A DNA stretch of 59,589 nucleotides from Candidatus Scalindua sp. (lineage in GTDB: Bacteria; Planctomycetota; Brocadiia; Brocadiales; Scalinduaceae), in NCBI GenBank assembly GCA_021776915.1, contig JAIQZU010000004.1:1-59589 (forward strand), read 5' to 3'. Shown here piece by piece: positions 1-59,589 of the stretch (its first letter is position 1; every line of letters starts with the position of its first letter). A program made the position numbers and the translations under genes. The notes beneath the pieces are model-generated. The model made no database searches, was not told the origin of the DNA, and saw nothing but the letters and a program-made list of their open reading frames with translations.

Positions 1-390
1 ATCAAATACCTTTGCTACCTCAAACAGCTTCTTTGTGTCTGTTATCTTATAGCCTTTGGCCTCGCCCCTTGCCGTTGCGATGAGAAGCTCAGCAACTGAC
101 CTGCCATGATCAGAATGTGCAGCAGTACCGGCAGCAACATATCGTACAAAATGCCTTGCCGCAATCGTGTTTGCATCCGCTCCACATACACCTCTCTGTG
201 GCCCTCTCCCAAACGGGTCAACGTTACACGGCCCCATCTGGCAGTGTCTGCAGCAAAGCCCGATCTTACCATAACCACATTGAGGCTGTTGGGCATCATA
301 TCTGTCAAAACTAGTCTCTACTCCGCTCTCCTTCATTCTTTTAAGTAAATCCAGAGATTCCTGATCTGCTCCTTCAAATTTCCTTGTCAT
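1..390 (-). CDS. cooS: Anaerobic Ni-CO dehydrogenase catalytic subunit, N-terminal part (runs off the window)
   Basis: Interconverts CO and CO2 on a Ni-Fe-S C-cluster. The frame is open from position 390 to the window edge, giving the first 130 residues of a protein usually about 630 long. The cysteine pattern at residues 38, 46, 47, 50, 55 and 69, around GLCCRHCQMGPC and GVCGADANTIAARH, matches CooS: Cys38/Cys46 fit the inter-subunit D-cluster and Cys47/50/55/69 the B-cluster. AAGTAAHSDHGR follows, also typical. The catalytic C-cluster region lies outside the window. The ATG at 388-390 is preceded by GAGGAG, and it overlaps the stop of the upstream CooC-like fragment. Whether the enzyme works alone or in an acetyl-CoA synthase complex cannot be decided here. 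Confidence 0.93.
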   Translation of the reverse strand, partial: MTRKFEGADQESLDLLKRMKESGVETSFDRYDAQQPQCGYGKIGLCCRHCQMGPCNVDPFGRGPQRGVCGADANTIAARHFVRYVAAGTAAHSDHGRSVAELLIATARGEAKGYKITDTKKLFEVAKVFD

Positions 391-581
391 TTTATATACT
401 CCTCTAATTTTGCTATTATCTCACTTACTTCAGATAATAACTGTTCGTTATCACTAAACGCAGCTTCACCTTTGAGGTCTGATTCTATCAGCCTGTCACT
501 ATATGAAACCGTTCCCAGCAACTGGAAATCAAAATTACTAATCCCCAAAATCCCCCTGTAAAAATCAGCCTGAAAACCCAC
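387..581 (-). pseudogene. C-terminal remnant of a CooC-like MinD-type ATPase
   Basis: Sixty-four codons from a possible GTG, ending in a TGA that overlaps the cooS ATG. The stretch LLGTVSYSDRLIESDLKGEA resembles the C-terminal end of CooC/MinD-type nickel-insertion ATPases (a beta strand, then Y/F-x-D...E-AD-x-G). The P-loop and the rest of the fold are absent, and two in-frame stops lie directly before the GTG. The position upstream of cooS fits an original cooC-cooS pair. I read this as the decayed tail of cooC; an expressed 64-residue peptide cannot be excluded. Confidence 0.45.
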
Positions 582-621
582 CAGTTATCAAGCAAATTGA
601 CAGGGGGGAGAGGGGGATTCT

Positions 622-957
622 TTATCCACCAAAGGCCCTTATGACCGGAACTAATGCCTTCATCTCATCTGATGTCAGTTTGTCCTTAAAAGGGAACATC
701 TTTTCCGGCGTCCCATTCTCAATCTGCTTTAAAATTCTTTCATCAGTTATAGAATCCAGAAGCTTTTTGTCAGTGAAATCACGCGCCCCAAGCCCCGCTC
801 CTAAATCGGTCTTTCCCTTACCATCTTCACCGTGACATAATACGCAGTGTTTTTTGTACAGTTCCTGAGCGTCTATTTCGTCTGCAAAAGTTACTGGCAC
901 GATAAAATATCCTATAGCTGCTTGTATTAAGATTGCAATAAATATTCTGGTAAACAT
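622..957 (-). CDS. Monoheme class I c-type cytochrome, exported
   Basis: Small electron carrier for the compartment outside the cytoplasmic membrane. It has a signal peptide (about residues 1-25), one heme site CVLCH at 38-42 (His42 proximal ligand) and a probable axial Met87 in GTPEKMFPF. The C-terminal helix ends VIRAFGG. The length of 111 residues suits a single-domain class I cytochrome. GGGAG precedes the ATG at good spacing. The plus-strand cytochrome at 33335-33730 looks like a relative (shared GxGKG, DFTD and VxRAFG elements), but that one lacks the Met ligand. The redox partner is unknown. Confidence 0.88.
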   Translation of the reverse strand: MFTRIFIAILIQAAIGYFIVPVTFADEIDAQELYKKHCVLCHGEDGKGKTDLGAGLGARDFTDKKLLDSITDERILKQIENGTPEKMFPFKDKLTSDEMKALVPVIRAFGG

Positions 958-991
958 ATTATCTCCCTCTATTTTCCTGTTGATTATTTAT

Positions 992-1186
992 CTACTCATA
1001 TGCAACTACACGTATGAGTCCCATTGTTCCACCGTCGGCATTTACTGTTGCTGAATCGCTTACTGAAATAATCTTGTCTATATTATTTTGCTCTATAAAA
1101 TCGTTTACTGTCTTGTCAAGCGTCTCCAGTTCTTCGTGTACATGAAATATCTTGAGTTGCGAACTAAATGTCTTTACTTTTGCCAT
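992..1186 (-). CDS. Small conserved-looking protein, function unknown
   Basis: A 64-residue acidic cytoplasmic protein starting MAKVKTFSSQ. I place the start at 1186 because GGAGG lies just upstream at good spacing; the longer frame from 1225 has no such site. There is no signal peptide, heme motif or membrane segment. Predicted layout is strand, helix (HEELETLDKTVNDFIEQ), then strands ending GLIRVVAYE, a compact alpha/beta fold. It sits between two cytochrome genes on the same strand. I do not recognise the family. Confidence 0.6.
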   Translation of the reverse strand: MAKVKTFSSQLKIFHVHEELETLDKTVNDFIEQNNIDKIISVSDSATVNADGGTMGLIRVVAYE

Positions 1187-1304
1187 AATATTCCTCCATA
1201 AATAAAACGTGTTTATAAAAGACAACTAAATGTATGTTAATTTCTATTGTATTTTTGTGTTATCTTCCTGTCTTTAAACATGAGTAGACAGGGCTCTATA
1301 TATC

Positions 1305-1880
1305 TTACAAACCCAGAAGTCCTTTTTGTGAATTCAGAATCTCCTCTCCATTAGCGTTTAATTTAAATTGCTTCTTTTTATCATGACATTTCAGGCATGT
1401 TTTGTTACCGGTTCCTTCCCAATCTTGCAGTATCATGGCAGTCTTGGCAGTCATTCCTTTTTGAGTAAGAACGCCTTTTCCTGCATGGCAAAAACTGCAT
1501 TCAATATCCATCATTTCCGTCAGTTTAAACATTTTGGCAGATACTTCTAATTTCTCTGTAAATTGTTTTTTCCCAGCATGACAGTAATCACACTTTACAC
1601 CAATTGATGTTGCGGCCTTCATATCCTTCTTTGCCCTCTCCCCTTTTTTTGTAAAATCAGTCACATCTTCGTTATGGCAGAAAGAGCATTCTCTTCCTAA
1701 TGCAGGAGCCACCTCTTCACTACATTGTTGTCTTTTTGCATCTCTAGTACCCTGCAAGTAAGATTCCTGCAACATTTCAGGTTCTGAAATAGTTACTTGT
1801 TCTGCATTTAATAATTCGGATGAGAAAGCAATTAGAAAAGTGATACCAATGATATTAATCTTTTTCATGTAGTTCTTCAT
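1305..1880 (-). CDS. Tetraheme c-type cytochrome, exported
   Basis: Four CxxCH sites: CSFCH at residues 65-69, CDYCH at 97-101, CSFCH at 128-132 and CLKCH at 162-166. A signal peptide covers about residues 1-26 (alternative ATG at residue 5). The sites are evenly spaced, about 32-34 residues apart, with little sequence between them, giving an extended periplasmic electron carrier. No dedicated distal His motif or enzyme domain is visible, so electron transfer is more likely than catalysis. It could be related to reaction-centre-type or octaheme-derived tetraheme cytochromes; I cannot choose between these. Confidence 0.85.
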   Translation of the reverse strand: MKNYMKKINIIGITFLIAFSSELLNAEQVTISEPEMLQESYLQGTRDAKRQQCSEEVAPALGRECSFCHNEDVTDFTKKGERAKKDMKAATSIGVKCDYCHAGKKQFTEKLEVSAKMFKLTEMMDIECSFCHAGKGVLTQKGMTAKTAMILQDWEGTGNKTCLKCHDKKKQFKLNANGEEILNSQKGLLGL

Positions 1881-1941
1881 TTAGTAACATTCCTTATCTT
1901 TAAATTAAAAAGTCTGGTTATTTTCAACATACAGGCGGTTT

Positions 1942-3381
1942 TCATAGATCGGTGTCATTATCAGTTTTAATAAAGCCCGGTTTAGTCATCGACATAGGTG
2001 AAAGTATTTCATTGAGTTTTTTCTCAGACATTAAATTCTTTTCCAGTATGACGTCCTTTATGGATTTGCCTGTTAATAATGACTCCTTTGCAATATCTGC
2101 GGCCTTTGAGTATCCTATATAAGGATTCAAGGCTGTTACTATCGACATGCTATTGGTAGCATATTGATAGCATCTATCCTCATTTGCTGTAATCCCACTT
2201 ATGCATTTATCTGTAAATACCTTTAATGCGTTTGTTAATATTGAAATAGAATCAAGCAGTTTGTACTGCATAACCGGCATCATTACATTCAGTTCAAGTT
2301 GTCCTGCTTGTGATGCCATTGTGATAGTCAGGTCATTCCCTATTATGGAAAAACAGACCATATTCAGCATTTCGGCCATGACCGGGTTTACCTTCCCAGG
2401 CATGATTGAAGATCCCGGCTGTACTGCCGGTAGTAATATCTCCGCGAGACCGGTTTTTGGCCCTGAACATAAAAGACGTAAATCATTGGCGATCCTGATT
2501 AATTCAATTGCTAATACTTTCAAGGCTCCTGATACTTCAGTAATAGACGCATTGCTTTGCATTGCCTCGAAATAATTGCTGGAGCTTCTTATGTCTAAAT
2601 TTGTGATCTTCTGTAATTCTTTAATAATTCTTACTTTATAATCAGGATGGGTATTAAGTCCTGTCCCGACAGCTGTACCGCCAATTCCTAATTCCTTTAG
2701 CGCATCACTTGCCTTCTCAATCGTCTTTGCTGATTTTGAAACTGCATCGGCATAACCTGAAAACTCCTGTCCTAATGTTATGGGCGCGGCATCCTGCAGA
2801 TGTGTTCTTCCGGATTTTATAGTTTTATCGAATTCATTAGCCTTTTCATTAAATGATTCTACAAGTGTATCAACTACAGGAAATAATTCTTTCAGAAGAG
2901 ACAATGCAGAAATTCTCATAGTAGTTGGGAATACATCATTTGTTGATTGCCCAAAGTTCACATGGTCATTTGGGTGTATGACCGAATAATCTCCTTTCTT
3001 CCCGCCTATAGATTCTATTGCAATGTTGGCAATTACCTCATTTACATTCATGTTAAATGAGGTGCCGGCACCTGCCTGATAAACATCAACAACAAATTGG
3101 TCTTTAAACTCTCCTTCAATAATCCTGTCAGCGGCGTTTATAATTGCTTCACTTTTCTTATTATCAAGACACCCTAACTCATTATTTACCTTTGCGGCGG
3201 CTTTTTTTATGCAAACCATCGACCTGGTAAATATCGGATGCGGCCTGATACCGCTGATTGGAAAGTTCTCCATCGCCCTGATGGTCTGTGCGCCATAGTA
3301 AGCCTCAATAGGTATTTCTACCTTGCCTAATGAATCTTTTTCTATACGATACTGTTTATTATCAGTATTCATTGATTGCAT
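1942..3381 (-). CDS. aspA: Aspartate ammonia-lyase (aspartase)
   Basis: Catalyses L-aspartate to fumarate plus ammonia. The 479 residues align over full length with what I recall of E. coli AspA. The family signature GSSIMPGKVNPV carries the mobile-loop catalytic serine, and NDHVNFGQSTNDVFPT, GRTHLQDAAPITLGQEF and GTAVGTGLNTHPDY are all present. The last two favour aspartase over class II fumarase, though specificity is not proven by sequence. A second possible start is the Met at residue 4. Neighbouring genes suggest no pathway. Confidence 0.9.
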   Translation of the reverse strand: MQSMNTDNKQYRIEKDSLGKVEIPIEAYYGAQTIRAMENFPISGIRPHPIFTRSMVCIKKAAAKVNNELGCLDNKKSEAIINAADRIIEGEFKDQFVVDVYQAGAGTSFNMNVNEVIANIAIESIGGKKGDYSVIHPNDHVNFGQSTNDVFPTTMRISALSLLKELFPVVDTLVESFNEKANEFDKTIKSGRTHLQDAAPITLGQEFSGYADAVSKSAKTIEKASDALKELGIGGTAVGTGLNTHPDYKVRIIKELQKITNLDIRSSSNYFEAMQSNASITEVSGALKVLAIELIRIANDLRLLCSGPKTGLAEILLPAVQPGSSIMPGKVNPVMAEMLNMVCFSIIGNDLTITMASQAGQLELNVMMPVMQYKLLDSISILTNALKVFTDKCISGITANEDRCYQYATNSMSIVTALNPYIGYSKAADIAKESLLTGKSIKDVILEKNLMSEKKLNEILSPMSMTKPGFIKTDNDTDL

Positions 3382-3461
3382 CTGTCAAAAGATTATGACT
3401 TGCTTTATTGTGGAAAATGCGTAATCAAAAACCATTTGGCCTGAAGAACAGTTCCGCTTCA

Positions 3462-3836
3462 CTATTCAGTCTTTACCTGAACAGTACCTTCCCAAAGGCC
3501 GTGTCGATTGCAACGCGCTATTGCCCTTAGTGTAGAATCCAGACCCCTATGGCTTAGTTTCAGAGGTATTGTTACCTCTGGTTTTGTCATTACGGGTGCA
3601 AAATCAAATCTTCCCAGATATACACTACCAATGTAAAATTCAATCCATTGAATAAAATGGTCATTTTCATTCGGATGTTCCAATTCTCCAACCGTAATCT
3701 TTACATCGCAAAACTCACCGGTCTTTAAAACCGGTGGTACTGTAATAACGGGAATATGTTTTCTGGTTACCGGCGAATCTTTGTCAGCGTTTTCCAGATT
3801 ATTTAATTTACAAAACAGTGTTTTTTCGTCAGTCAT
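3462..3836 (-). CDS. Superoxide reductase, class II (neelaredoxin type)
   Basis: Reduces superoxide to peroxide at a mononuclear Fe(His)4(Cys) centre. At 124 residues it is the SOR domain alone. Candidate ligands are His27 (RKHIPV), His54 (HPNENDH), His60, Cys109 and His112 (CNRHGLWEG). Lys26 of the catalytic Glu-Lys pair is kept, but the usual Glu position holds Arg25. The start at 3836 is chosen for GAGAGGGG upstream; the frame from 3905 adds an unlikely leader. The desulforedoxin domain fused to class I enzymes is missing here and is encoded as a separate gene on the opposite strand at 4814. Confidence 0.88.
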   Translation of the reverse strand: MTDEKTLFCKLNNLENADKDSPVTRKHIPVITVPPVLKTGEFCDVKITVGELEHPNENDHFIQWIEFYIGSVYLGRFDFAPVMTKPEVTIPLKLSHRGLDSTLRAIARCNRHGLWEGTVQVKTE

Positions 3837-4176
3837 TACAATCCCCTCTCTTTTTGAAATAGAAATAAAATAATATCCAATGTTACTCACTGCCGAATAT
3901 CGCATAATATAACAAATGTCAACGTATGTTATATTCAGATTTCTGATTTAATAGCAAAACTGATAGTATACTTCTATGTAATATAACAATAGCAAGTTCC
4001 AAGTCTTATTTATGAATCCAGTGAGTCCTTAATGTTTATTATGCGCAATAACAATGCCGTTAAAAGAAATGTTTACTGACAGTAAATTGTTATTTTGCTT
4101 AAGCATTCCAGCAATAAAGGCATACAGTTTTAAGACAAAATACTAAAACAATTAAATGATATTGCAGCAGACAAGG

Positions 4177-4197
4177 ATTGCGTAAATATTACGCAAT
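4177..4197. promoter_or_regulatory. Perfect 9-3-9 palindrome, candidate operator
   Basis: ATTGCGTAA, ATA, TTACGCAAT: two perfect 9-base arms around 3 bases, the size of a dimeric-regulator site, between divergent oxidative-stress genes. It does not match an FNR/CRP consensus that I know. It lies about 340 bases from the superoxide reductase start and about 620 from the desulforedoxin start, which weakens the case for direct control. Confidence 0.3.
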
Positions 4198-4515
4198 ATA
4201 TCATTTATAATACCTGTTATGCGAAACTATTTCGCTTTTCTGAGTAAGAGGGTGTTGATTAGGATATTAACTGTTTTTGCACGAGTATATAAGCTTTTGA
4301 ATAGACATAGCTTATGGGTTTTTGTAAATGCTTATCTGCGAAAATAAATCATTGGTATGGATGTTGCGTTATTAACAAGAATAGCTGTTATAGAAAAGTT
4401 TATATGGAACTTTTCAATAGATATATTTTTCTGTAAAGTATCGCCATTACAAAATCTGCGAAAGATCATATGTCTTTTATTTGTTCAGCATATATTCTAG
4501 GTAATTTGTTCCTCT

Positions 4516-4543
4516 TTGTCAATATATCACTGTTGTGTATATT
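4516..4543 (+). promoter_or_regulatory. Possible sigma70 promoter upstream of the desulforedoxin gene
   Basis: TTGTCA, 16 bases, TATATT. A fair match to the vegetative consensus, about 270 bases upstream of the desulforedoxin start with the 4662-4771 repeat in between. In such AT-rich DNA chance matches are common. Confidence 0.27.
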
Positions 4544-4661
4544 ACGACCAGAGAAGATTGCTATGGAATTAAATCTAAGGATTTGGATAATTCAATGCTG
4601 GCAGAACCAGAATGCAATAAGCGCGAAATTATGTTTATTCTAAATTACCAGTAAACAGTCC

Positions 4662-4771
4662 GTCCGAGAATTGTCATTCCGGAATCTAACCCGACTTTCG
4701 TGGGTACTATGTTTACAGATTCTGAAACTAATTCAGAATGGCAAGAAAATGTATATTGCTAATTCTCGGAC
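4662..4771. repeat. Inverted-repeat-bounded element, MITE-like
   Basis: GTCCGAGAATT at 4662-4672 and its exact reverse complement at 4761-4771 bound 110 bases. Inside are further partial palindromes (CATTCCGGAATC; GATTCTGAAACTAATTCAGAAT). No open reading frame. No target duplication is obvious. A degenerate MITE or an extended intergenic palindrome are the two likely readings. Confidence 0.4.
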
Positions 4772-4813
4772 AGGCTATAAATGTGTGATCAACTATTTAT
4801 TTTAAGGAGTGTA

Positions 4814-4939
4814 ATGATGACTTCGCATAAGAGTGAATTGTATTGTTGTCAAAAATGTGGGGCTGAAGTTGAAGTAAAAAAAGGTGGAGATGGCACTTTA
4901 AGGTGTTGTGGTCAGGCGATGGAAATTAAACAATCTTAA
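4814..4939 (+). CDS. Stand-alone desulforedoxin (rubredoxin-like FeS4 domain)
   Basis: A 41-residue protein with Cys12-x2-Cys15 and the Cys31-Cys32 pair, the desulforedoxin/desulfoferrodoxin N-terminal ligand pattern for one Fe(Cys)4. The GTLRCCGQAM ending is typical. AAGGAG precedes two adjacent ATGs (4814 or 4817). It lies 20 bases before bacterioferritin, probably one transcript. It probably donates electrons to the superoxide reductase encoded divergently at 3462-3836; in class I enzymes these two domains are fused. Confidence 0.85.
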   Translation: MMTSHKSELYCCQKCGAEVEVKKGGDGTLRCCGQAMEIKQS

Positions 4940-4959
4940 CGTAGAAAGGGGCAGGTCTT

Positions 4960-5370
4960 ATGGATAACGTAAAAACAATTGAGATTCTGAATAAAATTAG
5001 AGTAGAGGAGCTTACGGCAATAATGCAGTATTCTCAACATCACTATCTGGCGAAAGGCATTAACAGCCCTGTAGTATCAGAGATTTTCAAGAAATTAAGC
5101 ATAGTAGAAATGAAACACGCTTATGCTATTGCGGAAAGAATAACTGCTCTGGGCGGGACTCCTACAATGAAGATTGATAAGGTAGATGTGCCTGAAAAAC
5201 TTGAAGACATGATCGAGGTAAACTGTGAAGTGGAAAAGGGTGCGATCGAGGCATTTAAGGGATATATCAAGGATGTTTCTGATGATCCTACCACGAGGAG
5301 AATGCTTGAGGATATTCTGGCTGATGAAGAGGAACATCTTGATGAACTGAGCAAACTATTGGAGAATTAA
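4960..5370 (+). CDS. bfr: Bacterioferritin-like iron-storage protein
   Basis: Four-helix ferritin-fold protein that oxidises and stores iron. The di-iron ligands fall at Glu17, Glu50, His53, Glu90, Glu123 and His126, spaced as in bacterioferritins. Met51 occupies the position of the heme-binding methionine, so inter-subunit heme is plausible. At 136 residues it is shorter than the usual roughly 155-160; the missing part is the C-terminal short helix and tail. AGGGG lies upstream. Co-directional with desulforedoxin and probably co-transcribed. Confidence 0.85.
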   Translation: MDNVKTIEILNKIRVEELTAIMQYSQHHYLAKGINSPVVSEIFKKLSIVEMKHAYAIAERITALGGTPTMKIDKVDVPEKLEDMIEVNCEVEKGAIEAFKGYIKDVSDDPTTRRMLEDILADEEEHLDELSKLLEN

Positions 5371-5449
5371 GAAGATTCTATCATTGTAAACAATAGGATG
5401 ATTCAAATAAAACTGTCATTAGGATACACATATAAATATAAATATTCTA

Positions 5450-6208
5450 ATGAAACATTCTGACAGCAATAATCAAATAGAGGCATTTAAATCTGCCATC
5501 AATAAAAGTAAAAAAATAGTTGGTTTTACTGGTGCAGGCATAAGTACCGAATCCGGAATTCCTGATTATCGCAGTAAAGGTGGCATCTGGGACAAATTTC
5601 AACCTGTTTATTTTGAAGAATTTATCTCAGACGAAGGAAAACGTACTCTTTACTGGCAAAGGAAGCAGGAATTATGGAAAGACTTAAGTATTGCCTTACC
5701 CAATAAAGGGCATTTGTTTTTTAAAGAACTCTATGACAAAGGCATACTCGCAGGACTCATCACGCAGAATATAGACGGACTCCATGAGAAAAGCGGGTTA
5801 CCAAAAGACATAATAGTAAACTTACATGGTACAAACCTGGAGGTTAGGTGCCTTGACTGCGGATTCACTGTACCATCTGAAGATGTATTTGATGGGCTGG
5901 ACCTGGAGCAGGGAAACCCTTTATGTCCTGAATGCAAAGGGCTTTTTAAGCCTGATACAATTTCTTTTGGACAGCAACTGCGTGGAGAGGATTTGGACAG
6001 GGCAAATGATTTGGCCATCTCCTGTGATTTAATGGTTGTCGTTGGCTCTACGCTTGTAGTGCAGCCTGCAAGTTCAATTCCTTCAATCGCAAAAGCGAAT
6101 GGTGCCATCCTTGCAATTATAACCCTTTCTGAAACTCCTATCGATAACCATGCTGATTTCATTTTTCATCTAAAGATGGACGCTTTTATAAACCTTATTC
6201 AATCATAA
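5450..6208 (+). CDS. cobB: NAD-dependent protein deacylase, Sir2 family
   Basis: Removes acyl groups from lysines using NAD+. Rossmann NAD site GFTGAGISTESGIPDYR (residues 25-41), QNIDGLH (106-112), catalytic His126 in NLHGT, and a structural zinc site at Cys134/Cys137 and Cys159/Cys162. VVGSTLVVQPASSIP completes the NAD pocket. The 252 residues are a normal length for a bacterial sirtuin. No strong ribosome-binding site precedes the ATG. Targets are unknown. It follows bacterioferritin by about 80 bases. Confidence 0.92.
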   Translation: MKHSDSNNQIEAFKSAINKSKKIVGFTGAGISTESGIPDYRSKGGIWDKFQPVYFEEFISDEGKRTLYWQRKQELWKDLSIALPNKGHLFFKELYDKGILAGLITQNIDGLHEKSGLPKDIIVNLHGTNLEVRCLDCGFTVPSEDVFDGLDLEQGNPLCPECKGLFKPDTISFGQQLRGEDLDRANDLAISCDLMVVVGSTLVVQPASSIPSIAKANGAILAIITLSETPIDNHADFIFHLKMDAFINLIQS

Positions 6209-6544
6209 CATTCCAGTATGCTCGTTAATTATTAGCATGTTATACTATTTGCGAAGTATGTAACGTAATAAAAATTATATGAATTCTTGAAAACACTGTA
6301 ATTTTAAGAGATAATACCGATGATTAAAGAGATTGCCTGACTTCGTAAATCCGGGAAGATTTCAATTTGTGAGAATTATTCCTATTTATTACAGGCGATA
6401 CGAATAAAAAAACTATTGTATTTTATCATTATCCTTTGTATAGTTAAAGACTTATAGAAATGTTCGTATTTTTGAGCTTAAATATTTACAATTACAACGA
6501 TCTGTCTATCGTACAGTATCCGTAATTTTACAGGTTGATTAAAT
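6209..6544. other. Intergenic region without a recognisable feature
   Basis: 336 AT-rich bases between the sirtuin gene and the next gene on the same strand. No open frame with coding character, no tRNA and no strong hairpin followed by a T-run was seen. Confidence 0.5.
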
Positions 6545-7360
6545 ATGTTAAAAAATGTAGTTTTTATATGTTTAACGATGTTATTAGTCTGTGTGACAGC
6601 TCTTGCATCTGATTATAAATCTGAGCAGGTGATAATAAAACCTTCAGAATTTGATATAAATCAGGTACTGGATGATGTATATGCACTTGTTGATTCTGAG
6701 AATGTAAAACTGTTCAAGGGGCAAAATGAAGAAATGGATAAAGAGCTAAGGATGCTTTTTGATGTCTCTATTCTCAGGTCTAAGCTTGAGCAGTTTTATA
6801 CGATGCTTTATTACATATCCAAGTATGCGTCGATTGAAAAGGACGAGTTTGATATTGATCGTGATTCGACAATTAAGCTTTTGGTTTCTAGTGAGGTTTT
6901 TACCAATCGTGATTTTCCGCGGAAAATATCCAGGGTTTACCTTACCAGGCATAATCGAGAAAAACCGTTTTATAAGGTTTCTTTTGACAGCGACAGGGTA
7001 GAGCTGGATTTAAATAGTGGGGATGGATACGGAATTTCTAAAGTTGGAATGAAACAAGAAGCAAAAGCATTGGTATTTTACGGATCATTTTCTTTCCGTT
7101 TAAGAAAAAAGGATGAAAATGTAGAAGCCTTTGATTTTAACGATGTTGACCTTTATGGCGATTTTGGTTCTCGTGGTTTTGTTAATGTTGATATAAACTA
7201 TGTAGCCGTAAAGTCGGTTGAATTTCACAAAGAATCAGAAATGGCACTTGTAAGGGCAAAGGTGTCAAGAAAAGAGTTTGAAATAAATGAGCACACCTGG
7301 CTACTTGCTCTTGTTACAAAATTTGTTACGGACAAGTCTCTGCAGCCACTTGACTGGTAA
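6545..7360 (+). CDS. Exported protein of unknown function
   Basis: 271 residues with a clear signal peptide (about 1-22, ending ALA). The mature part is mixed alpha/beta: a helical segment to about residue 105, then strands rich in charged residues (KISRVYLTRHN, VELDLNSGDGYGIS) and a C-terminal half resembling a lipid-binding or LolA/DUF-type beta sheet only in general character. No catalytic motif, heme site or lipobox. No family recognised. It is followed by an unknown cytoplasmic protein at 7399, possibly in one transcript. Confidence 0.7.
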   Translation: MLKNVVFICLTMLLVCVTALASDYKSEQVIIKPSEFDINQVLDDVYALVDSENVKLFKGQNEEMDKELRMLFDVSILRSKLEQFYTMLYYISKYASIEKDEFDIDRDSTIKLLVSSEVFTNRDFPRKISRVYLTRHNREKPFYKVSFDSDRVELDLNSGDGYGISKVGMKQEAKALVFYGSFSFRLRKKDENVEAFDFNDVDLYGDFGSRGFVNVDINYVAVKSVEFHKESEMALVRAKVSRKEFEINEHTWLLALVTKFVTDKSLQPLDW

Positions 7361-7398
7361 AGTCTGGTCCCGAATGCAAAAAAGAACCAGTATAAAGA

Positions 7399-7779
7399 AT
7401 GATAATTTTCAGACGTATTGAAGATAAGTTGTACCTGGCAAAGGACAAATACTTACCTTCCTATATAATAGAGATGTGTAAGATTGGCCCTGACATTATG
7501 AGGCTTGTTGAACAGGAAAAATTCGATTCACTGTTTATCATTATGATGATTGAGTGCCCGAATGAGGTCAGGGTTGAGCTCGAATTGGCAGAAAACACAC
7601 TCAGCAGTTTACAGCAGTGTCGCCCGGAAATAGTCGCAGAGATTAAGTATATGCATGACCATAAATGGATTGAGAGCGAGAAGGCGGAACGCGATCTTGG
7701 AGGTGCTGCCCTAGTTGACTGGATTCTTAATCATGATAACGCCAACACGAACGAGTCTGAAGAGTTTTTGTGTTCCTGA
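7399..7779 (+). CDS. Cytoplasmic protein of unknown function
   Basis: 126 residues, acidic and largely helical, without signal peptide or membrane segment. Three cysteines (in EMCKIG, IECPNE and QQCRPE) are spread out and do not form a metal motif. The C-terminus is low-complexity (NHDNANTNESEEF). It starts 38 bases after the exported protein. Coding character is supported by length and composition; no family recognised. Confidence 0.6.
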   Translation: MIIFRRIEDKLYLAKDKYLPSYIIEMCKIGPDIMRLVEQEKFDSLFIIMMIECPNEVRVELELAENTLSSLQQCRPEIVAEIKYMHDHKWIESEKAERDLGGAALVDWILNHDNANTNESEEFLCS

Positions 7780-7851
7780 TAACAGCAAAATAAAATCTCT
7801 TAATTGAGAAGATAATGAGGTCTTTGCTGTTCATTGTTGAGTATTGTGGAG

Positions 7852-8637
7852 CTACCAACCACCAGAGAAACCGCCTCCTCCGAGTCCGCCTCCAAAACCG
7901 CCGAAACCTCCACTCGAACTACCACCTCTATGTCCGCCAAAACCACCCATGCCTCCAAACAAAAACGGCAACATCATCATTCCGCCCATTCCTCCCCAAC
8001 GGCTTCTACCGTATGCCCTTCGTCTGCCTCCCAGCAACATTGGTAGTACGAAGATCAGGAGAATAGGTAAGAATGAAAAACCGGAACTCTTTCTCCTTTG
8101 CTGATGTACTATTTTTGGCGCTCCAGAGATAGTAACACCGGCATCCGTTGCTATCTTGTTTATGATTGCTGCGGCACCCTGGTAGATACCCTCGTTATAG
8201 TTACCACTCCTGAAATTGGGAACAAACAATGTCTTGCCTACTTCAGCACAAAAATTGTTTGGCAGTACTCTTTCAAGGCCAGAGCCAACCTCAATACTAT
8301 ACTTTCTGTCTTTACTGGCAATAACCATTAGAATACCGTTGTCCTGTTCAAACTGACCAAGTTTCCATGCATTAGCCACATCAATTGAAAATTGATCGAC
8401 AGGCACTCCTCCCGTAGTCTTGACTGTCAAGACTACCATCTGAGCTCCAGTTTTGGTTTCCAGTTCTGCAAGGAAAGCATTAAGCCTGCTTTCGGTTTGC
8501 TTGTCAATTATCTTTGCACGATCAGCAACATGCATTTTTGGGACGGGAATATCTATTGCTCCAAATGCCGTTATTGTGGATACAAACAGAATGATAAAGG
8601 CAATTGTGAATGATACAATGTGTTTTTTGTAAGTCAT
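7852..8637 (-). CDS. TPM-domain (YgcG-type) membrane protein with glycine-rich tail
   Basis: Signal peptide or N-terminal anchor (about 8-27), a TPM domain at about residues 33-165 (VADRAKIID, TGAQMVVLTV, DNGILMVIASKDRKYSIEVGSGLE), a hydrophobic segment near 190-205, and a tail made mostly of Gly, Ser, Phe and Met. TPM proteins (PF04536) are periplasmic, some with phosphatase-like activity or a role in membrane-protein quality control; the function here is not settled. It ends on the glycine tail as family members do. Co-directional with, and 2 bases downstream of, the nucleotidyltransferase gene. Confidence 0.87.
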   Translation of the reverse strand: MTYKKHIVSFTIAFIILFVSTITAFGAIDIPVPKMHVADRAKIIDKQTESRLNAFLAELETKTGAQMVVLTVKTTGGVPVDQFSIDVANAWKLGQFEQDNGILMVIASKDRKYSIEVGSGLERVLPNNFCAEVGKTLFVPNFRSGNYNEGIYQGAAAIINKIATDAGVTISGAPKIVHQQRRKSSGFSFLPILLIFVLPMLLGGRRRAYGRSRWGGMGGMMMLPFLFGGMGGFGGHRGGSSSGGFGGFGGGLGGGGFSGGW

Positions 8638-8639
8638 GG

Positions 8640-9386
8640 CTATACTTGAAATTTATCTATTATTTTTGCGATATCATCGAGGGTGTTATACATTTTCTGG
8701 AAATCGGTTTTCAGATCTTCGTGAGATGGTTTGTATTTGCCCATCTTAATCGTTACTAACTCTCTAAAGACGCCCATTTTTATATTCAAAACACCTTCAC
8801 ACAAATCCAGTACAGCATTTCTTCCCTTAGGTAATTCTCTGTCGTATAGGAAAAGTATTGCCCTGAATATGGGAATATATGCAGAGAGAAAGCTGACAAA
8901 CAGTTCTCTTATTATACGGTCATTTCCAAGGGATTTTATGTATGCCTGACCCAGGTTCTGGATCCAACCCTTTAATTCTCTTTCACATACAAGTCGTAGA
9001 TCTGATTTTTCAATCTTGATACCGCTAAGAACATCTTCACCATAAACAAGTTCATTAATAGTCTTCATATTTAGAAATTGAATAGGAAAGACTTCAAGTG
9101 AAGAGTGTATGTGGTCATTAGTTATTACTATTGGAGCCCTGATCTTTCTCTTGCCGTATTTTTTACCGATTGGTGCTATGAAATCAAAGATATCAAGGTT
9201 CTTTTCTTTTAGTACTATCAGGGAGTCGACGTCAGATGCCTTTGCATCAAAGTCACTTGTAACAGCACTACCGATTATATATATTGATTTAATATCACTC
9301 TCAAAAGACGAAAGTATCTCATTAAAGAAAGGCTCCATCCTGTTTTTAACGTGTAAAGTTAGATTTGTCAGGTTCAGGTTTGCCAT
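8640..9386 (-). CDS. Nucleotidyltransferase-domain protein
   Basis: Polymerase-beta-type nucleotidyltransferase fold. GSAVTSDFDAKASDVDS at residues 39-55 carries the Gly-Ser and the metal-binding Asp52/Asp54 pair; the third carboxylate may be Glu118 or a nearby residue. The C-terminal half (about 140-248) is helical, like substrate-binding domains of aminoglycoside or MNT-type enzymes. Substrate unknown; a role in nucleotide or antibiotic modification would be a guess. Divergent from thiD. Confidence 0.72.
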   Translation of the reverse strand: MANLNLTNLTLHVKNRMEPFFNEILSSFESDIKSIYIIGSAVTSDFDAKASDVDSLIVLKEKNLDIFDFIAPIGKKYGKRKIRAPIVITNDHIHSSLEVFPIQFLNMKTINELVYGEDVLSGIKIEKSDLRLVCERELKGWIQNLGQAYIKSLGNDRIIRELFVSFLSAYIPIFRAILFLYDRELPKGRNAVLDLCEGVLNIKMGVFRELVTIKMGKYKPSHEDLKTDFQKMYNTLDDIAKIIDKFQV

Positions 9387-9540
9387 AGTATTAGCATTGT
9401 ATGTAATTTAAATTTCGTTTTTAAGAACGTTTGTCATATTACAGAAAGAAGTATAAGATTACAAGTTAAATGTATAACACTACTTATTAAGATTATGACT
9501 ATTCATTTCATTCAAAAAACAGTAAAATGAAGTCATAATA

Positions 9541-10368
9541 ATGTATAAAGTACTGACAATAGCAGGATCTGATTCGTGTTGCGGAGCAGGTGTACAGGCT
9601 GATCTGAAGACCATAAATAAACTCGGCGCTTATGGTACATGTGCAGTTACAGCAATCACTGTACAGAACACTTCAGGGGTAAGCGCTGTTTTTGCCGTTC
9701 CTGCTTCATTCGTGGGTCAACAAATAGATGCGGTTGTTTCTGACATTGGAGCCGATGCGGTGAAGACCGGGATGCTTGCGAATGAGGAGATAGTAGAAAT
9801 AGTTTGCGATATGGTGAAAAAGTACAATCTTGAGAAGTTGGTAGTTGATCCGGTAATTAAATCTCATAAAGGCGAGAGACTTTTGTCTCAGGAAGGTGTG
9901 ATGAGACTCCGTTCAACCTTGATTCCATTATCCTGTCTGGTAACACCAAATATCCCTGAAGCAGAAGTCCTGACAGATCTCAAGATCAATAATCTTTCTG
10001 ATATTGAAGATGCAGCCAGAGCAATACATGAACAGGGAACTGAGAATGTATTGATAAAGGGTGGACATATCATGAGTCAGGGAGATGGCAATGATGATGT
10101 TTCGGATGGAGAGGTTATTGATGTTTTTTATGATGGGTGCTCATTTCAATACTTCAGAGAAGATCGGTTCAGTACTAAAAATGTCCATGGCACAGGGTGC
10201 ATGTTTTCAACAGCCATAGCTACTGAGTTGTCAAGGGGAAATAACATGATTCAGTCTATTACAATTGCGAAAGAATTTATAACTAAGATAATAAAAGAAT
10301 CGTCTGCACTGGGGAAGGGACATAGGTTGGCTGATTTTACATTTCAAAAGAGTGAGGGAGATTGCTGA
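9541..10368 (+). CDS. thiD: Hydroxymethylpyrimidine/phosphomethylpyrimidine kinase
   Basis: Phosphorylates HMP and then HMP-P for thiamine synthesis. N-terminal TIAGSDSCCGAGVQADLKT is the ribokinase-fold substrate loop; GTCAVTAITVQNT, DAVKTGMLAN, VVDPVIKSHKG and the anion-hole GTGC in NVHGTGCMFSTAIATEL are all in order. 275 residues, normal length. Cys-Cys replaces the more usual Ser-Gly in the loop after GSD. No other thiamine gene and no TPP riboswitch was seen nearby. Confidence 0.93.
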   Translation: MYKVLTIAGSDSCCGAGVQADLKTINKLGAYGTCAVTAITVQNTSGVSAVFAVPASFVGQQIDAVVSDIGADAVKTGMLANEEIVEIVCDMVKKYNLEKLVVDPVIKSHKGERLLSQEGVMRLRSTLIPLSCLVTPNIPEAEVLTDLKINNLSDIEDAARAIHEQGTENVLIKGGHIMSQGDGNDDVSDGEVIDVFYDGCSFQYFREDRFSTKNVHGTGCMFSTAIATELSRGNNMIQSITIAKEFITKIIKESSALGKGHRLADFTFQKSEGDC

Positions 10369-10466
10369 TTCATCAGATATTTTTCCCTTTGAAAAGGTAT
10401 AAATAATTGTTAGTATCTCACCGACAAATAGTATTTTAATTCAACGATAAGGAATAATCTTATAAC

Positions 10467-11519
10467 ATGTATAAAATAGCAACGATCCCCGGTGACGGGA
10501 CAGGGCCTGAAGTCGTTCGAGAAGGATTAAAGGTACTTGAGGTAGTAAGCCGGAAGAAGGGCTTCAAATATGAGACAATTGATTATGATCTTGGTGGTGA
10601 CAGGTATTTAAAAACCGGTGAAGTTTTACCTGACTCTGTAATTGAGGAACTTAAGCAATGTAATGCGATATTTCTTGGTGCGATTGGTCATCCTGACGTA
10701 CAGCCCGGTATCCTGGAAAAGGGGCTTCTATTGAGATTGAGGTTTGATTTACAGCAGTACATAAATTTGCGTCCTGTAAAGTTGTATCCGGGAGTTGATT
10801 GTCCTCTCAAGGATAAAGGACCAGACGATATAGATTTTGTGGTTGTGCGTGAAAATAATGAAGGACTTTACGCAGGAATAGGGGGGTTCTTAAAGAAGGG
10901 AACTTCGGAAGAAGTTGCGACACAGGAGATGATTAATACGAGGCAGGGGGTAGAGCGCTGTATTCGTTACGCATTTGAGTATACAAGGAAGAGGGACAAA
11001 AGAAAGAAACTGTTGCTTTGTGCAAAGACAAATGTCCTGACTTATGCGCACGATCTGTGGTGGCGGGTGTTTAATGAGGTAGGCGAGGAGTATAGTGATA
11101 TAACACGCGAATATGCCCATGTTGACGCCACCTGTATGTGGATGGTAAAGAATCCTGAATGGTTTGATGTAATTGTTACATGTAATATGTTTGGTGATAT
11201 TATTACGGACTTAGGCGCAATGATTCAAGGCGGGATGGGGATTGCTGCAGGTGGAAATATTAATCCAAAAGGTGTTTCAATGTTTGAGCCAATTGGCGGA
11301 TCAGCCCCGAAATACACCGGTAAGAATGTTATAAACCCGGTTGCAGCTATACTTGCGTGTGTAATGCTGCTTGAACAGTTAGGTGAGGAAGAATCGGCCA
11401 GATCTATTGAAGATGCTGTAATAAAGGTTGTAGGCAGTAAACTTAAGGGAGTGAATGCAGGGAAGATGGGATATTCTACCACTGAAGTGGGTGACCTTAT
11501 TGCAGAGAGTATTACATAA
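10467..11519 (+). CDS. leuB: 3-Isopropylmalate dehydrogenase-type decarboxylating dehydrogenase
   Basis: Beta-decarboxylating dehydrogenase of the isocitrate/isopropylmalate family. [10 protein letters not shown] at the N-terminus, the [20 protein letters not shown] substrate segment, [12 protein letters not shown], the catalytic Lys-Thr in LLCAKTNVL, and the metal loop in [37 protein letters not shown] is the cofactor region. The RLRFDLQ version favours isopropylmalate or tartrate-like substrates over isocitrate. 350 residues. No other leucine genes are adjacent, so the exact substrate is inferred. Confidence 0.83.
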
Positions 11520-11561
11520 CAACTTAATATGTTTGTTTCCTGAAAACATGTGGAGGCATTT

Positions 11562-12197
11562 ATGCAGAATGTCAGGGCGTTGGATTCCAGTGTTTTAGTT
11601 TTGAATAAGTTCTATGCAGCAGTTCATATAGTAAATGCAAAGAGGGCATTTACGTTGCTGTTTAAAGAGAGCGCTGAAGTTGTTTCAATAGATAATGGTC
11701 AGTACAATTCCTATGATTTTACAAGCTGGGTAGATGTTTCTGCATTCAAAAAAGAATGCGAGTTGCCGGATGAGGATCAATACGAAAGCATCAGGACATT
11801 TTCAATAGAAATCAGAGTGCCAAAGATTATCAGATTAGTTGTTTATGATAAACTGGCTAGAGCAAGAGTTAAGTTTAATAGAAAGAATATATTTGCCAGA
11901 GATAAAAATATATGCCAGTACTGCGGCAAAAGGTTTCCCACATCCGAATTAAGTCTGGATCACGTTGTGCCAAGAACTCAAGGCGGGAAAAGTACCTGGA
12001 AGAATATTGTCTGTGCCTGTACGAATTGTAATAAACACAAGGGGGGCTGTAGACCAGCAGAAGCTGGAATGAAGTTGATACAGAAACCAGTTCAGCCCCG
12101 TCATTGCCCTACAATACAGTTAAAGCTGGGTTCAAACAAATATCATTCCTGGAAACAATTTCTGGACAATGCCTACTGGTCAGTTCCTCTTGAATAA
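11562..12197 (+). CDS. HNH endonuclease-domain protein
   Basis: A 211-residue protein with a C-terminal zinc HNH module: Cys118-x2-Cys121, the catalytic DH at 133-134 (LSLDHVVPRTQGG), then Cys153-x2-Cys156-Asn (CTNCNKHKGG). The N-terminal domain (about 1-110) is the conserved part found with many stand-alone cyanobacterial and planctomycete HNH proteins. I use the ATG at 11562 because GGAGG ends five bases before it; the longer frame would use a GTG inside that site. The biological target is unknown; nothing nearby points to restriction or phage. Confidence 0.85.
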   Translation: MQNVRALDSSVLVLNKFYAAVHIVNAKRAFTLLFKESAEVVSIDNGQYNSYDFTSWVDVSAFKKECELPDEDQYESIRTFSIEIRVPKIIRLVVYDKLARARVKFNRKNIFARDKNICQYCGKRFPTSELSLDHVVPRTQGGKSTWKNIVCACTNCNKHKGGCRPAEAGMKLIQKPVQPRHCPTIQLKLGSNKYHSWKQFLDNAYWSVPLE

Positions 12198-12243
12198 AAT
12201 AAATAAAATAATTCCTTAATAATCTCCGTTTAATTCTTGTTTT

Positions 12244-13317
12244 ATGATAAAGGAATATTATTTATCAATCCTTTCCGGGCAGAAGAGAGGTTTCATCGCC
12301 TCCTTACTCAAATCTACTCTTACCGCATTAACGTATCCATATTCAGCAGTACTGAACACAAGAAATATCCTTTATGAAATTGGCATTTTCAGAAGCATAA
12401 GGCTGCCTGTAAAAGTAATTAGTATAGGGAACATTACCACCGGAGGCACAGGCAAGACGCCTTTTGTAGAATTCATGGCAAGGTATCTTCTTGAAAAGAA
12501 TAAGAAGGTTGCAATTTTAAGTAGAGGCTATGGAGGGAGTAATTCTTCACAAGAGAACAGTGACAATACAAATGATGAATGCCTTGTTTTACGAGAAAAC
12601 ATTAAAGATGTACCTGTTTTTGTTGATAAGGATAGGGTGTCAAGCGGAGAAAAAGCAATCAGTGATTACGGTGTGGACTGCCTTATACTCGATGATGGTT
12701 TTCAGCACCTCAGGTTAAGGCGTGATCTGGATATTGTTGTGATAGACTCGCTTAACCCGTTTGGAGGCCAGAACCTTATCCCCGGAGGTAGTCTCAGGGA
12801 GCCGCTTAAAAACCTTGTACGTGCAGACCTGTTTATAATATCGCATTGCAATCAATCTAGTGAACAAACTATAGAATCAATATATACAAAATTAAACCAT
12901 ATAAATCCTCATGCTCCTGTTTGTGAATCAGTTCACAGTCCAGTACATATTGAGAATATGACGGATGGTTCAATTCTTGAGCCAGGGTGGTTAAAGGAGA
13001 AAAGGATTTACGGCCTCTCCGCAATCGGTAATCCGGAATCATTCGCATCAACATTAAAGGGACTAGGAGCGGATTTGACAAGGCACAGGGTGTTTTGTGA
13101 TCATCATGCCTACACAAGGGGAGAGATAGATGATGTTGCTTCTGAGGCAAAAACACTCGGTGCTGATGCAATCGTAGTTACACAAAAAGATATTGTAAAA
13201 ATAAGGAAAATGAATATAAAAGATGCTAACATTCTATCACTGAAGATTGAAATACAGATAACGAAAGGAATTGGGCTGTATGAAGAGGCTGTAAATAAAG
13301 TATTAAACATGGAGTAA
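12244..13317 (+). CDS. lpxK: Tetraacyldisaccharide 4'-kinase (lipid A synthesis)
   Basis: Phosphorylates the lipid A precursor at the 4' position on the inner face of the cytoplasmic membrane. Walker A GNITTGGTGKTPF at residues 62-74, LSRGYGG, and the DDGFQHLRLRRDLDIVVID segment with the catalytic Asp. GGSLREPLKNLVRAD follows. 357 residues, normal length. It supports a lipid A-bearing outer membrane in this organism. The gene is followed by a trefoil palindrome, then an unrecognised conserved protein on the same strand. Confidence 0.92.
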   Translation: MIKEYYLSILSGQKRGFIASLLKSTLTALTYPYSAVLNTRNILYEIGIFRSIRLPVKVISIGNITTGGTGKTPFVEFMARYLLEKNKKVAILSRGYGGSNSSQENSDNTNDECLVLRENIKDVPVFVDKDRVSSGEKAISDYGVDCLILDDGFQHLRLRRDLDIVVIDSLNPFGGQNLIPGGSLREPLKNLVRADLFIISHCNQSSEQTIESIYTKLNHINPHAPVCESVHSPVHIENMTDGSILEPGWLKEKRIYGLSAIGNPESFASTLKGLGADLTRHRVFCDHHAYTRGEIDDVASEAKTLGADAIVVTQKDIVKIRKMNIKDANILSLKIEIQITKGIGLYEEAVNKVLNME

Positions 13318-13332
13318 AATAGATAATGACCA

Positions 13333-13382
13333 ACCTCTCTTTCGAGAGGATTCCAGTATTGGAATCCTCTCGAAAGAGAGGT
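13333..13382. repeat. 50-bp trefoil palindrome, copy 1
   Basis: Near-perfect 25+25 palindrome (one mismatch) made of three smaller hairpins: CCTCTC-TTTC-GAGAGG, ATTCCA-GTAT-TGGAAT and CCTCTC-GAAA-GAGAGG. Related copies lie at 26393, 29802 and 51526, with a partial one at 45163. Intergenic, 15 bases after lpxK; it could also act as a transcript-end hairpin. No T-run follows. Confidence 0.9.
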
Positions 13383-13450
13383 CTGGATTGTAAAAAAACT
13401 AAGAGCCAAATTTATTTGTTTGCACTATAAAATCAGGAGGTTTGTTAAAT

Positions 13451-14392
13451 TTGAAAAAACAAAAGAGAGAACATAAACCAATAAACCTGGATAAAATAAA
13501 AACATACTCAATAAAAAAGAGAAAGAATCTTGTCAATATAGACCAATTCGGCAAGGCCATAGAGTTTAAAGAATTTGGCAGGTTTATTGATTCCCTGCCA
13601 AAGATCCTTGCAGCCAATGATCTGAGAAACTTAATCGACAATATAGTCACGGCGCACAATAAGAAACGTCAGGTAGTTTTGGCATTAGGAGCTCACGTTA
13701 TAAAATGCGGCCTTTCACCCATTGTCATAGATTTGATGAAACGCGGTATTGTGACTGCGGTTGCAATGAACGGCTCCGGTGCCATACATGATTACGAAAT
13801 ATCACTGATAGGGCAGACCTCTGAAGATGTATCACACAGCCTCAAGGACGGAACTTTTGGCATGGCGAAGGAAACTGCAGTGGCTATTCAGGCAGCAGCT
13901 TCAACACCTGAGTGTGGATTGGGCAGGTCGCTTGGAGATAAAATAATTAAGGACAAAAACAAACACAGGGGGAACAGCATCCTCGCTGCCGGTGCCAGGC
14001 TGAAGATACCTGTAACAGTCCACGTTGCAATCGGAACAGACACAATCCATATGCATCCAGGTGTATCAGGGAGTGATATGGGAGAATCAAGTCATGTTGA
14101 TTTTAAGATACTGTGCTCGGTAGTCTCTGAACTTGAGGGTGGGGTATGGCTCAATGCTGGTTCTGCCGTCATAATGCCGGAGGTCTTTTTAAAGGCAATT
14201 ACCGTTGCACGTAACCTCGGCAGAAATGTTAAAAATTTCACAACGGCAAACATGGATATGATTCAACACTACCGCCCTCGAACAAACGTGGTAAAACGTC
14301 CAACCACACACGGCTATTCCATCACAGGTCATCATGAAATTATGCTACCACTACTCAGGTTGGGCATTATCTCTGGATTGAAAAAGAAATGA
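13451..14392 (+). CDS. Conserved-looking protein, Rossmann-like, function unknown
   Basis: About 313 residues, soluble. A basic N-terminus (KKQKREHK), then alternating strands and helices with glycine-rich loops: ALGAHVIKCGLSP, VAMNGSGAIHDYE, VAIGTDTIHMHPGVSGSDMG and LNAGSAVIMPEVFL. The His-rich IHMHPG loop and the GSGAIHD loop look like an active site, and the fold recalls deoxyhypusine synthase-like enzymes, but I do not recognise the family. I choose a TTG at 13451 because AGGAGG lies 10 bases upstream; the TTG at 13442 is only 1 base from it. Downstream of lpxK on the same strand. Confidence 0.72.
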   Translation: MKKQKREHKPINLDKIKTYSIKKRKNLVNIDQFGKAIEFKEFGRFIDSLPKILAANDLRNLIDNIVTAHNKKRQVVLALGAHVIKCGLSPIVIDLMKRGIVTAVAMNGSGAIHDYEISLIGQTSEDVSHSLKDGTFGMAKETAVAIQAAASTPECGLGRSLGDKIIKDKNKHRGNSILAAGARLKIPVTVHVAIGTDTIHMHPGVSGSDMGESSHVDFKILCSVVSELEGGVWLNAGSAVIMPEVFLKAITVARNLGRNVKNFTTANMDMIQHYRPRTNVVKRPTTHGYSITGHHEIMLPLLRLGIISGLKKK

Positions 14393-14405
14393 AACTCAGG
14401 GCTTA

Positions 14406-15140
14406 CTACTGTATCAAGCCAAGCCAATCCCTTACAAGGAATTGTATCCTTCCTATCAGGAGTGACATCCTGGCCATCACCGTGAAGCCAAATGAGGCAC
14501 CAAAGGCTATCATCAGATACCATACACCTATCTTTGACACCCCTCCTATAACGCCCTTGTGTTCCATGGAAAAGAAGAAATAGATTAATACAGATACTAC
14601 CCCCAACAGAATCAGGAAAGTATTAATGTTATCAAGAATGTTTGATGTAATCAGCAAATCAAACGAGAGCTGCTTGAGAATAAAGGCGTGGATGAAATTT
14701 GGTATTGTAATGCCAGCTCCCAGGCCTACAACAAACGCAAATGACCACCTACTGAGCCATGATAGTTTTGTTGAGAATCTCAAAAGCATAAAAATGCCAA
14801 GTAACGTGGGAATAATAACAATATACTGAGGGGCATTGCCGGTATCGTTGAAAAAGGGAACTATCAGTGTTTCAAAGACATCCGGTTTGAGAATATTAAA
14901 CCATGTGATTATTATCCAATATCCCATGGCAACTCCCACGAAAAGATTTTCGGCAATCTTGAATACGGGATTGTCTTTGTATAGGAAGCTGTACATGGCG
15001 AGCGTAAATGCAACCGCCGTAATTATGCCTAATCCCTTTGCGTCAAAACCCAACTTTCCTGTTACCAGGAAGAATATGTTTATGATACAAAATGCAACCA
15101 GTATCCACGTCGTGATTGAAACCTCTCTGTTTTTAATCAT
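14406..15140 (-). CDS. Polytopic membrane protein of the envelope cluster
   Basis: 244 residues, about seven hydrophobic segments (near 9-27, 36-50, 66-85, 108-121, 131-150, 170-190 and 205-232), no signal peptide. Charged motifs are few (SMEHKGVIGGVSKIG between two late segments). It is the last gene of the minus-strand cluster that runs from 26154 and begins 3 bases after the stop of the preceding gene. Function unknown; I infer an integral part of a membrane complex with the neighbouring membrane proteins. Confidence 0.78.
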   Translation of the reverse strand: MIKNREVSITTWILVAFCIINIFFLVTGKLGFDAKGLGIITAVAFTLAMYSFLYKDNPVFKIAENLFVGVAMGYWIIITWFNILKPDVFETLIVPFFNDTGNAPQYIVIIPTLLGIFMLLRFSTKLSWLSRWSFAFVVGLGAGITIPNFIHAFILKQLSFDLLITSNILDNINTFLILLGVVSVLIYFFFSMEHKGVIGGVSKIGVWYLMIAFGASFGFTVMARMSLLIGRIQFLVRDWLGLIQ

Positions 15141-15143
15141 CCT

Positions 15144-15953
15144 TTATTTCTTTCGTCCGGACAAAAAGTATAATGTATTTCCAAATAATATAAACAAAAC
15201 AACGAGCACATGCACTGCACTTTGCGGAGACATCCCTGCAACGGCAGATGACTTCCGGTTAATGAGTGTCTCGTATTCAGCGGCGCCCTTTAACCCGCTC
15301 ATCAAGCCGTTCAGTTGATCAGACTGCAGGAATGGATACATGTCAGGACTTATTACGGCAGTGCAGCCGGCGCCAAGATCAAACTTATATTTTTCCTTAG
15401 CAAACGCTATCCATGCCTCAATACTGGAGCCTGAAGCCAGGTCTATTACGTAATCAAAATCATGCAGTGATTGGACACCCTTGAGTACAGGTAAATCAGC
15501 AGTTGGATTACCGTTAAAATCGTTTGGAAATGCAGAATATATGTTTTCACCCATATTTATCATTACCAACTCAACACCTGTCTTATAACCCAGGAAGACG
15601 TAATCTTCTTTATATTTCTTGTTGTATTCTTCCCCGGCTTCAGTTATCGCCTTATCCGCCAGGCCGGAACCTCCTGGATTCAGCGTCATCCCTATTACCT
15701 TAACATTTTTCCTGAAGCAGTGATGCAGCAGCGCTATAGCCATAGGTTGAAGTTCCTCTTTTGATGCGGGATCATAATCAAAGGATATGAGGATATGAGA
15801 ATCATCCGGGAGGGAATTAATCTTGTCATAAATACCCTTAACATCTTTTGTCGCGGGTACAGGCAGCTCAAACCTGATAATTAATGGTATGGTTATAGCA
15901 GCAGCAACAAAAATAAAGATTATGCGTCTGTCAATTCCGAGCAATCTATCCAC
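15144..15953 (-). CDS. Membrane-anchored protein of the envelope cluster
   Basis: 269 residues with one hydrophobic segment near the N-terminus (about 10-26) and one near the C-terminus (about 247-264), enclosing a globular alpha/beta domain of about 210 residues (ILISFDYDP, VIGMTLNPGGSGLAD, YVFLGYKTGVELVM, GAGCTAVISPDMYP). The start is a GTG whose G overlaps the TAG stop of the upstream gene, so the two are translationally coupled. The soluble domain is probably outside the cytoplasm. No family recognised. Confidence 0.78.
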   Translation of the reverse strand: MDRLLGIDRRIIFIFVAAAITIPLIIRFELPVPATKDVKGIYDKINSLPDDSHILISFDYDPASKEELQPMAIALLHHCFRKNVKVIGMTLNPGGSGLADKAITEAGEEYNKKYKEDYVFLGYKTGVELVMINMGENIYSAFPNDFNGNPTADLPVLKGVQSLHDFDYVIDLASGSSIEAWIAFAKEKYKFDLGAGCTAVISPDMYPFLQSDQLNGLMSGLKGAAEYETLINRKSSAVAGMSPQSAVHVLVVLFILFGNTLYFLSGRKK

Positions 15954-16606
15954 TAATCCCCACCTCCAAGATATGCCCTTTCAATTCCAAAGATTATCTT
16001 TAATGAGGTTGCGATTGCCCCGATTGATACACCAATCAGTATTCCCCTTTTAGCCGCCATGTTTGGCACAGACATTATCCAGTCCGCAATAGGGGGCAGG
16101 CTTTCCCATAACAGGGTGCCGACAGGTACGCGTCCAAGCATTACTATAACGGCAGCGACCAGCAATATAGTCGCTTCACTTGTTCTGGCTCTAAAAGTCC
16201 TGTATGCAGCAGATGCCATAAAGAAAGCGAGAATGGAAAACATTGTAGCTCCGGCGGGAACCTGGACATTGAAGTACATCCAGTCAAACATAGTCCCTTG
16301 CTGTTTGTCATTCCAGAAGAATTCACCGCCATTATACAAGCCAAAGGCAACCGTAATCCCTGCCCCGAAAAAGACAAATATACTGTAACCCCACCCGGGG
16401 AGCTTTCGCTTAATCTTATTCCAGTGCAGATGAAACAGGCTGTATACGCCAATGAATACAGCGAATCCTGCAATAGTAATTCCCCATCGAGTTACAATCT
16501 TCAACAGAGACTGTGATGCTTCATGAGGTACGTAGTATTGAAAAGCCATCAAAACCCCCATAACAAACGCAATTATGAGTGGTATAGTCCTCTTAAAAAA
16601 ATTCAT
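15953..16606 (-). CDS. Polytopic membrane protein of the envelope cluster
   Basis: 217 residues with about five hydrophobic segments (near 8-24, 40-60, 76-92, 115-130 and 142-160) and a last one near 188-206. It shares its stop with the start of the next gene. The small loops and lack of a catalytic motif suggest a structural or channel-like subunit. It lies between an FN3/DUF6754-like protein and the double-anchored protein in the same run. Confidence 0.76.
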   Translation of the reverse strand: MNFFKRTIPLIIAFVMGVLMAFQYYVPHEASQSLLKIVTRWGITIAGFAVFIGVYSLFHLHWNKIKRKLPGWGYSIFVFFGAGITVAFGLYNGGEFFWNDKQQGTMFDWMYFNVQVPAGATMFSILAFFMASAAYRTFRARTSEATILLVAAVIVMLGRVPVGTLLWESLPPIADWIMSVPNMAAKRGILIGVSIGAIATSLKIIFGIERAYLGGGD

Positions 16607-16678
16607 CCGGATGCAATTCCTTTCTTTTGAACGTGTTTCAATGAAAGCCTGAATACGAAGTCTTCCGCTACCTTTTGT

Positions 16679-17890
16679 TTAACCCGCCTTAAGAATAAGA
16701 CTTATGAAATCAATACCAAATGTCGCAAGTACTGCCCCTAGCACTAGAACAGCAATTATAATCCCCTTACCAATATCCTGAGCACGTAAGCTTCCCAGAA
16801 GCAATGGTTCCCGTGATAAATAAGCGCTGGCGGCATACAACTCTTCTCCAATAAGGGTGTAATCACAGGTTGTTATAAAGAAGGGGAGTTGTGTATAAGA
16901 ATCAGTTGCAGCAATTTGTATCGCTCCGGTGGCAGCGCCGGTTTCTGCAAGGATAAGTGATTCTGCGTAAAAATATCCCATAAAGAAATTTGCTGCCGGC
17001 TTTTCACGTAGCATTATGCCACTGACTGCAGCAACATAAGGAAATTGTTCAGACGCCGCCATGAATACATTATCTTCCACATAAGCGTCAGGCCTCCCGG
17101 CTTCCAGGTACGATTCCTTAATAACCTCCTGGCTTACTGACAATACGATTGGATCAATGTTGGAAACCTTGAGTGTCGTGTCATATTCGGCAACCCTTAT
17201 TGCAATCTTCCCAAGTATATTCACGGCAGCAATAGTGGAAATACTTCCCATACCATTCAGGCCATGAACAAATAATACAGGTTTGCCCATTTCTGTTGCT
17301 CTTCCCAACGCTTCGTCTATGGCATCGAGCCCGCTTATTTTTCTTAAATAGAGATTAGGATTTTTCTTTGCGTGTTCAATAAACAACAAAACAAGTGTTG
17401 AAAAGGCTATCAGAATTATAAAATTATTTAGCTTTTTCCAATTAAACCAATTTCCCTTTGGAGTAGCTGAAGCAATATTTTTTATAGCTACGTTCTCAAT
17501 ATCTGACATCATAAAAAGTTTGAAAAAGTAATCCGGCTTGCCGCCTGTAACAACAGATTCCTTGTTAAAGAATAGCTCAGGCTTGATTTCTACATAATGG
17601 AAATTGGAATCAGAACCTTCCTTATACATTGTATTGGAATTTATGCGTAGCACCTCTGTATTAAAAGGTCCGCTTTTGCGTATAGACACATATACAACGT
17701 ATTCAACCTCTGTCGATTCAGAGGGGGAAGAAGGCCATCTGAGTGATATGCTTCTGCCGTCATCATTAGGTGTATCAAAGGCTTGAAAGTCAGAAGGTGG
17801 AACAAGCTTGTTCCCTCCAACAGCAAATGCAGTAGAAGTATTATGGAGTACTAATATAGATAGAATGAACGTTAATAATATTTTATTCAT
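16679..17890 (-). CDS. FN3-domain and DUF6754-like membrane protein
   Basis: Signal peptide (about 1-23), an FN3-like beta domain at about 28-145 (PPSDFQAFDTP, SISLRWPSS, EYVVYVSI), a membrane segment near 152-170, a conserved domain at about 178-375 (GKPVLFVHGLNGMGSISTIAA, SVSQEVIKESY, ATDSYTQLPFFITTCDYTLIGEELYAASAYLSREP split by variable parts), and a C-terminal membrane segment near 376-398. The second domain matches what I recall as DUF6754. First gene downstream of the four-helix-bundle cassette. Function unknown; a scaffold linking both sides of the membrane is an inference. Confidence 0.75.
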   Translation of the reverse strand: MNKILLTFILSILVLHNTSTAFAVGGNKLVPPSDFQAFDTPNDDGRSISLRWPSSPSESTEVEYVVYVSIRKSGPFNTEVLRINSNTMYKEGSDSNFHYVEIKPELFFNKESVVTGGKPDYFFKLFMMSDIENVAIKNIASATPKGNWFNWKKLNNFIILIAFSTLVLLFIEHAKKNPNLYLRKISGLDAIDEALGRATEMGKPVLFVHGLNGMGSISTIAAVNILGKIAIRVAEYDTTLKVSNIDPIVLSVSQEVIKESYLEAGRPDAYVEDNVFMAASEQFPYVAAVSGIMLREKPAANFFMGYFYAESLILAETGAATGAIQIAATDSYTQLPFFITTCDYTLIGEELYAASAYLSREPLLLGSLRAQDIGKGIIIAVLVLGAVLATFGIDFISLILKAG

Positions 17891-17909
17891 GAGTTTGTAA
17901 ATATTGCGT

Positions 17910-18337
17910 GTTACGAGTTACAAGTTGCGAGTTTTATTTCCATTCTGTCTCTACGTATTGAATGAATTTGTTTATTTTACTACCTAATTTATTGTAAGCA
18001 TCAAATAAGATTTCTATTTCTTTTTCAATAAATCCATGTGTATCTTTTATAAAATTCAAGTGCAGAATTGTTTCATCACAAGAAGCATGAGCATAAATCA
18101 TAAACTTAGTGAAATCTGCTTTATATTTCTTTCGTCCATAACCTTCTACGATACAGGAAGTAATTCCTTTTGATGACCTTCTTATCTGACTTCCTTCCTC
18201 ATATAATTCGTATTTTGGAAGCTTTAAAGACATTTTATGGAGTTTAACAGCCAAATCATATGATAAATTGTATATTTCTAAGTCTCTATAACTTTTCATT
18301 TTCCCTCCTTTTTAACCCGCAACTTGTAACCCGTAAC
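17910..18337. mobile_element. Four-helix-bundle gene cassette bounded by 24-bp inverted repeats
   Basis: A 24-base sequence at 17910-17933 (GTTACGAGTTACAAG...) recurs inverted at 18314-18337 with two mismatches. Between them lies only the gene at 17934-18299, its stop touching the left repeat. No transposase is present. The cassette splits an otherwise continuous minus-strand cluster. Four-helix-bundle (23S intervening-sequence type) genes are known to be scattered in genomes, so a small mobile unit moved in trans is plausible. Confidence 0.55.
17934..18299 (-). CDS. Four-helix-bundle protein (23S rRNA intervening-sequence family)
   Basis: 121 residues, all helical, starting MKSYRDLEIYNLSYDLAVKL, with the family hallmark block RRSSKGITSCIVEGYGRKKY at about residues 60-79 and a later helix with HASCDETI. 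The family (TIGR02436) was first noted inside 23S rRNA genes and shares its fold with Avd of diversity-generating retroelements; its role is unknown. GGAGGG precedes the ATG. It lies in the inverted-repeat cassette 17910-18337, not in an rRNA gene. Confidence 0.88.
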   Translation of the reverse strand: MKSYRDLEIYNLSYDLAVKLHKMSLKLPKYELYEEGSQIRRSSKGITSCIVEGYGRKKYKADFTKFMIYAHASCDETILHLNFIKDTHGFIEKEIEILFDAYNKLGSKINKFIQYVETEWK

Positions 18338-18368
18338 AATCATATAGTAAACTCTTTCTTTCTTTTAA

Positions 18369-19520
18369 TCACGTCTCAATCGCCTCAACATTGGCCCTTG
18401 GGACAACGGCAGTTTGTCCATCAGAAAATTCAACCTCAAGAACCCTGGCCTTTGCTTCTGTCTCTATGGTTCTCAGCTCACTCGGCAAGGTTTTGACCTT
18501 GCCGATCTTCCCAAAATTTGGATTCCTGATTATGCGGATTGGGTCACCTATCGAGATACCTACGGATTCTTCATTTCTGGGAGGTTCGGTTTCTGCTATC
18601 ATCTCAGAGGCTTTGTCTGCATATTCTTTGTTATAAGGTATTATAATTTCCGGCCTGACGACACCAGCCCTTATCTGGGTAGCGCCATTTATAGAAGCTA
18701 TGGAACCTTCTCTATGCTTTAATATATCAAATGTCTTCTGTGCCATACTGATTTGACCAAAACCTTCAGTAATAATCAATGTTATATTAATATCTTCTGA
18801 TCCTGTAATTGCAACCCCTAAATCATAACCAAGCAATTCGTTAACATCCTTATCGCGAATTCCACCGACAACAATTCCTTTTACGCCAATATCCAACGCC
18901 TTCTTTATCGCATCAAAACCGATGATTGAACCACATACTATAATTTTATCTTTGTGGGTTTCTTGTAAATCTTCAGGCTTTATAATACCTTCCGGAGAAT
19001 CTACTACAATCTGCAATTCACCTGTTGTCTCTCCTCCTATCCCGAATATGCCTTGAATGAAGGTAGCATTGCTTTCTATTACAACACCCTCTTTTTCTAT
19101 AGTTTCCACAACCCGGCCATCTATGTACGCACTGACCTGTACAGGTTTTGGCGGTTCTCTTAATAATACCTGGCCTGTGATATCTGATATACTTTCAATA
19201 TTTCCGGTAATAGGTGACAGACAGATAGACTTGAACATCTTAATAAATGGTCTGGTTTCTGCAATTATTTCGTCCTTCTGAACACTCTCGCCTTCCTTTT
19301 TTAACATGTACTTCCGTAACTCTCCAGGCAGGATAGCAAGACGGTTAACCACATTAACAGAATGAACCCTGCCTGGTAGATTTGTCTTGGCCACAATATC
19401 ACCCGATTTGACGATATCACCTTTTTTTACTATCACATCACCGGGAAGTGGAAGGTTTCTGCTCTTTCTTATCTGTATCTTCTCAGCCAGCCTTAAGCCG
19501 GGCGTGTATGCATGTGTCAT
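18369..19520 (-). CDS. Soluble protein with lipoyl-like and KOW-like segments, envelope cluster
   Basis: About 383 residues, no signal peptide. The N-terminal part (about 20-95) reads like a hammerhead/lipoyl-type beta domain (LPLPGDVIVKKGDIVKSGD, KTNLPGRVHSV). The middle (about 170-260) has Rossmann-like features (IIVCGSIIGFDAIKKAL, GVKGIVVGGIRD). The C-terminus has a KOW-like beta barrel (IGDPIRIIRNPNFGKIGKV). The ATG at 19520 is preceded by AGGGAA; the longer frame runs into a dispersed repeat. It follows the GlmL-like gene and may be its partner. Function unknown. Confidence 0.75.
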   Translation of the reverse strand: MTHAYTPGLRLAEKIQIRKSRNLPLPGDVIVKKGDIVKSGDIVAKTNLPGRVHSVNVVNRLAILPGELRKYMLKKEGESVQKDEIIAETRPFIKMFKSICLSPITGNIESISDITGQVLLREPPKPVQVSAYIDGRVVETIEKEGVVIESNATFIQGIFGIGGETTGELQIVVDSPEGIIKPEDLQETHKDKIIVCGSIIGFDAIKKALDIGVKGIVVGGIRDKDVNELLGYDLGVAITGSEDINITLIITEGFGQISMAQKTFDILKHREGSIASINGATQIRAGVVRPEIIIPYNKEYADKASEMIAETEPPRNEESVGISIGDPIRIIRNPNFGKIGKVKTLPSELRTIETEAKARVLEVEFSDGQTAVVPRANVEAIET

Positions 19521-19550
19521 GCTGTAATTCCCTAAAGTTTCATTAGTTAA

Positions 19551-19712
19551 AATACGAAATAAGAATATCGAAATACGAAACAAATCTTAAATTCGAATTA
19601 CTAAATGTTCAAAACAAAAGTCATTTTGTGTGCCTTAATTCTTTTGTTTCTGAAATTTGAATTTTGGTGATTTGGAATTTGTTTCGTATTTCGGATTTCG
19701 TGCTTCGAATTT
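19551..19712. repeat. Long dispersed AT-rich palindrome, copy A
   Basis: Imperfect inverted repeat of about 150 bases whose arms carry CGAAATACGAAACAAAT and ATTTGTTTCGTATTTCG. Similar elements lie at about 54497-54655 and 57371-57512. Intergenic, between the GlmL-like gene and the 18369-19520 gene. No coding potential. Ends are approximate. Confidence 0.7.
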
Positions 19713-19790
19713 ATTCTAATAAATTATAATAAGAAAATATTCCCGCTGAAAGCGGCTTTTTTTCTAAGCTTGTCTTAGACAAATTTCATT

Positions 19791-21590
19791 TCACTCCGGA
19801 TATGCATCAAAAGCCATATTCCATTTCGAAAGCACTTCTGCCAGGGGTTCCCTGCCTTTGCCTTCTTTAAGGTCAAGAGGTCTGCCTCGTGCGTCTATAA
19901 CGAGTCCAACTACACCGCCGGCAACCTCTTTGACAATTTTCCTGCCTTTGCCTTCACCCACATCAAATTTCCTGGCGGGTATTATCTCCACTTTTGCCTT
20001 TTCTCCCTCTTTTAAATCAAAAACCCTAAGTTCTCCAAGTAAGAGTGAATCTTCAATTTTATTTCCATTTGAATATGTGATTATGTAGTCAAGGCATTTG
20101 CTTCCATGTTTTCCGGTATTTGTTAAAGAGACACAAGGACCAAGATATATCAGGCAATCTTTCTCAAATACCTCTGTTGCCGCCGTTTCGTTAATCGTGG
20201 AAAGCACTCCGAGGTGCGGCATCATAAAAATACTGTCTACGGCGATCATGGTTACTCCTTGAGGTTGAAAAGAATCAATCATCATCATCATTGCCTGAGA
20301 CCTTCTGGGAGCGTGAGATAACACTCCGCCACTGCCAACAATAAGATTGAGTTTGTTCATATCAATAAGTGTTTCTTCCTCTGCAACTCTCTCAAATGTT
20401 TCAGATATTTCTCTCTGTTTCTGGACACCCTTCAGGCCAACGGCAAGCGCCTTATGCTGTTCAAATGCCAGGCGCAATGCCTCTCTTGCTATAGCATGTT
20501 CAATCTTCAGGTCTTCAAGCAGCTGGGGAATAGTAGTAGGGCGGATCATCTTGTTCTTTATTCTGTTGCGGATATCCGTTTCGTCAATATCAAAAGGAAG
20601 CCATTTCACAATGTTCTCAATACCGGTTTCCGCAATAACGTTTGATATGCTGTAGCTCATTCCCAGGTTGGCGCTTACAGTACGATTGAATATTTGATCA
20701 AAGACTGAAAACACGTCCGTCGTTGCGCCCCCAATGTCTACACCAACAACATTAATATTTTCCTTTTTAGCAATTGCCTGCATCATTTCTCCAACAGCGC
20801 CCGGTGTAGGCATTATTGGAACACCAGTCCATGACATTAATTTCTTGTATCCGGGTGCATGCGCCATTACATGCTCTAAAAACAGATTTTGGATCTCTTG
20901 CCTTGCCGGACCAAGATTTTCTCTCTCCAGTGTAGGCCGCAGATTGTCTGTTATTTTTAATGCAGTCTTATCCTTCAAGACAGCGCTAACCCTCTCTCGT
21001 GCCTCTTTATTACCGGCGTATATAACAGGCAATTGAAATGTCATGCCCAGCCGTGGCCTGGGATTAGCAGCGCCTATAAACTCTGCCAACTCCACAACGT
21101 GAGAAACAGTCCCGCCGTCCGTACCACCTGATAACAATATCATGTCCGGACGCAGATCCCTTATTCTCTCGATCTTTTCATGTGGCAGACGTTTGTCATT
21201 TGATGCAATGACGTCCATGACTATTGCACCTGCGCCCAGAGCAGCCTTTTGTGCACTTTGTGCTGACATTGTCTTCACCGCGCCGGCAACCATCATTTGT
21301 AGCCCACCACCTGCACTGCTTGTAGATATGTATATATCAACACCGGTATCGCCTTCAGCCGGTGTAATAATCTTCTCGCCATCCAGTATCTTTCGGCCAG
21401 ACAACTCTTCAAGCTCGGCAAAGGCATTAAGCACACCCCTTGTCACATCTTCGAAAGGCGACTCCACGGTTGTAGGCGATTCACCTCTGAATGTCTGGCG
21501 ATATTCGTTGCCCTTTTTCTCTATAAGTATTGCCTTTGTAGTAGTACTGCCGCAATCCGTGGCAACAATTACATTAAGTTCGTTTTTCAT
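19791..21590 (-). CDS. GlmL/MutL-type actin-fold ATPase without a visible mutase
   Basis: 599 residues of the GlmL family (glutamate mutase reactivation-type protein; not the DNA-repair MutL). Phosphate 1 motif VATDCGSTTTKAILIE at residues 9-24 and a second ASKHA motif VVGVDIGGATTDVFSV near 285-300. Other family blocks: LLSGGTDGGTVSHVVEL, MPTPGAVGEMMQAI and NLIVGSGGVLSHAPRRSQA. No mutase subunits (glmE/glmS) are nearby; the gene sits among membrane and secreted proteins, so I infer another ATPase role. It starts 9 bases after the small upstream gene. Confidence 0.85.
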   Translation of the reverse strand: MKNELNVIVATDCGSTTTKAILIEKKGNEYRQTFRGESPTTVESPFEDVTRGVLNAFAELEELSGRKILDGEKIITPAEGDTGVDIYISTSSAGGGLQMMVAGAVKTMSAQSAQKAALGAGAIVMDVIASNDKRLPHEKIERIRDLRPDMILLSGGTDGGTVSHVVELAEFIGAANPRPRLGMTFQLPVIYAGNKEARERVSAVLKDKTALKITDNLRPTLERENLGPARQEIQNLFLEHVMAHAPGYKKLMSWTGVPIMPTPGAVGEMMQAIAKKENINVVGVDIGGATTDVFSVFDQIFNRTVSANLGMSYSISNVIAETGIENIVKWLPFDIDETDIRNRIKNKMIRPTTIPQLLEDLKIEHAIAREALRLAFEQHKALAVGLKGVQKQREISETFERVAEEETLIDMNKLNLIVGSGGVLSHAPRRSQAMMMMIDSFQPQGVTMIAVDSIFMMPHLGVLSTINETAATEVFEKDCLIYLGPCVSLTNTGKHGSKCLDYIITYSNGNKIEDSLLLGELRVFDLKEGEKAKVEIIPARKFDVGEGKGRKIVKEVAGGVVGLVIDARGRPLDLKEGKGREPLAEVLSKWNMAFDAYPE

Positions 21591-21599
21591 TCAGGTTCT

Positions 21600-21962
21600 T
21601 TAGATTTTGGCATCGGCTTTTTGTTCAATTTCTTTTATGAGCATATCAACTACTACTCTTTTTTCTAAAACAGTGGCCATCTTATCATATTCATCTCTGG
21701 AGAAAAAACGTGAAAGAATAGGCTTAAAAAAGACCATGGCCTGGCTGCCAACAAAGTTTAATGGCCGGACAGATTCAAGAAACATAACAGCAGGTACGGA
21801 CATATTCCTCCTGACCACAAAATCTGCCAGCTTTCTGATTAAGTCTATTTCATTGTCTGCAAGCTGCTCTCCCTCAGTTGCGAATGCATGTTTGAAGCCG
21901 TCAATAATCTTCCTCATTTCAACCATAAAGTGATCTCGCTCGTTCGCTTCACCAACGTTCAA
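21600..21962 (-). CDS. Small helical protein upstream of the GlmL-like gene
   Basis: 120 residues, cytoplasmic and helical. Start uncertain: TTG at 21962 with an AG-rich stretch upstream, or the ATG at 21926 (MVEMRKIIDG). No metal, nucleotide or membrane motif; the segment GSQAMVFFKPILSRFFSRDEYD is mildly hydrophobic. It lies between the propeller gene and the GlmL-like ATPase with 24- and 9-base gaps, so it is probably co-translated and may bind the ATPase. No family recognised. Confidence 0.65.
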   Translation of the reverse strand: MNVGEANERDHFMVEMRKIIDGFKHAFATEGEQLADNEIDLIRKLADFVVRRNMSVPAVMFLESVRPLNFVGSQAMVFFKPILSRFFSRDEYDKMATVLEKRVVVDMLIKEIEQKADAKI

Positions 21963-21986
21963 TCTAATCTCTCTAATATATTGAAT

Positions 21987-24290
21987 CTACGGATTAAACA
22001 CTATCCTGCTGCTGCCGATATTGCCCTCGTAGTCTATTGCATTGATTACGATGGTATGTTCATCTGGAGAAATGTATGGAATTTTAACAAAAATAATTTC
22101 TTCAGTTGAATCAAAAATCTTGTCTTCTGGAAATGCAGTCTGCCAATCTCCGGAATCTATGGAATATTGAAGGTCGGTTATATTACACAATTCATCCTTT
22201 GCGATGCCTGAAACAATTATGCTATAGCCGGGCCTGCCGTGTACGTCCATCGAGTCACCCTCAATAACCGTTTTAAGATCTGATACTACCGGTCTTGTAT
22301 TATCTATTAGAAAGGTATCACTCTCTACCTCCTCTCTTAGTGCAAGTTCAAATGGATTATCAGGGTCGTCACACGCTATGACTTTTGCCTGGTAGTATCC
22401 GTCAGGTATCCTGTTTGTATTCCAATAGAATTCGGTTTCTTCTTTAACATTTCTTTTCAGTTCCTTCCATTTGTTTTCATCCACACTCTTATATTCAAGA
22501 TCAAATTCCAGTTTGTCATTATTAGGATCATCCGCTTCCCATGATATCAGTTTTTTGGGTTCGTGTGCTACGTGTTCATAAACGTTTCTTTGAATGCCCC
22601 TCTGATATGCATCATCCGGCGAGGAAAGAGCCGTTTTCTTTGTGTCAGTGTCTTTGTGATTACCCAATTCATCACCGGGAAAATGTCTTGGAGTAGCAAC
22701 CTCGACATTTCTGATAATGGGTGGCTGGTTTTGTGGCAGGTATGCAATGCTGACATTGTCAAGGGCAGGTGTAGCCCCAGAGTCGTTAGTCGTCAGGGTA
22801 GCGCGATATTGTATAAAACGGGCTGGAGGACTCTGTATTTTGTCGCCATTCTGTTGATATTCCCTGGCCCAGTTACTCCATGTATTATCAGGTTCTTTAT
22901 TATTTCCGGACCTTGTAGACAATAAGATATTTGTTTGTAATGGAATCTTTTCTTTCCATGATATACAACCCCAGGAAGAAATATATGTGGTATCATGAAC
23001 AGCAGATTCATAGGTGCCTTCATTAGAGTATGCGCCTGATAGCTGGTAAATATTCGCATTGTTTCCGGTTGCCATGTATTTGACTCCATCCTTAAATGAA
23101 AGGATATCCAGAAGCTGTGATTCGCTGAAATCATAAAGCAAACTGGCATCTTCATTACTATTAATCTTAAAGAGCTTTGCCCTGTTTCCTGTGCCAACAA
23201 GAACATCATTGTTGTTGTCGTCGACTGACAGGCAAAGTATAAATGAGTCTTCTACGGAAAATATTTCTCTTACTCTCCCATCTTTATCAATTCGGTATAC
23301 GGAGTTCATCCCGGGCATCACGGGCCTTTCCTTAATTCCGTTTCCGTTTTCCGAATAAGCATCCTTTGTAGACGGCTGATCAGTAGCTTCTAAATCTTTA
23401 TCGGACAAAATGTGATCTAGCCAGACATCACTTGGTTCACCTGGAAATTTTTCCATAAGTAGTGGTAACATGGCTTCCGGTAGTGAGGGAGGCGTCGGGG
23501 CGTGCAGCACCGGTGGCGTGCCGGATGACGTTCCGGCATATAAAACACCATTTCTGTCTATGGCCAGACAATGTATTTCATCTTCATCTGCATCGTAAAG
23601 AACAGAGGCTTTGCCGTCAGGCGTTATCTTGTATATAAGACCCTCCGGTTCAGATGCGGCATAAATGTTGCCATCAATATCAATGACAAGATCAAGTATG
23701 TTTGAGAACTGTGAATCAAAAAAAACCGATGAGATACCTCTATCCGAAACTTTATAGATAATGCCGTTGTCGCCTGTAGCGGCATATAAGTTGCCATGTT
23801 TATCGGAAATCATATCCCATATATAAGGATCAGGAAGTTCACAGAAAACCTCTCCCTTGCCCTCTGAAGTGATCTTGTAGATTCTACCATGAGGCAATGT
23901 ACCAGCGAAAATATTTCCAGCGGCGTCTATAGCAAGGGCCTGTACGTGAAGCTCAGGGGTTTTATAGTATTCGACTACATTACCATCGTGACGGACCCTG
24001 AATATCGAGCCGGGATTTCCGGTACCGGCAAATAGTGAATCAGCGTCATCTGCAACAAGACACCAGACATATGCAGCCGGGACTTCATTAATTCTGCGTT
24101 TCTCTGGTGATAATGTAAACTTTCCGTTACTATGCACAGATATATTCTGCAGTTTCCCTTTAGCTATCTCTGCCTGATCAGTGCTTGTCCACATTTTTGT
24201 CGTAACGGCATAAGTGTGATGTGTATTTAATGCCAGGAAGGGCAGTACCACCAGGATGACGACGAACGTGTATGGTCTCAATATTTTCAT
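21987..24290 (-). CDS. Secreted beta-propeller protein with FN3-like C-terminus
   Basis: 767 residues. Signal peptide (about 1-28). At least six propeller-blade repeats between about 75 and 430, with the pattern I/L-x-G-x-IYA-A-x-G-x-IY-KI (GNIFAGTLPHGRIYKIT, GNLYAATGDNGIIYKVS, GNIYAASEPEGLIYKIT, GVLYAGTSSGTP), as in NHL/SMP-30-like propellers. A Pro-rich loop near 265-315 interrupts them. The C-terminal part (about 520-767) has FN3/Ig-like strands (PPIIRNVEVATP, ISWEADDPNNDKLEFDLEY). No enzyme signature. Between the S55-like protease and the GlmL-like ATPase genes. Confidence 0.82.
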   Translation of the reverse strand: MKILRPYTFVVILVVLPFLALNTHHTYAVTTKMWTSTDQAEIAKGKLQNISVHSNGKFTLSPEKRRINEVPAAYVWCLVADDADSLFAGTGNPGSIFRVRHDGNVVEYYKTPELHVQALAIDAAGNIFAGTLPHGRIYKITSEGKGEVFCELPDPYIWDMISDKHGNLYAATGDNGIIYKVSDRGISSVFFDSQFSNILDLVIDIDGNIYAASEPEGLIYKITPDGKASVLYDADEDEIHCLAIDRNGVLYAGTSSGTPPVLHAPTPPSLPEAMLPLLMEKFPGEPSDVWLDHILSDKDLEATDQPSTKDAYSENGNGIKERPVMPGMNSVYRIDKDGRVREIFSVEDSFILCLSVDDNNNDVLVGTGNRAKLFKINSNEDASLLYDFSESQLLDILSFKDGVKYMATGNNANIYQLSGAYSNEGTYESAVHDTTYISSWGCISWKEKIPLQTNILLSTRSGNNKEPDNTWSNWAREYQQNGDKIQSPPARFIQYRATLTTNDSGATPALDNVSIAYLPQNQPPIIRNVEVATPRHFPGDELGNHKDTDTKKTALSSPDDAYQRGIQRNVYEHVAHEPKKLISWEADDPNNDKLEFDLEYKSVDENKWKELKRNVKEETEFYWNTNRIPDGYYQAKVIACDDPDNPFELALREEVESDTFLIDNTRPVVSDLKTVIEGDSMDVHGRPGYSIIVSGIAKDELCNITDLQYSIDSGDWQTAFPEDKIFDSTEEIIFVKIPYISPDEHTIVINAIDYEGNIGSSRIVFNP

Positions 24291-24309
24291 TAGAATATTT
24301 CTATGTAAT

Positions 24310-26154
24310 TCAGCTCTTAATATCTACAAATAAATCAATAGTCTTTTTGCCGTTGATAAGCCATTCTGTCGGGACCCGCTTAACAGTTTCACTTTGCAGG
24401 GGAGTGGCGCCGCTTTGATTTGACATGGACATTATGCTTAAGAAAGAATTTGGAAGTGATGGAAAATCTTCACCCATATACGTGAGACCTTTTTTGTTTA
24501 ATCTGACTTTCACGATTATGTTATTGTTACTTCCCGTACTCTCTAGATTTTTTATTAATTGTTCCAGGCTGGATGGCGAAAAACGTCCTGGAGCGCTAGC
24601 CATTTCCATCATCCTGCTGCTAACGGCATCACACACAGTTACCCTTACACTGCTTCCACGAACAACATCGTCCGGGATTTTAATCTTTACCGGTATGGAT
24701 ACGTAATCCTGCGCATTTGGCCTCAATCTGATACTCAAGTGTACTTCTTCTCCGGGAGAAACCCATCTTTTCCCAACTCTAATATGCTCAATAGAAGCAA
24801 TATTATTTGTTTCTGAAATATCAGCAACTAACTTAATGGATTCTATTTCAGTCATTTGGAATTCATTGTTCAGTAACGTTGTTATTGGTTGAATGACATT
24901 GTAAATTGGAAACCATGAAGGACCTGAATCAAAATACCCGTTTTCTATCTTGATGGATTCCTTTCTACCGGAAATACCAATATCAAGTTTCAAATTTACC
25001 GACTTTTCCCCTATAGTTTTTTCAGTGGCAAGTAGTGCACTTTCAACCGCCATTTGTAAAAGGATCGGTGTCAATGTCTTGTCGTGAACAATCTCAAAGT
25101 TGTATTTAGTATTCAGGGACCCGCGTATTTCTGTCTGGCAGGATATCATCTGCGTAAATTCTCCAATTCTTCCGGCAATAGCAGATCTCCTGTCCTGAGT
25201 AACCCTTCCTATGATTTCGCCGGGTGATGCCATCTTAACTGAGCCTGACTGGCTTGCCAGTATAGTGTGAACCTGTGCCGTTGCCATTGGCAGGTCTGTA
25301 TTTCCGATTTGAATTATTGGATGGCCGAAAGCGAGAACATTGTTACCTTCTCTGTATGTTACAGTCCCGATTGCAGAAGCGCTCAAATCGCCCCTGATTA
25401 TTTCAACTGCAACTGATGAACCTGGCTGAAAGTCGTTTAAGTCCGCAGACAAACTGCTACTGCCTCTGTTACTCTGAAAAGAAAACCTGCCGAGTTTACT
25501 GAATAGAGGACTAACTCTGTTCAGGCTTCTATAATCAAATCCAGAGACAATTAATGGTGTTTGAATTGGCACAAGATTAAGTGTAAACGGAACTTGTGAA
25601 TTGATATCTTTAGATAATAAGCTTTCATGTATTAATCCATGTGATTTTAATCTGGAGACAACAGCCGAATCCTGTGTACTTAAGGATGTGCTCCAAGTGC
25701 TGTTATTTCCTGCATAATTATTCTCTCTTACTTTAGAATCAATTTTAAGGACATTCAGCATTGCCCTTATGGGAGTAACTCCGGCAATAGCGTCCTTGGC
25801 AAAGCTCCATCCATGAGACACGGCTCCTATAAGCTTGTTATCGACATAAACCGGACTGCCGCTCATACCTGCAATAATACCTGTTTTCTCTAAAGGCCCT
25901 CCAGTCATCTTCACGAGTATCATATCATTTCTTGCTTCCCAGTTCTTTAAAACTCCCAGGATTTCCACATCAAATGTCTCGATTTGATTACCGGAAAACA
26001 CAGTCCTTCCATAGCCTTTCATTCCCGGTGTGATTTCATCGGCGCCCATTGTTTCCAATGCAATAACCATATGTTGAGAAAAAAGTAATATGGCAAAAAG
26101 GAAAGCAATCGATTTGAATATAAACAGTAGTAGTATGCGTTTTGTGATTCTCAT
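24310..26154 (-). CDS. SpoIVB-like (peptidase S55) exported serine protease
   Basis: 614 residues with an N-terminal signal or anchor (about 8-33). The S55 hallmark GMSGSPVYVDNKLIGAVSHG lies at residues 96-115 with the presumed nucleophile Ser100, preceded by ITPGMKGYGRTVFSG and followed by AIAGVTPIRAML. A later AFGHPIIQIGNTDLP block carries a conserved His. The C-terminal part is beta-rich. In spore formers SpoIVB is a signalling protease; in Gram-negatives such proteins are uncharacterised. First gene of the minus-strand envelope cluster, 19 bases before the propeller gene. Confidence 0.8.
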   Translation of the reverse strand: MRITKRILLLFIFKSIAFLFAILLFSQHMVIALETMGADEITPGMKGYGRTVFSGNQIETFDVEILGVLKNWEARNDMILVKMTGGPLEKTGIIAGMSGSPVYVDNKLIGAVSHGWSFAKDAIAGVTPIRAMLNVLKIDSKVRENNYAGNNSTWSTSLSTQDSAVVSRLKSHGLIHESLLSKDINSQVPFTLNLVPIQTPLIVSGFDYRSLNRVSPLFSKLGRFSFQSNRGSSSLSADLNDFQPGSSVAVEIIRGDLSASAIGTVTYREGNNVLAFGHPIIQIGNTDLPMATAQVHTILASQSGSVKMASPGEIIGRVTQDRRSAIAGRIGEFTQMISCQTEIRGSLNTKYNFEIVHDKTLTPILLQMAVESALLATEKTIGEKSVNLKLDIGISGRKESIKIENGYFDSGPSWFPIYNVIQPITTLLNNEFQMTEIESIKLVADISETNNIASIEHIRVGKRWVSPGEEVHLSIRLRPNAQDYVSIPVKIKIPDDVVRGSSVRVTVCDAVSSRMMEMASAPGRFSPSSLEQLIKNLESTGSNNNIIVKVRLNKKGLTYMGEDFPSLPNSFLSIMSMSNQSGATPLQSETVKRVPTEWLINGKKTIDLFVDIKS

Positions 26155-26392
26155 TTTCGTGTAGTTTCCTGAAGTAATATAAGATGAATTTCGATGTAAA
26201 TCTATCAGCTTGTTATTTTCTTGTCAAGGTGAAAAGGGTTGGAGTGAGATGGTATCAGTTAGACTATAATAATTATTGATATTATAATTTGAAGGTGATA
26301 TATTTGAATGGAAGAATTGAGGGATTAAGGAATTGAAGGATTTAGGAATTCCCGCCTGGCAAACTGGCGGACAGGCAGTAATTGTAGGACGC

Positions 26393-26442
26393 ACCTCTCT
26401 TTCGAGAGGATTCCAGTATTGGATTCCTCTCGAAAGAGAGGT
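26393..26442. repeat. 50-bp trefoil palindrome, copy 2
   Basis: Same three-hairpin layout as the copy at 13333, with the outer stem extended by GC/GC to 26391-26444. The middle hairpin is ATTCCA-GTAT-TGGATT, one mismatch. Both flanking mini-hairpins are perfect. Intergenic between divergent transcripts, so it is not simply a terminator. Confidence 0.9.
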
Positions 26443-26627
26443 GCATGTTTTTGTTTTCACTTACCTGAACTACTTTGAACCGGCAAGGATACAAAAAAGA
26501 TTAATTTGCCATTAAGGGATTCCCGCTTAACAACTCCGCCCAGCAAACTGGCGGGCATACAGGCAGGGATTTAAGAATTCAGGAATTGTTAACCGTAGAT
26601 CTAAAATAATTTAATATGTAGGCTGGG

Positions 26628-26653
26628 AAGTCCTCGGCGCTTTTTGTCCGGGG
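26628..26653. repeat. 26-bp dispersed repeat, plus-orientation copy
   Basis: An exact 26-base match (beginning AAGTCCTCGGCGC and ending TTGTCCGGGG) to the reverse complement of 41484-41509, nearly 15 kb away. Non-coding in both places and not a palindrome itself. The match stops at both ends at the next base. Confidence 0.75.
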
Positions 26654-26697
26654 ATCAAAAGAAGTGGACCCAACTTCATGCGGGAAAATATGATTTT

Positions 26698-27330
26698 ATG
26701 GTGGCAAAATTATTAAGTTTGAACAACCAGAACGAGTACCGGGAAAATATCAGGGTTGCCGCACAGGCATTGCTTTCCGGCAAAATCGTCGCATTCCCAA
26801 CAGAAACCGTATATGGCCTGGGCGTATGTGCTGACAATGATAGCGCCATAGACAGTTTGTACAGGGTTAAGCAAAGGCCGAGACATAAAGAACTATCGGT
26901 CATGATTGCAAGTCCTGAAGATGTTGTAAAACACGTAAAACATATACCGCCAATTGCCAGAAGATTGATTAGTTCATTCTGGCCGGGTCCTTTGACTATC
27001 ATCTTTGATCTTCCGGACAACCGTACTGTAGGTATCAGGAATTCAAGTCATCATGTCGTTAGAGACCTCCTCAATACGGCAAAAATATCAATTGTTTCGA
27101 CAAGCGCAAATATTTCAGGAAGGCCTCCTGCAACTGATGCACAACAGGTAATTGACAACTTTTCAGACAAGGTTGATGTGGTTCTGGATGGTGGACAGAC
27201 AGAAGCCGGTAATCCTTCTACCGTAGTAAAAATAGTGGACAACACTTTTGAAATAATACGTCATGGTGCAATCGACGAAGAAAGGATTAACAGGTGTTTA
27301 AATGAAAATTGGTTTAGCATCAGATCATAG
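26698..27330 (+). CDS. tsaC: Threonylcarbamoyl-AMP synthase (t6A tRNA modification)
   Basis: Makes threonylcarbamoyl-AMP from threonine, bicarbonate and ATP for the t6A37 modification of tRNAs. YrdC/Sua5 fold: GKIVAFPTETVYGLG, KQRPRHKELSVMI, FWPGPLTIIF and SIVSTSANISGRPPATDA. About 210 residues from my start: the short form without a Sua5 C-terminal domain. The start is uncertain; I use ATG 26698, since the longer frame would begin with a TTG inside a dispersed repeat. Its last 29 bases overlap rpiB. Confidence 0.9.
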   Translation: MVAKLLSLNNQNEYRENIRVAAQALLSGKIVAFPTETVYGLGVCADNDSAIDSLYRVKQRPRHKELSVMIASPEDVVKHVKHIPPIARRLISSFWPGPLTIIFDLPDNRTVGIRNSSHHVVRDLLNTAKISIVSTSANISGRPPATDAQQVIDNFSDKVDVVLDGGQTEAGNPSTVVKIVDNTFEIIRHGAIDEERINRCLNENWFSIRS

Positions 27331-27745
27331 AGGATTTGAATTTAAAGATTTAATTGCTGGATACCTTACAAAAATTGGTCACGAAACCGTAGATTTCGGG
27401 ACTAAGAACGGTAATGATTCTGTCGACTATACAGACTATGGTATTCAGGCTGCCAAATCTGTTGGGAGTGGAGAATGTGAACGCGCTATCCTGGTATGCG
27501 GGACGGGACTCGGTATGTCACTCATCGCAAACAAAGTAAAAGGGGTACGGGCAACGGTCTGTCACGATCTATTCACAGTAGAGATGAGCAGAAGGCACAA
27601 TGATGCTAACGTGTTGTGTTTAGGCGCAGATGTGGTAAATCATGATTTATTGGAACAAAAGATAAAACTGTTTGTTGAAACAGCTTTTGAAGGCGGCAGG
27701 CACGCCAGACGTGTGGGAAAGATTATGGATGCTGAGTCGGGCTGA
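27302..27745 (+). CDS. rpiB: Ribose 5-phosphate isomerase B
   Basis: Interconverts ribose 5-phosphate and ribulose 5-phosphate. The N-terminal IGLASDHRGFEFK holds the substrate Asp8-His9; catalytic Cys66 lies in LVCGTGLGMSLIANK, followed by GVRATVCHDLFTVEMSRRHNDANVLCLG. 147 residues, normal length. The ATG lies 29 bases inside tsaC, so expression is likely coupled to it. Confidence 0.94.
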   Translation: MKIGLASDHRGFEFKDLIAGYLTKIGHETVDFGTKNGNDSVDYTDYGIQAAKSVGSGECERAILVCGTGLGMSLIANKVKGVRATVCHDLFTVEMSRRHNDANVLCLGADVVNHDLLEQKIKLFVETAFEGGRHARRVGKIMDAESG

Positions 27746-27881
27746 TTATAACGTAGCGGAAACTTTTAAGTTTCCACATGCATGAATAAAGATGGGATTT
27801 TTGAGTGTCGATGAATTCGGCGGCTTAAGTGAAGATAGATTAGTGAACGCCTGCCCGACACGGTTTTTGGCGGGGAGCGAA

Positions 27882-28721
27882 CTAATTTATTTCAATAATC
27901 TCTGCTCTTTTTGGTTTTCTGAATTGAAATATTTCTGGTTGGAGGGGTTCGTTTATAAAAATATTGCTCAGTTCTAAGGTTAAGGTAGTTCTTGTGTCCG
28001 GCCAATGAATCTGAATTGATTCAGGTACAGACTGACCGCTTATCTCTGCATAATCATGGAACGATGCCTGTGCCCTGATAAAACTATCAGGTTTAAACAT
28101 CGTAAGCTCATTGACCGTGTTATCAATCCTGTCCACACTTAACCTGCCATAAGGCACAAACTCATTAATTCTTCCATCTAATATATGAACAAGCCAGAAA
28201 GTTGGCCATGTTTCCATATAGGCGTGTCTGCCTTCAAAAAGCCTGTTATATTCTAATAGGGCGGCTATATCATCGGGGAATATGTATGCGTTGGTATTAG
28301 TATTTCTCATTACATTGCATTTTCCTTTATAAACTACTTTCTCTTTCGGCAGGTAGAACCAGTAGTTATTTCCATCTGAAATCATATCGAATACCGTCTT
28401 TGCGAGTTTGGAGCCTATTACTCTAATATTTCCGGGCCTTTGAAATCTCACAACTCCTTTACACCTGAACTCTCCATTGATCTCAGGGCTTGTTATTGTT
28501 ATGCCGGCTTTTGCCTTCAGGCTGGTAAAATTCAAGCCTTCTGACACTATGATTTCCTTTACTTGTGGAAATGTAAGAGTTTTGACCTTGCTGAGATCAA
28601 TGCCTGGTTTGTCTAATAGGTTATCACCGATGTAAGGTCTGGCCTTTTGTGTAGCACAACCGATAGGGAAGAGCAGAACAATAATAAGAATTGATTTTAA
28701 TATGAATGATGTTGGTTGCAT
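27882..28721 (-). CDS. Outer-membrane-type lipoprotein, LolB/DUF4292-like
   Basis: 279 residues with a lipoprotein signal: hydrophobic stretch 8-20 and lipobox FPIGC, lipidated Cys at about 22. The mature part has the strand pattern of LolA/LolB-type lipid-handling sheets (SLKAKAGITITSPEINGEF, GVVRFQRPGNIRVIG, FDMISDGNNYWFYLP). Residues after the Cys (ATQ) do not signal inner-membrane retention by the Asp+2 rule, so the outer membrane is likely. One base after ndk on the same strand. Confidence 0.78.
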   Translation of the reverse strand: MQPTSFILKSILIIVLLFPIGCATQKARPYIGDNLLDKPGIDLSKVKTLTFPQVKEIIVSEGLNFTSLKAKAGITITSPEINGEFRCKGVVRFQRPGNIRVIGSKLAKTVFDMISDGNNYWFYLPKEKVVYKGKCNVMRNTNTNAYIFPDDIAALLEYNRLFEGRHAYMETWPTFWLVHILDGRINEFVPYGRLSVDRIDNTVNELTMFKPDSFIRAQASFHDYAEISGQSVPESIQIHWPDTRTTLTLELSNIFINEPLQPEIFQFRKPKRAEIIEIN

Positions 28722-29192
28722 TTAAACAAGATTCTCACCGGACATGTCGTATATCCATTTTAAGTCTGATTTCTCATATTCCATGATGCTTGTGTCGTCA
28801 AAAAAAAGAGAGATTTCTCTCTTGGCTGACTCGACTGAGTCTGAGCCATGTATGAGGTTGAAACGGCCGCTTAATGCATAGTCACCTCTTATTGTTCCGG
28901 GAGCAGCCTCATGTCCTGACGTGGAACCCATCAGCCTTCGAGTAACTTCTATTGCATTCTCTCCTCTTAAAACCAATATCACTACAGGTCCGGAAGCCAT
29001 AAACTTTACAAGTTTTTCAAAATAGTCTTTTCCCTCATGAATAGAATAGTTCTTCCTTGCCAGACCTTCGGAGATAACAGTCATCTTTAGCCCTATTATT
29101 TCCAGTCCCTTTTCTTCAAACTTGCTGATTATTTTACCAATTAAACGGCGCTGTACAGCGTCAGGCTTAATTATTGCTAATGTCTTTTGCAT
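28722..29192 (-). CDS. ndk: Nucleoside diphosphate kinase
   Basis: Transfers the gamma-phosphate from ATP to NDPs through phospho-His115 in FNLIHGSDSVESAKREI. Other blocks: LAIIKPDAVQRRLIGKII, SIHEGKDYFEKLV and HEAAPGTIRGDYAL. 156 residues, slightly longer than the usual 140-150 at the C-terminus. The ATG lies 26 bases inside the upstream DUF4416-type gene, and the lipoprotein gene follows at once, giving a tight three-gene unit. Confidence 0.95.
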   Translation of the reverse strand: MQKTLAIIKPDAVQRRLIGKIISKFEEKGLEIIGLKMTVISEGLARKNYSIHEGKDYFEKLVKFMASGPVVILVLRGENAIEVTRRLMGSTSGHEAAPGTIRGDYALSGRFNLIHGSDSVESAKREISLFFDDTSIMEYEKSDLKWIYDMSGENLV

Positions 29193-29706
29193 ACAAAGTC
29201 CTTACCTTTAAAAAGAAGTTTTTATATTCCTCTGTTTTGAAATCAGGATACGTCCAGGGCAAATTCTTGAAGACTTCATGCTGATAAAACAGGGTAACTT
29301 CCGCATAAATACCATTCTGGAGGTGAATCCTGTGATAATAATCCTTTGTAGAGGCAAGTATTAGATTGCAATGAGTTAGATATCCCGGATCCAGGTTGAT
29401 TGGCCTGGCAACATTAAACTTCCATTTATGCTTGATATTGGCCTCTAGCTCATTTGTCCAGATCTTAATATCAGAAAGTTCTTCGGGGCTTATAAGTTCC
29501 TTGAAGCTTAGAAACTGCCTTGAGATATCAGCGCCCATATCTTTTCTGTAGTAATCTGTGAAATCGAACGAAAAAATTTCACTTCTAATGTCAACTTTAC
29601 CAAGACGATTTGCCAGTAAATTTTCTACTTCATCTAAAAGCGAATTATCACTGGAAAGAATTCCTACGAATAGTTTCACTGGTTTGGGGCAGCTAATATC
29701 AGCCAT
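29167..29706 (-). CDS. DUF4416-type protein
   Basis: 179 cytoplasmic residues matching what I recall of DUF4416: VKLFVGILSSDNSLLDEVE, SFDFTDYYRKDMGADISRQF, RPINLDPGYLTHCNLILAST and DYYHRIHLQNGIYAEVTL. The conserved Tyr/His cluster DYYHRI and the NLDPGY loop could be an active site, but no activity is known to me. Its 3' end overlaps ndk by 26 bases. Confidence 0.82.
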   Translation of the reverse strand: MADISCPKPVKLFVGILSSDNSLLDEVENLLANRLGKVDIRSEIFSFDFTDYYRKDMGADISRQFLSFKELISPEELSDIKIWTNELEANIKHKWKFNVARPINLDPGYLTHCNLILASTKDYYHRIHLQNGIYAEVTLFYQHEVFKNLPWTYPDFKTEEYKNFFLKVRTLYAKDISNN

Positions 29707-29801
29707 AACATTAGGGTTCGGGGAAAATCAACTTCGTAAATTAAGCTATCATTCTTACATAAACATGACCAGTTCGCCACAGCGAATCTGCCTTGAGCAT
29801 G

Positions 29802-29851
29802 ACCTCTCTTTCGAGAGGATTCCAATTCTGGAATCCTCTCGAAAGAGAGGT
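29802..29851. repeat. 50-bp trefoil palindrome, copy 3
   Basis: Perfect flanking mini-hairpins as in copy 1. The middle hairpin keeps the ATTCCA/TGGAAT stem but its loop is ATTC rather than GTAT: stem conserved, loop changed. It lies between proS and the DUF4416-type gene, both on the minus strand. Confidence 0.9.
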
Positions 29852-29872
29852 CTGCTTCGGCCAGGTTGGGAT

Positions 29873-31579
29873 TTACTTTAAAGATTCCATGAGATTTCTG
29901 ATTTCAGCAGTTATTTCTTCAGGCTTTGCGTAACGAGCTTCGTCTTCAGACCGCAACTTGATCTCCAGTTCTCCGGTTTCCTTCAGCCTTTTACCGACTG
30001 TTATTCTTATTGGTATTCCTATGAGATCAGCATCTTTGAATTTGAAGCCCGGTCTCTGGTCTCTGTCGTCAAGTAGCGTATCAATCCCTTTTCCACATAA
30101 CTCGTCATAAATTCTTGAGGCAGTATTCATGATAGTTTCATCTTTAATGTTTATCGGTACAATCAGGACTTCGTAAGGAGCCAATGGTAATGGCCAGATT
30201 ATGCCGTTTGAATCATGAGATTTTTCAATAGTTGCAGCCAGGATTCTGTTGACTCCGATGCCATAAGACCCCATTATTACAGATTGTTCTTTTCCATTAC
30301 TATCCAGAAACTTTGCACCCAGTGAGTCACTGTATCTTGTTCCCAGCTTAAAGACATGCCCCAGCTCAATTCCGTGAGAAACATCGAGCACATCATTACA
30401 TTTTGGACATTTGTCGCCTTCTGTGACATATCGAATATCAGTAACCTTATCAATTTTGAAGTCTCGCTCCTGATTTGCGTTTATAATGTGGGTATCCGCC
30501 TTGTTGCCTCCCACAACACAATTCTTCATCATCGAAACTGCCTGATCTGCAATGACTTGTGTCTTCAATCCAACAGGGCCTGCAAAACCCACTGGAGAAT
30601 TTGTCAGCTTAACAACTGTATCTTCATCGGCCAGCGTTATTCCTCCATCAGATATCACCTTTGCCAATTTAGATTCATTTACATCATGATCTCCACGTAC
30701 GAGAACGGCTACATTTTTACTGTTATATGTGTAAATCAGGGTTTTAACCATTTTGTCTGGTTCAATACCGAGGAATTCGCTTACTTCTTTTATTGTAGTC
30801 ATCCCAGGTGTAGAGACCTCTTTCAGATCTTCCAGCGTAATTTTGTCTCTGGATTCAAGGGGAGATGGCTCTGCCTTCTCAATATTTGCGCTATAATCAC
30901 AATTCCTGCATTTGACAATCACATCCTCTCCGTTTTCATTAGGAACCATAAATTCGTGTGAAACGTCACCTCCCATAGCGCCAGAGTCAGCTTCGACCGC
31001 GAGATAATCTAATTTACATCGTTCGAAAATTCGGCAATAAGTATCATACATTTTCTTATAACTCTTATTCAGGCCATCAATATCTATGTCAAAGCTATAA
31101 GCATCTTTCATTAAGAATTCTTTACTTCTCAAAACGCCAAATCTTGGCCTTGCTTCATCTCTGAATTTAGTCTGTATCTGATAAAGAATTAATGGCAATT
31201 GTTTATAGGAACTAACTTCATTTTTTACTAAATCTGTAATAACTTCCTCGTGAGTGGGGCTTAAGACTATATCTCTCTTGTGACGGTCTTTCATACGTAG
31301 TAAGTCATCGCCAAAAGCATCTATTCTTCCGCTAAGTTCTATGAGCGTCAATGGTTGTAGTGCTGGAAGGAATAGCTCAATTGCACCGGATTTGTCCATT
31401 TCATCTCTAATGATATTGATTACTTTGTTTAATATTTTCGTTCCGAGAGGCAAGTATGAATATACTCCGGCAGACAATTTCCTGATCATACCGGACCGTA
31501 TCATCAGTTTATGACTGTCTACTTCAGCGTCACTTGGATTCTCTTTTAAGGTTGGTATAAATGTCTTGGACCACTTCAT
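29873..31579 (-). CDS. proS: Prolyl-tRNA synthetase, bacterial type
   Basis: Charges tRNA-Pro. Class II synthetase, 568 residues, starting MKWSKTFIPTLKENP. Motif 2 FRDEARPRFGVLRSKEFLMKD is interrupted by nothing unusual; motif 3 is SYGIGVNRILAA. Between motifs 2 and 3 lies the YbaK/INS editing domain (about residues 225-380) that removes mischarged Ala, with VLVRGDHDVNESKLAK. A C-terminal anticodon-binding domain (VLIVPINIKDE...DDRDQRPGFKFKDADLIGIP) completes it. A MITE-like element lies just upstream of the ATG. Confidence 0.96.
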   Translation of the reverse strand: MKWSKTFIPTLKENPSDAEVDSHKLMIRSGMIRKLSAGVYSYLPLGTKILNKVINIIRDEMDKSGAIELFLPALQPLTLIELSGRIDAFGDDLLRMKDRHKRDIVLSPTHEEVITDLVKNEVSSYKQLPLILYQIQTKFRDEARPRFGVLRSKEFLMKDAYSFDIDIDGLNKSYKKMYDTYCRIFERCKLDYLAVEADSGAMGGDVSHEFMVPNENGEDVIVKCRNCDYSANIEKAEPSPLESRDKITLEDLKEVSTPGMTTIKEVSEFLGIEPDKMVKTLIYTYNSKNVAVLVRGDHDVNESKLAKVISDGGITLADEDTVVKLTNSPVGFAGPVGLKTQVIADQAVSMMKNCVVGGNKADTHIINANQERDFKIDKVTDIRYVTEGDKCPKCNDVLDVSHGIELGHVFKLGTRYSDSLGAKFLDSNGKEQSVIMGSYGIGVNRILAATIEKSHDSNGIIWPLPLAPYEVLIVPINIKDETIMNTASRIYDELCGKGIDTLLDDRDQRPGFKFKDADLIGIPIRITVGKRLKETGELEIKLRSEDEARYAKPEEITAEIRNLMESLK

Positions 31580-31595
31580 ATTAATGTTTGTTTTA

Positions 31596-31752
31596 AACCT
31601 AAATTGAGCGATTTCGTAGCCGCAACCTTGAGGTTGCGTAACTTACGTAAACCCATCGAGTGATGAAAAACGCAGGCTACCCGCCTGTACCTATTCGGGC
31701 AGGAAGCCAGCGGCTACAACGGCATGTAATGTAAAATCGCTCAATATAGGTT
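31596..31752. repeat. 157-bp MITE-like element upstream of proS
   Basis: Ends AACCTAAATTGAGCGATTT and AAATCGCTCAATATAGGTT are 19-bp inverted repeats with one mismatch, extending a few bases further. Just inside is a second inverted pair GTAGCCGC/GCGGCTAC. Non-coding. The flanking bases (TTTTA / TAAAG) do not show an unambiguous target duplication. It occupies the proS leader. Confidence 0.55.
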
Positions 31753-32001
31753 AAAGAAAGTTTACAGGATTATATTGTTGGGTGAAAATATTTGCAAGAA
31801 ATTTATAGATTTGGCAATTTTGCTTCAATATATCGGTTGAATTTAGCCATACTTTTGCTATAATCTTCTAGCATTCTCATATTTGCACTTGTAAGATGTT
31901 CAATTGCAATATCTTATATTTTATTGCTTTAACTAAACGAAACGGCATGTTTTCTGCTTCATTGTAACTGTTAAGATTTTTCAATAAGAGAGGATATTAC
32001 C

Positions 32002-32538
32002 ATGTACAAGTTTTTAGTTGCTTTATGCATTTTTTCTATCATCAGTTTCCAATATCAAATCAACATTGAGGCTACGGATAAATATATACCGGCAGAGCAG
32101 ATAGAAAGCCCTGATGAACTTATGGGTAAAGAACAGCCAGAAAAGGAAAAGAGTGAGCTGGCAATAATGATGCAGGATATTGACGAAAGCTACAAAGCGG
32201 TAGAGGCAATGTCCGGTTATTATAAATATAAGAAGAAACAATGGAAGATAATCCTTGAAGCTGGGGAAAATATTGCAAAAATCACAAAGAAAGTAAGGAT
32301 TAAATACGCAAAGCCGGATGATTGGACATATGAAGAACAGATGAAGCTTATGGAAGTAGAAGCAAAAAAGATGGCTGAAATAGCTAAAAACACGGATAAA
32401 GAAGGGTCTCTTGAGGATCAACAATGGCAGGTGAGACGCTTAAGACAAACTTGCGCTAAATGCCACAAACATCTAGACATTCACATATACCCGAATTTGT
32501 ACAAGAAAGAGCACACGGAGAAGCCTCCAGCACCATAA
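32002..32538 (+). CDS. Monoheme c-type cytochrome, cytochrome c'-like (C-terminal heme)
   Basis: 178 residues with a signal peptide (about 1-24). One heme site CAKCH at 151-155 close to the C-terminus after a long helical, lysine/glutamate-rich region: the class II (cytochrome c') arrangement. GAGAGG precedes the ATG. First of three exported cytochromes on this strand. The mature N-terminal extension (about 25-60) is longer than in cytochrome c'. Electron transfer or binding of a small gas is possible; the sequence does not decide. Confidence 0.82.
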   Translation: MYKFLVALCIFSIISFQYQINIEATDKYIPAEQIESPDELMGKEQPEKEKSELAIMMQDIDESYKAVEAMSGYYKYKKKQWKIILEAGENIAKITKKVRIKYAKPDDWTYEEQMKLMEVEAKKMAEIAKNTDKEGSLEDQQWQVRRLRQTCAKCHKHLDIHIYPNLYKKEHTEKPPAP

Positions 32539-32592
32539 TTCTATGAAATACTGTTAGTTATTTAGTAGGAGCTGACAAGTAGGAGTTTTTGC

Positions 32593-32621
32593 TTGACTCT
32601 ATTCCTGCACGATGATATATT
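32593..32621 (+). promoter_or_regulatory. Likely sigma70 promoter for the cytochrome pair
   Basis: TTGACT, exactly 17 bases, TATATT, lying between the first and second cytochrome genes and about 215 bases before the start at 32837. Close to consensus with ideal spacing. It would let the downstream pair be transcribed separately. Confidence 0.42.
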
Positions 32622-32836
32622 TAGCCCGAAATATTGAATTTAGTTTGATTGATTATCACATCTTACAATGTAATCACAAAGAAAGGGGGTGTGGAGTTTT
32701 ATATTTTAGAAAGTTATTATGTAGAACTTTACAAGGTTTGTTATACAATAAGCAAGTTACACAGACCAGGGCTTTACTCTTTGGCTGACCAATGAAAGGA
32801 GCTTATTTTTTTTTAATTTAAGGAGGCATGAGTATA

Positions 32837-33253
32837 ATGAAGGGAAAAAATTTCTTTGTAGCAGGCTTAATAGTAGTAGCAGTGTTTATGGCAGGCACAA
32901 CCGTCGGATATGCGTCAGATAAGGAAATATGTGAAGAGCAGATAAAGCATTACCAGTTGATTAAGATGAACGATGGACTGCTCCCTGGTGATGAATTTAA
33001 TCCTTACGATTACAAGGGTGTTGAAGCAGCAGCAAAAGCTGCTCTTGCAAATGAGGGAAAGCGAGAACATACTGACAAGAACCATGCGGCGATAACTAAG
33101 CTGGTTTCCACCCATCTTGAACATATAGTAACAGCAGCGGGCGCTGCAGGAGAAGGTGCTGTTGAATCAGTTGGGCACTCCATGAGATTCTTGTATCTTT
33201 CATGTAAGGCATGCCACAAAGTATACCGTACAGAGATGCGATTGAGACCGTAA
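32837..33253 (+). CDS. Monoheme c-type cytochrome, cytochrome c'-like
   Basis: 138 residues. Signal peptide about 1-26, four predicted helices, and one heme site CKACH at 123-127 near the C-terminus (SCKACHKVYRTEM), as in class II cytochromes. His93 or His96 (THLEH) might approach the heme. I start at the ATG 32837, 10 bases after GGAGG; the ATG at 32828 is only 1 base from it. Second of the three cytochromes here. Confidence 0.85.
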   Translation: MKGKNFFVAGLIVVAVFMAGTTVGYASDKEICEEQIKHYQLIKMNDGLLPGDEFNPYDYKGVEAAAKAALANEGKREHTDKNHAAITKLVSTHLEHIVTAAGAAGEGAVESVGHSMRFLYLSCKACHKVYRTEMRLRP

Positions 33254-33334
33254 GTACGTGTTCTAACGAGTTTAATATATTACTCAAGATTAGATAAAAT
33301 TTGTAATCGTTATGATTAGAGGGGGTATTTATAA

Positions 33335-33730
33335 ATGAAGAAAATTAATTTTTTGTGTATCGCAGCAATTGTTGCAGTATCGTGTTTCGCTTTAAGTTTT
33401 ACCAGTCAGGCAGATGAGCTGGATGATCTGATTGGAGATCCGGAAAAGAGCTATTACTTTGTTTTTGCAACCGGTGCTATTCAGGGCTCATTTGGTACAA
33501 TGGAAACTTGTGTATATTGTCACGGCAATGGCGGCAAGGGGACAAGTGAAGGCCATAAAATGGGAGTTCCGGATTTCACAGATGCAGGTTGGCAGTCTTC
33601 AAAAACAGACAAAGAGTTGATCAAGTTCCTCGAAGCTAATGATAAAGGTTGCACAAAGTGTAGAGGAAGGGTTTCAGAAAGTGCTATTCAGAAGCTCGTA
33701 AATGTTGTTAGGGCATTCGGTAGTAAATAA
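33335..33730 (+). CDS. Class I-like c-type cytochrome with a CxxCR motif instead of the Met ligand
   Basis: 131 residues with a signal peptide (about 1-26). Heme site CVYCH at 59-63. Where its relative at 622-957 has the Met-ligand loop, this protein has GCTKCRGR (Cys106, Cys109, Arg110): a CxxC pair without heme-binding His. The C-terminal helix VNVVRAFGSK is kept. The missing axial Met suggests a five-coordinate heme, a different axial ligand, or a disulfide/metal site. AGGGGG precedes the ATG. A terminator follows 18 bases after the stop. Confidence 0.83.
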   Translation: MKKINFLCIAAIVAVSCFALSFTSQADELDDLIGDPEKSYYFVFATGAIQGSFGTMETCVYCHGNGGKGTSEGHKMGVPDFTDAGWQSSKTDKELIKFLEANDKGCTKCRGRVSESAIQKLVNVVRAFGSK

Positions 33731-33747
33731 TTTTAAGCAAGATAAAT

Positions 33748-33797
33748 AAAAGGCTCTTTAAGGCGTCTGTAAAGATGTTTTAAAGGGCCTTTTCTAT
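33748..33797 (+). terminator. Rho-independent terminator after the cytochrome genes
   Basis: A 14-base stem (AAAAGGCTCTTTAA with TTAAAGGGCCTTTT, one G-U wobble in RNA) around a loop of about 18 bases, running into TTTTC on the plus strand. It closes the cytochrome transcript. The A-rich left arm also allows some function for the minus-strand mqnE, whose stop is at 33856. Confidence 0.72.
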
Positions 33798-33855
33798 TTG
33801 TGGAAATATGATTTGAAACAGAGTTCTTACATTCCATTCGACTAATTGAATATTT

Positions 33856-34950
33856 TCAATTTATCTGGTTGTAAAGGGTATCCCTTTCAACAGGTTCACG
33901 TCCGGTCTCTTCTATCAGTGATTTAATTTCATCTACCGTCAATGCCTCCGGTGTTTCAGCTCCGGCAGAATGTGTAATCCTTTCTTCAGCTACTGTTCCA
34001 TCTATATCATCAACTCCAAAACTAAGTGATATTTGCGACAGCTTAATACCGAGCATTACCCAGAATGCTTTAATATGATCAAAGTTGTCCAGCATTAATC
34101 TCCCTATCGCCAGCATCTTTAAGTCCAGGATTCCGGCGGTACTGGAGAAATCCTTCAGATCAGTATTTTTTGGATGGAATGCCAGAGGGATAAATGACAT
34201 GAATCCGCCAGTCTCATCCTGAAGCTCACGCAGTTTTAATAGATGGTTGACTCTGTCTTCATGACTTTCTATATGACCATATAACATGGTTGCGTTGCTT
34301 CTCATACCTAAATTATGAGCAGTTCGCATAGTGTTCAACCATTCTTCACCGCTAAGCTTTTCTGGACAAAGTTCTTTTCTAACATCTGTTGAAAAGACCT
34401 CAGCCCCGCCACCGGGAAGAGATCCAAGTCCAGCATCTTTTAATTTTTTTAATGTTTCATACGTCGACATATCTGAGATTTCTGCAAAATGGGCAATCTC
34501 AACAGCCGTAAATGCCTGAATGTGCACATCAGGAAATTTTTGATGAATCGAACCTATCATGTCAACGTAGTAATCAAGTCCCAGTTCAGGGTGAAGACCC
34601 CCGACAATATGTAGTTCAGTAGAATTGTCATGAATGATTTGCGATGCTTTATTCAGTACTTCCTTGACACTCATCTGGTAAGCGCCTTCTTCGTCTTCAT
34701 TACGGCTGAACGCACAAAACTTGCACCGGTTTTTACATATATTAGTGTAATTTATGTGTCTGTTTATAATATAATAAGCCCTGTTTTTATTTATTCTCTC
34801 CCTGGCAATATTTGCAAGATTGCCAATCGCTAGAATATCAGAAGACTCAAATAATCTAATACCTTCTTCGTAATCAAGGCGGTGACTATCTATAACCTTT
34901 TCCCGAATGTCGTCCAAGCCTGTATTCAGTTTGTTTTTTAATAATTGCAT
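33856..34950 (-). CDS. mqnE: Aminofutalosine synthase (futalosine menaquinone pathway)
   Basis: Radical-SAM enzyme joining SAM-derived adenosyl to 3-[(1-carboxyvinyl)oxy]benzoate. The 4Fe-4S motif is Cys72-x3-Cys76-x2-Cys79 (ICKNRCKFCAFSR). ELHIVGGLHPELGLDYYV and GGGAEVFSTDVRKELCPEK are typical of MqnE rather than MqnC. About 364 residues from ATG 34950, chosen for AAGG upstream; the frame from 35001 adds a poor leader. The amidohydrolase at 40132 might act later in the same pathway. Confidence 0.9.
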   Translation of the reverse strand: MQLLKNKLNTGLDDIREKVIDSHRLDYEEGIRLFESSDILAIGNLANIARERINKNRAYYIINRHINYTNICKNRCKFCAFSRNEDEEGAYQMSVKEVLNKASQIIHDNSTELHIVGGLHPELGLDYYVDMIGSIHQKFPDVHIQAFTAVEIAHFAEISDMSTYETLKKLKDAGLGSLPGGGAEVFSTDVRKELCPEKLSGEEWLNTMRTAHNLGMRSNATMLYGHIESHEDRVNHLLKLRELQDETGGFMSFIPLAFHPKNTDLKDFSSTAGILDLKMLAIGRLMLDNFDHIKAFWVMLGIKLSQISLSFGVDDIDGTVAEERITHSAGAETPEALTVDEIKSLIEETGREPVERDTLYNQIN

Positions 34951-35077
34951 AATATATACCTTAATGCACTTGAAAATATCAGAATAACTCTTTAAATTCA
35001 AGAATATAACTGTAGATGTATTAGAAAAATGAATGCATTATTTATTTTATGTTATAAAATGAATCAGGAGGAATAAT

Positions 35078-35485
35078 ATGCAGAAAAAAACCGTTTCAAC
35101 TAAAGACGCCCCACAGGCAATAGGACCATATTCACAGGCAGTTAGATTTGACAATCTTATTTTCGTTTCAGGCCAAATACCAATAGAACCTGAATCCGGT
35201 AAAATATTGAAAGGTAATATCAAAGAACAGACGAAGCAGGTACTTGAAAATTTGAATAATATTTTGATGGCGGGTGGTTCTTCTCTCGCTCATGTTCTGC
35301 GAACAACGATTTTTCTGACTAACCTGGATAACTACTCTGCAGTAAATGAAACCTATGCACAATTTTTTGATGACTTGCCACCTGCCCGGTCTACAGTTCA
35401 AGTGGCAAGATTACCCATGGATGCTCAAATAGAGATTGATGTAATAGCCTGCATAAATACAGAAGAAAATTTACTTGACGCATAG
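35078..35485 (+). CDS. ridA: RidA-family enamine/imine deaminase
   Basis: Hydrolyses reactive 2-aminoacrylate-type imines to keto acids. 135 residues. QAIGPYSQAVRFDNLIFVSGQIP at the N-terminus, then the catalytic Arg in LPPARSTVQVARLP and Glu in IEIDVIACI. Strong AGGAGG before the ATG. The C-terminal tail (NTEENLLDA) is a little longer than usual. Single gene, divergent from mqnE. Confidence 0.93.
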   Translation: MQKKTVSTKDAPQAIGPYSQAVRFDNLIFVSGQIPIEPESGKILKGNIKEQTKQVLENLNNILMAGGSSLAHVLRTTIFLTNLDNYSAVNETYAQFFDDLPPARSTVQVARLPMDAQIEIDVIACINTEENLLDA

Positions 35486-35579
35486 ACACGATGCCTTATA
35501 ATTAATCACCTAAGTATTTAGTATGAAAGGAATTCGTTATAACATAGGTATAAAAAGGCATAGGTAAACTATTTAAATT

Positions 35580-37316
35580 ATGTTAGAAATAGCAAAAACA
35601 TCTGAAAACCAGAATAATATTCATCAGGTTGTTAATCTTCTGCAAGATGTGAAAAAGTTCTTTTATAGGATAGGGGACATTGAAACAGAGAAAAAAGTCT
35701 CTGAGATGGCCGCTCAAATAAATGAGCCCTTATACCTGGTTGTTGCAGGCGAATACAATTCCGGAAAATCCAGCTTTGTCAATGCGCTCTGTGGGAAAAG
35801 AATTCTCAAAGACGGCTCCACACCTTCAACAAACAAGATTACGCTGCTGACTTACGGAGACGACATATCGTCAGATGAAATTGATGATCACCAGTGCAGG
35901 ATGACATATCCCCTGGAAGCATTAAAAGATATTACAATTGTCGACACACCCGGAACCAACTCTATTATAACAGAGCATCAGCAGATTACAGAAAATTTTA
36001 TTCATCGGGCTGAATTGGTCCTCTTTGTTACATCAGCAGATCATCCTTTTACAGAAAGTGAGAGGGTTTTTCTCCAACTACTAAAAGGCAAATGGGACAG
36101 AAAACTTTTATTTGTTTTAAATAAAATAGATTTAAAAACTGATGAAGAACAAAATGAAATAGTAACCTTTATAGAAAAGAATTTTTACAGACTCTTCGGA
36201 TTTGAACCTAAAATAATCACCATGTCAACAAAGGATGCCTTTCTGGCAAAGACATCAGACAATGCAGAAATACTACAGAAAAGTAATATTGAAGTGGTAG
36301 AGAATTTTATTTTTGAGAAGATGGATTATGAAACAAAGATGGATCTTAAAATCCTGAGCCCTTTAAAGTACCTTGTAAATGTATTTGGTGATCTCAAGGG
36401 AGTTCTGCAGGAAAAGGTATCGCATTGTAACACTGAAATTAAAAGCGTTGAAATGTTCGAAAAACAATTAAGAAACAAAAGACAGGATATGACAGACTAT
36501 ATTCTTAAATACAAGACAGAGATACAATCTGTTTTCTCCAGATTAAAAGAAAAGGTTGACGGGTTTTTGAATTATTATGTGAATATCAGAGCCATCATCA
36601 CTATGAAGTTTGCGCGCGAAAAAATTGATGATAAATTCAAGAGGGAAGTATTTGGTATTGCAAATCCGAGGACAGAATTGGAACGGATAATGAATGATGC
36701 TATAGATTATGTTGACAGAAATAACAATATTTTGTGGGATATGGCACATGATTACATTGAATCTGAAACCTCTTTACAACGAAAGATAAATGAAGAATCC
36801 CCAAACCGCAAAGAACGTTATTCTTCTAATCGTGAGTCTGAAAAGCATGTAAATCTAAGGGAGTTTGCAAAACAATTTCAAGAACTGGATGGAGACTTAG
36901 AGGGAGCAAGGGTATACAGGGTTGTACAAAGTGGCTTAATAAATTTCATTCTTTTAGAAGGACTGGCACTTGCTATTATAATAGGACTTAGCACTTTTTT
37001 CATCCCTAACACTTTAGGTATAATTGTAGCTGCAATCCTGGCGGGAATTGGATTTTCAATCTATCCACTGAAACGGAAAAAATATAGAAAGGAATTTGTT
37101 CAGCGGGTTGATGCTATTATCGATAGATACAACAATATGATGCAGTTTGAATTTGAGAAGATTATAGACAGGGTTATAGAGGATATCGGAAACAGAATAT
37201 CTTCTTACCGTGATACCAGGTGGTCTGAAAGAGAAGAGGTAAACAGACAGATTGAAGATTTAAAAACACTTTCAGAACAAACTAAAGATTTAATACGAAA
37301 AAGTTGCCATAGTTAG
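35580..37316 (+). CDS. Dynamin-like GTPase
   Basis: 578 residues, a large GTPase likely to remodel or bind membranes. G1 is GEYNSGKSS (residues 57-65), G2 is probably Thr81-Thr84, G3 DTPG at 122-125 and G4 NKID at 181-184. Helical stalk regions follow (about 240-420), then a hydrophobic hairpin near 455-485 (ALAIIIGLSTFFIP, GIIVAAILAGIGF) and a basic helical end. This matches bacterial dynamin-like proteins in which the paddle is a membrane-inserting hairpin. Single copy here, whereas many genomes have pairs. The TPR protein follows. Confidence 0.86.
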   Translation: MLEIAKTSENQNNIHQVVNLLQDVKKFFYRIGDIETEKKVSEMAAQINEPLYLVVAGEYNSGKSSFVNALCGKRILKDGSTPSTNKITLLTYGDDISSDEIDDHQCRMTYPLEALKDITIVDTPGTNSIITEHQQITENFIHRAELVLFVTSADHPFTESERVFLQLLKGKWDRKLLFVLNKIDLKTDEEQNEIVTFIEKNFYRLFGFEPKIITMSTKDAFLAKTSDNAEILQKSNIEVVENFIFEKMDYETKMDLKILSPLKYLVNVFGDLKGVLQEKVSHCNTEIKSVEMFEKQLRNKRQDMTDYILKYKTEIQSVFSRLKEKVDGFLNYYVNIRAIITMKFAREKIDDKFKREVFGIANPRTELERIMNDAIDYVDRNNNILWDMAHDYIESETSLQRKINEESPNRKERYSSNRESEKHVNLREFAKQFQELDGDLEGARVYRVVQSGLINFILLEGLALAIIIGLSTFFIPNTLGIIVAAILAGIGFSIYPLKRKKYRKEFVQRVDAIIDRYNNMMQFEFEKIIDRVIEDIGNRISSYRDTRWSEREEVNRQIEDLKTLSEQTKDLIRKSCHS

Positions 37317-37360
37317 AAGTATTAGTGATCGAAACTCTGATAGAAAAAAGAGGAAAGAAT

Positions 37361-38146
37361 ATGAGAAATATAATTATGCTTTCGCTAATAGTTTCAATCT
37401 TCAGTATTTCCAATTTCGCATGGGCGGCGAGCTGTGAGCGTTGCTACGAACGGATTCCTGATGGTCAGGAGTTTTGTGAAGCATGTACACTAAACAAATC
37501 CAGAGACCTGTCTGAGATGAAGTCCAGCGAAGGGCGGATTGTCAGCACTATAAGATCTTCCAGGGAAAGCTACAAAAATGCATTGATGGAATTAATTCAA
37601 CTTTATATGGACATAGGATATCATTCCAGAGTACAAAAGGCCAGAAAGGAACTAAAAGCGCTTAATAAAATTCCTCAACTCAAATATCTGTCTGCCAATG
37701 AAGATCTGACAGATATCAGTCCCACAGAAAACATAGAAGAGGCTAATATACTGTTTCAAGACGGAAAGAATTACAAGAATATATTGAATTTGACCAGTAG
37801 AAAATCTAAATTATCATACGCTGCCGCAAGGTTTAAAAAAATATTAGACGAATATCCGGAAAGTGACATATCAGATGATGCTGCTTATGAACTTGCTGAC
37901 GTTTATGAGAGTTATCATTTCAAAGACTATGAAGGTTCGGCCTTCTACTATACCAAATGTTATGAACTTAATCCAAATACAGACCGGCCTGCCCGATACA
38001 TGGCAGCAAGGGTTTACGATATGTATCTACACGACTATAAAGAAGCAATCCGGAATTACGAAATGGCGCTTGAAACATGCAGAGATGAAGAGTTACTTAT
38101 AATTGCAAGAGAAAGACTTAGTGAGCTCAGGAAACAGGGATATTAG
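37361..38146 (+). CDS. Exported TPR-repeat protein with a small cysteine cluster
   Basis: About 261 residues. Signal peptide about 1-22, then four cysteines in CERCYERIPDGQEFCEAC (Cx2C...Cx2C), a zinc-ribbon-like knuckle rare for a secreted protein. Helical repeats of TPR type follow (AAARFKKILDEYPESDISDDA, then YYTKCYELNP and AIRNYEMALETC). ATG 37361 is used because GAGGAAAG lies upstream; the frame from 37325 adds a leader before the signal peptide. It lies 8-44 bases after the dynamin-like gene, probably one transcript. Function unknown. Confidence 0.76.
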   Translation: MRNIIMLSLIVSIFSISNFAWAASCERCYERIPDGQEFCEACTLNKSRDLSEMKSSEGRIVSTIRSSRESYKNALMELIQLYMDIGYHSRVQKARKELKALNKIPQLKYLSANEDLTDISPTENIEEANILFQDGKNYKNILNLTSRKSKLSYAAARFKKILDEYPESDISDDAAYELADVYESYHFKDYEGSAFYYTKCYELNPNTDRPARYMAARVYDMYLHDYKEAIRNYEMALETCRDEELLIIARERLSELRKQGY

Positions 38147-38187
38147 ACGCTTACATTATATGTATAGGATTTTCAATGTTAATAACA

Positions 38188-38231
38188 CTTCGACTCCGCT
38201 GAGTGTGACGTCATCCTGAGCGGAGTCGAAG
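38188..38231. repeat. Intergenic palindrome with 13-bp arms
   Basis: CTTCGACTCCGCT at 38188-38200 and AGCGGAGTCGAAG at 38219-38231 form a hairpin with an 18-base loop that itself pairs partly. This type of CTTCGACTCCGCTCAGG palindrome recurs in many bacterial genomes. It lies between the TPR gene and ispF. No T-run follows. Confidence 0.7.
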
Positions 38232-38356
38232 GATAGTCTTTTGTCGCAATAGCGACCTAACTTGAAGATTAGGAAATTCAGGAATTGCTAAATTTCCTAA
38301 CCCATCAATTCTTCAATCATTTATAAAATCACTTTTACATAGTTCCCCCTAATCTT

Positions 38357-38833
38357 ATGTATGTAGGAATTGGTTATGATATACATCGATTTGTAAAAGA
38401 CAGGAAATTAGTCTTGGGTGGTATCAGCTTTGAACATCACTCTGGATTATCAGGACATTCTGATGCTGATGTTGTTTTACACGCCATTGGTGATGCTATA
38501 CTGGGTGCTGCCTCTCTAGGGGATATTGGCGAACTCTTCCCTGACACAGACGATAAATGGAAGGGTATATCAAGTCAAATCCTTCTTAACAAGATAATGG
38601 AACTGGTAGGGGAGAAGGGTCTATGTGTAAATAATGTTGATATAGTCTTCATCTCACAGGAGCCAAAGATAAGCAAGCAGAAAAAAGATATGGAGAAGCG
38701 TATTTCTGAGCTTTTAAAGGTAGAACCTGAAAGGATAAATGTTAAAGCAACAACGAATGAAGGCCTGGATTCAATAGGAAGGTCTGATGCTGCCGCAGCT
38801 CAGGCAATAGTGACATTAACCCATAACTCTTAA
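38357..38833 (+). CDS. ispF: 2-C-methyl-D-erythritol 2,4-cyclodiphosphate synthase
   Basis: Fifth enzyme of the MEP isoprenoid pathway. Zinc ligands Asp8, His10 (GYDIHRF) and His42 ([14 protein letters not shown]), and the C-terminal substrate block [23 protein letters not shown]. 158 residues, typical. It converges on serS, the two coding ends overlapping by 4 bases. ispD is not adjacent. Confidence 0.95.
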
Positions 38834-40104
38834 TCACTCCTGATTATGTCTAATCCATTCATGTAGGGCTTGAGCACTTCAGGCAACTCTACTGACCCAT
38901 CTTCCCTTTGATATGTTTCAATGATAGCAATCATAGTTCTAGGTAGCGCAACACCGGAACCATTTAATGTGTGAACAAACTGCAGGTTGCCTTCATCATC
39001 ACGAAAACGGATATTACTCCGCCTGGCCTGAAAATCCTCGAAGTTGCTGCATGAAGATACTTCCAGGAATTTGTCTACACCGGGAGACCATACCTCAATA
39101 TCATAGCACTTTGCGGCAGCAAAACTCAAATCACCGGTACATAGTTTCACTACCTGATACTGAAGACCCAGCAACTGTAAAACCTTTTCCGAAACAGACA
39201 GCAGAGATTCAAGCTCGTCATAAGAAGTTTCTGGTCGTACAAATTTAACCAATTCCACCTTATTAAATTGATGGACTCGTATCATGCCGCGAGTATCTTT
39301 TCCATACGAACCCGCCTCCCGCCTGAAACAAGGCGTATAGGCAGCGTATAATACAGGAAGATCCTTGCTTGATAATATCTCATTTGCATGAATGTTTGTT
39401 ACCGGAACCTCCGCCGTAGGAATAAGGAACAGATCATCATCAGGGATTCTATACATATCTTCCTCCAACTTGGGCAATTGCCCGGTTCCAGTCATAGAAG
39501 TCCTGTTTACAAGATAAGGCGGCAATACTTCAATATATCCATGTTCTTGCGTGTGGAGGTCCAGCATAAAATTACAAAGTGCACGTTCCAGTCTTGCGCC
39601 TGCACCCTTATACAATGTAAATCCGGCACCAGATATTTTGGCTGCTCTCTCAAAATCTAAAATATCCAACTTCTTGCCCAATTCCCAGTGGGGGAGGGGG
39701 TTGAATGAAAATGCCTTCTTTTCTCCCCATGATTTTATTATAATGTTTGATGTTGGGTCTTTTCCTACAGGGACATCGTCTGCCGGTATGTTTGGAATCC
39801 TTAAAAGTAATGAGTCCAGATCATCGCTCAAGACCTTTGCTTCTGCTTCCAGTTGTTTTATCTTGTCAGAGACTCCCTTCATTTCAAGTATCAATCCTGA
39901 GGCATCTGCCTTTTTAGACCTTAATTTACTGATTTCTTTTGAAGTGACATTTCGTTTGTTTCGAAGATCGTCACACTCAATCAAAAGTGTTTTACGTCTT
40001 GAGTCGAGTTCTTGAAATGAGTCAAGGCTTGTTGTTTCATTCTTATTAACAATAGCCTGTTTTACTCTTTCAATATCGTTTCGAATAATGTTGATGTCTA
40101 ACAT
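38830..40104 (-). CDS. serS: Seryl-tRNA synthetase
   Basis: Charges tRNA-Ser (and tRNA-Sec where present). 424 residues. N-terminal antiparallel coiled-coil arm (about 30-100) that grips the long variable arm of tRNA-Ser; class II motif 2 in [26 protein letters not shown] and motif 3 in [20 protein letters not shown] are shown only in part. TAEVPVTN sits between them. Normal length. It overlaps convergent ispF by 4 bases. Confidence 0.96.
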
Positions 40105-40131
40105 CTGTAGGTCACTTCCTCTAGTATTAGT

Positions 40132-41388
40132 TTAGTTAACCGTTGCTTCCCTGCTTACTCCATGTTTATCATAACAAATTGTTCCTGACACAATCGTAAG
40201 AACGCACTCAGAATCATGAGAAAATATTCCATCATAAATATTTCTTATTGTTTCTTTTTTAATGTCTATTACCGCAATGTCAGCATCATAACCCTCTTCT
40301 AGTTTTCCTATCTTATTATTTAACTTTAAGGCGGTTGCGCCTGCAATGGTACCCATGTAAAGAATATCCTGAGGCTTTGAGGTTTTGTGCTGAGTATAAA
40401 TATATTTCATCTCATCTAATATGCTGAGTGAATCATTGCTTGCCAGACTATCAGTTCCAAGGGCAATGTTTATGTCACGATTTCTCAGCTTATAAAAAGG
40501 ATGATCTTTATGCCGGAAATATTTGTGGCTCCTGGGACAGAAGACAATAGTCGAGCCAGATTCTTCAATATAATCAACCTCTTCACCTGTTAAATAATTA
40601 CAATGGACAAGTATACACCCGTTTTCTAAGAATCCAATATTTTTCATATAATTAACCGGCTTTAAACCGGGAGCCTTCCAGTCTTTTAACATATCAAAAT
40701 CTCTTAATAGAGAGACAAAATTTCCAGCCCCTCTTACTAAAAAATTGGCCTCATCGGTTGTTTCTGATACATGGGTTGCAATACTTAACCCTGACTCCCC
40801 GGAAACGGTTTTACATCTTCTGTAAAGCTCTTCTGATACCGTATAAGGTGCGTGCGGGAATATTCCAATTGAGAGAAGGTCGTTATGCTTGACTTTACTT
40901 ATCATATTCTTAAAGTTGTCAATTGTACTCTCTGCGCTATCCGGATTAAAATCTATAAGCTCATAAAATAGAGTTTTTCTGATATTGCTTTTCTGTAATT
41001 CCTCCAGAGCAAGGCCGTTTCTGCTAATGTCGGCCACGGTTGTTGTGCCTGACTCAAGGCTACTCTTAATCCCTGAGCGAATGGATGACAGATATTCACT
41101 CTCTGTCCACTCTTTTTTTTCGTTAACCAGATGCCTTATCCAATCAGTGAAGTCGCCATTGTAATTAATAAAATTGTGTAAATGTGTCAAGTCAAGGTGG
41201 GTGTGGGTATTTACAAATCCTGGCACTATTGCTGAATTTCCAAGATCAATAATCTGGCCTGACTCATGGTTACTAATATCGTTGGCACATCCCGCAAACT
41301 TTATCTTTCCACCGTCAATTATTACTGCGCCATTGTTAATTACACAATATGGATCCTTTAATAAGTATTTTGACTTCAATAATAGCAT
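40132..41388 (-). CDS. Amidohydrolase of the chlorohydrolase/deaminase family
   Basis: 418 residues of the metal-dependent amidohydrolase superfamily. Metal site His62-x-His64 (FVNTHTHLDLTHL), then TTTVADISR, FPHAPYTVS, THVSETTDEANFL, LVHCNYLT and the catalytic Asp in LGTDSLASND. The last block is typical of adenosine-derivative deaminases (S-adenosylhomocysteine, 5'-methylthioadenosine, aminofutalosine). With mqnE nearby, aminofutalosine deaminase (MqnX) is a reasonable guess. Upstream of serS on the same strand with a gap of 27 bases. Confidence 0.75.
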   Translation of the reverse strand: MLLLKSKYLLKDPYCVINNGAVIIDGGKIKFAGCANDISNHESGQIIDLGNSAIVPGFVNTHTHLDLTHLHNFINYNGDFTDWIRHLVNEKKEWTESEYLSSIRSGIKSSLESGTTTVADISRNGLALEELQKSNIRKTLFYELIDFNPDSAESTIDNFKNMISKVKHNDLLSIGIFPHAPYTVSEELYRRCKTVSGESGLSIATHVSETTDEANFLVRGAGNFVSLLRDFDMLKDWKAPGLKPVNYMKNIGFLENGCILVHCNYLTGEEVDYIEESGSTIVFCPRSHKYFRHKDHPFYKLRNRDINIALGTDSLASNDSLSILDEMKYIYTQHKTSKPQDILYMGTIAGATALKLNNKIGKLEEGYDADIAVIDIKKETIRNIYDGIFSHDSECVLTIVSGTICYDKHGVSREATVN

Positions 41389-41483
41389 TATAAATTCTCA
41401 AATTGTCCACCAATAACAGCGAATGTATTAGAGATCAGGCCACTCCTTATAATATATGATACACACCCGCCTGACAGGGATTC

Positions 41484-41509
41484 CCCCGGACAAAAAGCGC
41501 CGAGGACTT
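41484..41509. repeat. 26-bp dispersed repeat, inverted copy
   Basis: Exact reverse complement of 26628-26653 (here starting CCCCGGACAAAAAGCG). It lies in the 283-base divergent gap between the amidohydrolase (minus) and lolA (plus), a gap that otherwise shows only a short run of G. Confidence 0.75.
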
Positions 41510-41671
41510 TACGCAGATAAGAACGAATACAGAAACCATTTTGGTCATTATGGTAACAGTTGCTTATTTTACTGTCAACATTTAAAGGCAGGGGGGGGAT
41601 AAAGGATTGTCAATTTAAGATTTATGATTGAATATTGGGTTTTTACTTATTCCTTGAAATTTTAAGTACCA

Positions 41672-42400
41672 ATGTTAAAATCGGTTATGTTTATAAATAA
41701 GTTCTTTAATATCATTATTGCGCTTGCCTTTTGCTTCTTAACACTGAACCCTGCAGTTTCATCCGGATCGGACAATATTGGCGACTATGATCTGGACGAA
41801 ATATTGAAAAAGGTAGAGGATGCAAATTCACGGCTTAAAACAATGGCGGCAGACATAAAGTACTCAAGGGTTATAACACTGCTTGATTCGGAAGAGGTTT
41901 CTGTAGGATTTCTACAATTTAAAAAGCCAAAGCTGATTAATGTAAACTTCTTTCCTCCGAGAAACGAGATCAACGTCATAGACGGATCGTATATCTGGAT
42001 ATATCATATTAAAGAAAAACAAGTAGAAAAATATGAGATGAGTGGTGATTCTGATTCACCGCAGGGAGTGGACATATTTGAATTAGGCTATGATTATACT
42101 GTGGAGAAGGTGAAGGCAAATTACGAAATCACACTCCTGGACGTCATTTCTACTGAAGAAGAGACACTATTCCACCTGGAACTTATTCCAAAAGAAACAT
42201 TCGATTCAGAATACGACAGGACACTATTATGGATCAAAGAGGGACTCTGGCTGCCGGTGCAGTATCAGTTGTTTGAGAGTGACGGCGAGATTATAAACAC
42301 TATTCAATTAACCCATATTGAGATTAATACAGAGATATCCGATAATGAGTTTGTCTTGAATATACCTGATGATGTGGAAATAATAGAACCGTTTAAATAG
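41672..42400 (+). CDS. lolA: Outer-membrane lipoprotein carrier, LolA-like
   Basis: Ferries lipoproteins from the inner to the outer membrane through the periplasm. 242 residues. Signal peptide (about 10-31), then the LolA half-barrel strands: MAADIKYSRVITLLDSEEVS, GFLQFKKPKLINVNFFP, VIDGSYIWIYHIKEKQVEKY and a C-terminal ISDNEFVLNIPDDVEIIE. Sequence identity to E. coli LolA would be low, so this is a fold-level call. Its last 138 bases have a diverged copy at 43221-43358, beyond a toxin-antitoxin pair. Confidence 0.8.
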   Translation: MLKSVMFINKFFNIIIALAFCFLTLNPAVSSGSDNIGDYDLDEILKKVEDANSRLKTMAADIKYSRVITLLDSEEVSVGFLQFKKPKLINVNFFPPRNEINVIDGSYIWIYHIKEKQVEKYEMSGDSDSPQGVDIFELGYDYTVEKVKANYEITLLDVISTEEETLFHLELIPKETFDSEYDRTLLWIKEGLWLPVQYQLFESDGEIINTIQLTHIEINTEISDNEFVLNIPDDVEIIEPFK

Positions 42401-42651
42401 TTTTGGTAGCAGATTTACACAGATGCCTGCTAGACATACTTTTCGCCGAGAACACAGATAAAATGAATTTCAGACAAAAAGGGGAATATAATACATGCCT
42501 TATTTCTATATTTATACTTTACAGTTTCCATGCAAAATAGTAGATTTATCTTAATAAAGCATAACTCACTAAATGGTTCGTAATATCTGTACCATAGTAC
42601 TAACAGACACATACGTTAAACAACAAAAAATAACATGACTGGAGGAATATT

Positions 42652-42906
42652 ATGCCAAATAATGAATTAACAATTAACTTATCCAAAAAAACACTGGAAG
42701 AGATAAAAAGATATAAGGAGTCTACACATAAGAAGAGTACTGAGGATGCAGTCACTGAATTAATAGAATATGCTCTGACTTTACCTCAGTATTTCAAGGG
42801 TTTTGATTGGGAAAAGGCTGAAGCTGAAGCTGACAAAGAAATTGTTACAGGCCAGACTGAATCTTTCAATACCGTAGAAGACTTCATTTCAGACCTCAAT
42901 AAATGA
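42652..42906 (+). CDS. Antitoxin of a RelBE/ParDE-type pair
   Basis: 84 residues. N-terminal ELTINLSKKTLEEIKRYKES is the strand-helix of a ribbon-helix-helix DNA-binding fold; the C-terminal acidic part (EKAEAEADKEIV, SFNTVEDFISDLNK) is the usual toxin-neutralising tail. Strong GGAGGAA before the ATG. Its stop overlaps the toxin start (ATGA), the classical coupled layout. Likely autorepressor of the pair. Confidence 0.82.
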   Translation: MPNNELTINLSKKTLEEIKRYKESTHKKSTEDAVTELIEYALTLPQYFKGFDWEKAEAEADKEIVTGQTESFNTVEDFISDLNK

Positions 42907-43163
42907 AAATTATTCGTACAGATGCATTTAAGAAAGATTTTAAAAAACTTCCCAAAACAATCCAAGAAAAGTTTGAAAACAAGGTCAAACTGTTTATTTC
43001 CAACATTAAACATCCCTCCCTTAGAGTAAAGAAAATGAAAGGTCATAAAAACAGATGGGAAGCCAGTGTGGATATGTTTTATAGATTCACTTTTGAGATG
43101 CACCAGGATTTCTTTCTCTTCCGTCGAATCGGCCCCCACGATGATGTCTTGAAGAAGCTATAG
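42903..43163 (+). CDS. RelE/ParE-superfamily toxin
   Basis: 86 basic residues with the RelE/ParE/YafQ fold: N-terminal DAFKKDFKKLPKTIQEKFENK helices, then VKKMKGHKNRWEASVDMFYR and TFEMHQDFFLFRRIGPHDDV strands. His-Asp-Asp near the C-terminus and Arg residues in the sheet match mRNA-cleaving members better than gyrase-targeting ones, but this is not certain. Translated from an ATGA overlap with its antitoxin. Confidence 0.82.
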   Translation: MKIIRTDAFKKDFKKLPKTIQEKFENKVKLFISNIKHPSLRVKKMKGHKNRWEASVDMFYRFTFEMHQDFFLFRRIGPHDDVLKKL

Positions 43164-43220
43164 AAATGTGTGGTATATTCCCGGATGATAAGGATAAATG
43201 GGATACGTCCATATTAGAAA

Positions 43221-43358
43221 TTTCAGCTATTTGAGAGTGACGGGGAGATTATAAACACAATTCAGTTAACCCATATTGAGATTAATACAGAGATATCCGA
43301 TAATGAGTTTGTCTTGAATTTACCTGAAGATGTTGAGATTATAGAGCCGTTTAAATAA
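43221..43358 (+). pseudogene. Diverged second copy of the 3' end of lolA
   Basis: 138 bases in frame with, and without gaps against, the end of lolA (42263-42400), including the stop. 13 base differences: mostly synonymous third positions, three conservative amino-acid changes (Tyr/Phe, Ile/Leu, Asp/Glu) and TAG/TAA at the stop. No start, signal peptide or upstream lolA sequence. It looks like the end of another, once functional, lolA allele left by recombination. Confidence 0.85.
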
Positions 43359-43454
43359 TTCTGGACGCAGGTTTACGCAGATTATTAGGATAATGATAAA
43401 ATCTATTTAGAAGTTATATGTATAATATATGCATCAATTAGAAATGAGGACAAA

Positions 43455-44273
43455 ATGGAATTAATTGCGAATAATTCTCTAAAACATGGAATTAAGATAA
43501 TATCAGCATTAACCATTTTCATATTTTTAACTAAGTCAGTATATGCGATTGAAATACCAGATTACTTGAAAAAATGTGTATTAGCTATAGGTACCAGAAA
43601 TTATGATTATAATGAAAGCACTGAGGAACAAAGCATTACTAGAGTTTTCAGGGGTACGGGTGTCTTAATCTGGACTGATAGGTTTATTCTTGTTACGGCA
43701 AAACACGTGGTATTTGAAAATGGCAAAGTAGCTCCTAATTTGTGTTTTTGGGGCAACACTCGAGATGGAAAAGAATTTATGTATTCTTTTTCTGATATCC
43801 AGAATGAATATAAGAATATCAAATGGATTCCACATTCAGATCCTAATATCGATATAGCCGCGTCAATAATAATATTAGACCTTGAGAAGGAGGACTTATC
43901 TTTTGTCGGTCTAAATGGGTTTGAGAATGTAACGGATAAAGAAATAGGATATGACGTATATTGTTTAGGATATCCCTCTGGAATAGGGGCAACAAAAGGT
44001 AGTAATCCAGTAATTAGGAAGGGTATCGTTGCTCACAAAGATAAGGGAAGTAATTTTTTTCACATAGATGCAATAGTATCTGGTGGTAACAGTGGTGGAC
44101 CGGTATTCTTGTATGAAAAGAAAGAAAATATAAGACTATTGGGAATAGTTAGTGCATTTCGACCATTCGTTACTAGTGACGCAAGGTTTTATCATTCTGG
44201 GTTAGGAATAGTTTATACAGCAGAATGTATAAAAGATATCATAGAATCGCCAGAATTTAAAAAGACCTATTAG
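43455..44273 (+). CDS. Trypsin-like serine protease, exported
   Basis: 272 residues with an N-terminal hydrophobic signal (about 14-31). Chymotrypsin-fold triad: His84 in LVTAKHVVF, Asp133 in NIDIAAS and Ser213 in SGGNSGGPVF. No PDZ domain follows, unlike DegP/DegS. The oxyanion loop is intact, so activity is likely. It follows the partial lolA copy; no regulatory partner is obvious. Confidence 0.85.
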   Translation: MELIANNSLKHGIKIISALTIFIFLTKSVYAIEIPDYLKKCVLAIGTRNYDYNESTEEQSITRVFRGTGVLIWTDRFILVTAKHVVFENGKVAPNLCFWGNTRDGKEFMYSFSDIQNEYKNIKWIPHSDPNIDIAASIIILDLEKEDLSFVGLNGFENVTDKEIGYDVYCLGYPSGIGATKGSNPVIRKGIVAHKDKGSNFFHIDAIVSGGNSGGPVFLYEKKENIRLLGIVSAFRPFVTSDARFYHSGLGIVYTAECIKDIIESPEFKKTY

Positions 44274-44386
44274 AGTCAAAAAGGCATGCAAAGGATGCCC
44301 AAAACAGATTAACAGTTTCTTATGGCATTATAAGAATTTTTCTTAATTCCTTAATCTGTCTGATCTGCGTTAATCTGCGTCCTTTT

Positions 44387-45076
44387 TTAGATATATGGAA
44401 TCTTGTCTTCAGATCCCGCATCAGCAAAAGCCTTCAGGCGTTGTGTACAGCTCTGACAGCGACCGCAAGCCATGTCGTTTCTTTCGTAACATGACCAGGT
44501 GAGGTGCAGGGGGGCATTCAATTCAATCCCTTTCTTTACGATCTCAGATTTGTTCATATCCAACAGGGGGGTAACCACTTTTATGTTGGTTGTCGGTTTT
44601 GTCCCCACTTCAACAAGCCTGTTAAAGGCATCATAATATTCTGCCCTGCAATCCGGGTAATCAGGACTATCCTGCTGGACGGCTCCTATATAGACCTTTT
44701 CTGACCTGATGACCTCCGCCCAGGATACGGCGATTGATAATAGATGTGTATTCCTGAATGGTACGTAAGACATTGGGATTTGTCTGTTTGTGCTGTCTTT
44801 GTCTACAGGTATGTCCGGATCAGTGAGGCTGGAACCGCCGATCTTACTTAAATAGTCCAGCTTTGTTGTGAGAATCCTTGCCTCCGGTACTCTGTAATAA
44901 TTTGCAATTGCCCTGAATGATTTATATTCCCGCGATTGAGTACGCTGAGAATATCCAACATGAAGCAGGGCGATGGTGTGTTCCACATTAGCAATTGCAG
45001 TAGTCACACAACTGTCAAGGCCCCCGCTTAAGAGGACTATAGCCAGTCGTTTTATTGATGTATTATTTTCGGTCAT
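44387..45076 (-). CDS. queC: 7-Cyano-7-deazaguanine synthase
   Basis: Converts 7-carboxy-7-deazaguanine to preQ0 with ATP and ammonia, for queuosine in tRNA. PP-loop LLSGGLDSCVT (about residues 15-25); zinc site formed by the cysteines in SCYERNDMACGRCQSCTQR near the C-terminus; FRNTHLLSIAVSWAE and GAVQQDSPDYPDCR between. 229 residues, typical. queE lies just upstream on the same strand; queD and queF are not in view. Confidence 0.95.
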   Translation of the reverse strand: MTENNTSIKRLAIVLLSGGLDSCVTTAIANVEHTIALLHVGYSQRTQSREYKSFRAIANYYRVPEARILTTKLDYLSKIGGSSLTDPDIPVDKDSTNRQIPMSYVPFRNTHLLSIAVSWAEVIRSEKVYIGAVQQDSPDYPDCRAEYYDAFNRLVEVGTKPTTNIKVVTPLLDMNKSEIVKKGIELNAPLHLTWSCYERNDMACGRCQSCTQRLKAFADAGSEDKIPYI

Positions 45077-45162
45077 TTCATCTTTCTAGACAGGATAACA
45101 GGATATACAATATAGTTTTTAATTTAAAATCAGCAACTTAAGCCATTACTGTGGAGAGGCGG

Positions 45163-45184
45163 CCTTGCTTTCGCAAGGAGTCCA
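45163..45184. repeat. Partial trefoil palindrome (one mini-hairpin and linker)
   Basis: CCTTGC-TTTC-GCAAGG followed by AGTCCA. It keeps the 6-bp stem, the TTTC loop and the following A(T/G)TCCA of the full elements, but with a different stem sequence, changed on both sides. The remaining two hairpins are missing. It lies between queC and queE. Confidence 0.6.
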
Positions 45185-45209
45185 ACTTAGCCATTTTTCA
45201 TTTAAATCC

Positions 45210-45866
45210 TCATACACCCCTAGCCTTATCCGGCCAAATATATTTTTGAAGTTGAAGCTGTAAACGTACATCAAGATTGTCCTTTAAAATCCAGCCGGCA
45301 AGGGTCTTTGGTTTCATCTTACCATAAGCAACGCCGAACAATATCTGCGCCCTGTCTGCTAACTTGAATTTTCTGATAATTCGTTTGGCCCACTCATAAT
45401 CCTTTTTAGATGATATTATGAATTTGACCTCATCCCTGACTTTTAGCTTCTCAATATTATTCCAGTCCATTTCCTTGTCCATTCCGCTATCCGGGCATTT
45501 TATATCCATTATCCTGGTCACGGCCTTCGGTAACATGTCTATGTCTATGCTTCCGCCAGTTTCTATGAAAATCTTATAACGGGTCTTCTTTAGAAGATTT
45601 ATTAATTTTGTGACACTATTCTGTAACAGAGGTTCTCCTCCCGTGATACAGACATTCTTACAGCCATACACTTTAATGGTACTTAGGATTTCGTTTACCG
45701 ATATCTCTGTCCCCTCGTCATAAGCATAAGTCGTATCGCAGTACGAACATCTCAGATTGCACCCAGTCAGCCTGACAAAGACGCATGGAATCCCTGCATA
45801 GGAGGATTCGCCCTGAATACTCTTAAATATCTCATTTACATGCAAAATCGGGTTATTCTTGTTCAT
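45210..45866 (-). CDS. queE: 7-Carboxy-7-deazaguanine synthase
   Basis: Radical-SAM enzyme of 7-deazaguanine synthesis. The 4Fe-4S motif Cys36-x3-Cys40-x2-Cys43 (LTGCNLRCSYCDTTYAYD) follows EIFKSIQGESSYAGIPCVFVR; VCITGGEPLLQ and FIETGGSIDI come next. 218 residues from the ATG at 45866; the longer frame to 45938 adds a hydrophobic leader not expected in this enzyme. No good ribosome-binding site is visible. Partner of queC downstream. Confidence 0.93.
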   Translation of the reverse strand: MNKNNPILHVNEIFKSIQGESSYAGIPCVFVRLTGCNLRCSYCDTTYAYDEGTEISVNEILSTIKVYGCKNVCITGGEPLLQNSVTKLINLLKKTRYKIFIETGGSIDIDMLPKAVTRIMDIKCPDSGMDKEMDWNNIEKLKVRDEVKFIISSKKDYEWAKRIIRKFKLADRAQILFGVAYGKMKPKTLAGWILKDNLDVRLQLQLQKYIWPDKARGV

Positions 45867-46041
45867 ATAGTTATTATATAGCCAAAGTAGTGTAAATGCG
45901 TAATCAAGAGGGAAATATGGCAAAACAGGCAAAATCACGACATTTCACGAACATAACATAAGATATCTTATCAGACGTTTAATGGATCCAAAAGAGAAAG
46001 GCGAAAGGTTCGCATTTAATACCTTCCGGCCTGGAGTTTGA

Positions 46042-46710
46042 TTAAGGCTTCTTTCTGAATACCAGGAAATAATGATATGGCATAAACCTGTGTCTTTCTA
46101 TTAAATCAAATCCGATTCTCTCCACATCTTTTATTACTGCACTTTTTGAAACTCTCATATCCATTGGGGGTCCAAACGGTGATTTCTTTTCGGGATCCCA
46201 GTCAATGATGGCTAGTCTGCCGTTGTATTTGAGGTCTTTTCTTATGTTTTCCAGCATTATGAAAGGTTTTTCTAATTCGTGATATGTATTCGCAAGGAAG
46301 ACAAGGTTAAAAAAATCATCCAGAAGTGAGGGGTCTTCAGCATTTCCAAAAACAACTCTGATATTATTCAGCCCCAGTTTCTCTACTTTTTTTGAGATAT
46401 AGTTGACCATCTCTATTTGAATCTCTTCGGCAAAGACCATCCCTTTGTCCCCTACCCTTGAAGCCAGTGGAATAGTGAAATATCCTGAACCCGCCCCTAT
46501 ATCAGCAATCATATCACCGGGACTTATGCGAAGTCTGTCCATAATTTCCTCTGTATCTTGCCAATCCCGGGGTTCTTCAAGCAGGAATATCTTATCAGGT
46601 GGAAAAAGGGGTGCGTGACGCCTTTCAAAGGCTGAAAGCGATGTACAAAAGAGAGGCAGGAAGGTAGTAATAAGTATAAGCAGGGCATATTGACATAGGC
46701 ATTTTGTCAT
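46042..46710 (-). CDS. SAM-dependent methyltransferase with an N-terminal signal sequence
   Basis: About 222 residues. A hydrophobic N-terminus (about 7-26, LLILITTFLPLFC) is followed by ERRHAPLFPP, then a class I methyltransferase domain: motif I MIADIGAGSGYFTIPLA, an acidic residue after GMVFAEEIQ, NLVFLANTYHEL and LAIIDWDPEK. The ATG at 46710 has AAGG upstream. A methyltransferase in the periplasm would lack SAM, so the segment may be a membrane anchor with the domain inside. Substrate unknown. Downstream of the helicase gene. Confidence 0.8.
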   Translation of the reverse strand: MTKCLCQYALLILITTFLPLFCTSLSAFERRHAPLFPPDKIFLLEEPRDWQDTEEIMDRLRISPGDMIADIGAGSGYFTIPLASRVGDKGMVFAEEIQIEMVNYISKKVEKLGLNNIRVVFGNAEDPSLLDDFFNLVFLANTYHELEKPFIMLENIRKDLKYNGRLAIIDWDPEKKSPFGPPMDMRVSKSAVIKDVERIGFDLIERHRFMPYHYFLVFRKKP

Positions 46711-46768
46711 AGATTCTACCTTCAAACCTGTTGCCCCCCCCCTATCACACTTTGAATCAATTTGGTGA

Positions 46769-48358
46769 TTATCTCTTAGACTGCTTCTTTTTAGCCCGAA
46801 CAACTATCGGTCTTTTGCCTTTACCTTCCTTTTTAAATACATGTAAGATTATCTCTGCATCTTCAAAAGGAACTGTTATAAATGAGAATTTATCAAATAT
46901 CTTGACATCATCTATTTTACTCTCTTCAATATTTGTTTTCTGCTTAATCATGGTTACCAGTTTCTTACGCGTCATAGCATCTGATTTGCCAAGCGCCACA
47001 AATAGCCTTGCCGTTCCCTTCTTATCAACAGAAATATCTTTGATTTCAGTGTAACCTTTGCCGCTCAGTTCATCCTGGTAAGAGTGTTTAAGAAGAGCTG
47101 CTATGATATTTTCAGGCTCCTGATCCTCCAGCAGATCCTGAGCCATATTAATGTAATCACCATTTATATCTGATTTAATAATATTCTCAAGTTGTGCCTT
47201 TATCCGTTTTCTCTTGGAATCTATGATGTCTTCTACTTTGGGTATTTTTTCCTTTCTAATCTTAGTCTTGGTCATTCTCTGGATAAACAGAAGGCTTCTA
47301 TATTCTTCCGGTGTAACAAACGTTATGGCAGTGCCCTCTTTGCCTGCTCTTCCGGTCCTTCCTATTCGGTGTACGTAATATTCAGGGTCTTGAGGAAGAG
47401 AATAATTAATCACGTGCGTCAGATCAACGATGTCAATACCTCTTGCAGCAACATCAGTTGCTACCAGGATATTGGTTCTCTTTCTTTTAAATTTATTCAG
47501 GATCGTTTCTCTCTGATACTGCGATATGTCACCATGCAGTGCATCTGCATCGTACCCCCTATCTACAAGACGCCTGCCTATCTTGTCTACGTCAACCTTA
47601 GTCCTGCAGAAAACCAGGCCATAGAATTCATGCTCAATATCTATGATCCTGCATAATGCGTCAAATTTATCAGCAGTCGATACTTCAAAATATATCTGGT
47701 CAGTCAGGTTTGCAGTCAACTGTTCTTTCTTTATTGCTACAAATTCATATTCGCCCATATACTTTTTAGCTATTCTCAATATTTCATTAGGCATTGTGGC
47801 AGAAAACAGCATAGTTCTCTTTTCTTGATTGGTAGATTTCATAATAAGTTCTACATCTTCAAGAAAACCCATATTCAGCATCTCATCCGCTTCGTCCAGC
47901 ACCAAATATGATATATCCCGCAGATCCATGCTTTTCCTTTTGATGTGATCTATCACGCGTCCGGGAGTACCTACTACTATGTCTACCATTTTCTTTAAAC
48001 TTCTGAGTTGTTGATCTATAGACTGGCCTCCATATATAGGCACTATATGTAATTTCTTGCTTCCTTTCAGAGAGTTTAATTCGACTGAAATCTGGATGGC
48101 CAGTTCTCTGGTTGGGGCTAGAATAAGAACCTGAATATTTTTTGCCTTTTCCTTTATCCGTTCAATAATTGGCAGGCCAAAAGCGGCTGTCTTACCGGTA
48201 CCGGTTTGTGCCTGACCAATCAGATCGTTTTCTCCCTTTAGTAGAATAGGAATAGCTTTTTGTTGAATCGGAGTAGGCTCTTCAAATCCCCTTTTCTTCA
48301 GCGCTAATAATGCATTCTCTGATAATCCCAGTTCTTTAAACTTCTTTAATTTCTCCAT
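46769..48358 (-). CDS. DEAD-box RNA helicase with DbpA-type RNA-binding end
   Basis: 529 residues. Q motif (GFEEPTPIQQKAIP), motif I AQTGTGKT, Ia PTRELAIQ, II DEAD, III SAT, IV-VI (VFCRTK, ATDVAARGID, HRIGRTGRAG). The C-terminal region (about 430-515) reads as a DbpA/CsdA RNA-recognition domain (YTEIKDISVDKKGTARLFVALG), ending in a basic KKKQSKR tail. The long linker fits the CsdA/DeaD group in ribosome assembly and cold response. GGAGAG precedes the ATG. Confidence 0.93.
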   Translation of the reverse strand: MEKLKKFKELGLSENALLALKKRGFEEPTPIQQKAIPILLKGENDLIGQAQTGTGKTAAFGLPIIERIKEKAKNIQVLILAPTRELAIQISVELNSLKGSKKLHIVPIYGGQSIDQQLRSLKKMVDIVVGTPGRVIDHIKRKSMDLRDISYLVLDEADEMLNMGFLEDVELIMKSTNQEKRTMLFSATMPNEILRIAKKYMGEYEFVAIKKEQLTANLTDQIYFEVSTADKFDALCRIIDIEHEFYGLVFCRTKVDVDKIGRRLVDRGYDADALHGDISQYQRETILNKFKRKRTNILVATDVAARGIDIVDLTHVINYSLPQDPEYYVHRIGRTGRAGKEGTAITFVTPEEYRSLLFIQRMTKTKIRKEKIPKVEDIIDSKRKRIKAQLENIIKSDINGDYINMAQDLLEDQEPENIIAALLKHSYQDELSGKGYTEIKDISVDKKGTARLFVALGKSDAMTRKKLVTMIKQKTNIEESKIDDVKIFDKFSFITVPFEDAEIILHVFKKEGKGKRPIVVRAKKKQSKR

Positions 48359-48426
48359 AGACTCTCCATAAAAGTATTAACTACCATAACCTAAGCAATA
48401 ATATACTATAAATTGTTTGAGAATAG

Positions 48427-49158
48427 CTATTTAAATTTTCTGACAATGATTACGGATAAATACCCCTTGCCGCTTCTTTTAAGTGAGCTAAGGTCTCTGG
48501 TAATAAACTCATTGTTGAATCCGACATAAGAGGCAAACAGTGAATTGTCAATGAGTTGCATTTCTTCCAGAAGTTCAATCACCTCGTCCAGCTTCTTTGC
48601 CACCTTCATTAGAACGACAGTATCAAAGTTGTTTAGTACAGGACGTAATTCGCTGATATCATTCGAGACGGGTATTATGGCCAGCCTTTCGTCCTGTTCT
48701 ATCATGGGAAAATTAGCCAGACTTGCAGCAGCATTATAAGACGTAATGCCGGGAATTGTGTGGATATTTTGTGAGGGGATAATTTTGGAGAGTTGCTGTA
48801 AAAGATAACAATATGTACTGAATGTTAACGGGTCTCCAATAGTAAGATAAGCTACACTGTTTCCGGATTCTATTTCGTCCTTTATCTCATTCGCAGCATT
48901 TCTCCATGCTGTTTCAAGTTTTGTCTTATCCCTGACCATGGGATAAATCTGCTCAACAATACGTTTCCCTGTTGTAATATCCTTAACAATATCCAACGCC
49001 AGGCTTGATTTCTTAGCATCTGCCCTTGGCGCAAAAATACAATCTACAGACTTTATAATACGAACTGCCTTTAATGTGATTAATTCACTATCTCCGGGAC
49101 CAACTCCAATACCATAGAATTCTCCTGCTTCATTATTCTTATTCACTCGATTCTTCAT
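48427..49158 (-). CDS. cbiL: Precorrin-2/cobalt-factor II C20-methyltransferase
   Basis: Adds the C20 methyl in corrin synthesis. 243 residues. GIGVGPGDSELITLKAVRII, AYLTIGDPLTFSTY and the TIPGITSYNAAASLA block identify the CbiL/CobI group of tetrapyrrole methyltransferases. Its first 20 bases overlap the end of cbiE. Last gene of the cobalamin cluster. The cobalt-dependent (anaerobic) form is inferred from CbiD and CbiX in the same cluster. Confidence 0.9.
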   Translation of the reverse strand: MKNRVNKNNEAGEFYGIGVGPGDSELITLKAVRIIKSVDCIFAPRADAKKSSLALDIVKDITTGKRIVEQIYPMVRDKTKLETAWRNAANEIKDEIESGNSVAYLTIGDPLTFSTYCYLLQQLSKIIPSQNIHTIPGITSYNAAASLANFPMIEQDERLAIIPVSNDISELRPVLNNFDTVVLMKVAKKLDEVIELLEEMQLIDNSLFASYVGFNNEFITRDLSSLKRSGKGYLSVIIVRKFK

Positions 49159-49795
49159 CCAGAATTATAATTACGTTTAAGCCTTTTACCTGTACCTTCA
49201 GCAAAGAAGTTACATCAAATTCACGAATCCTCTCTTTGTCTAAAGAAAGATTTTCACAGACGTATACCTTTCTATCTTTTAAACCTTCATCTAATAATCT
49301 CCTGGCAATAAGTTTCACATTATTAGAATCGTCTGTTAATACTGCAACCTTGTCATGATCCCTAACCCTTCTGATGAGTGCAGCAAGCCTGCCAGTCCGT
49401 CCATGCAAGCTCATGAAGCATGCATCATTCCAGGTCCTGCCTATCCTGGCGAATGCCAACTGAACTGAACTGACGCCTGGAATAACTTCACAATTTTCTA
49501 TCCCTGCTTTGTCAACTATAAGTTTAGCATAACTGAAAAACCCGGGATCACCACTTACAAGGACTACAACACTTTTGCTCCTGCTCAGAGAAATGATTCG
49601 CGTGATAAGCTGTTTGTAATTTCTGTTGAGAGTATACTTAACAGCCTCTGCATCCGCAAATAATGACAATAGCCTCCTGCTTCCAACGAGCACATCAGCA
49701 TCTTTTATGTATTGCGAGGCCTGGACAGTCATAAGCTTCTTTGAACCCGGACCACAGCCTACTATAATAATTTTGTTTACAAGCTTCTTTACCAA
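49139..49795 (-). CDS. cbiE: Cobalt-precorrin-7 C5-methyltransferase
   Basis: Methylates C5 of the corrin ring. 218 residues: IIIVGCGPGSKKLMTVQA, LVSGDPGFFSYAKLIV, EVIPGVSSVQLAFARIG and MSLHGRTGRL are CbiE marks. The CbiT decarboxylase half found fused in CobL is absent, so CbiT must be elsewhere. It overlaps cbiD by 7 bases and cbiL by 20, so the three are translationally coupled. Confidence 0.9.
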   Translation of the reverse strand: MVKKLVNKIIIVGCGPGSKKLMTVQASQYIKDADVLVGSRRLLSLFADAEAVKYTLNRNYKQLITRIISLSRSKSVVVLVSGDPGFFSYAKLIVDKAGIENCEVIPGVSSVQLAFARIGRTWNDACFMSLHGRTGRLAALIRRVRDHDKVAVLTDDSNNVKLIARRLLDEGLKDRKVYVCENLSLDKERIREFDVTSLLKVQVKGLNVIIILDEESSE

Positions 49796-50868
49796 TCCTT
49801 AAAATCCTTAAAACTCTTAGAAACTCCAATAATGTTCTTCCTCATATCAAACAATATTGTTCCGATATTTGCTTTAGATGAAATATACCGTTCAGCCGAT
49901 AATTGAACATCATCTGCAATACGATCAAATACCTGCATAACATTATGTTCCTTTATAATCTCTACCATTCCTTCTACTGTAGAGGAATCGTTAAGTTCTT
50001 TGATAAGTGCTGAACTTATTTTCTCCCTCTTGAATATCTTGACCAGAATATCATTTGCCGGTTTTGACTTTGAGCTGTGCGTATAAAAATCACCACGAAT
50101 CAGTTTTGCCAACTTACCCGGATGTCCGCCAATTATAATATTCTTGAATCCGCGTTTGATTGCTTCATCAAGCATAAAACCAACGAAATTACTCATCTGG
50201 ATTACCTGATATTTTGAAATATTGAAATGCCGGTGGAACCCTGTTTCTCCGATACTTCCGGGAACAAGAACAATTGAATCATGACCGGCCGCCTTTGCGA
50301 CATCCAAACCACACAAAAGCGAAACCTTGAATGAATCCAGAGACATTGGCCTGACAATACCAGTAGTCCCTATAATAGAAATACCATCAACTATGCCCAG
50401 TCGTCCGTTGAATGTCTTTTTCGCTAACTTTTTACCTTCAGGCACGGTTACAGAAACATCTATCCCGCTATGTTTACCAAGAACCTCTTTTAGAGAATTC
50501 CTGATCATAGATCGCGGTACAGGATTTATAGCCGGTTCACCCCGGGAAATTTGCAGTCCCGGTTTTGTAACCAGCCCAACACCATCACCTCCCATGAACC
50601 TTATTCCATTCGCCTCTGACCTTTTGATCCTGACATAGACTTCACAGCCATTTGTTATATCAGGATCGTCTCCGGAGTCTTTACGAACAGCACACTCGGC
50701 ATAATCTTTACCAACTTTGCGATGAATGAGGCTTAATTTTAGTGCAACATTTGACGGTGTTGTCAAGTCTACGGTATCGGGGATTGCTCCCTGAAGGAGT
50801 CCATAAGCAGCGCCTTTCGCCGCACCAGCAGCACAGCTTCCGGTAGTATATCCGTATTTATGTTTCAT
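49789..50868 (-). CDS. cbiD: Cobalt-precorrin-5B C1-methyltransferase
   Basis: C1 methylation in the anaerobic cobalamin route. 359 residues with the family start KHKYGYTTGSCAAGAAKGA, AVRKDSGDDPDITNG, GGDGVGLVTKPGLQISRGEPAINPVP (given here as known family blocks, split by small gaps) and IIGGHPGKLAKLIRGDF. CbiD is specific to the cobalt-early pathway, which fits an anaerobe. Its ATG lies 1 base after the stop of the HicA-like gene. Confidence 0.94.
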   Translation of the reverse strand: MKHKYGYTTGSCAAGAAKGAAYGLLQGAIPDTVDLTTPSNVALKLSLIHRKVGKDYAECAVRKDSGDDPDITNGCEVYVRIKRSEANGIRFMGGDGVGLVTKPGLQISRGEPAINPVPRSMIRNSLKEVLGKHSGIDVSVTVPEGKKLAKKTFNGRLGIVDGISIIGTTGIVRPMSLDSFKVSLLCGLDVAKAAGHDSIVLVPGSIGETGFHRHFNISKYQVIQMSNFVGFMLDEAIKRGFKNIIIGGHPGKLAKLIRGDFYTHSSKSKPANDILVKIFKREKISSALIKELNDSSTVEGMVEIIKEHNVMQVFDRIADDVQLSAERYISSKANIGTILFDMRKNIIGVSKSFKDFKDW

Positions 50869-50869
50869 T

Positions 50870-51151
50870 TTATTTACTTCTTTCAGCTATAATTTCTTGA
50901 TATCCCTTCTTCGTTAAATCACATTTAAGCAAATTATCAAATTCCTCTAATGTCAATTTAAGCTGATTTGCCATTGATTTGTATGTCTTTGACGGTATTG
51001 ATTTTCTTCCTTTTGGTACCGTAATTCTACAAGCTTTTTTGCCCTCAAACTTGAACCAACCATTTAGCTCTTTTCCTGATCTAAAACTAATTTCCAATTT
51101 GTTTTCACAGCATGTTTTGACATCTCGTGTGTTATACTCAGAATTTCTCAT
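50870..51151 (-). CDS. HicA-like toxin, candidate
   Basis: 93 residues. RSGKELNGWFKFEGKKACRI followed by TVPKGRKSIPSKTYKSMANQ and LKLTLEEFDNLLKC recalls the HicA dsRBD-like layout (strand-strand-V-P-x6-P-x-T-helix), in a long divergent version. The catalytic His of classical HicA is not evident. Start shared with the upstream stop (51151), so it is coupled to its likely partner. It sits inside the cobalamin cluster, directly before cbiD. It could also be an unrelated small protein. Confidence 0.5.
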   Translation of the reverse strand: MRNSEYNTRDVKTCCENKLEISFRSGKELNGWFKFEGKKACRITVPKGRKSIPSKTYKSMANQLKLTLEEFDNLLKCDLTKKGYQEIIAERSK

Positions 51152-51438
51152 CAGTATTCTTTTATTTTTCCTTTTAAATATTCTTTTATTCTAAGCCAAT
51201 CATCAGTAAATTCATTATCTTCCATTAGATCATCATAGAGTGTTTCTATTTCATATTTAAGTGAATCTATAGCTTCAATAGGATCCTTTCCATGTCCATA
51301 TAATGGTATATCAGGTGTCCTGGCAATAAAACCGTTAGAATCAGTCTCTATTATTAAATCTAATTGGGATAATAGTTTCTTATGAGGAAGGCAATCTATT
51401 TTTACAAATCCAATTTCATTAGTTAATGTTTGTTCCAT
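51151..51438 (-). CDS. HicB-like antitoxin, candidate
   Basis: 95 residues. LDLIIETDSNGFIARTPDIP followed by LYGHGKDPIEAIDSLKYEI is the HicB-type partial RNase H-fold (strand, xxGxxVA-x-PDLP, then A-helix). The C-terminal part (DDLMEDNEFTDDWLRIKEYL) has no clear DNA-binding helix. Antitoxin first, toxin second, overlapping by 1 base. AGGAGGTC lies upstream of the ATG. The pair separates cbiC from cbiD. Confidence 0.52.
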   Translation of the reverse strand: MEQTLTNEIGFVKIDCLPHKKLLSQLDLIIETDSNGFIARTPDIPLYGHGKDPIEAIDSLKYEIETLYDDLMEDNEFTDDWLRIKEYLKGKIKEY

Positions 51439-51525
51439 AATATGCTTGACCTCCTACTCATTTGTTAAATAAATGTGATAATTACACAATAACTTGCGGA
51501 AGAAAAATTTTCACGTACATGACAA

Positions 51526-51572
51526 ACCTCCCTTTCGGGAGGAATCCAGTATTGGACTCCTCCCGAAAGGGA
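51526..51572. repeat. Trefoil palindrome, variant copy 4
   Basis: Same layout as copies 1-3, but the flanking mini-hairpins are CCTCCC-TTTC-GGGAGG and CCTCCC-GAAA-GGGA(A): T-to-C changes in the left stem strand are matched by A-to-G in the right. The middle hairpin AATCCA-GTAT-TGGACT has mismatches. It lies upstream of the HicAB-like pair. Confidence 0.85.
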
Positions 51573-51697
51573 AAGGATATCGATTAGCTTTTTTTTAATT
51601 TCCCACATTTTATTTAGTAGATACAAAATGTTTTATGGCAATTTGCAATATTGTTTCAGTTAGAATTTTCAAACAGCCTTCCCGACAACTTCTTCTG

Positions 51698-51802
51698 CTA
51701 GTATGCCTTTTGTTTTATCTTCCCTATGGGCTTTAAAAGATAAAATCTATCTTGAGGTTTTAATTCTAATGCCCTGTTAATAAGTTGTTTATCAACATTC
51801 AT
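51698..51802 (-). pseudogene. Truncated addiction-module antitoxin-like fragment
   Basis: 34 codons from ATG 51802: MNVDKQLINRALELKPQDRF then YLLKPIGKIKQKAY and a stop. The start resembles the N-terminus of small addiction-module component proteins (PF09720 type: ELI-x-RAL-x-L-x-P-x-(D/E)R). The rest is missing; a different frame stays open just beyond, hinting at a deletion or frameshift. It lies 4 bases past the cbiC stop side and may be read with cbiC. Confidence 0.45.
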
Positions 51803-51806
51803 GTTG

Positions 51807-52478
51807 TTATCCCCTTTCTTTAGTAATATTTATTAAAGCATTTACTATTGCAACTGCAACTGCACTTCCGCCCTTTCTGCCGATGTTAACTATATAAGGA
51901 ATCTTAATGTCTGTCTTCTTATCAAGGAATGTCATTAGAGCCTCTTTTGATTCAGCCGCCTTTACAAAGCCAACAGGTACCGCTATTACAAGAGCAGGTA
52001 CTACCGCCTCTCTCCTGATGAGATCAATGATTGAAAAGACTGCCGTTGGAGCATTTCCTATTACGACAATACCCCCAGATATGTCAGTTAATGACTCCTG
52101 CATGGACGTAATAGCGCGGGTTTTATTAGTCTCTTTGGCCTTCTGGGCAACAACTTCATCTGCAATCCTGCAGATTATCATTCCTCCAAATCGATTTATT
52201 GCTTTTGCGTTAATTCCAGCCTTGACCATGTTTACATCCGTAATTATAGATTTACCAGAGGCTATAGCTTTTACGGCAGCCTCAACAGCCATAGGACTAA
52301 TTATCAGATTGTCTGCATAGTCAGTATCGCCTGTTGCATGAATGACCCTCCTTACTATCGGCCTGAAAGATTCCGGTATTTTGTCAAAATCGACAAGATT
52401 GTCAATAATATCAAAACTCTCATTGATTATTTCCTGCGGGTTTTCTGAATAGTCCTTAGCTTGTTTTTCTATGTTCAT
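51807..52478 (-). CDS. cbiC: Cobalt-precorrin-8 methylmutase
   Basis: Moves the C11 methyl to C12, giving cobyrinate. 223 residues. The family blocks VRRVIHATGDTDYADNL (catalytic His), IITDVNMVKAGI, VIGNAPTAVFSI, PALVIAVPVGFVKAAESKEAL and VNIGRKGGSAVAVAIVNAL are all present. Typical length. A pair of hairpins separates it from cbiX. Confidence 0.94.
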   Translation of the reverse strand: MNIEKQAKDYSENPQEIINESFDIIDNLVDFDKIPESFRPIVRRVIHATGDTDYADNLIISPMAVEAAVKAIASGKSIITDVNMVKAGINAKAINRFGGMIICRIADEVVAQKAKETNKTRAITSMQESLTDISGGIVVIGNAPTAVFSIIDLIRREAVVPALVIAVPVGFVKAAESKEALMTFLDKKTDIKIPYIVNIGRKGGSAVAVAIVNALINITKERG

Positions 52479-52532
52479 ATTAAATGTCCATACCGCTTTG
52501 TGGTACCACGAATGTTTAAAATTAATAATATA

Positions 52533-52581
52533 GGTCAGGCATCCTGCCTGACCATTTGAATTTCCGAGGCAAGATGCCTCG
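52533..52581. repeat. Two adjacent perfect hairpins between cbiX and cbiC
   Basis: GGTCAGGC-ATCCT-GCCTGACC at 52533-52553 (8-bp stem, 5-base loop) and CGAGGC-AAGAT-GCCTCG at 52565-52581 (6-bp stem, 5-base loop), 11 bases apart. Neither has a T-run. Repeats of this GGCATCCTGCC kind are often dispersed. They could pause transcription or stabilise an RNA end. Confidence 0.7.
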
Positions 52582-52680
52582 ACTATTTCATGGGATTTTA
52601 GTTTTAAATATATAAATAAAAGAATTCCATATTAATTCTATAATTAACTATTTTTCCAGGATTTGTTTGTTTGCTGTATA

Positions 52681-53061
52681 CTAGACGTGATTAATTGCCT
52701 CTTCTATTCTCTCTCTAGTTATCTGGGCAATGCGTTCATCAGCACCAATATTTTTTGCATAGCAGAATTCTACTTCAGGAAATTTCTTCTGTTCCTTCTC
52801 TATTTCCTCGGGAATGTCCTTCAAAACATGATTTCCGCTGAACAATAAAAGCGGCATTACCACCACCCTCTTTGCCCCTTTTTCAATTATATCTTCAACT
52901 GCCTCGGTAAGCCCGGGTTTTGCCAGTTGCAGGAAGCATGCTTCAACCATGTCCCATTTCCCCATTGCTCGCAACATTTCTACTATCTTAAACAAACCCT
53001 CATTACCGCTTCTAACCTTACTTCCATGCGCCAGCACAACTACGCCTGTTTTAATACTCAT
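52681..53061 (-). CDS. cbiX: Sirohydrochlorin cobaltochelatase, short form
   Basis: Inserts Co2+ into sirohydrochlorin, the cobalt-early entry to B12. 126 residues, the small homodimeric CbiX-S. The N-terminal metal-binding His lies in VVLAHGSKVRSGN, the second in LLLFSGNHVLKDIPEE. It begins 7 bases after cbiA. There is no His-rich tail of the kind seen in some CbiX. Confidence 0.92.
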   Translation of the reverse strand: MSIKTGVVVLAHGSKVRSGNEGLFKIVEMLRAMGKWDMVEACFLQLAKPGLTEAVEDIIEKGAKRVVVMPLLLFSGNHVLKDIPEEIEKEQKKFPEVEFCYAKNIGADERIAQITRERIEEAINHV

Positions 53062-53068
53062 TTTCTGG

Positions 53069-54478
53069 CTATCTCCTTTCTGCTACCAGTTTATTACCTG
53101 ACGTCTTTGTCATGGCTGATAGCATATTTTCAGCAAGTTCTGGGTTACTACTGAAATGTACGTGAGTGTAAGATGCTAAAACATTCTGCCTGGAGATACC
53201 ATCATACCCGGATTTTTTTCCATTACTTTTTCGTGTTTTATAAGCAAAAACAGTATCATCAGGCACATCCAGTAATTTAGACCAATGGAATTCGTGTGCA
53301 CGGAAAGTATCCCCACTTTTGCAGATCACATTGTCACATGTTGCCTCAGCAATGATATATCCCAACCCTTGCCTCTTGTTTTCCATCCTGGATGAACCAC
53401 TTAAAACTCCACACATCTTAAACGATCTGCCATCACAGTCAATTAATTTTTCCAGCAAGTACATCATTCCACCACATTCACCATATATAATAGTTCCATT
53501 ATTATGCGCATCCAATATCGATTCTCTCATGGTTTCGTTTTCCATAAGCCTTCCTGCATTTAATTCAGGAAACCCCCCTCCCAGGAATATGCCGTCTACA
53601 TCGTCCGGGAGGCGTCTGTCACTAATGGGGCTGAAGTATTTTATCTTAGCCCCCAATGCTTCAAATAATTCAATATCATCCTGATAATAAAAACAAAAAG
53701 CATTATCTCTTGCAATTGCAAGATTTGCGTCCAAAGCACCACTTCTGTTACTAAAGATAGATTTTTCGTAATCAGGAAAAGCGTCTGCTGAACGTCCTAT
53801 CTTGAGTAACCCATCAATATCTATAGTTTCCAGAACCATTCCTCCCAATTTTTCATAAAGGTTAGAATGGACAATGTTTTCCTCTGACGGAACAAGGCCA
53901 AGATGCCTTTCAGGAATAGTTATTTCTTGATCTTTATTCAAATACCCAAGAACCGGAACTGAGCAGGTCCCTTCTATAGAGCTTTTAATACAATCATAAT
54001 GGCTGTGGCTTGCAACATTGTTTATAATAACGCCGGAGAGATTCGTATCTTTGCCAAACTCCTTATAACCCATTACTACAGCACCAGCACTTTGTGCAAT
54101 ACCCTTCGCACTGACAACAAGGATGACCGGGGTTGTCAAGACCTTTGCCAGGTGTGCGCTGCTGCCGTGTCCTGTAGAACCAATACTACCATCGTACAGA
54201 CCCATTACCCCCTCGATAACGGATATATCTGCATTAATAGCCGAACGTTCAAACAGCTCTCGGCAAACACTATTACTCATCATCCATGTGTCCAGATTCC
54301 TGGATGCATTTCCTGTAACAAATTTATGATGCGAAGGGTCTATGTAATCAGGACCGGTCTTAAACCCCTGTACTTTAATCCCCCTACTGACCAGGGCGGC
54401 CATAATGCCCAGAGTAACCGTAGTCTTGCCCACGCCACTATTTGTTCCGGCAATCATAATCCGGGGTAATTTATTCAA
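53069..54478 (-). CDS. cbiA: Cobyrinate a,c-diamide synthase
   Basis: Amidates cobyrinate at a and c with glutamine and ATP. 469 residues. ATPase half: IAGTNSGVGKTTVTLGIMAA and KTGPDYIDPSHH. Triad-type glutamine amidotransferase half: GIFLGGGFPELNA, then the nucleophile Cys in IIYGECGGMMYLLE and a C-terminal His in VLASYTHVHF. Normal length. Between cbiB and cbiX. Confidence 0.95.
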   Translation of the reverse strand: MNKLPRIMIAGTNSGVGKTTVTLGIMAALVSRGIKVQGFKTGPDYIDPSHHKFVTGNASRNLDTWMMSNSVCRELFERSAINADISVIEGVMGLYDGSIGSTGHGSSAHLAKVLTTPVILVVSAKGIAQSAGAVVMGYKEFGKDTNLSGVIINNVASHSHYDCIKSSIEGTCSVPVLGYLNKDQEITIPERHLGLVPSEENIVHSNLYEKLGGMVLETIDIDGLLKIGRSADAFPDYEKSIFSNRSGALDANLAIARDNAFCFYYQDDIELFEALGAKIKYFSPISDRRLPDDVDGIFLGGGFPELNAGRLMENETMRESILDAHNNGTIIYGECGGMMYLLEKLIDCDGRSFKMCGVLSGSSRMENKRQGLGYIIAEATCDNVICKSGDTFRAHEFHWSKLLDVPDDTVFAYKTRKSNGKKSGYDGISRQNVLASYTHVHFSSNPELAENMLSAMTKTSGNKLVAERR

Positions 54479-54496
54479 GATAGTTGCTCCTATATG

Positions 54497-54655
54497 GTCT
54501 TAAATCTTAAATTCGAAAAACTAAGCACGAAATACGAAACAAATTCTAATTACCAAAACACAAGAAAATGAGGCAAAACGTTTTGAACACTTGATTCTAG
54601 AATTTCGGGTTTGCTTCGGATTTCGATATTCTAATTTAGAATTTTCCACACTGCA
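54497..54655. repeat. Long dispersed AT-rich palindrome, copy B
   Basis: Arms contain CACGAAATACGAAACAAATT and AATTTCGGGTTTGCTTCGG; imperfect pairing over about 150 bases. Related to copies near 19551 and 57371. It fills the gap between cbiB and cbiA. Ends are approximate. Confidence 0.7.
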
Positions 54656-54668
54656 ATGCTACGTAGCG

Positions 54669-55706
54669 CTAATAAGTATTTATCTTGTAAAATGTGTTTG
54701 TGGTAAATAGTTCATTTATTCTTTGCGTAAGCCAGCCTCCATTCATGGACAAGTAATCGCCAATCAGCATAAAGGTGATGCCAGAAACAACTAAGATAAT
54801 TGCTGAGACCATAACAATCCTTGTAGTATTACTGATATCATCAAATTCAATATTATTTATGGGGTCACCTATAAAGGGTTTGTCAGAAGGTATGCCGTTA
54901 TATACACTCGGCCCGCCAAGGCTGATTTTTAATGCACCTGCAATAGCTGCTTCTGGAATTCCGCTGTTAGGGCTGGGGTGCTTTTGCCCGTCTCTTTTAA
55001 CTATTTTTATAGAATTTGAGAAATCAGCGCCGCATACAAATGAAGATATGGGTAGGATTATGGCTGCAATCCTTGCAGGTATAAAATTAGCAACATCATC
55101 AAGTTTGGCTGATGCCCATCCGAAATTGTTATATTTTTCGTTCTTGTATCCGACCATAGAGTCCAGGGTATTCACCGCCTTGTATGCCATTGCAAGCGCA
55201 GGGCCACCTATAAAGGCATAAAACAGAGGCGCTATTATCCCGTCAACACTGCTTTCCGCCGAGGTTTCAATACAGCCCGTTACAACCTGTTTCTCACTAA
55301 GATTATGAGTGTCCCTTCCTACAATCCTGGAAAGATTGCTGCGTGCTTTAGGCAAGTCACCGGATTTGAGCGCCTTCAAGACACTCCCCGTTTCATTTAA
55401 AAGATCACGAATAGACAGCGAATAGAAGATAATAACTATACTGGCAGACATCCCCCAAATCTTACCGAAGCCGTAAAAGATACTTACTATCTTAAAAGTT
55501 ATTAAATAAGATCCCATTACTATAATACCTGTAAGAAAAATACCTGACATGCGCTCTGATGCAAAGACACTTCGCAATACTTTCTCAAGATATTCTATAC
55601 ACATCCCTATCATTCTTATTGGATGTGGAAGCCATCTGGGATCCCCGATCATGATATCAAGAATAAAGGCTATCGCAATTTGTACTGTCAAATAATCATT
55701 CATCAT
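54669..55706 (-). CDS. cbiB: Adenosylcobinamide-phosphate synthase (membrane protein)
   Basis: Attaches aminopropanol (phosphate) to adenosylcobyric acid. 345 residues, several membrane segments (about 5-18, 50-68, 74-96, 155-172 and 290-312). Family marks: LDIMIGDPRWLPHPIRMIG at the start, ETSAESSVDGIIAPLFYAFIGGPA (known block), YKAVNTLDSMVGYKN and SPNSGIPEAAIAGAL. Typical length. The gap to cbiA is occupied by repeat copy B. Confidence 0.94.
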   Translation of the reverse strand: MMNDYLTVQIAIAFILDIMIGDPRWLPHPIRMIGMCIEYLEKVLRSVFASERMSGIFLTGIIVMGSYLITFKIVSIFYGFGKIWGMSASIVIIFYSLSIRDLLNETGSVLKALKSGDLPKARSNLSRIVGRDTHNLSEKQVVTGCIETSAESSVDGIIAPLFYAFIGGPALAMAYKAVNTLDSMVGYKNEKYNNFGWASAKLDDVANFIPARIAAIILPISSFVCGADFSNSIKIVKRDGQKHPSPNSGIPEAAIAGALKISLGGPSVYNGIPSDKPFIGDPINNIEFDDISNTTRIVMVSAIILVVSGITFMLIGDYLSMNGGWLTQRINELFTTNTFYKINTY

Positions 55707-55731
55707 TATTTTCTTTCAAGGATTAGATTAA

Positions 55732-57309
55732 TTAGTGTAAATTCGTGAAATTAGTGTTTATTAATCCATAAATCAAATCCATTCTTATGTGCTTTCTAAA
55801 CAGATCTGCAAGTTTATCATATTGTCTTTCTTTGTCTAGCTTACTCATATCCTCGGGTTGAATGGGTGAAAGGCCTTTTTTTCTTCTGAGACAATTGATG
55901 AGTTCCAACCTGAATTCATCGTTGTCAAAAATACCGTGTACGTACGTGCCGATCACGTTTCCATCATCAGAGATTGCCCCGTCGTCCACGCACACTTCCT
56001 TATCAGATCTCTCTATGATTCTCAAAAATGGCAATGTTCCGTTAAGTCGCTCTGTTTCTCCCATATGAATTTCATAACCGGTTATGTCACATTTTGTGTT
56101 GAAATATTTTTCTGTCAGATCAGCCCGGCTGAGCGGACTTTCAGACATCCTTGCCTTGACCTGATAGGTATTCTTTTGCAGCATAAAAACAGTTTCAGCA
56201 TCAATAAGACCCAGGCCCTTTATTTGAGTAATCTTAGATTCTGCATTTTCCGAATCCCTGATTTCTTTACCAAGCATCTGATACCCACCACAAATCCCGA
56301 TAACCATAGTCCCATTCTTTGCAAGATTATTAATCGTATCTGCAATACTATTGTCTTTGATAAACTTCAAGTCTCCTATGGTATTTTTGGAACCCGGTAT
56401 AATAATCAAATCCGGTTTACCAATGGATTGCGCATTATCCACAAACCTTACGCAGATATCTTTTTCTCTCTTAAATATATCAAAGTCAGTAAAATTGGAG
56501 ATCCTGGGTAATCTTATGACTACAATATCAATTTGATCCTCAGATGGTTTACCGCTTGTAGACTGTAACTCATAATTGCTGTTTTCAAGACACACCGAAT
56601 CTTCATTATCTATATTTATATCTGTGAAATATGGAAGAACACCTAAAACAGGTTTACCTATCCTCTCTTCCAGCATTTCAATTCCCGGTTCCAGTATTCC
56701 CATATCACCTCGGAATTTGTTTATGATTATACCGCAGATCCGTTCTCTTTCATCACTGTTTAAAAGCTCCAGTGTGCCAACTATCCATGCAAAGGAACCT
56801 CCCCTTTCTATGTCTGTTACAAGTATTACGGGGGCATCGGCTATTTCGGCGATCTTCATATTAACAATATCATTATCCTTGATATTAATCTCTGCCGGAC
56901 TCCCGGCGCCTTCAATAACGATAATGTCATATTGTTCGCTCAATGCGGAATATGCATCCTTCGCAATGTCAAGCATCTTGTCCTTATTTCCATAATACTC
57001 ATTAGCCGTCATATGTCCAATCGGCTTTCCCATCGTTATAATCTGCGACCCATTATTGCCGGTAGGTTTCAGAAGAATCGGGTTCATCTCTGCCGCAGGT
57101 CGCAATCCTGCTGCTTCAGCCTGAGCCACCTGCGCCCTGCCCATCTCCCTGCCGTCAATGGTCACATAAGAGTTATTGGACATATTCTGCGCTTTAAACG
57201 GAGCAACCTTCAGGCCTTCCTGTCGGAAAATACGGCATAAGGCACACACCAGAATGCTCTTGCCGACATCTGAACCAGTCCCCTGTACCATTATGGCTCT
57301 TGCCTTCAA
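55732..57309 (-). CDS. cbiP: Cobyric acid synthase
   Basis: Makes the four amidations at b, d, e and g of adenosylcobyrinate a,c-diamide. 525 residues: MVQGTGSDVGKSILVCALCR ATPase site, FKAQNMSNNSYVT, VIEGAGSPAEIN, then the amidotransferase half with nucleophile Cys in MVIGICGGYQMLG and the final GTYVHGIFDNDEF. First gene of the minus-strand cobalamin run. No B12 riboswitch was recognised upstream; that space holds repeat copy C. Confidence 0.95.
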   Translation of the reverse strand: MKARAIMVQGTGSDVGKSILVCALCRIFRQEGLKVAPFKAQNMSNNSYVTIDGREMGRAQVAQAEAAGLRPAAEMNPILLKPTGNNGSQIITMGKPIGHMTANEYYGNKDKMLDIAKDAYSALSEQYDIIVIEGAGSPAEINIKDNDIVNMKIAEIADAPVILVTDIERGGSFAWIVGTLELLNSDERERICGIIINKFRGDMGILEPGIEMLEERIGKPVLGVLPYFTDINIDNEDSVCLENSNYELQSTSGKPSEDQIDIVVIRLPRISNFTDFDIFKREKDICVRFVDNAQSIGKPDLIIIPGSKNTIGDLKFIKDNSIADTINNLAKNGTMVIGICGGYQMLGKEIRDSENAESKITQIKGLGLIDAETVFMLQKNTYQVKARMSESPLSRADLTEKYFNTKCDITGYEIHMGETERLNGTLPFLRIIERSDKEVCVDDGAISDDGNVIGTYVHGIFDNDEFRLELINCLRRKKGLSPIQPEDMSKLDKERQYDKLADLFRKHIRMDLIYGLINTNFTNLH

Positions 57310-57370
57310 ATTGAGACTCCTTTAGAAAACACGAAATAATTTAACACCATACGGTTGATTGTATTAACTT

Positions 57371-57512
57371 AATTTCAAACTCGAAATACGAAGTCCGAAA
57401 TACGAGACAATTTTCAAAATTAAGATTTCAAATGACCAAAACCCTGTTTAGAGTTTCTATCATTAGACAATTAGAATTTGTTTCGAATTTCGACATTTGA
57501 CATTCGGATTTA
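57371..57512. repeat. Long dispersed AT-rich palindrome, copy C
   Basis: Arms with CTCGAAATACGAAGTCCG and AATTTGTTTCGAATTTCG; imperfect palindrome of about 140 bases. Related to copies near 19551 and 54497. It lies upstream of cbiP. Ends are approximate. Confidence 0.65.
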
Positions 57513-57579
57513 CTCCTACTGCTCGAAATTTCTTGCTACTCAAATAACGGCAGTTATTAAATGTATTATAATATCAAAA

Positions 57580-57973
57580 ATGAATCGTAAAGAGAAAGAG
57601 AAAACTCGCTCTAGACCGGGAATCAAGTATGCTTTTTTTATCTCATATGACCTTGCGGTTGTCAGCTATATCGCTGACAGAGTGGAAGCAATGTCATTGA
57701 ATTAAGGTAAATAATATGGAGTGCATCATCCGTGATGATGCGTATTAAAGCAGTAACACGGTTACTGCACTCCAAAAAAAGGAGATTTATCTTTAAATGT
57801 GAAAATCAAATCGCTTAATTCAATGACATTGCAGAGTGGAAGTGATGGACATGGGTAGGATTGCCGAGCTAAAATCAGTAACCTACATCTATTCAAGAGC
57901 CGAGCATCCTCACACTCAGCAACTCTCTGGCGCTATTCCAAGACCTGATCATTCATTTGAGTTTACTGATTAA
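57580..57973 (+). pseudogene. Oligopeptide-type ABC transporter ATPase, C-terminal remnant split by a MITE
   Basis: The first part encodes FFISYDLAVVSYIADRV, the switch (H-loop) region of Opp/Dpp-type ATPases, then hits the MITE. Removing the MITE and one 11-bp target copy joins it in frame to EVMDMGRIAELKSVTYIYSR, ending AEHPHTQQLSGAIPRPDH and a stop at 57973: the standard tail (HP-x-TQ-x-L-x-x-AIPRPD). The switch His is Tyr (SYDL for SHDL), and everything before the H-loop is gone, so the gene was probably already dead when the element inserted. Confidence 0.87.
57689..57831. mobile_element. 143-bp MITE with 18-bp perfect ends and 11-bp target duplication
   Basis: Ends CAATGTCATTGAATTAAG and CTTAATTCAATGACATTG are exact inverted repeats. 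The element is flanked directly on both sides by CAGAGTGGAAG (57678-57688 and 57832-57842). No reading frame inside; instead there is a three-stem structure (57718-57773) followed by an A-run. The ends and 11-base duplication resemble the IS231 group of the IS4 family as I recall it (10-12 bp duplications, ends starting CA and closing TTAAG), so a mobile-cassette derivative is likely. No transposase is in the window. Confidence 0.9.
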
Positions 57974-58227
57974 TTTATAATAGCCCAATAAACATCAGTT
58001 TAAAATAATTGAACTGAATGGAACAAAAAGGGATGTAGTCATGGAAGGGCTTAACCCCCTGCTTTTTCAAAAAATCAACGAATTGAACAACTTTCATCAT
58101 GTGTTATAATTCGACGCACATAGTATATTTCTATTGACATAATAACTTAAGGAATATAAGTTTACAGTAATAATACGACAAATAGCTGTATTATATTACA
58201 GCGTTTAGGCAGTCTAATCTATGTTAT

Positions 58228-58974
58228 ATGAGTGAAATGATAATAAACATCGACAACCGAGAGTCTGTTCAGACTGCGATGGAACAAATTTCTAAAGGCT
58301 GGTTTAATCCGGTAGAAACGTATGACAACCTGAAGTCAACTGGAAAGACAGATTCATCTGGCTTCTGGAATATTACTAATCACATGCTTGCCGATGTATC
58401 CGAATTTCTTGGTTGGACATCATCTCAGCTCTTGAATAAATGGAATCAAATATGTATTGGCAATGACGCGAAGTTCATGGGATTTCATTGTACCAGACAC
58501 AGCGACAAACGGGTATTTCTCGAAAATGGCATTCTTCCACTTTCTGACGAGACGGTAATACTTTCTGACGATAGCAGTCAGACAGCAGAAGGGAAAGACA
58601 TGTGGGAATACAGATCTCAACGGAGCCCTGGACCTTGGTTCTTGCTGAGTTACAAGTGCGCCAAGAAGCCTGAGAATCATTTTTGTCTTAAAGGCCCGGA
58701 AATCCTGTTAGGTTGCGTTGGTCATCACTTCGGTGTTGACCCTGCCAAGTCAATCCCGCTGATAATCCACTGTGCCATACCGTATTTGTTCCTTTCAGAA
58801 AGAGACTACTTTGCTTTCTGCGTATTGCGGGCGTATTTTAATTTCCTCGATCCTGAAGATGATTCGAGAGACCTCTTCGATGGCTATTCTATTGATCTAC
58901 GAGGGAAGGTTCTCGAACCGCGACATATCATCAGGATAGAAGAGAGATATGAACCATCATATAACAAAAAATAA
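58228..58974 (+). CDS. Unknown protein of a two-gene unit
   Basis: 248 residues, soluble, without signal peptide. The segment FMGFHCTRHSDKRVFLENGI followed by LPLS resembles the first strand-helix of ADP-ribosyltransferase-like or related 'HCTR...NGI-x-PL' domains; other marks are PGPWFLLSYKC and HCAIPYLFLSERDYFAFC. There are many cysteines, without a clear zinc pattern. Its stop is 3 bases before the next start, so the two form a unit. A toxin-like enzyme with a partner is one possibility; no function is assigned. Confidence 0.65.
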   Translation: MSEMIINIDNRESVQTAMEQISKGWFNPVETYDNLKSTGKTDSSGFWNITNHMLADVSEFLGWTSSQLLNKWNQICIGNDAKFMGFHCTRHSDKRVFLENGILPLSDETVILSDDSSQTAEGKDMWEYRSQRSPGPWFLLSYKCAKKPENHFCLKGPEILLGCVGHHFGVDPAKSIPLIIHCAIPYLFLSERDYFAFCVLRAYFNFLDPEDDSRDLFDGYSIDLRGKVLEPRHIIRIEERYEPSYNKK

Positions 58975-58977
58975 TCG

Positions 58978-59421
58978 ATGAAATGCAAGTGTAGTCAATA
59001 CAGCGGAACACTTAAAACATTCAGTGATATCACAAACCGTTGTGAAAGCAGTGAAGCTATTCGTGAATTATTAGTAAAAATTGCCTCTGATAGTAATAAT
59101 TGGATTTCGGTATTAAAATGTAAAAAGTGTGGTTCGTATTGGGCAGAAGAATATCCATTTTCAGAATATCATGGCGGTGGTGGAGCCTGTTATTATAAAA
59201 TAGAAACAACAGATCCAGAAAATTGGTTAAAAACTAACTCTGGAATTACGCACCAAATTAGACAGAAACATGAAGATGGGATTTTTGTAAATTCTTTTGG
59301 GGAGGAAGTTGGCCCAGAGAAATGTAAAATGGAAAGCTGTAACAATCTTAGAATTCCCCTAAGTTCCATGTGCAAAAAACATCATTTCGAGATGGTACAA
59401 AAGAGAAGCTATCCATTTTAA
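58978..59421 (+). CDS. Small Cys/His-rich protein paired with the preceding gene
   Basis: 147 residues. Three cysteine sites: CKCS at the N-terminus, LKCKKCGSYWAEEYPFSEYHG (shown in part of the family-like block, Cys-x2-Cys plus acidic/aromatic and His-Gly-Gly-Gly), and CKMESCNNLRIPLSSMCKKHH near the C-terminus, a likely zinc finger. The central block recalls small immunity-type proteins that I have seen beside toxins, but the match is from memory only. No strong ribosome-binding site; probably translated by coupling to the upstream gene. Confidence 0.62.
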   Translation: MKCKCSQYSGTLKTFSDITNRCESSEAIRELLVKIASDSNNWISVLKCKKCGSYWAEEYPFSEYHGGGGACYYKIETTDPENWLKTNSGITHQIRQKHEDGIFVNSFGEEVGPEKCKMESCNNLRIPLSSMCKKHHFEMVQKRSYPF

Positions 59422-59423
59422 GG

Positions 59424-59454
59424 AAAGGAAAGGGGTCAGAAAGGAAAGGGGTCA
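59424..59454. repeat. Tandem direct repeat AAAGGAAAGGGGTCA
   Basis: The 15-base unit occurs twice (59424-59438 and 59440-59454), one base apart. Short repeats containing AAAGGGGTCA are often seen beside REP-associated IS200-type transposase genes; no such gene is complete in this window. Confidence 0.6.
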
Positions 59455-59588
59455 CCCATTAGTAGGCTCCTGTCAAGCACAAAAGACCTCCCTTGCACAA
59501 AAATATCAGCTTTTTTTGCGTTATCAATTTCGATGATAACAGGGATTTCAGATTGAGGGTTTTTGTAATTGATGTGGAAGGCTATGCA
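59436..59588 (-). CDS. C-terminal end of an unidentified protein (runs off the window)
   Basis: A frame open from the window edge to a TGA at 59436-59438: 50 residues including NPQSEIPVIIEIDNAKKADI and RSFVLDRSLLMGDPFPF. The alternation of hydrophobic and charged residues looks coding, but the last codons lie in the tandem repeat. Could be a real gene end or chance; not recognised. Confidence 0.33.
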   Translation of the reverse strand, partial: CIAFHINYKNPQSEIPVIIEIDNAKKADIFVQGRSFVLDRSLLMGDPFPF

Positions 59589-59589
59589 T

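Follow-up and report, generated by a model that had tools for sequence, protein, structure and literature searches.

Anatomy of the element and its locus

The window (the whole stretch of DNA analyzed, 59,589 nt) is contig C24 of a Candidatus Scalindua sp. genome (G000; 3.79 Mb, 95% complete, 89 contigs). It contains a cobyric acid synthase gene (cobQ) and, beside it, the tail of an Opp/Dpp-type ATPase gene that is divided by an element of 143 bp (Table 1). We use the term shell A for the outer module of this element, the end pair of an IS4-subgroup insertion sequence (IS) with 18-bp CAATGTCATTGAATTAAG ends, and the term core for its interior. The intergenic DNA between cobQ and the ATPase relic, outside the element, is AT-rich at positions 57366-57530 and carries internal repeats (GAAATACGAAGTCCGAAATACGAG ... 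TTCGAATTTCGACATTTGACATTCGG).

Table 1 Features of the cobQ-ATPase relic locus (window positions).
Feature	Position	Strand	Basis or remark
Cobyric acid synthase gene (cobQ)	55732..57309	-	gene by which the loci in G002 and G003 are recognized as orthologous
Opp/Dpp-type ATPase tail relic, 5' part before the insertion	57598..57688	+	
Left 11-bp target-site duplication CAGAGTGGAAG	57678..57688	.	sequence
Whole MITE, 143 bp: IS4-type shell and REP-doublet core, non-coding	57689..57831	.	
Left terminal inverted repeat CAATGTCATTGAATTAAG	57689..57706	+	
Core module AATATGGAGTGC...GCACTCCAAAAAA	57714..57779	+	stretch common to ~20 other places in the genome, mostly without shell A
REP-like unit 1: GGAG tag and hairpin GCATCATC-CGT-GATGATGC	57718..57741	+	
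REP-like unit 2, inverted: hairpin GCAGTAAC-ACG-GTTACTGC, then CTCC (GGAG on the other strand)	57750..57773	-	
Right spacer of the shell	57780..57813	.	kept among the shell-A copies of congeners
Right terminal inverted repeat CAATGTCATTGAATTAAG	57814..57831	-	
Right 11-bp target-site duplication CAGAGTGGAAG	57832..57842	.	sequence
ATPase tail relic, 3' part to its stop codon	57843..57973	+	

The terminal inverted repeats match at 18 of 18 positions, or 19 of 19 with the adjoining G/C pair from the duplication included, and the two copies of the 11-bp target duplication are identical. Within the window the end pattern occurs only at the two ends of the element (0.22 matches expected with up to three mismatches); the whole source genome yielded 10 matches at this threshold versus 0 for a reversed control. 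The element possesses no open reading frame of its own, and its strand folds with a z value of -8.9. By its size (within 70-300 bp), its terminal inverted repeats, and its lack of coding capacity, it is confirmed as a real MITE, ordinary as such, with the boundaries, ends, and direct repeats that had been assigned to it in a sequence-only reading of this DNA. An Rfam search with the element returned just AbsR25 below threshold (E = 0.49), an identity that we rejected as a chance match.

The target site

When the flanks were joined across one repeat, an open frame (...ADRVEVMDMGRIAE...) extended to the TAA stop codon, in agreement with the earlier claim that deletion of the element and one repeat restores a reading frame. 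The rejoined frame was 58% identical over 71 residues to an intact, fused 538-residue Opp/Dpp-type ATPase of G008 (its residues 464-533), and a similar intact gene is present in G009. A Pfam search with the 79-residue rejoined relic gave no match, despite its clear resemblance to the intact ATPase in a pairwise comparison. The recovered frame represents merely the C-terminal ~65-70 residues of a much longer gene, and no ATPase body lies upstream of it in the window. Beside the same cobQ gene, the congener G002 has the same tail and the same upstream junction with no insert; at the G003 locus the upstream junction is there and the tail is absent. The empty target in G002 (CAGGGTGGTCG) matches the duplication at 8 of 11 positions, in a site that is only 73% identical overall. 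We looked for an intact orthologue in the own genome and found none, the other ABC ATPases reaching no more than 37% identity with the fused protein in long alignments. Given this negative search and the truncated, insert-free tail of G002, the ATPase gene was already a relic of ~65 residues when the element landed in it. The search for an unoccupied site in relatives, which the sequence-only reading had recommended, thereby succeeded in G002, and that same site contradicts its claim that the insertion broke an otherwise intact ABC-ATPase gene.

Shell A and its IS4-family relatives

Insertion sequences of the IS4 subgroup have ends of the form -AATR--------WTW----, produce target duplications of 10-13 bp, measure 1.4-1.65 kb, and carry a single open reading frame with a YREK motif (De Palmenaer et al. 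2008, PMC2266710), whereas the IS231 subgroup has CAT------- ends (PMC2266710). The CAATGTCATTGAATTAAG end fits the IS4-subgroup consensus at positions 2-5 and 14-16 and does not match the IS231 ends (CAT-------AA--TAA---), since its third base is A rather than T. Relatives contain three complete insertion sequences, 1483-1494 bp long, whose ends are identical or nearly identical to CAATGTCATTGAATTAAG. The copy in a genome of the same genus (G003:C97, 1488 bp) matches at 18 of 18 positions at both ends, encodes a transposase that passes the IS4_1 model NF033592 and has YHLRWGIEEEYKTIK, and is without an exact target duplication. The copy in G043 (C238, 1483 bp) lies between two identical 11-bp copies of a palindromic target (CCTTCGCAAGG), and the third is located in G034 (C2, 1494 bp). 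The NCBIfam IS4 model NF033592 scored above its cut-off for the G003 and G034 transposases, the two that were run, and the YREK motif (Y-2-R-3-E-6-K) of the DDE transposase is present in all three sequences. With the 11-bp duplications of the window element and the G043 sequence also inside the range of the IS4 subgroup, end sequence, length of the duplication, and YREK motif all point to that subgroup of the IS4 family rather than to IS231. The window element differs from members of the subgroup in lacking a transposase and in having a core that does not derive from the IS.

The end pattern is widespread: at one mismatch it was present in 42 of the 59 genomes searched in the order, and matches to the control were almost nil. 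Full-length or near-full relatives of the window element were found in five genomes of the same genus (G004, G006, G008, G009, and G010), and other shell-A elements are bordered by duplications of 10-12 bp that are exact or have one mismatch (CCTGCTAATAG, CCCATCAAGGG, GGTCTGTTAGG, CCTATCGTAT). Full or partial IS copies (L110, L112, L124, L115, and L117) lie in palindromic targets (CCTTCGCAAGG, GGTTTGCAACC, GTCTGCCGACAG), which suggests target choice for palindromes.

Among the seven PF01609 genes of the own genome, none was similar to the IS4 transposase or had these ends within 1.5 kb, a result that leaves room for copies near contig ends. Because no matching transposase was found there, the window copy is probably now stranded, or its partner lies in the unassembled part of the genome. 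The sequence-only reading had suggested mobilization by an IS231/IS4-type transposase and a search for further copies of the ends and for a transposase with matching ends. The IS4 half of that assignment held and the IS231 half did not; further copies turned up in the five congeners, and transposases with matching ends turned up in G003, G043, and G034 and not in the own genome.

The REP-doublet core

The middle ~66 bp of the element are made up of two inverted, GGAG-tagged hairpins with perfect 8-bp stems and GGAG at both outer edges. A BLAST search of the element against its own genome located ~20 further places, nearly all of which stop on both sides at the core limits given in Table 1, and most of these copies are without shell A; some have extra hairpins inside their loops. 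The interior is a separately dispersed repeat that forms a chimera with the IS4-type shell, a point absent from the sequence-only reading.

An inverted doublet of tagged hairpins is the layout of a REPIN (PMC3116915). The canonical GTAG (GT(A/G)G) tag is absent from the window core, which has GGAG instead, and because of this tag we describe the core as REPIN/BIME-like and not as a REPIN. The system resembles REPIN/BIME repeats with their RAYTs (PMC3116915, PMC2817692, PMC3733652) in having an inverted tagged-hairpin doublet that is dispersed through the genome, along with a RAYT (NF047646) in the same genome. It differs in its GGAG tag, its few copies, its lack of a core-flanked RAYT, and the location of the doublet inside a DDE-type MITE. 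A core copy lies ~1.2 kb from the NF047646 RAYT gene (C70:19339), with another gene in between, and does not flank it; for nine of the ten Y1 transposase genes in the own genome, no copy of the core was present within 1.5 kb. Because the C70 RAYT is not flanked by the core, the link between the two is weak, and the evidence that a RAYT-type tyrosine transposase originally spread the core is circumstantial.

Y1-type genes (IS200-like/RAYT) in the genome include those at C7:3757 and C7:12054 and on C29, C73, C18, C64, and C72. Three core copies of the own genome (C70:10874, C8:15446, and C70:3145; L153, L154, and L157) have similar coding-like upstream flanks (AAAGAATTTGCTCATAGATG...), as though they had been copied together with the start of a gene or had entered members of a gene family at the same position.

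A second shell and a recombinant element

Several core copies are bounded by ends (GGGAGCATTCCCAAATTGTTGTA) that are unrelated to shell A and that we call shell B; among these copies are those at C14:41257-41393 and on C21 in the own genome, and many in G014 and G005. Read by eye, the duplications around shell B are 9 bp in the clear cases (CTTTCAACC, CAATGAATA, GTCGCCCTT). Across species, the core within shell A (L026) and that within shell B (L048) are identical at up to 56 of 57 positions. Shell B also encloses a different core (GTGGATTCAC...) in many copies in G009. We did not find a partner transposase for shell B among the PF01609 or Y1 loci of the own genome.

In one element of G009 (L098), the core is bordered by shell B on the left and by shell A on the right. 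Only one such hybrid was seen; its left end aligned to shell B with a score of 43, compared with a maximum of 31 in 2000 shuffles.

G014 belongs to another genus of the family; its shell-B ends pair at 138 bp in ~10 places (on C1, C2, C10, C12, C15, C23, C50, C52, C117, and C129), and those that were read hold the GGAG core. G009 (Brocadiaceae bacterium S225) has ~28 genomic matches to the shell-B ends, and a second repeated core (GTGGATTCACTTCGTTTAATCCACCC ... GGATTAAGGCCGGAGGCCGAATCCAC) lies inside shell B there (e.g., L169, L183, and L189); at each of three sites that were read, the flanking duplication measured 8-9 bp and had no mismatch.

Other cores within shell A

A scan of the genome collection, together with the relatives, provided 69 distinct end-bounded shell-A elements whose interiors were clustered. 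The interiors comprise seven unrelated families with at least four members each. In Planctomycetota and Lentisphaerota, shell A is thus combined with no fewer than seven cores that fold strongly and are unrelated to each other. The mean folding z of the interiors was -4.05, versus -0.47 for random segments, and 71% versus 3% fell below -3. Because the elements are related, the nominal p-value exaggerates their independence; the fair unit is the family, all seven of which hold strongly folded members. Two of the families are GTAG-tagged REP doublets. Core E (GTAGCGGAAACC...) is distributed in Scalindua and other Planctomycetota, with two decayed copies in the own genome (C66 and C13), and core G (GTAGGGACGGC...) is found in a Lentisphaerae genome. 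Lone REPs of cores E and G were also observed without any trace of a shell.

Discussion

We interpret the MITE as a composite of two independently dispersed modules, an IS4-subgroup shell moved in trans and a REPIN-like host core, and we assign this reading a probability of roughly 0.8. A trans-acting IS4-family DDE transposase would recognize CAATGTCATTGAATTAAG and insert the unit with a duplication of 10-12 bp (11 bp here); the IS4 transposase is thus the presumed mover. Cores would enter or switch shells by recombination at the hairpin core, a process that explains the hybrid L098, the one recombinant seen, and a RAYT-type tyrosine transposase may have been responsible for the original spread of the core. 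Judging from the anatomy of the element, the composite would have moved as a unit in its own lineage.

A serious alternative concerns the origin of the composite rather than its later movement. An IS that targets palindromes could have laid IS4 ends around host palindromes, with paired insertions and internal loss giving rise to end-core-end units. Palindromic or near-palindromic targets are indeed found for the full IS and for some MITEs (CCTTCGCAAGG, GGTTTGCAACC, CCCATCAAGGG), and the major cores are strongly folded. The window's own target, however, is not clearly palindromic, and no intermediate with two IS copies around a REP was seen. In addition, the shell spacers are fixed and common to units across loci and species, and the duplications flank the whole unit; because of these two features, the units are likely to have moved as wholes after their formation. 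On balance we regard an origin by such capture as unlikely, while still deserving of serious consideration.

Somewhat less probable is a MITE of one lineage, in which core and shell have never been separate and the cores without a shell are remnants left by truncation. A reading of this type has been published for QMITE2 of Coxiella burnetii, a 150-190 bp MITE with terminal repeats, duplications of 7-11 nt, and a GTAG REP inside, the shorter copies of which are REPs alone that were interpreted as truncated MITEs (PMC5896051). Some cores of the own genome do retain part of a shell (the left end of shell A on C9, and one shell-B end each on C29, C33, C86, and C83). Evidence against a single lineage is that two shells, whose ends are unrelated and whose duplications differ in length, enclose the same core, that seven unrelated cores share one shell, and that the lone REPs of cores E and G described above show no trace of a shell. 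QMITE2 resembles the window element as a small MITE that encloses a REP, with lone REPs elsewhere (PMC5896051); it differs in its host phylum, and the truncation model does not account for two features of the present system, the sharing of one core by two shells and the variety of cores within one shell.

The model implicit in the sequence-only reading, a plain IS4-derived MITE that disrupts a functional ABC-ATPase gene, agrees with the rejoined frame and the similarity of the tail to an intact ATPase, and is very improbable given the missing ATPase body, the insert-free relic with the same breakpoint in G002, the lack of an intact orthologue in the own genome, and the separately dispersed interior.

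The most economical reading is a MITE mobilized by an IS4-subgroup transposase, in which REP-like doublets serve as interchangeable cores. Mobile insertion cassettes such as MIC231, associated with IS231, are non-autonomous, have IS4-family ends and replaceable interiors, and are termed modular. They carry genes and have IS231-type ends, whereas in the window element the cargo is a REP doublet and the ends are those of the IS4 subgroup. In the literature searched, we found no MITE in Scalindua or anammox bacteria and no REP-cored MITE besides Coxiella QMITE2. The MITE in itself is nothing new; the exchange of shells and cores is a new variant, for which QMITE2 is the nearest precedent.

A broader proposal, which we offer tentatively and consider doubtful at present, is that REP doublets are portable cores swapped between the shells of different DDE transposases, that RAYT (HUH) and IS4 (DDE) enzymes jointly maintain a hybrid family across Planctomycetota and Lentisphaerota, and that the hairpin core is selected and not a mere passenger. 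As a rule, REP doublets are set apart from MITEs as a distinct kind of small bacterial repeat, mobilized by different enzymes. The elements described here offer a testable system in bacteria for which the literature searched holds nothing comparable. That two shells share one core, and that one shell accommodates many cores, points to a way in which REPs may spread without a transposase of their own and to a source of REP-like 'remnants'.
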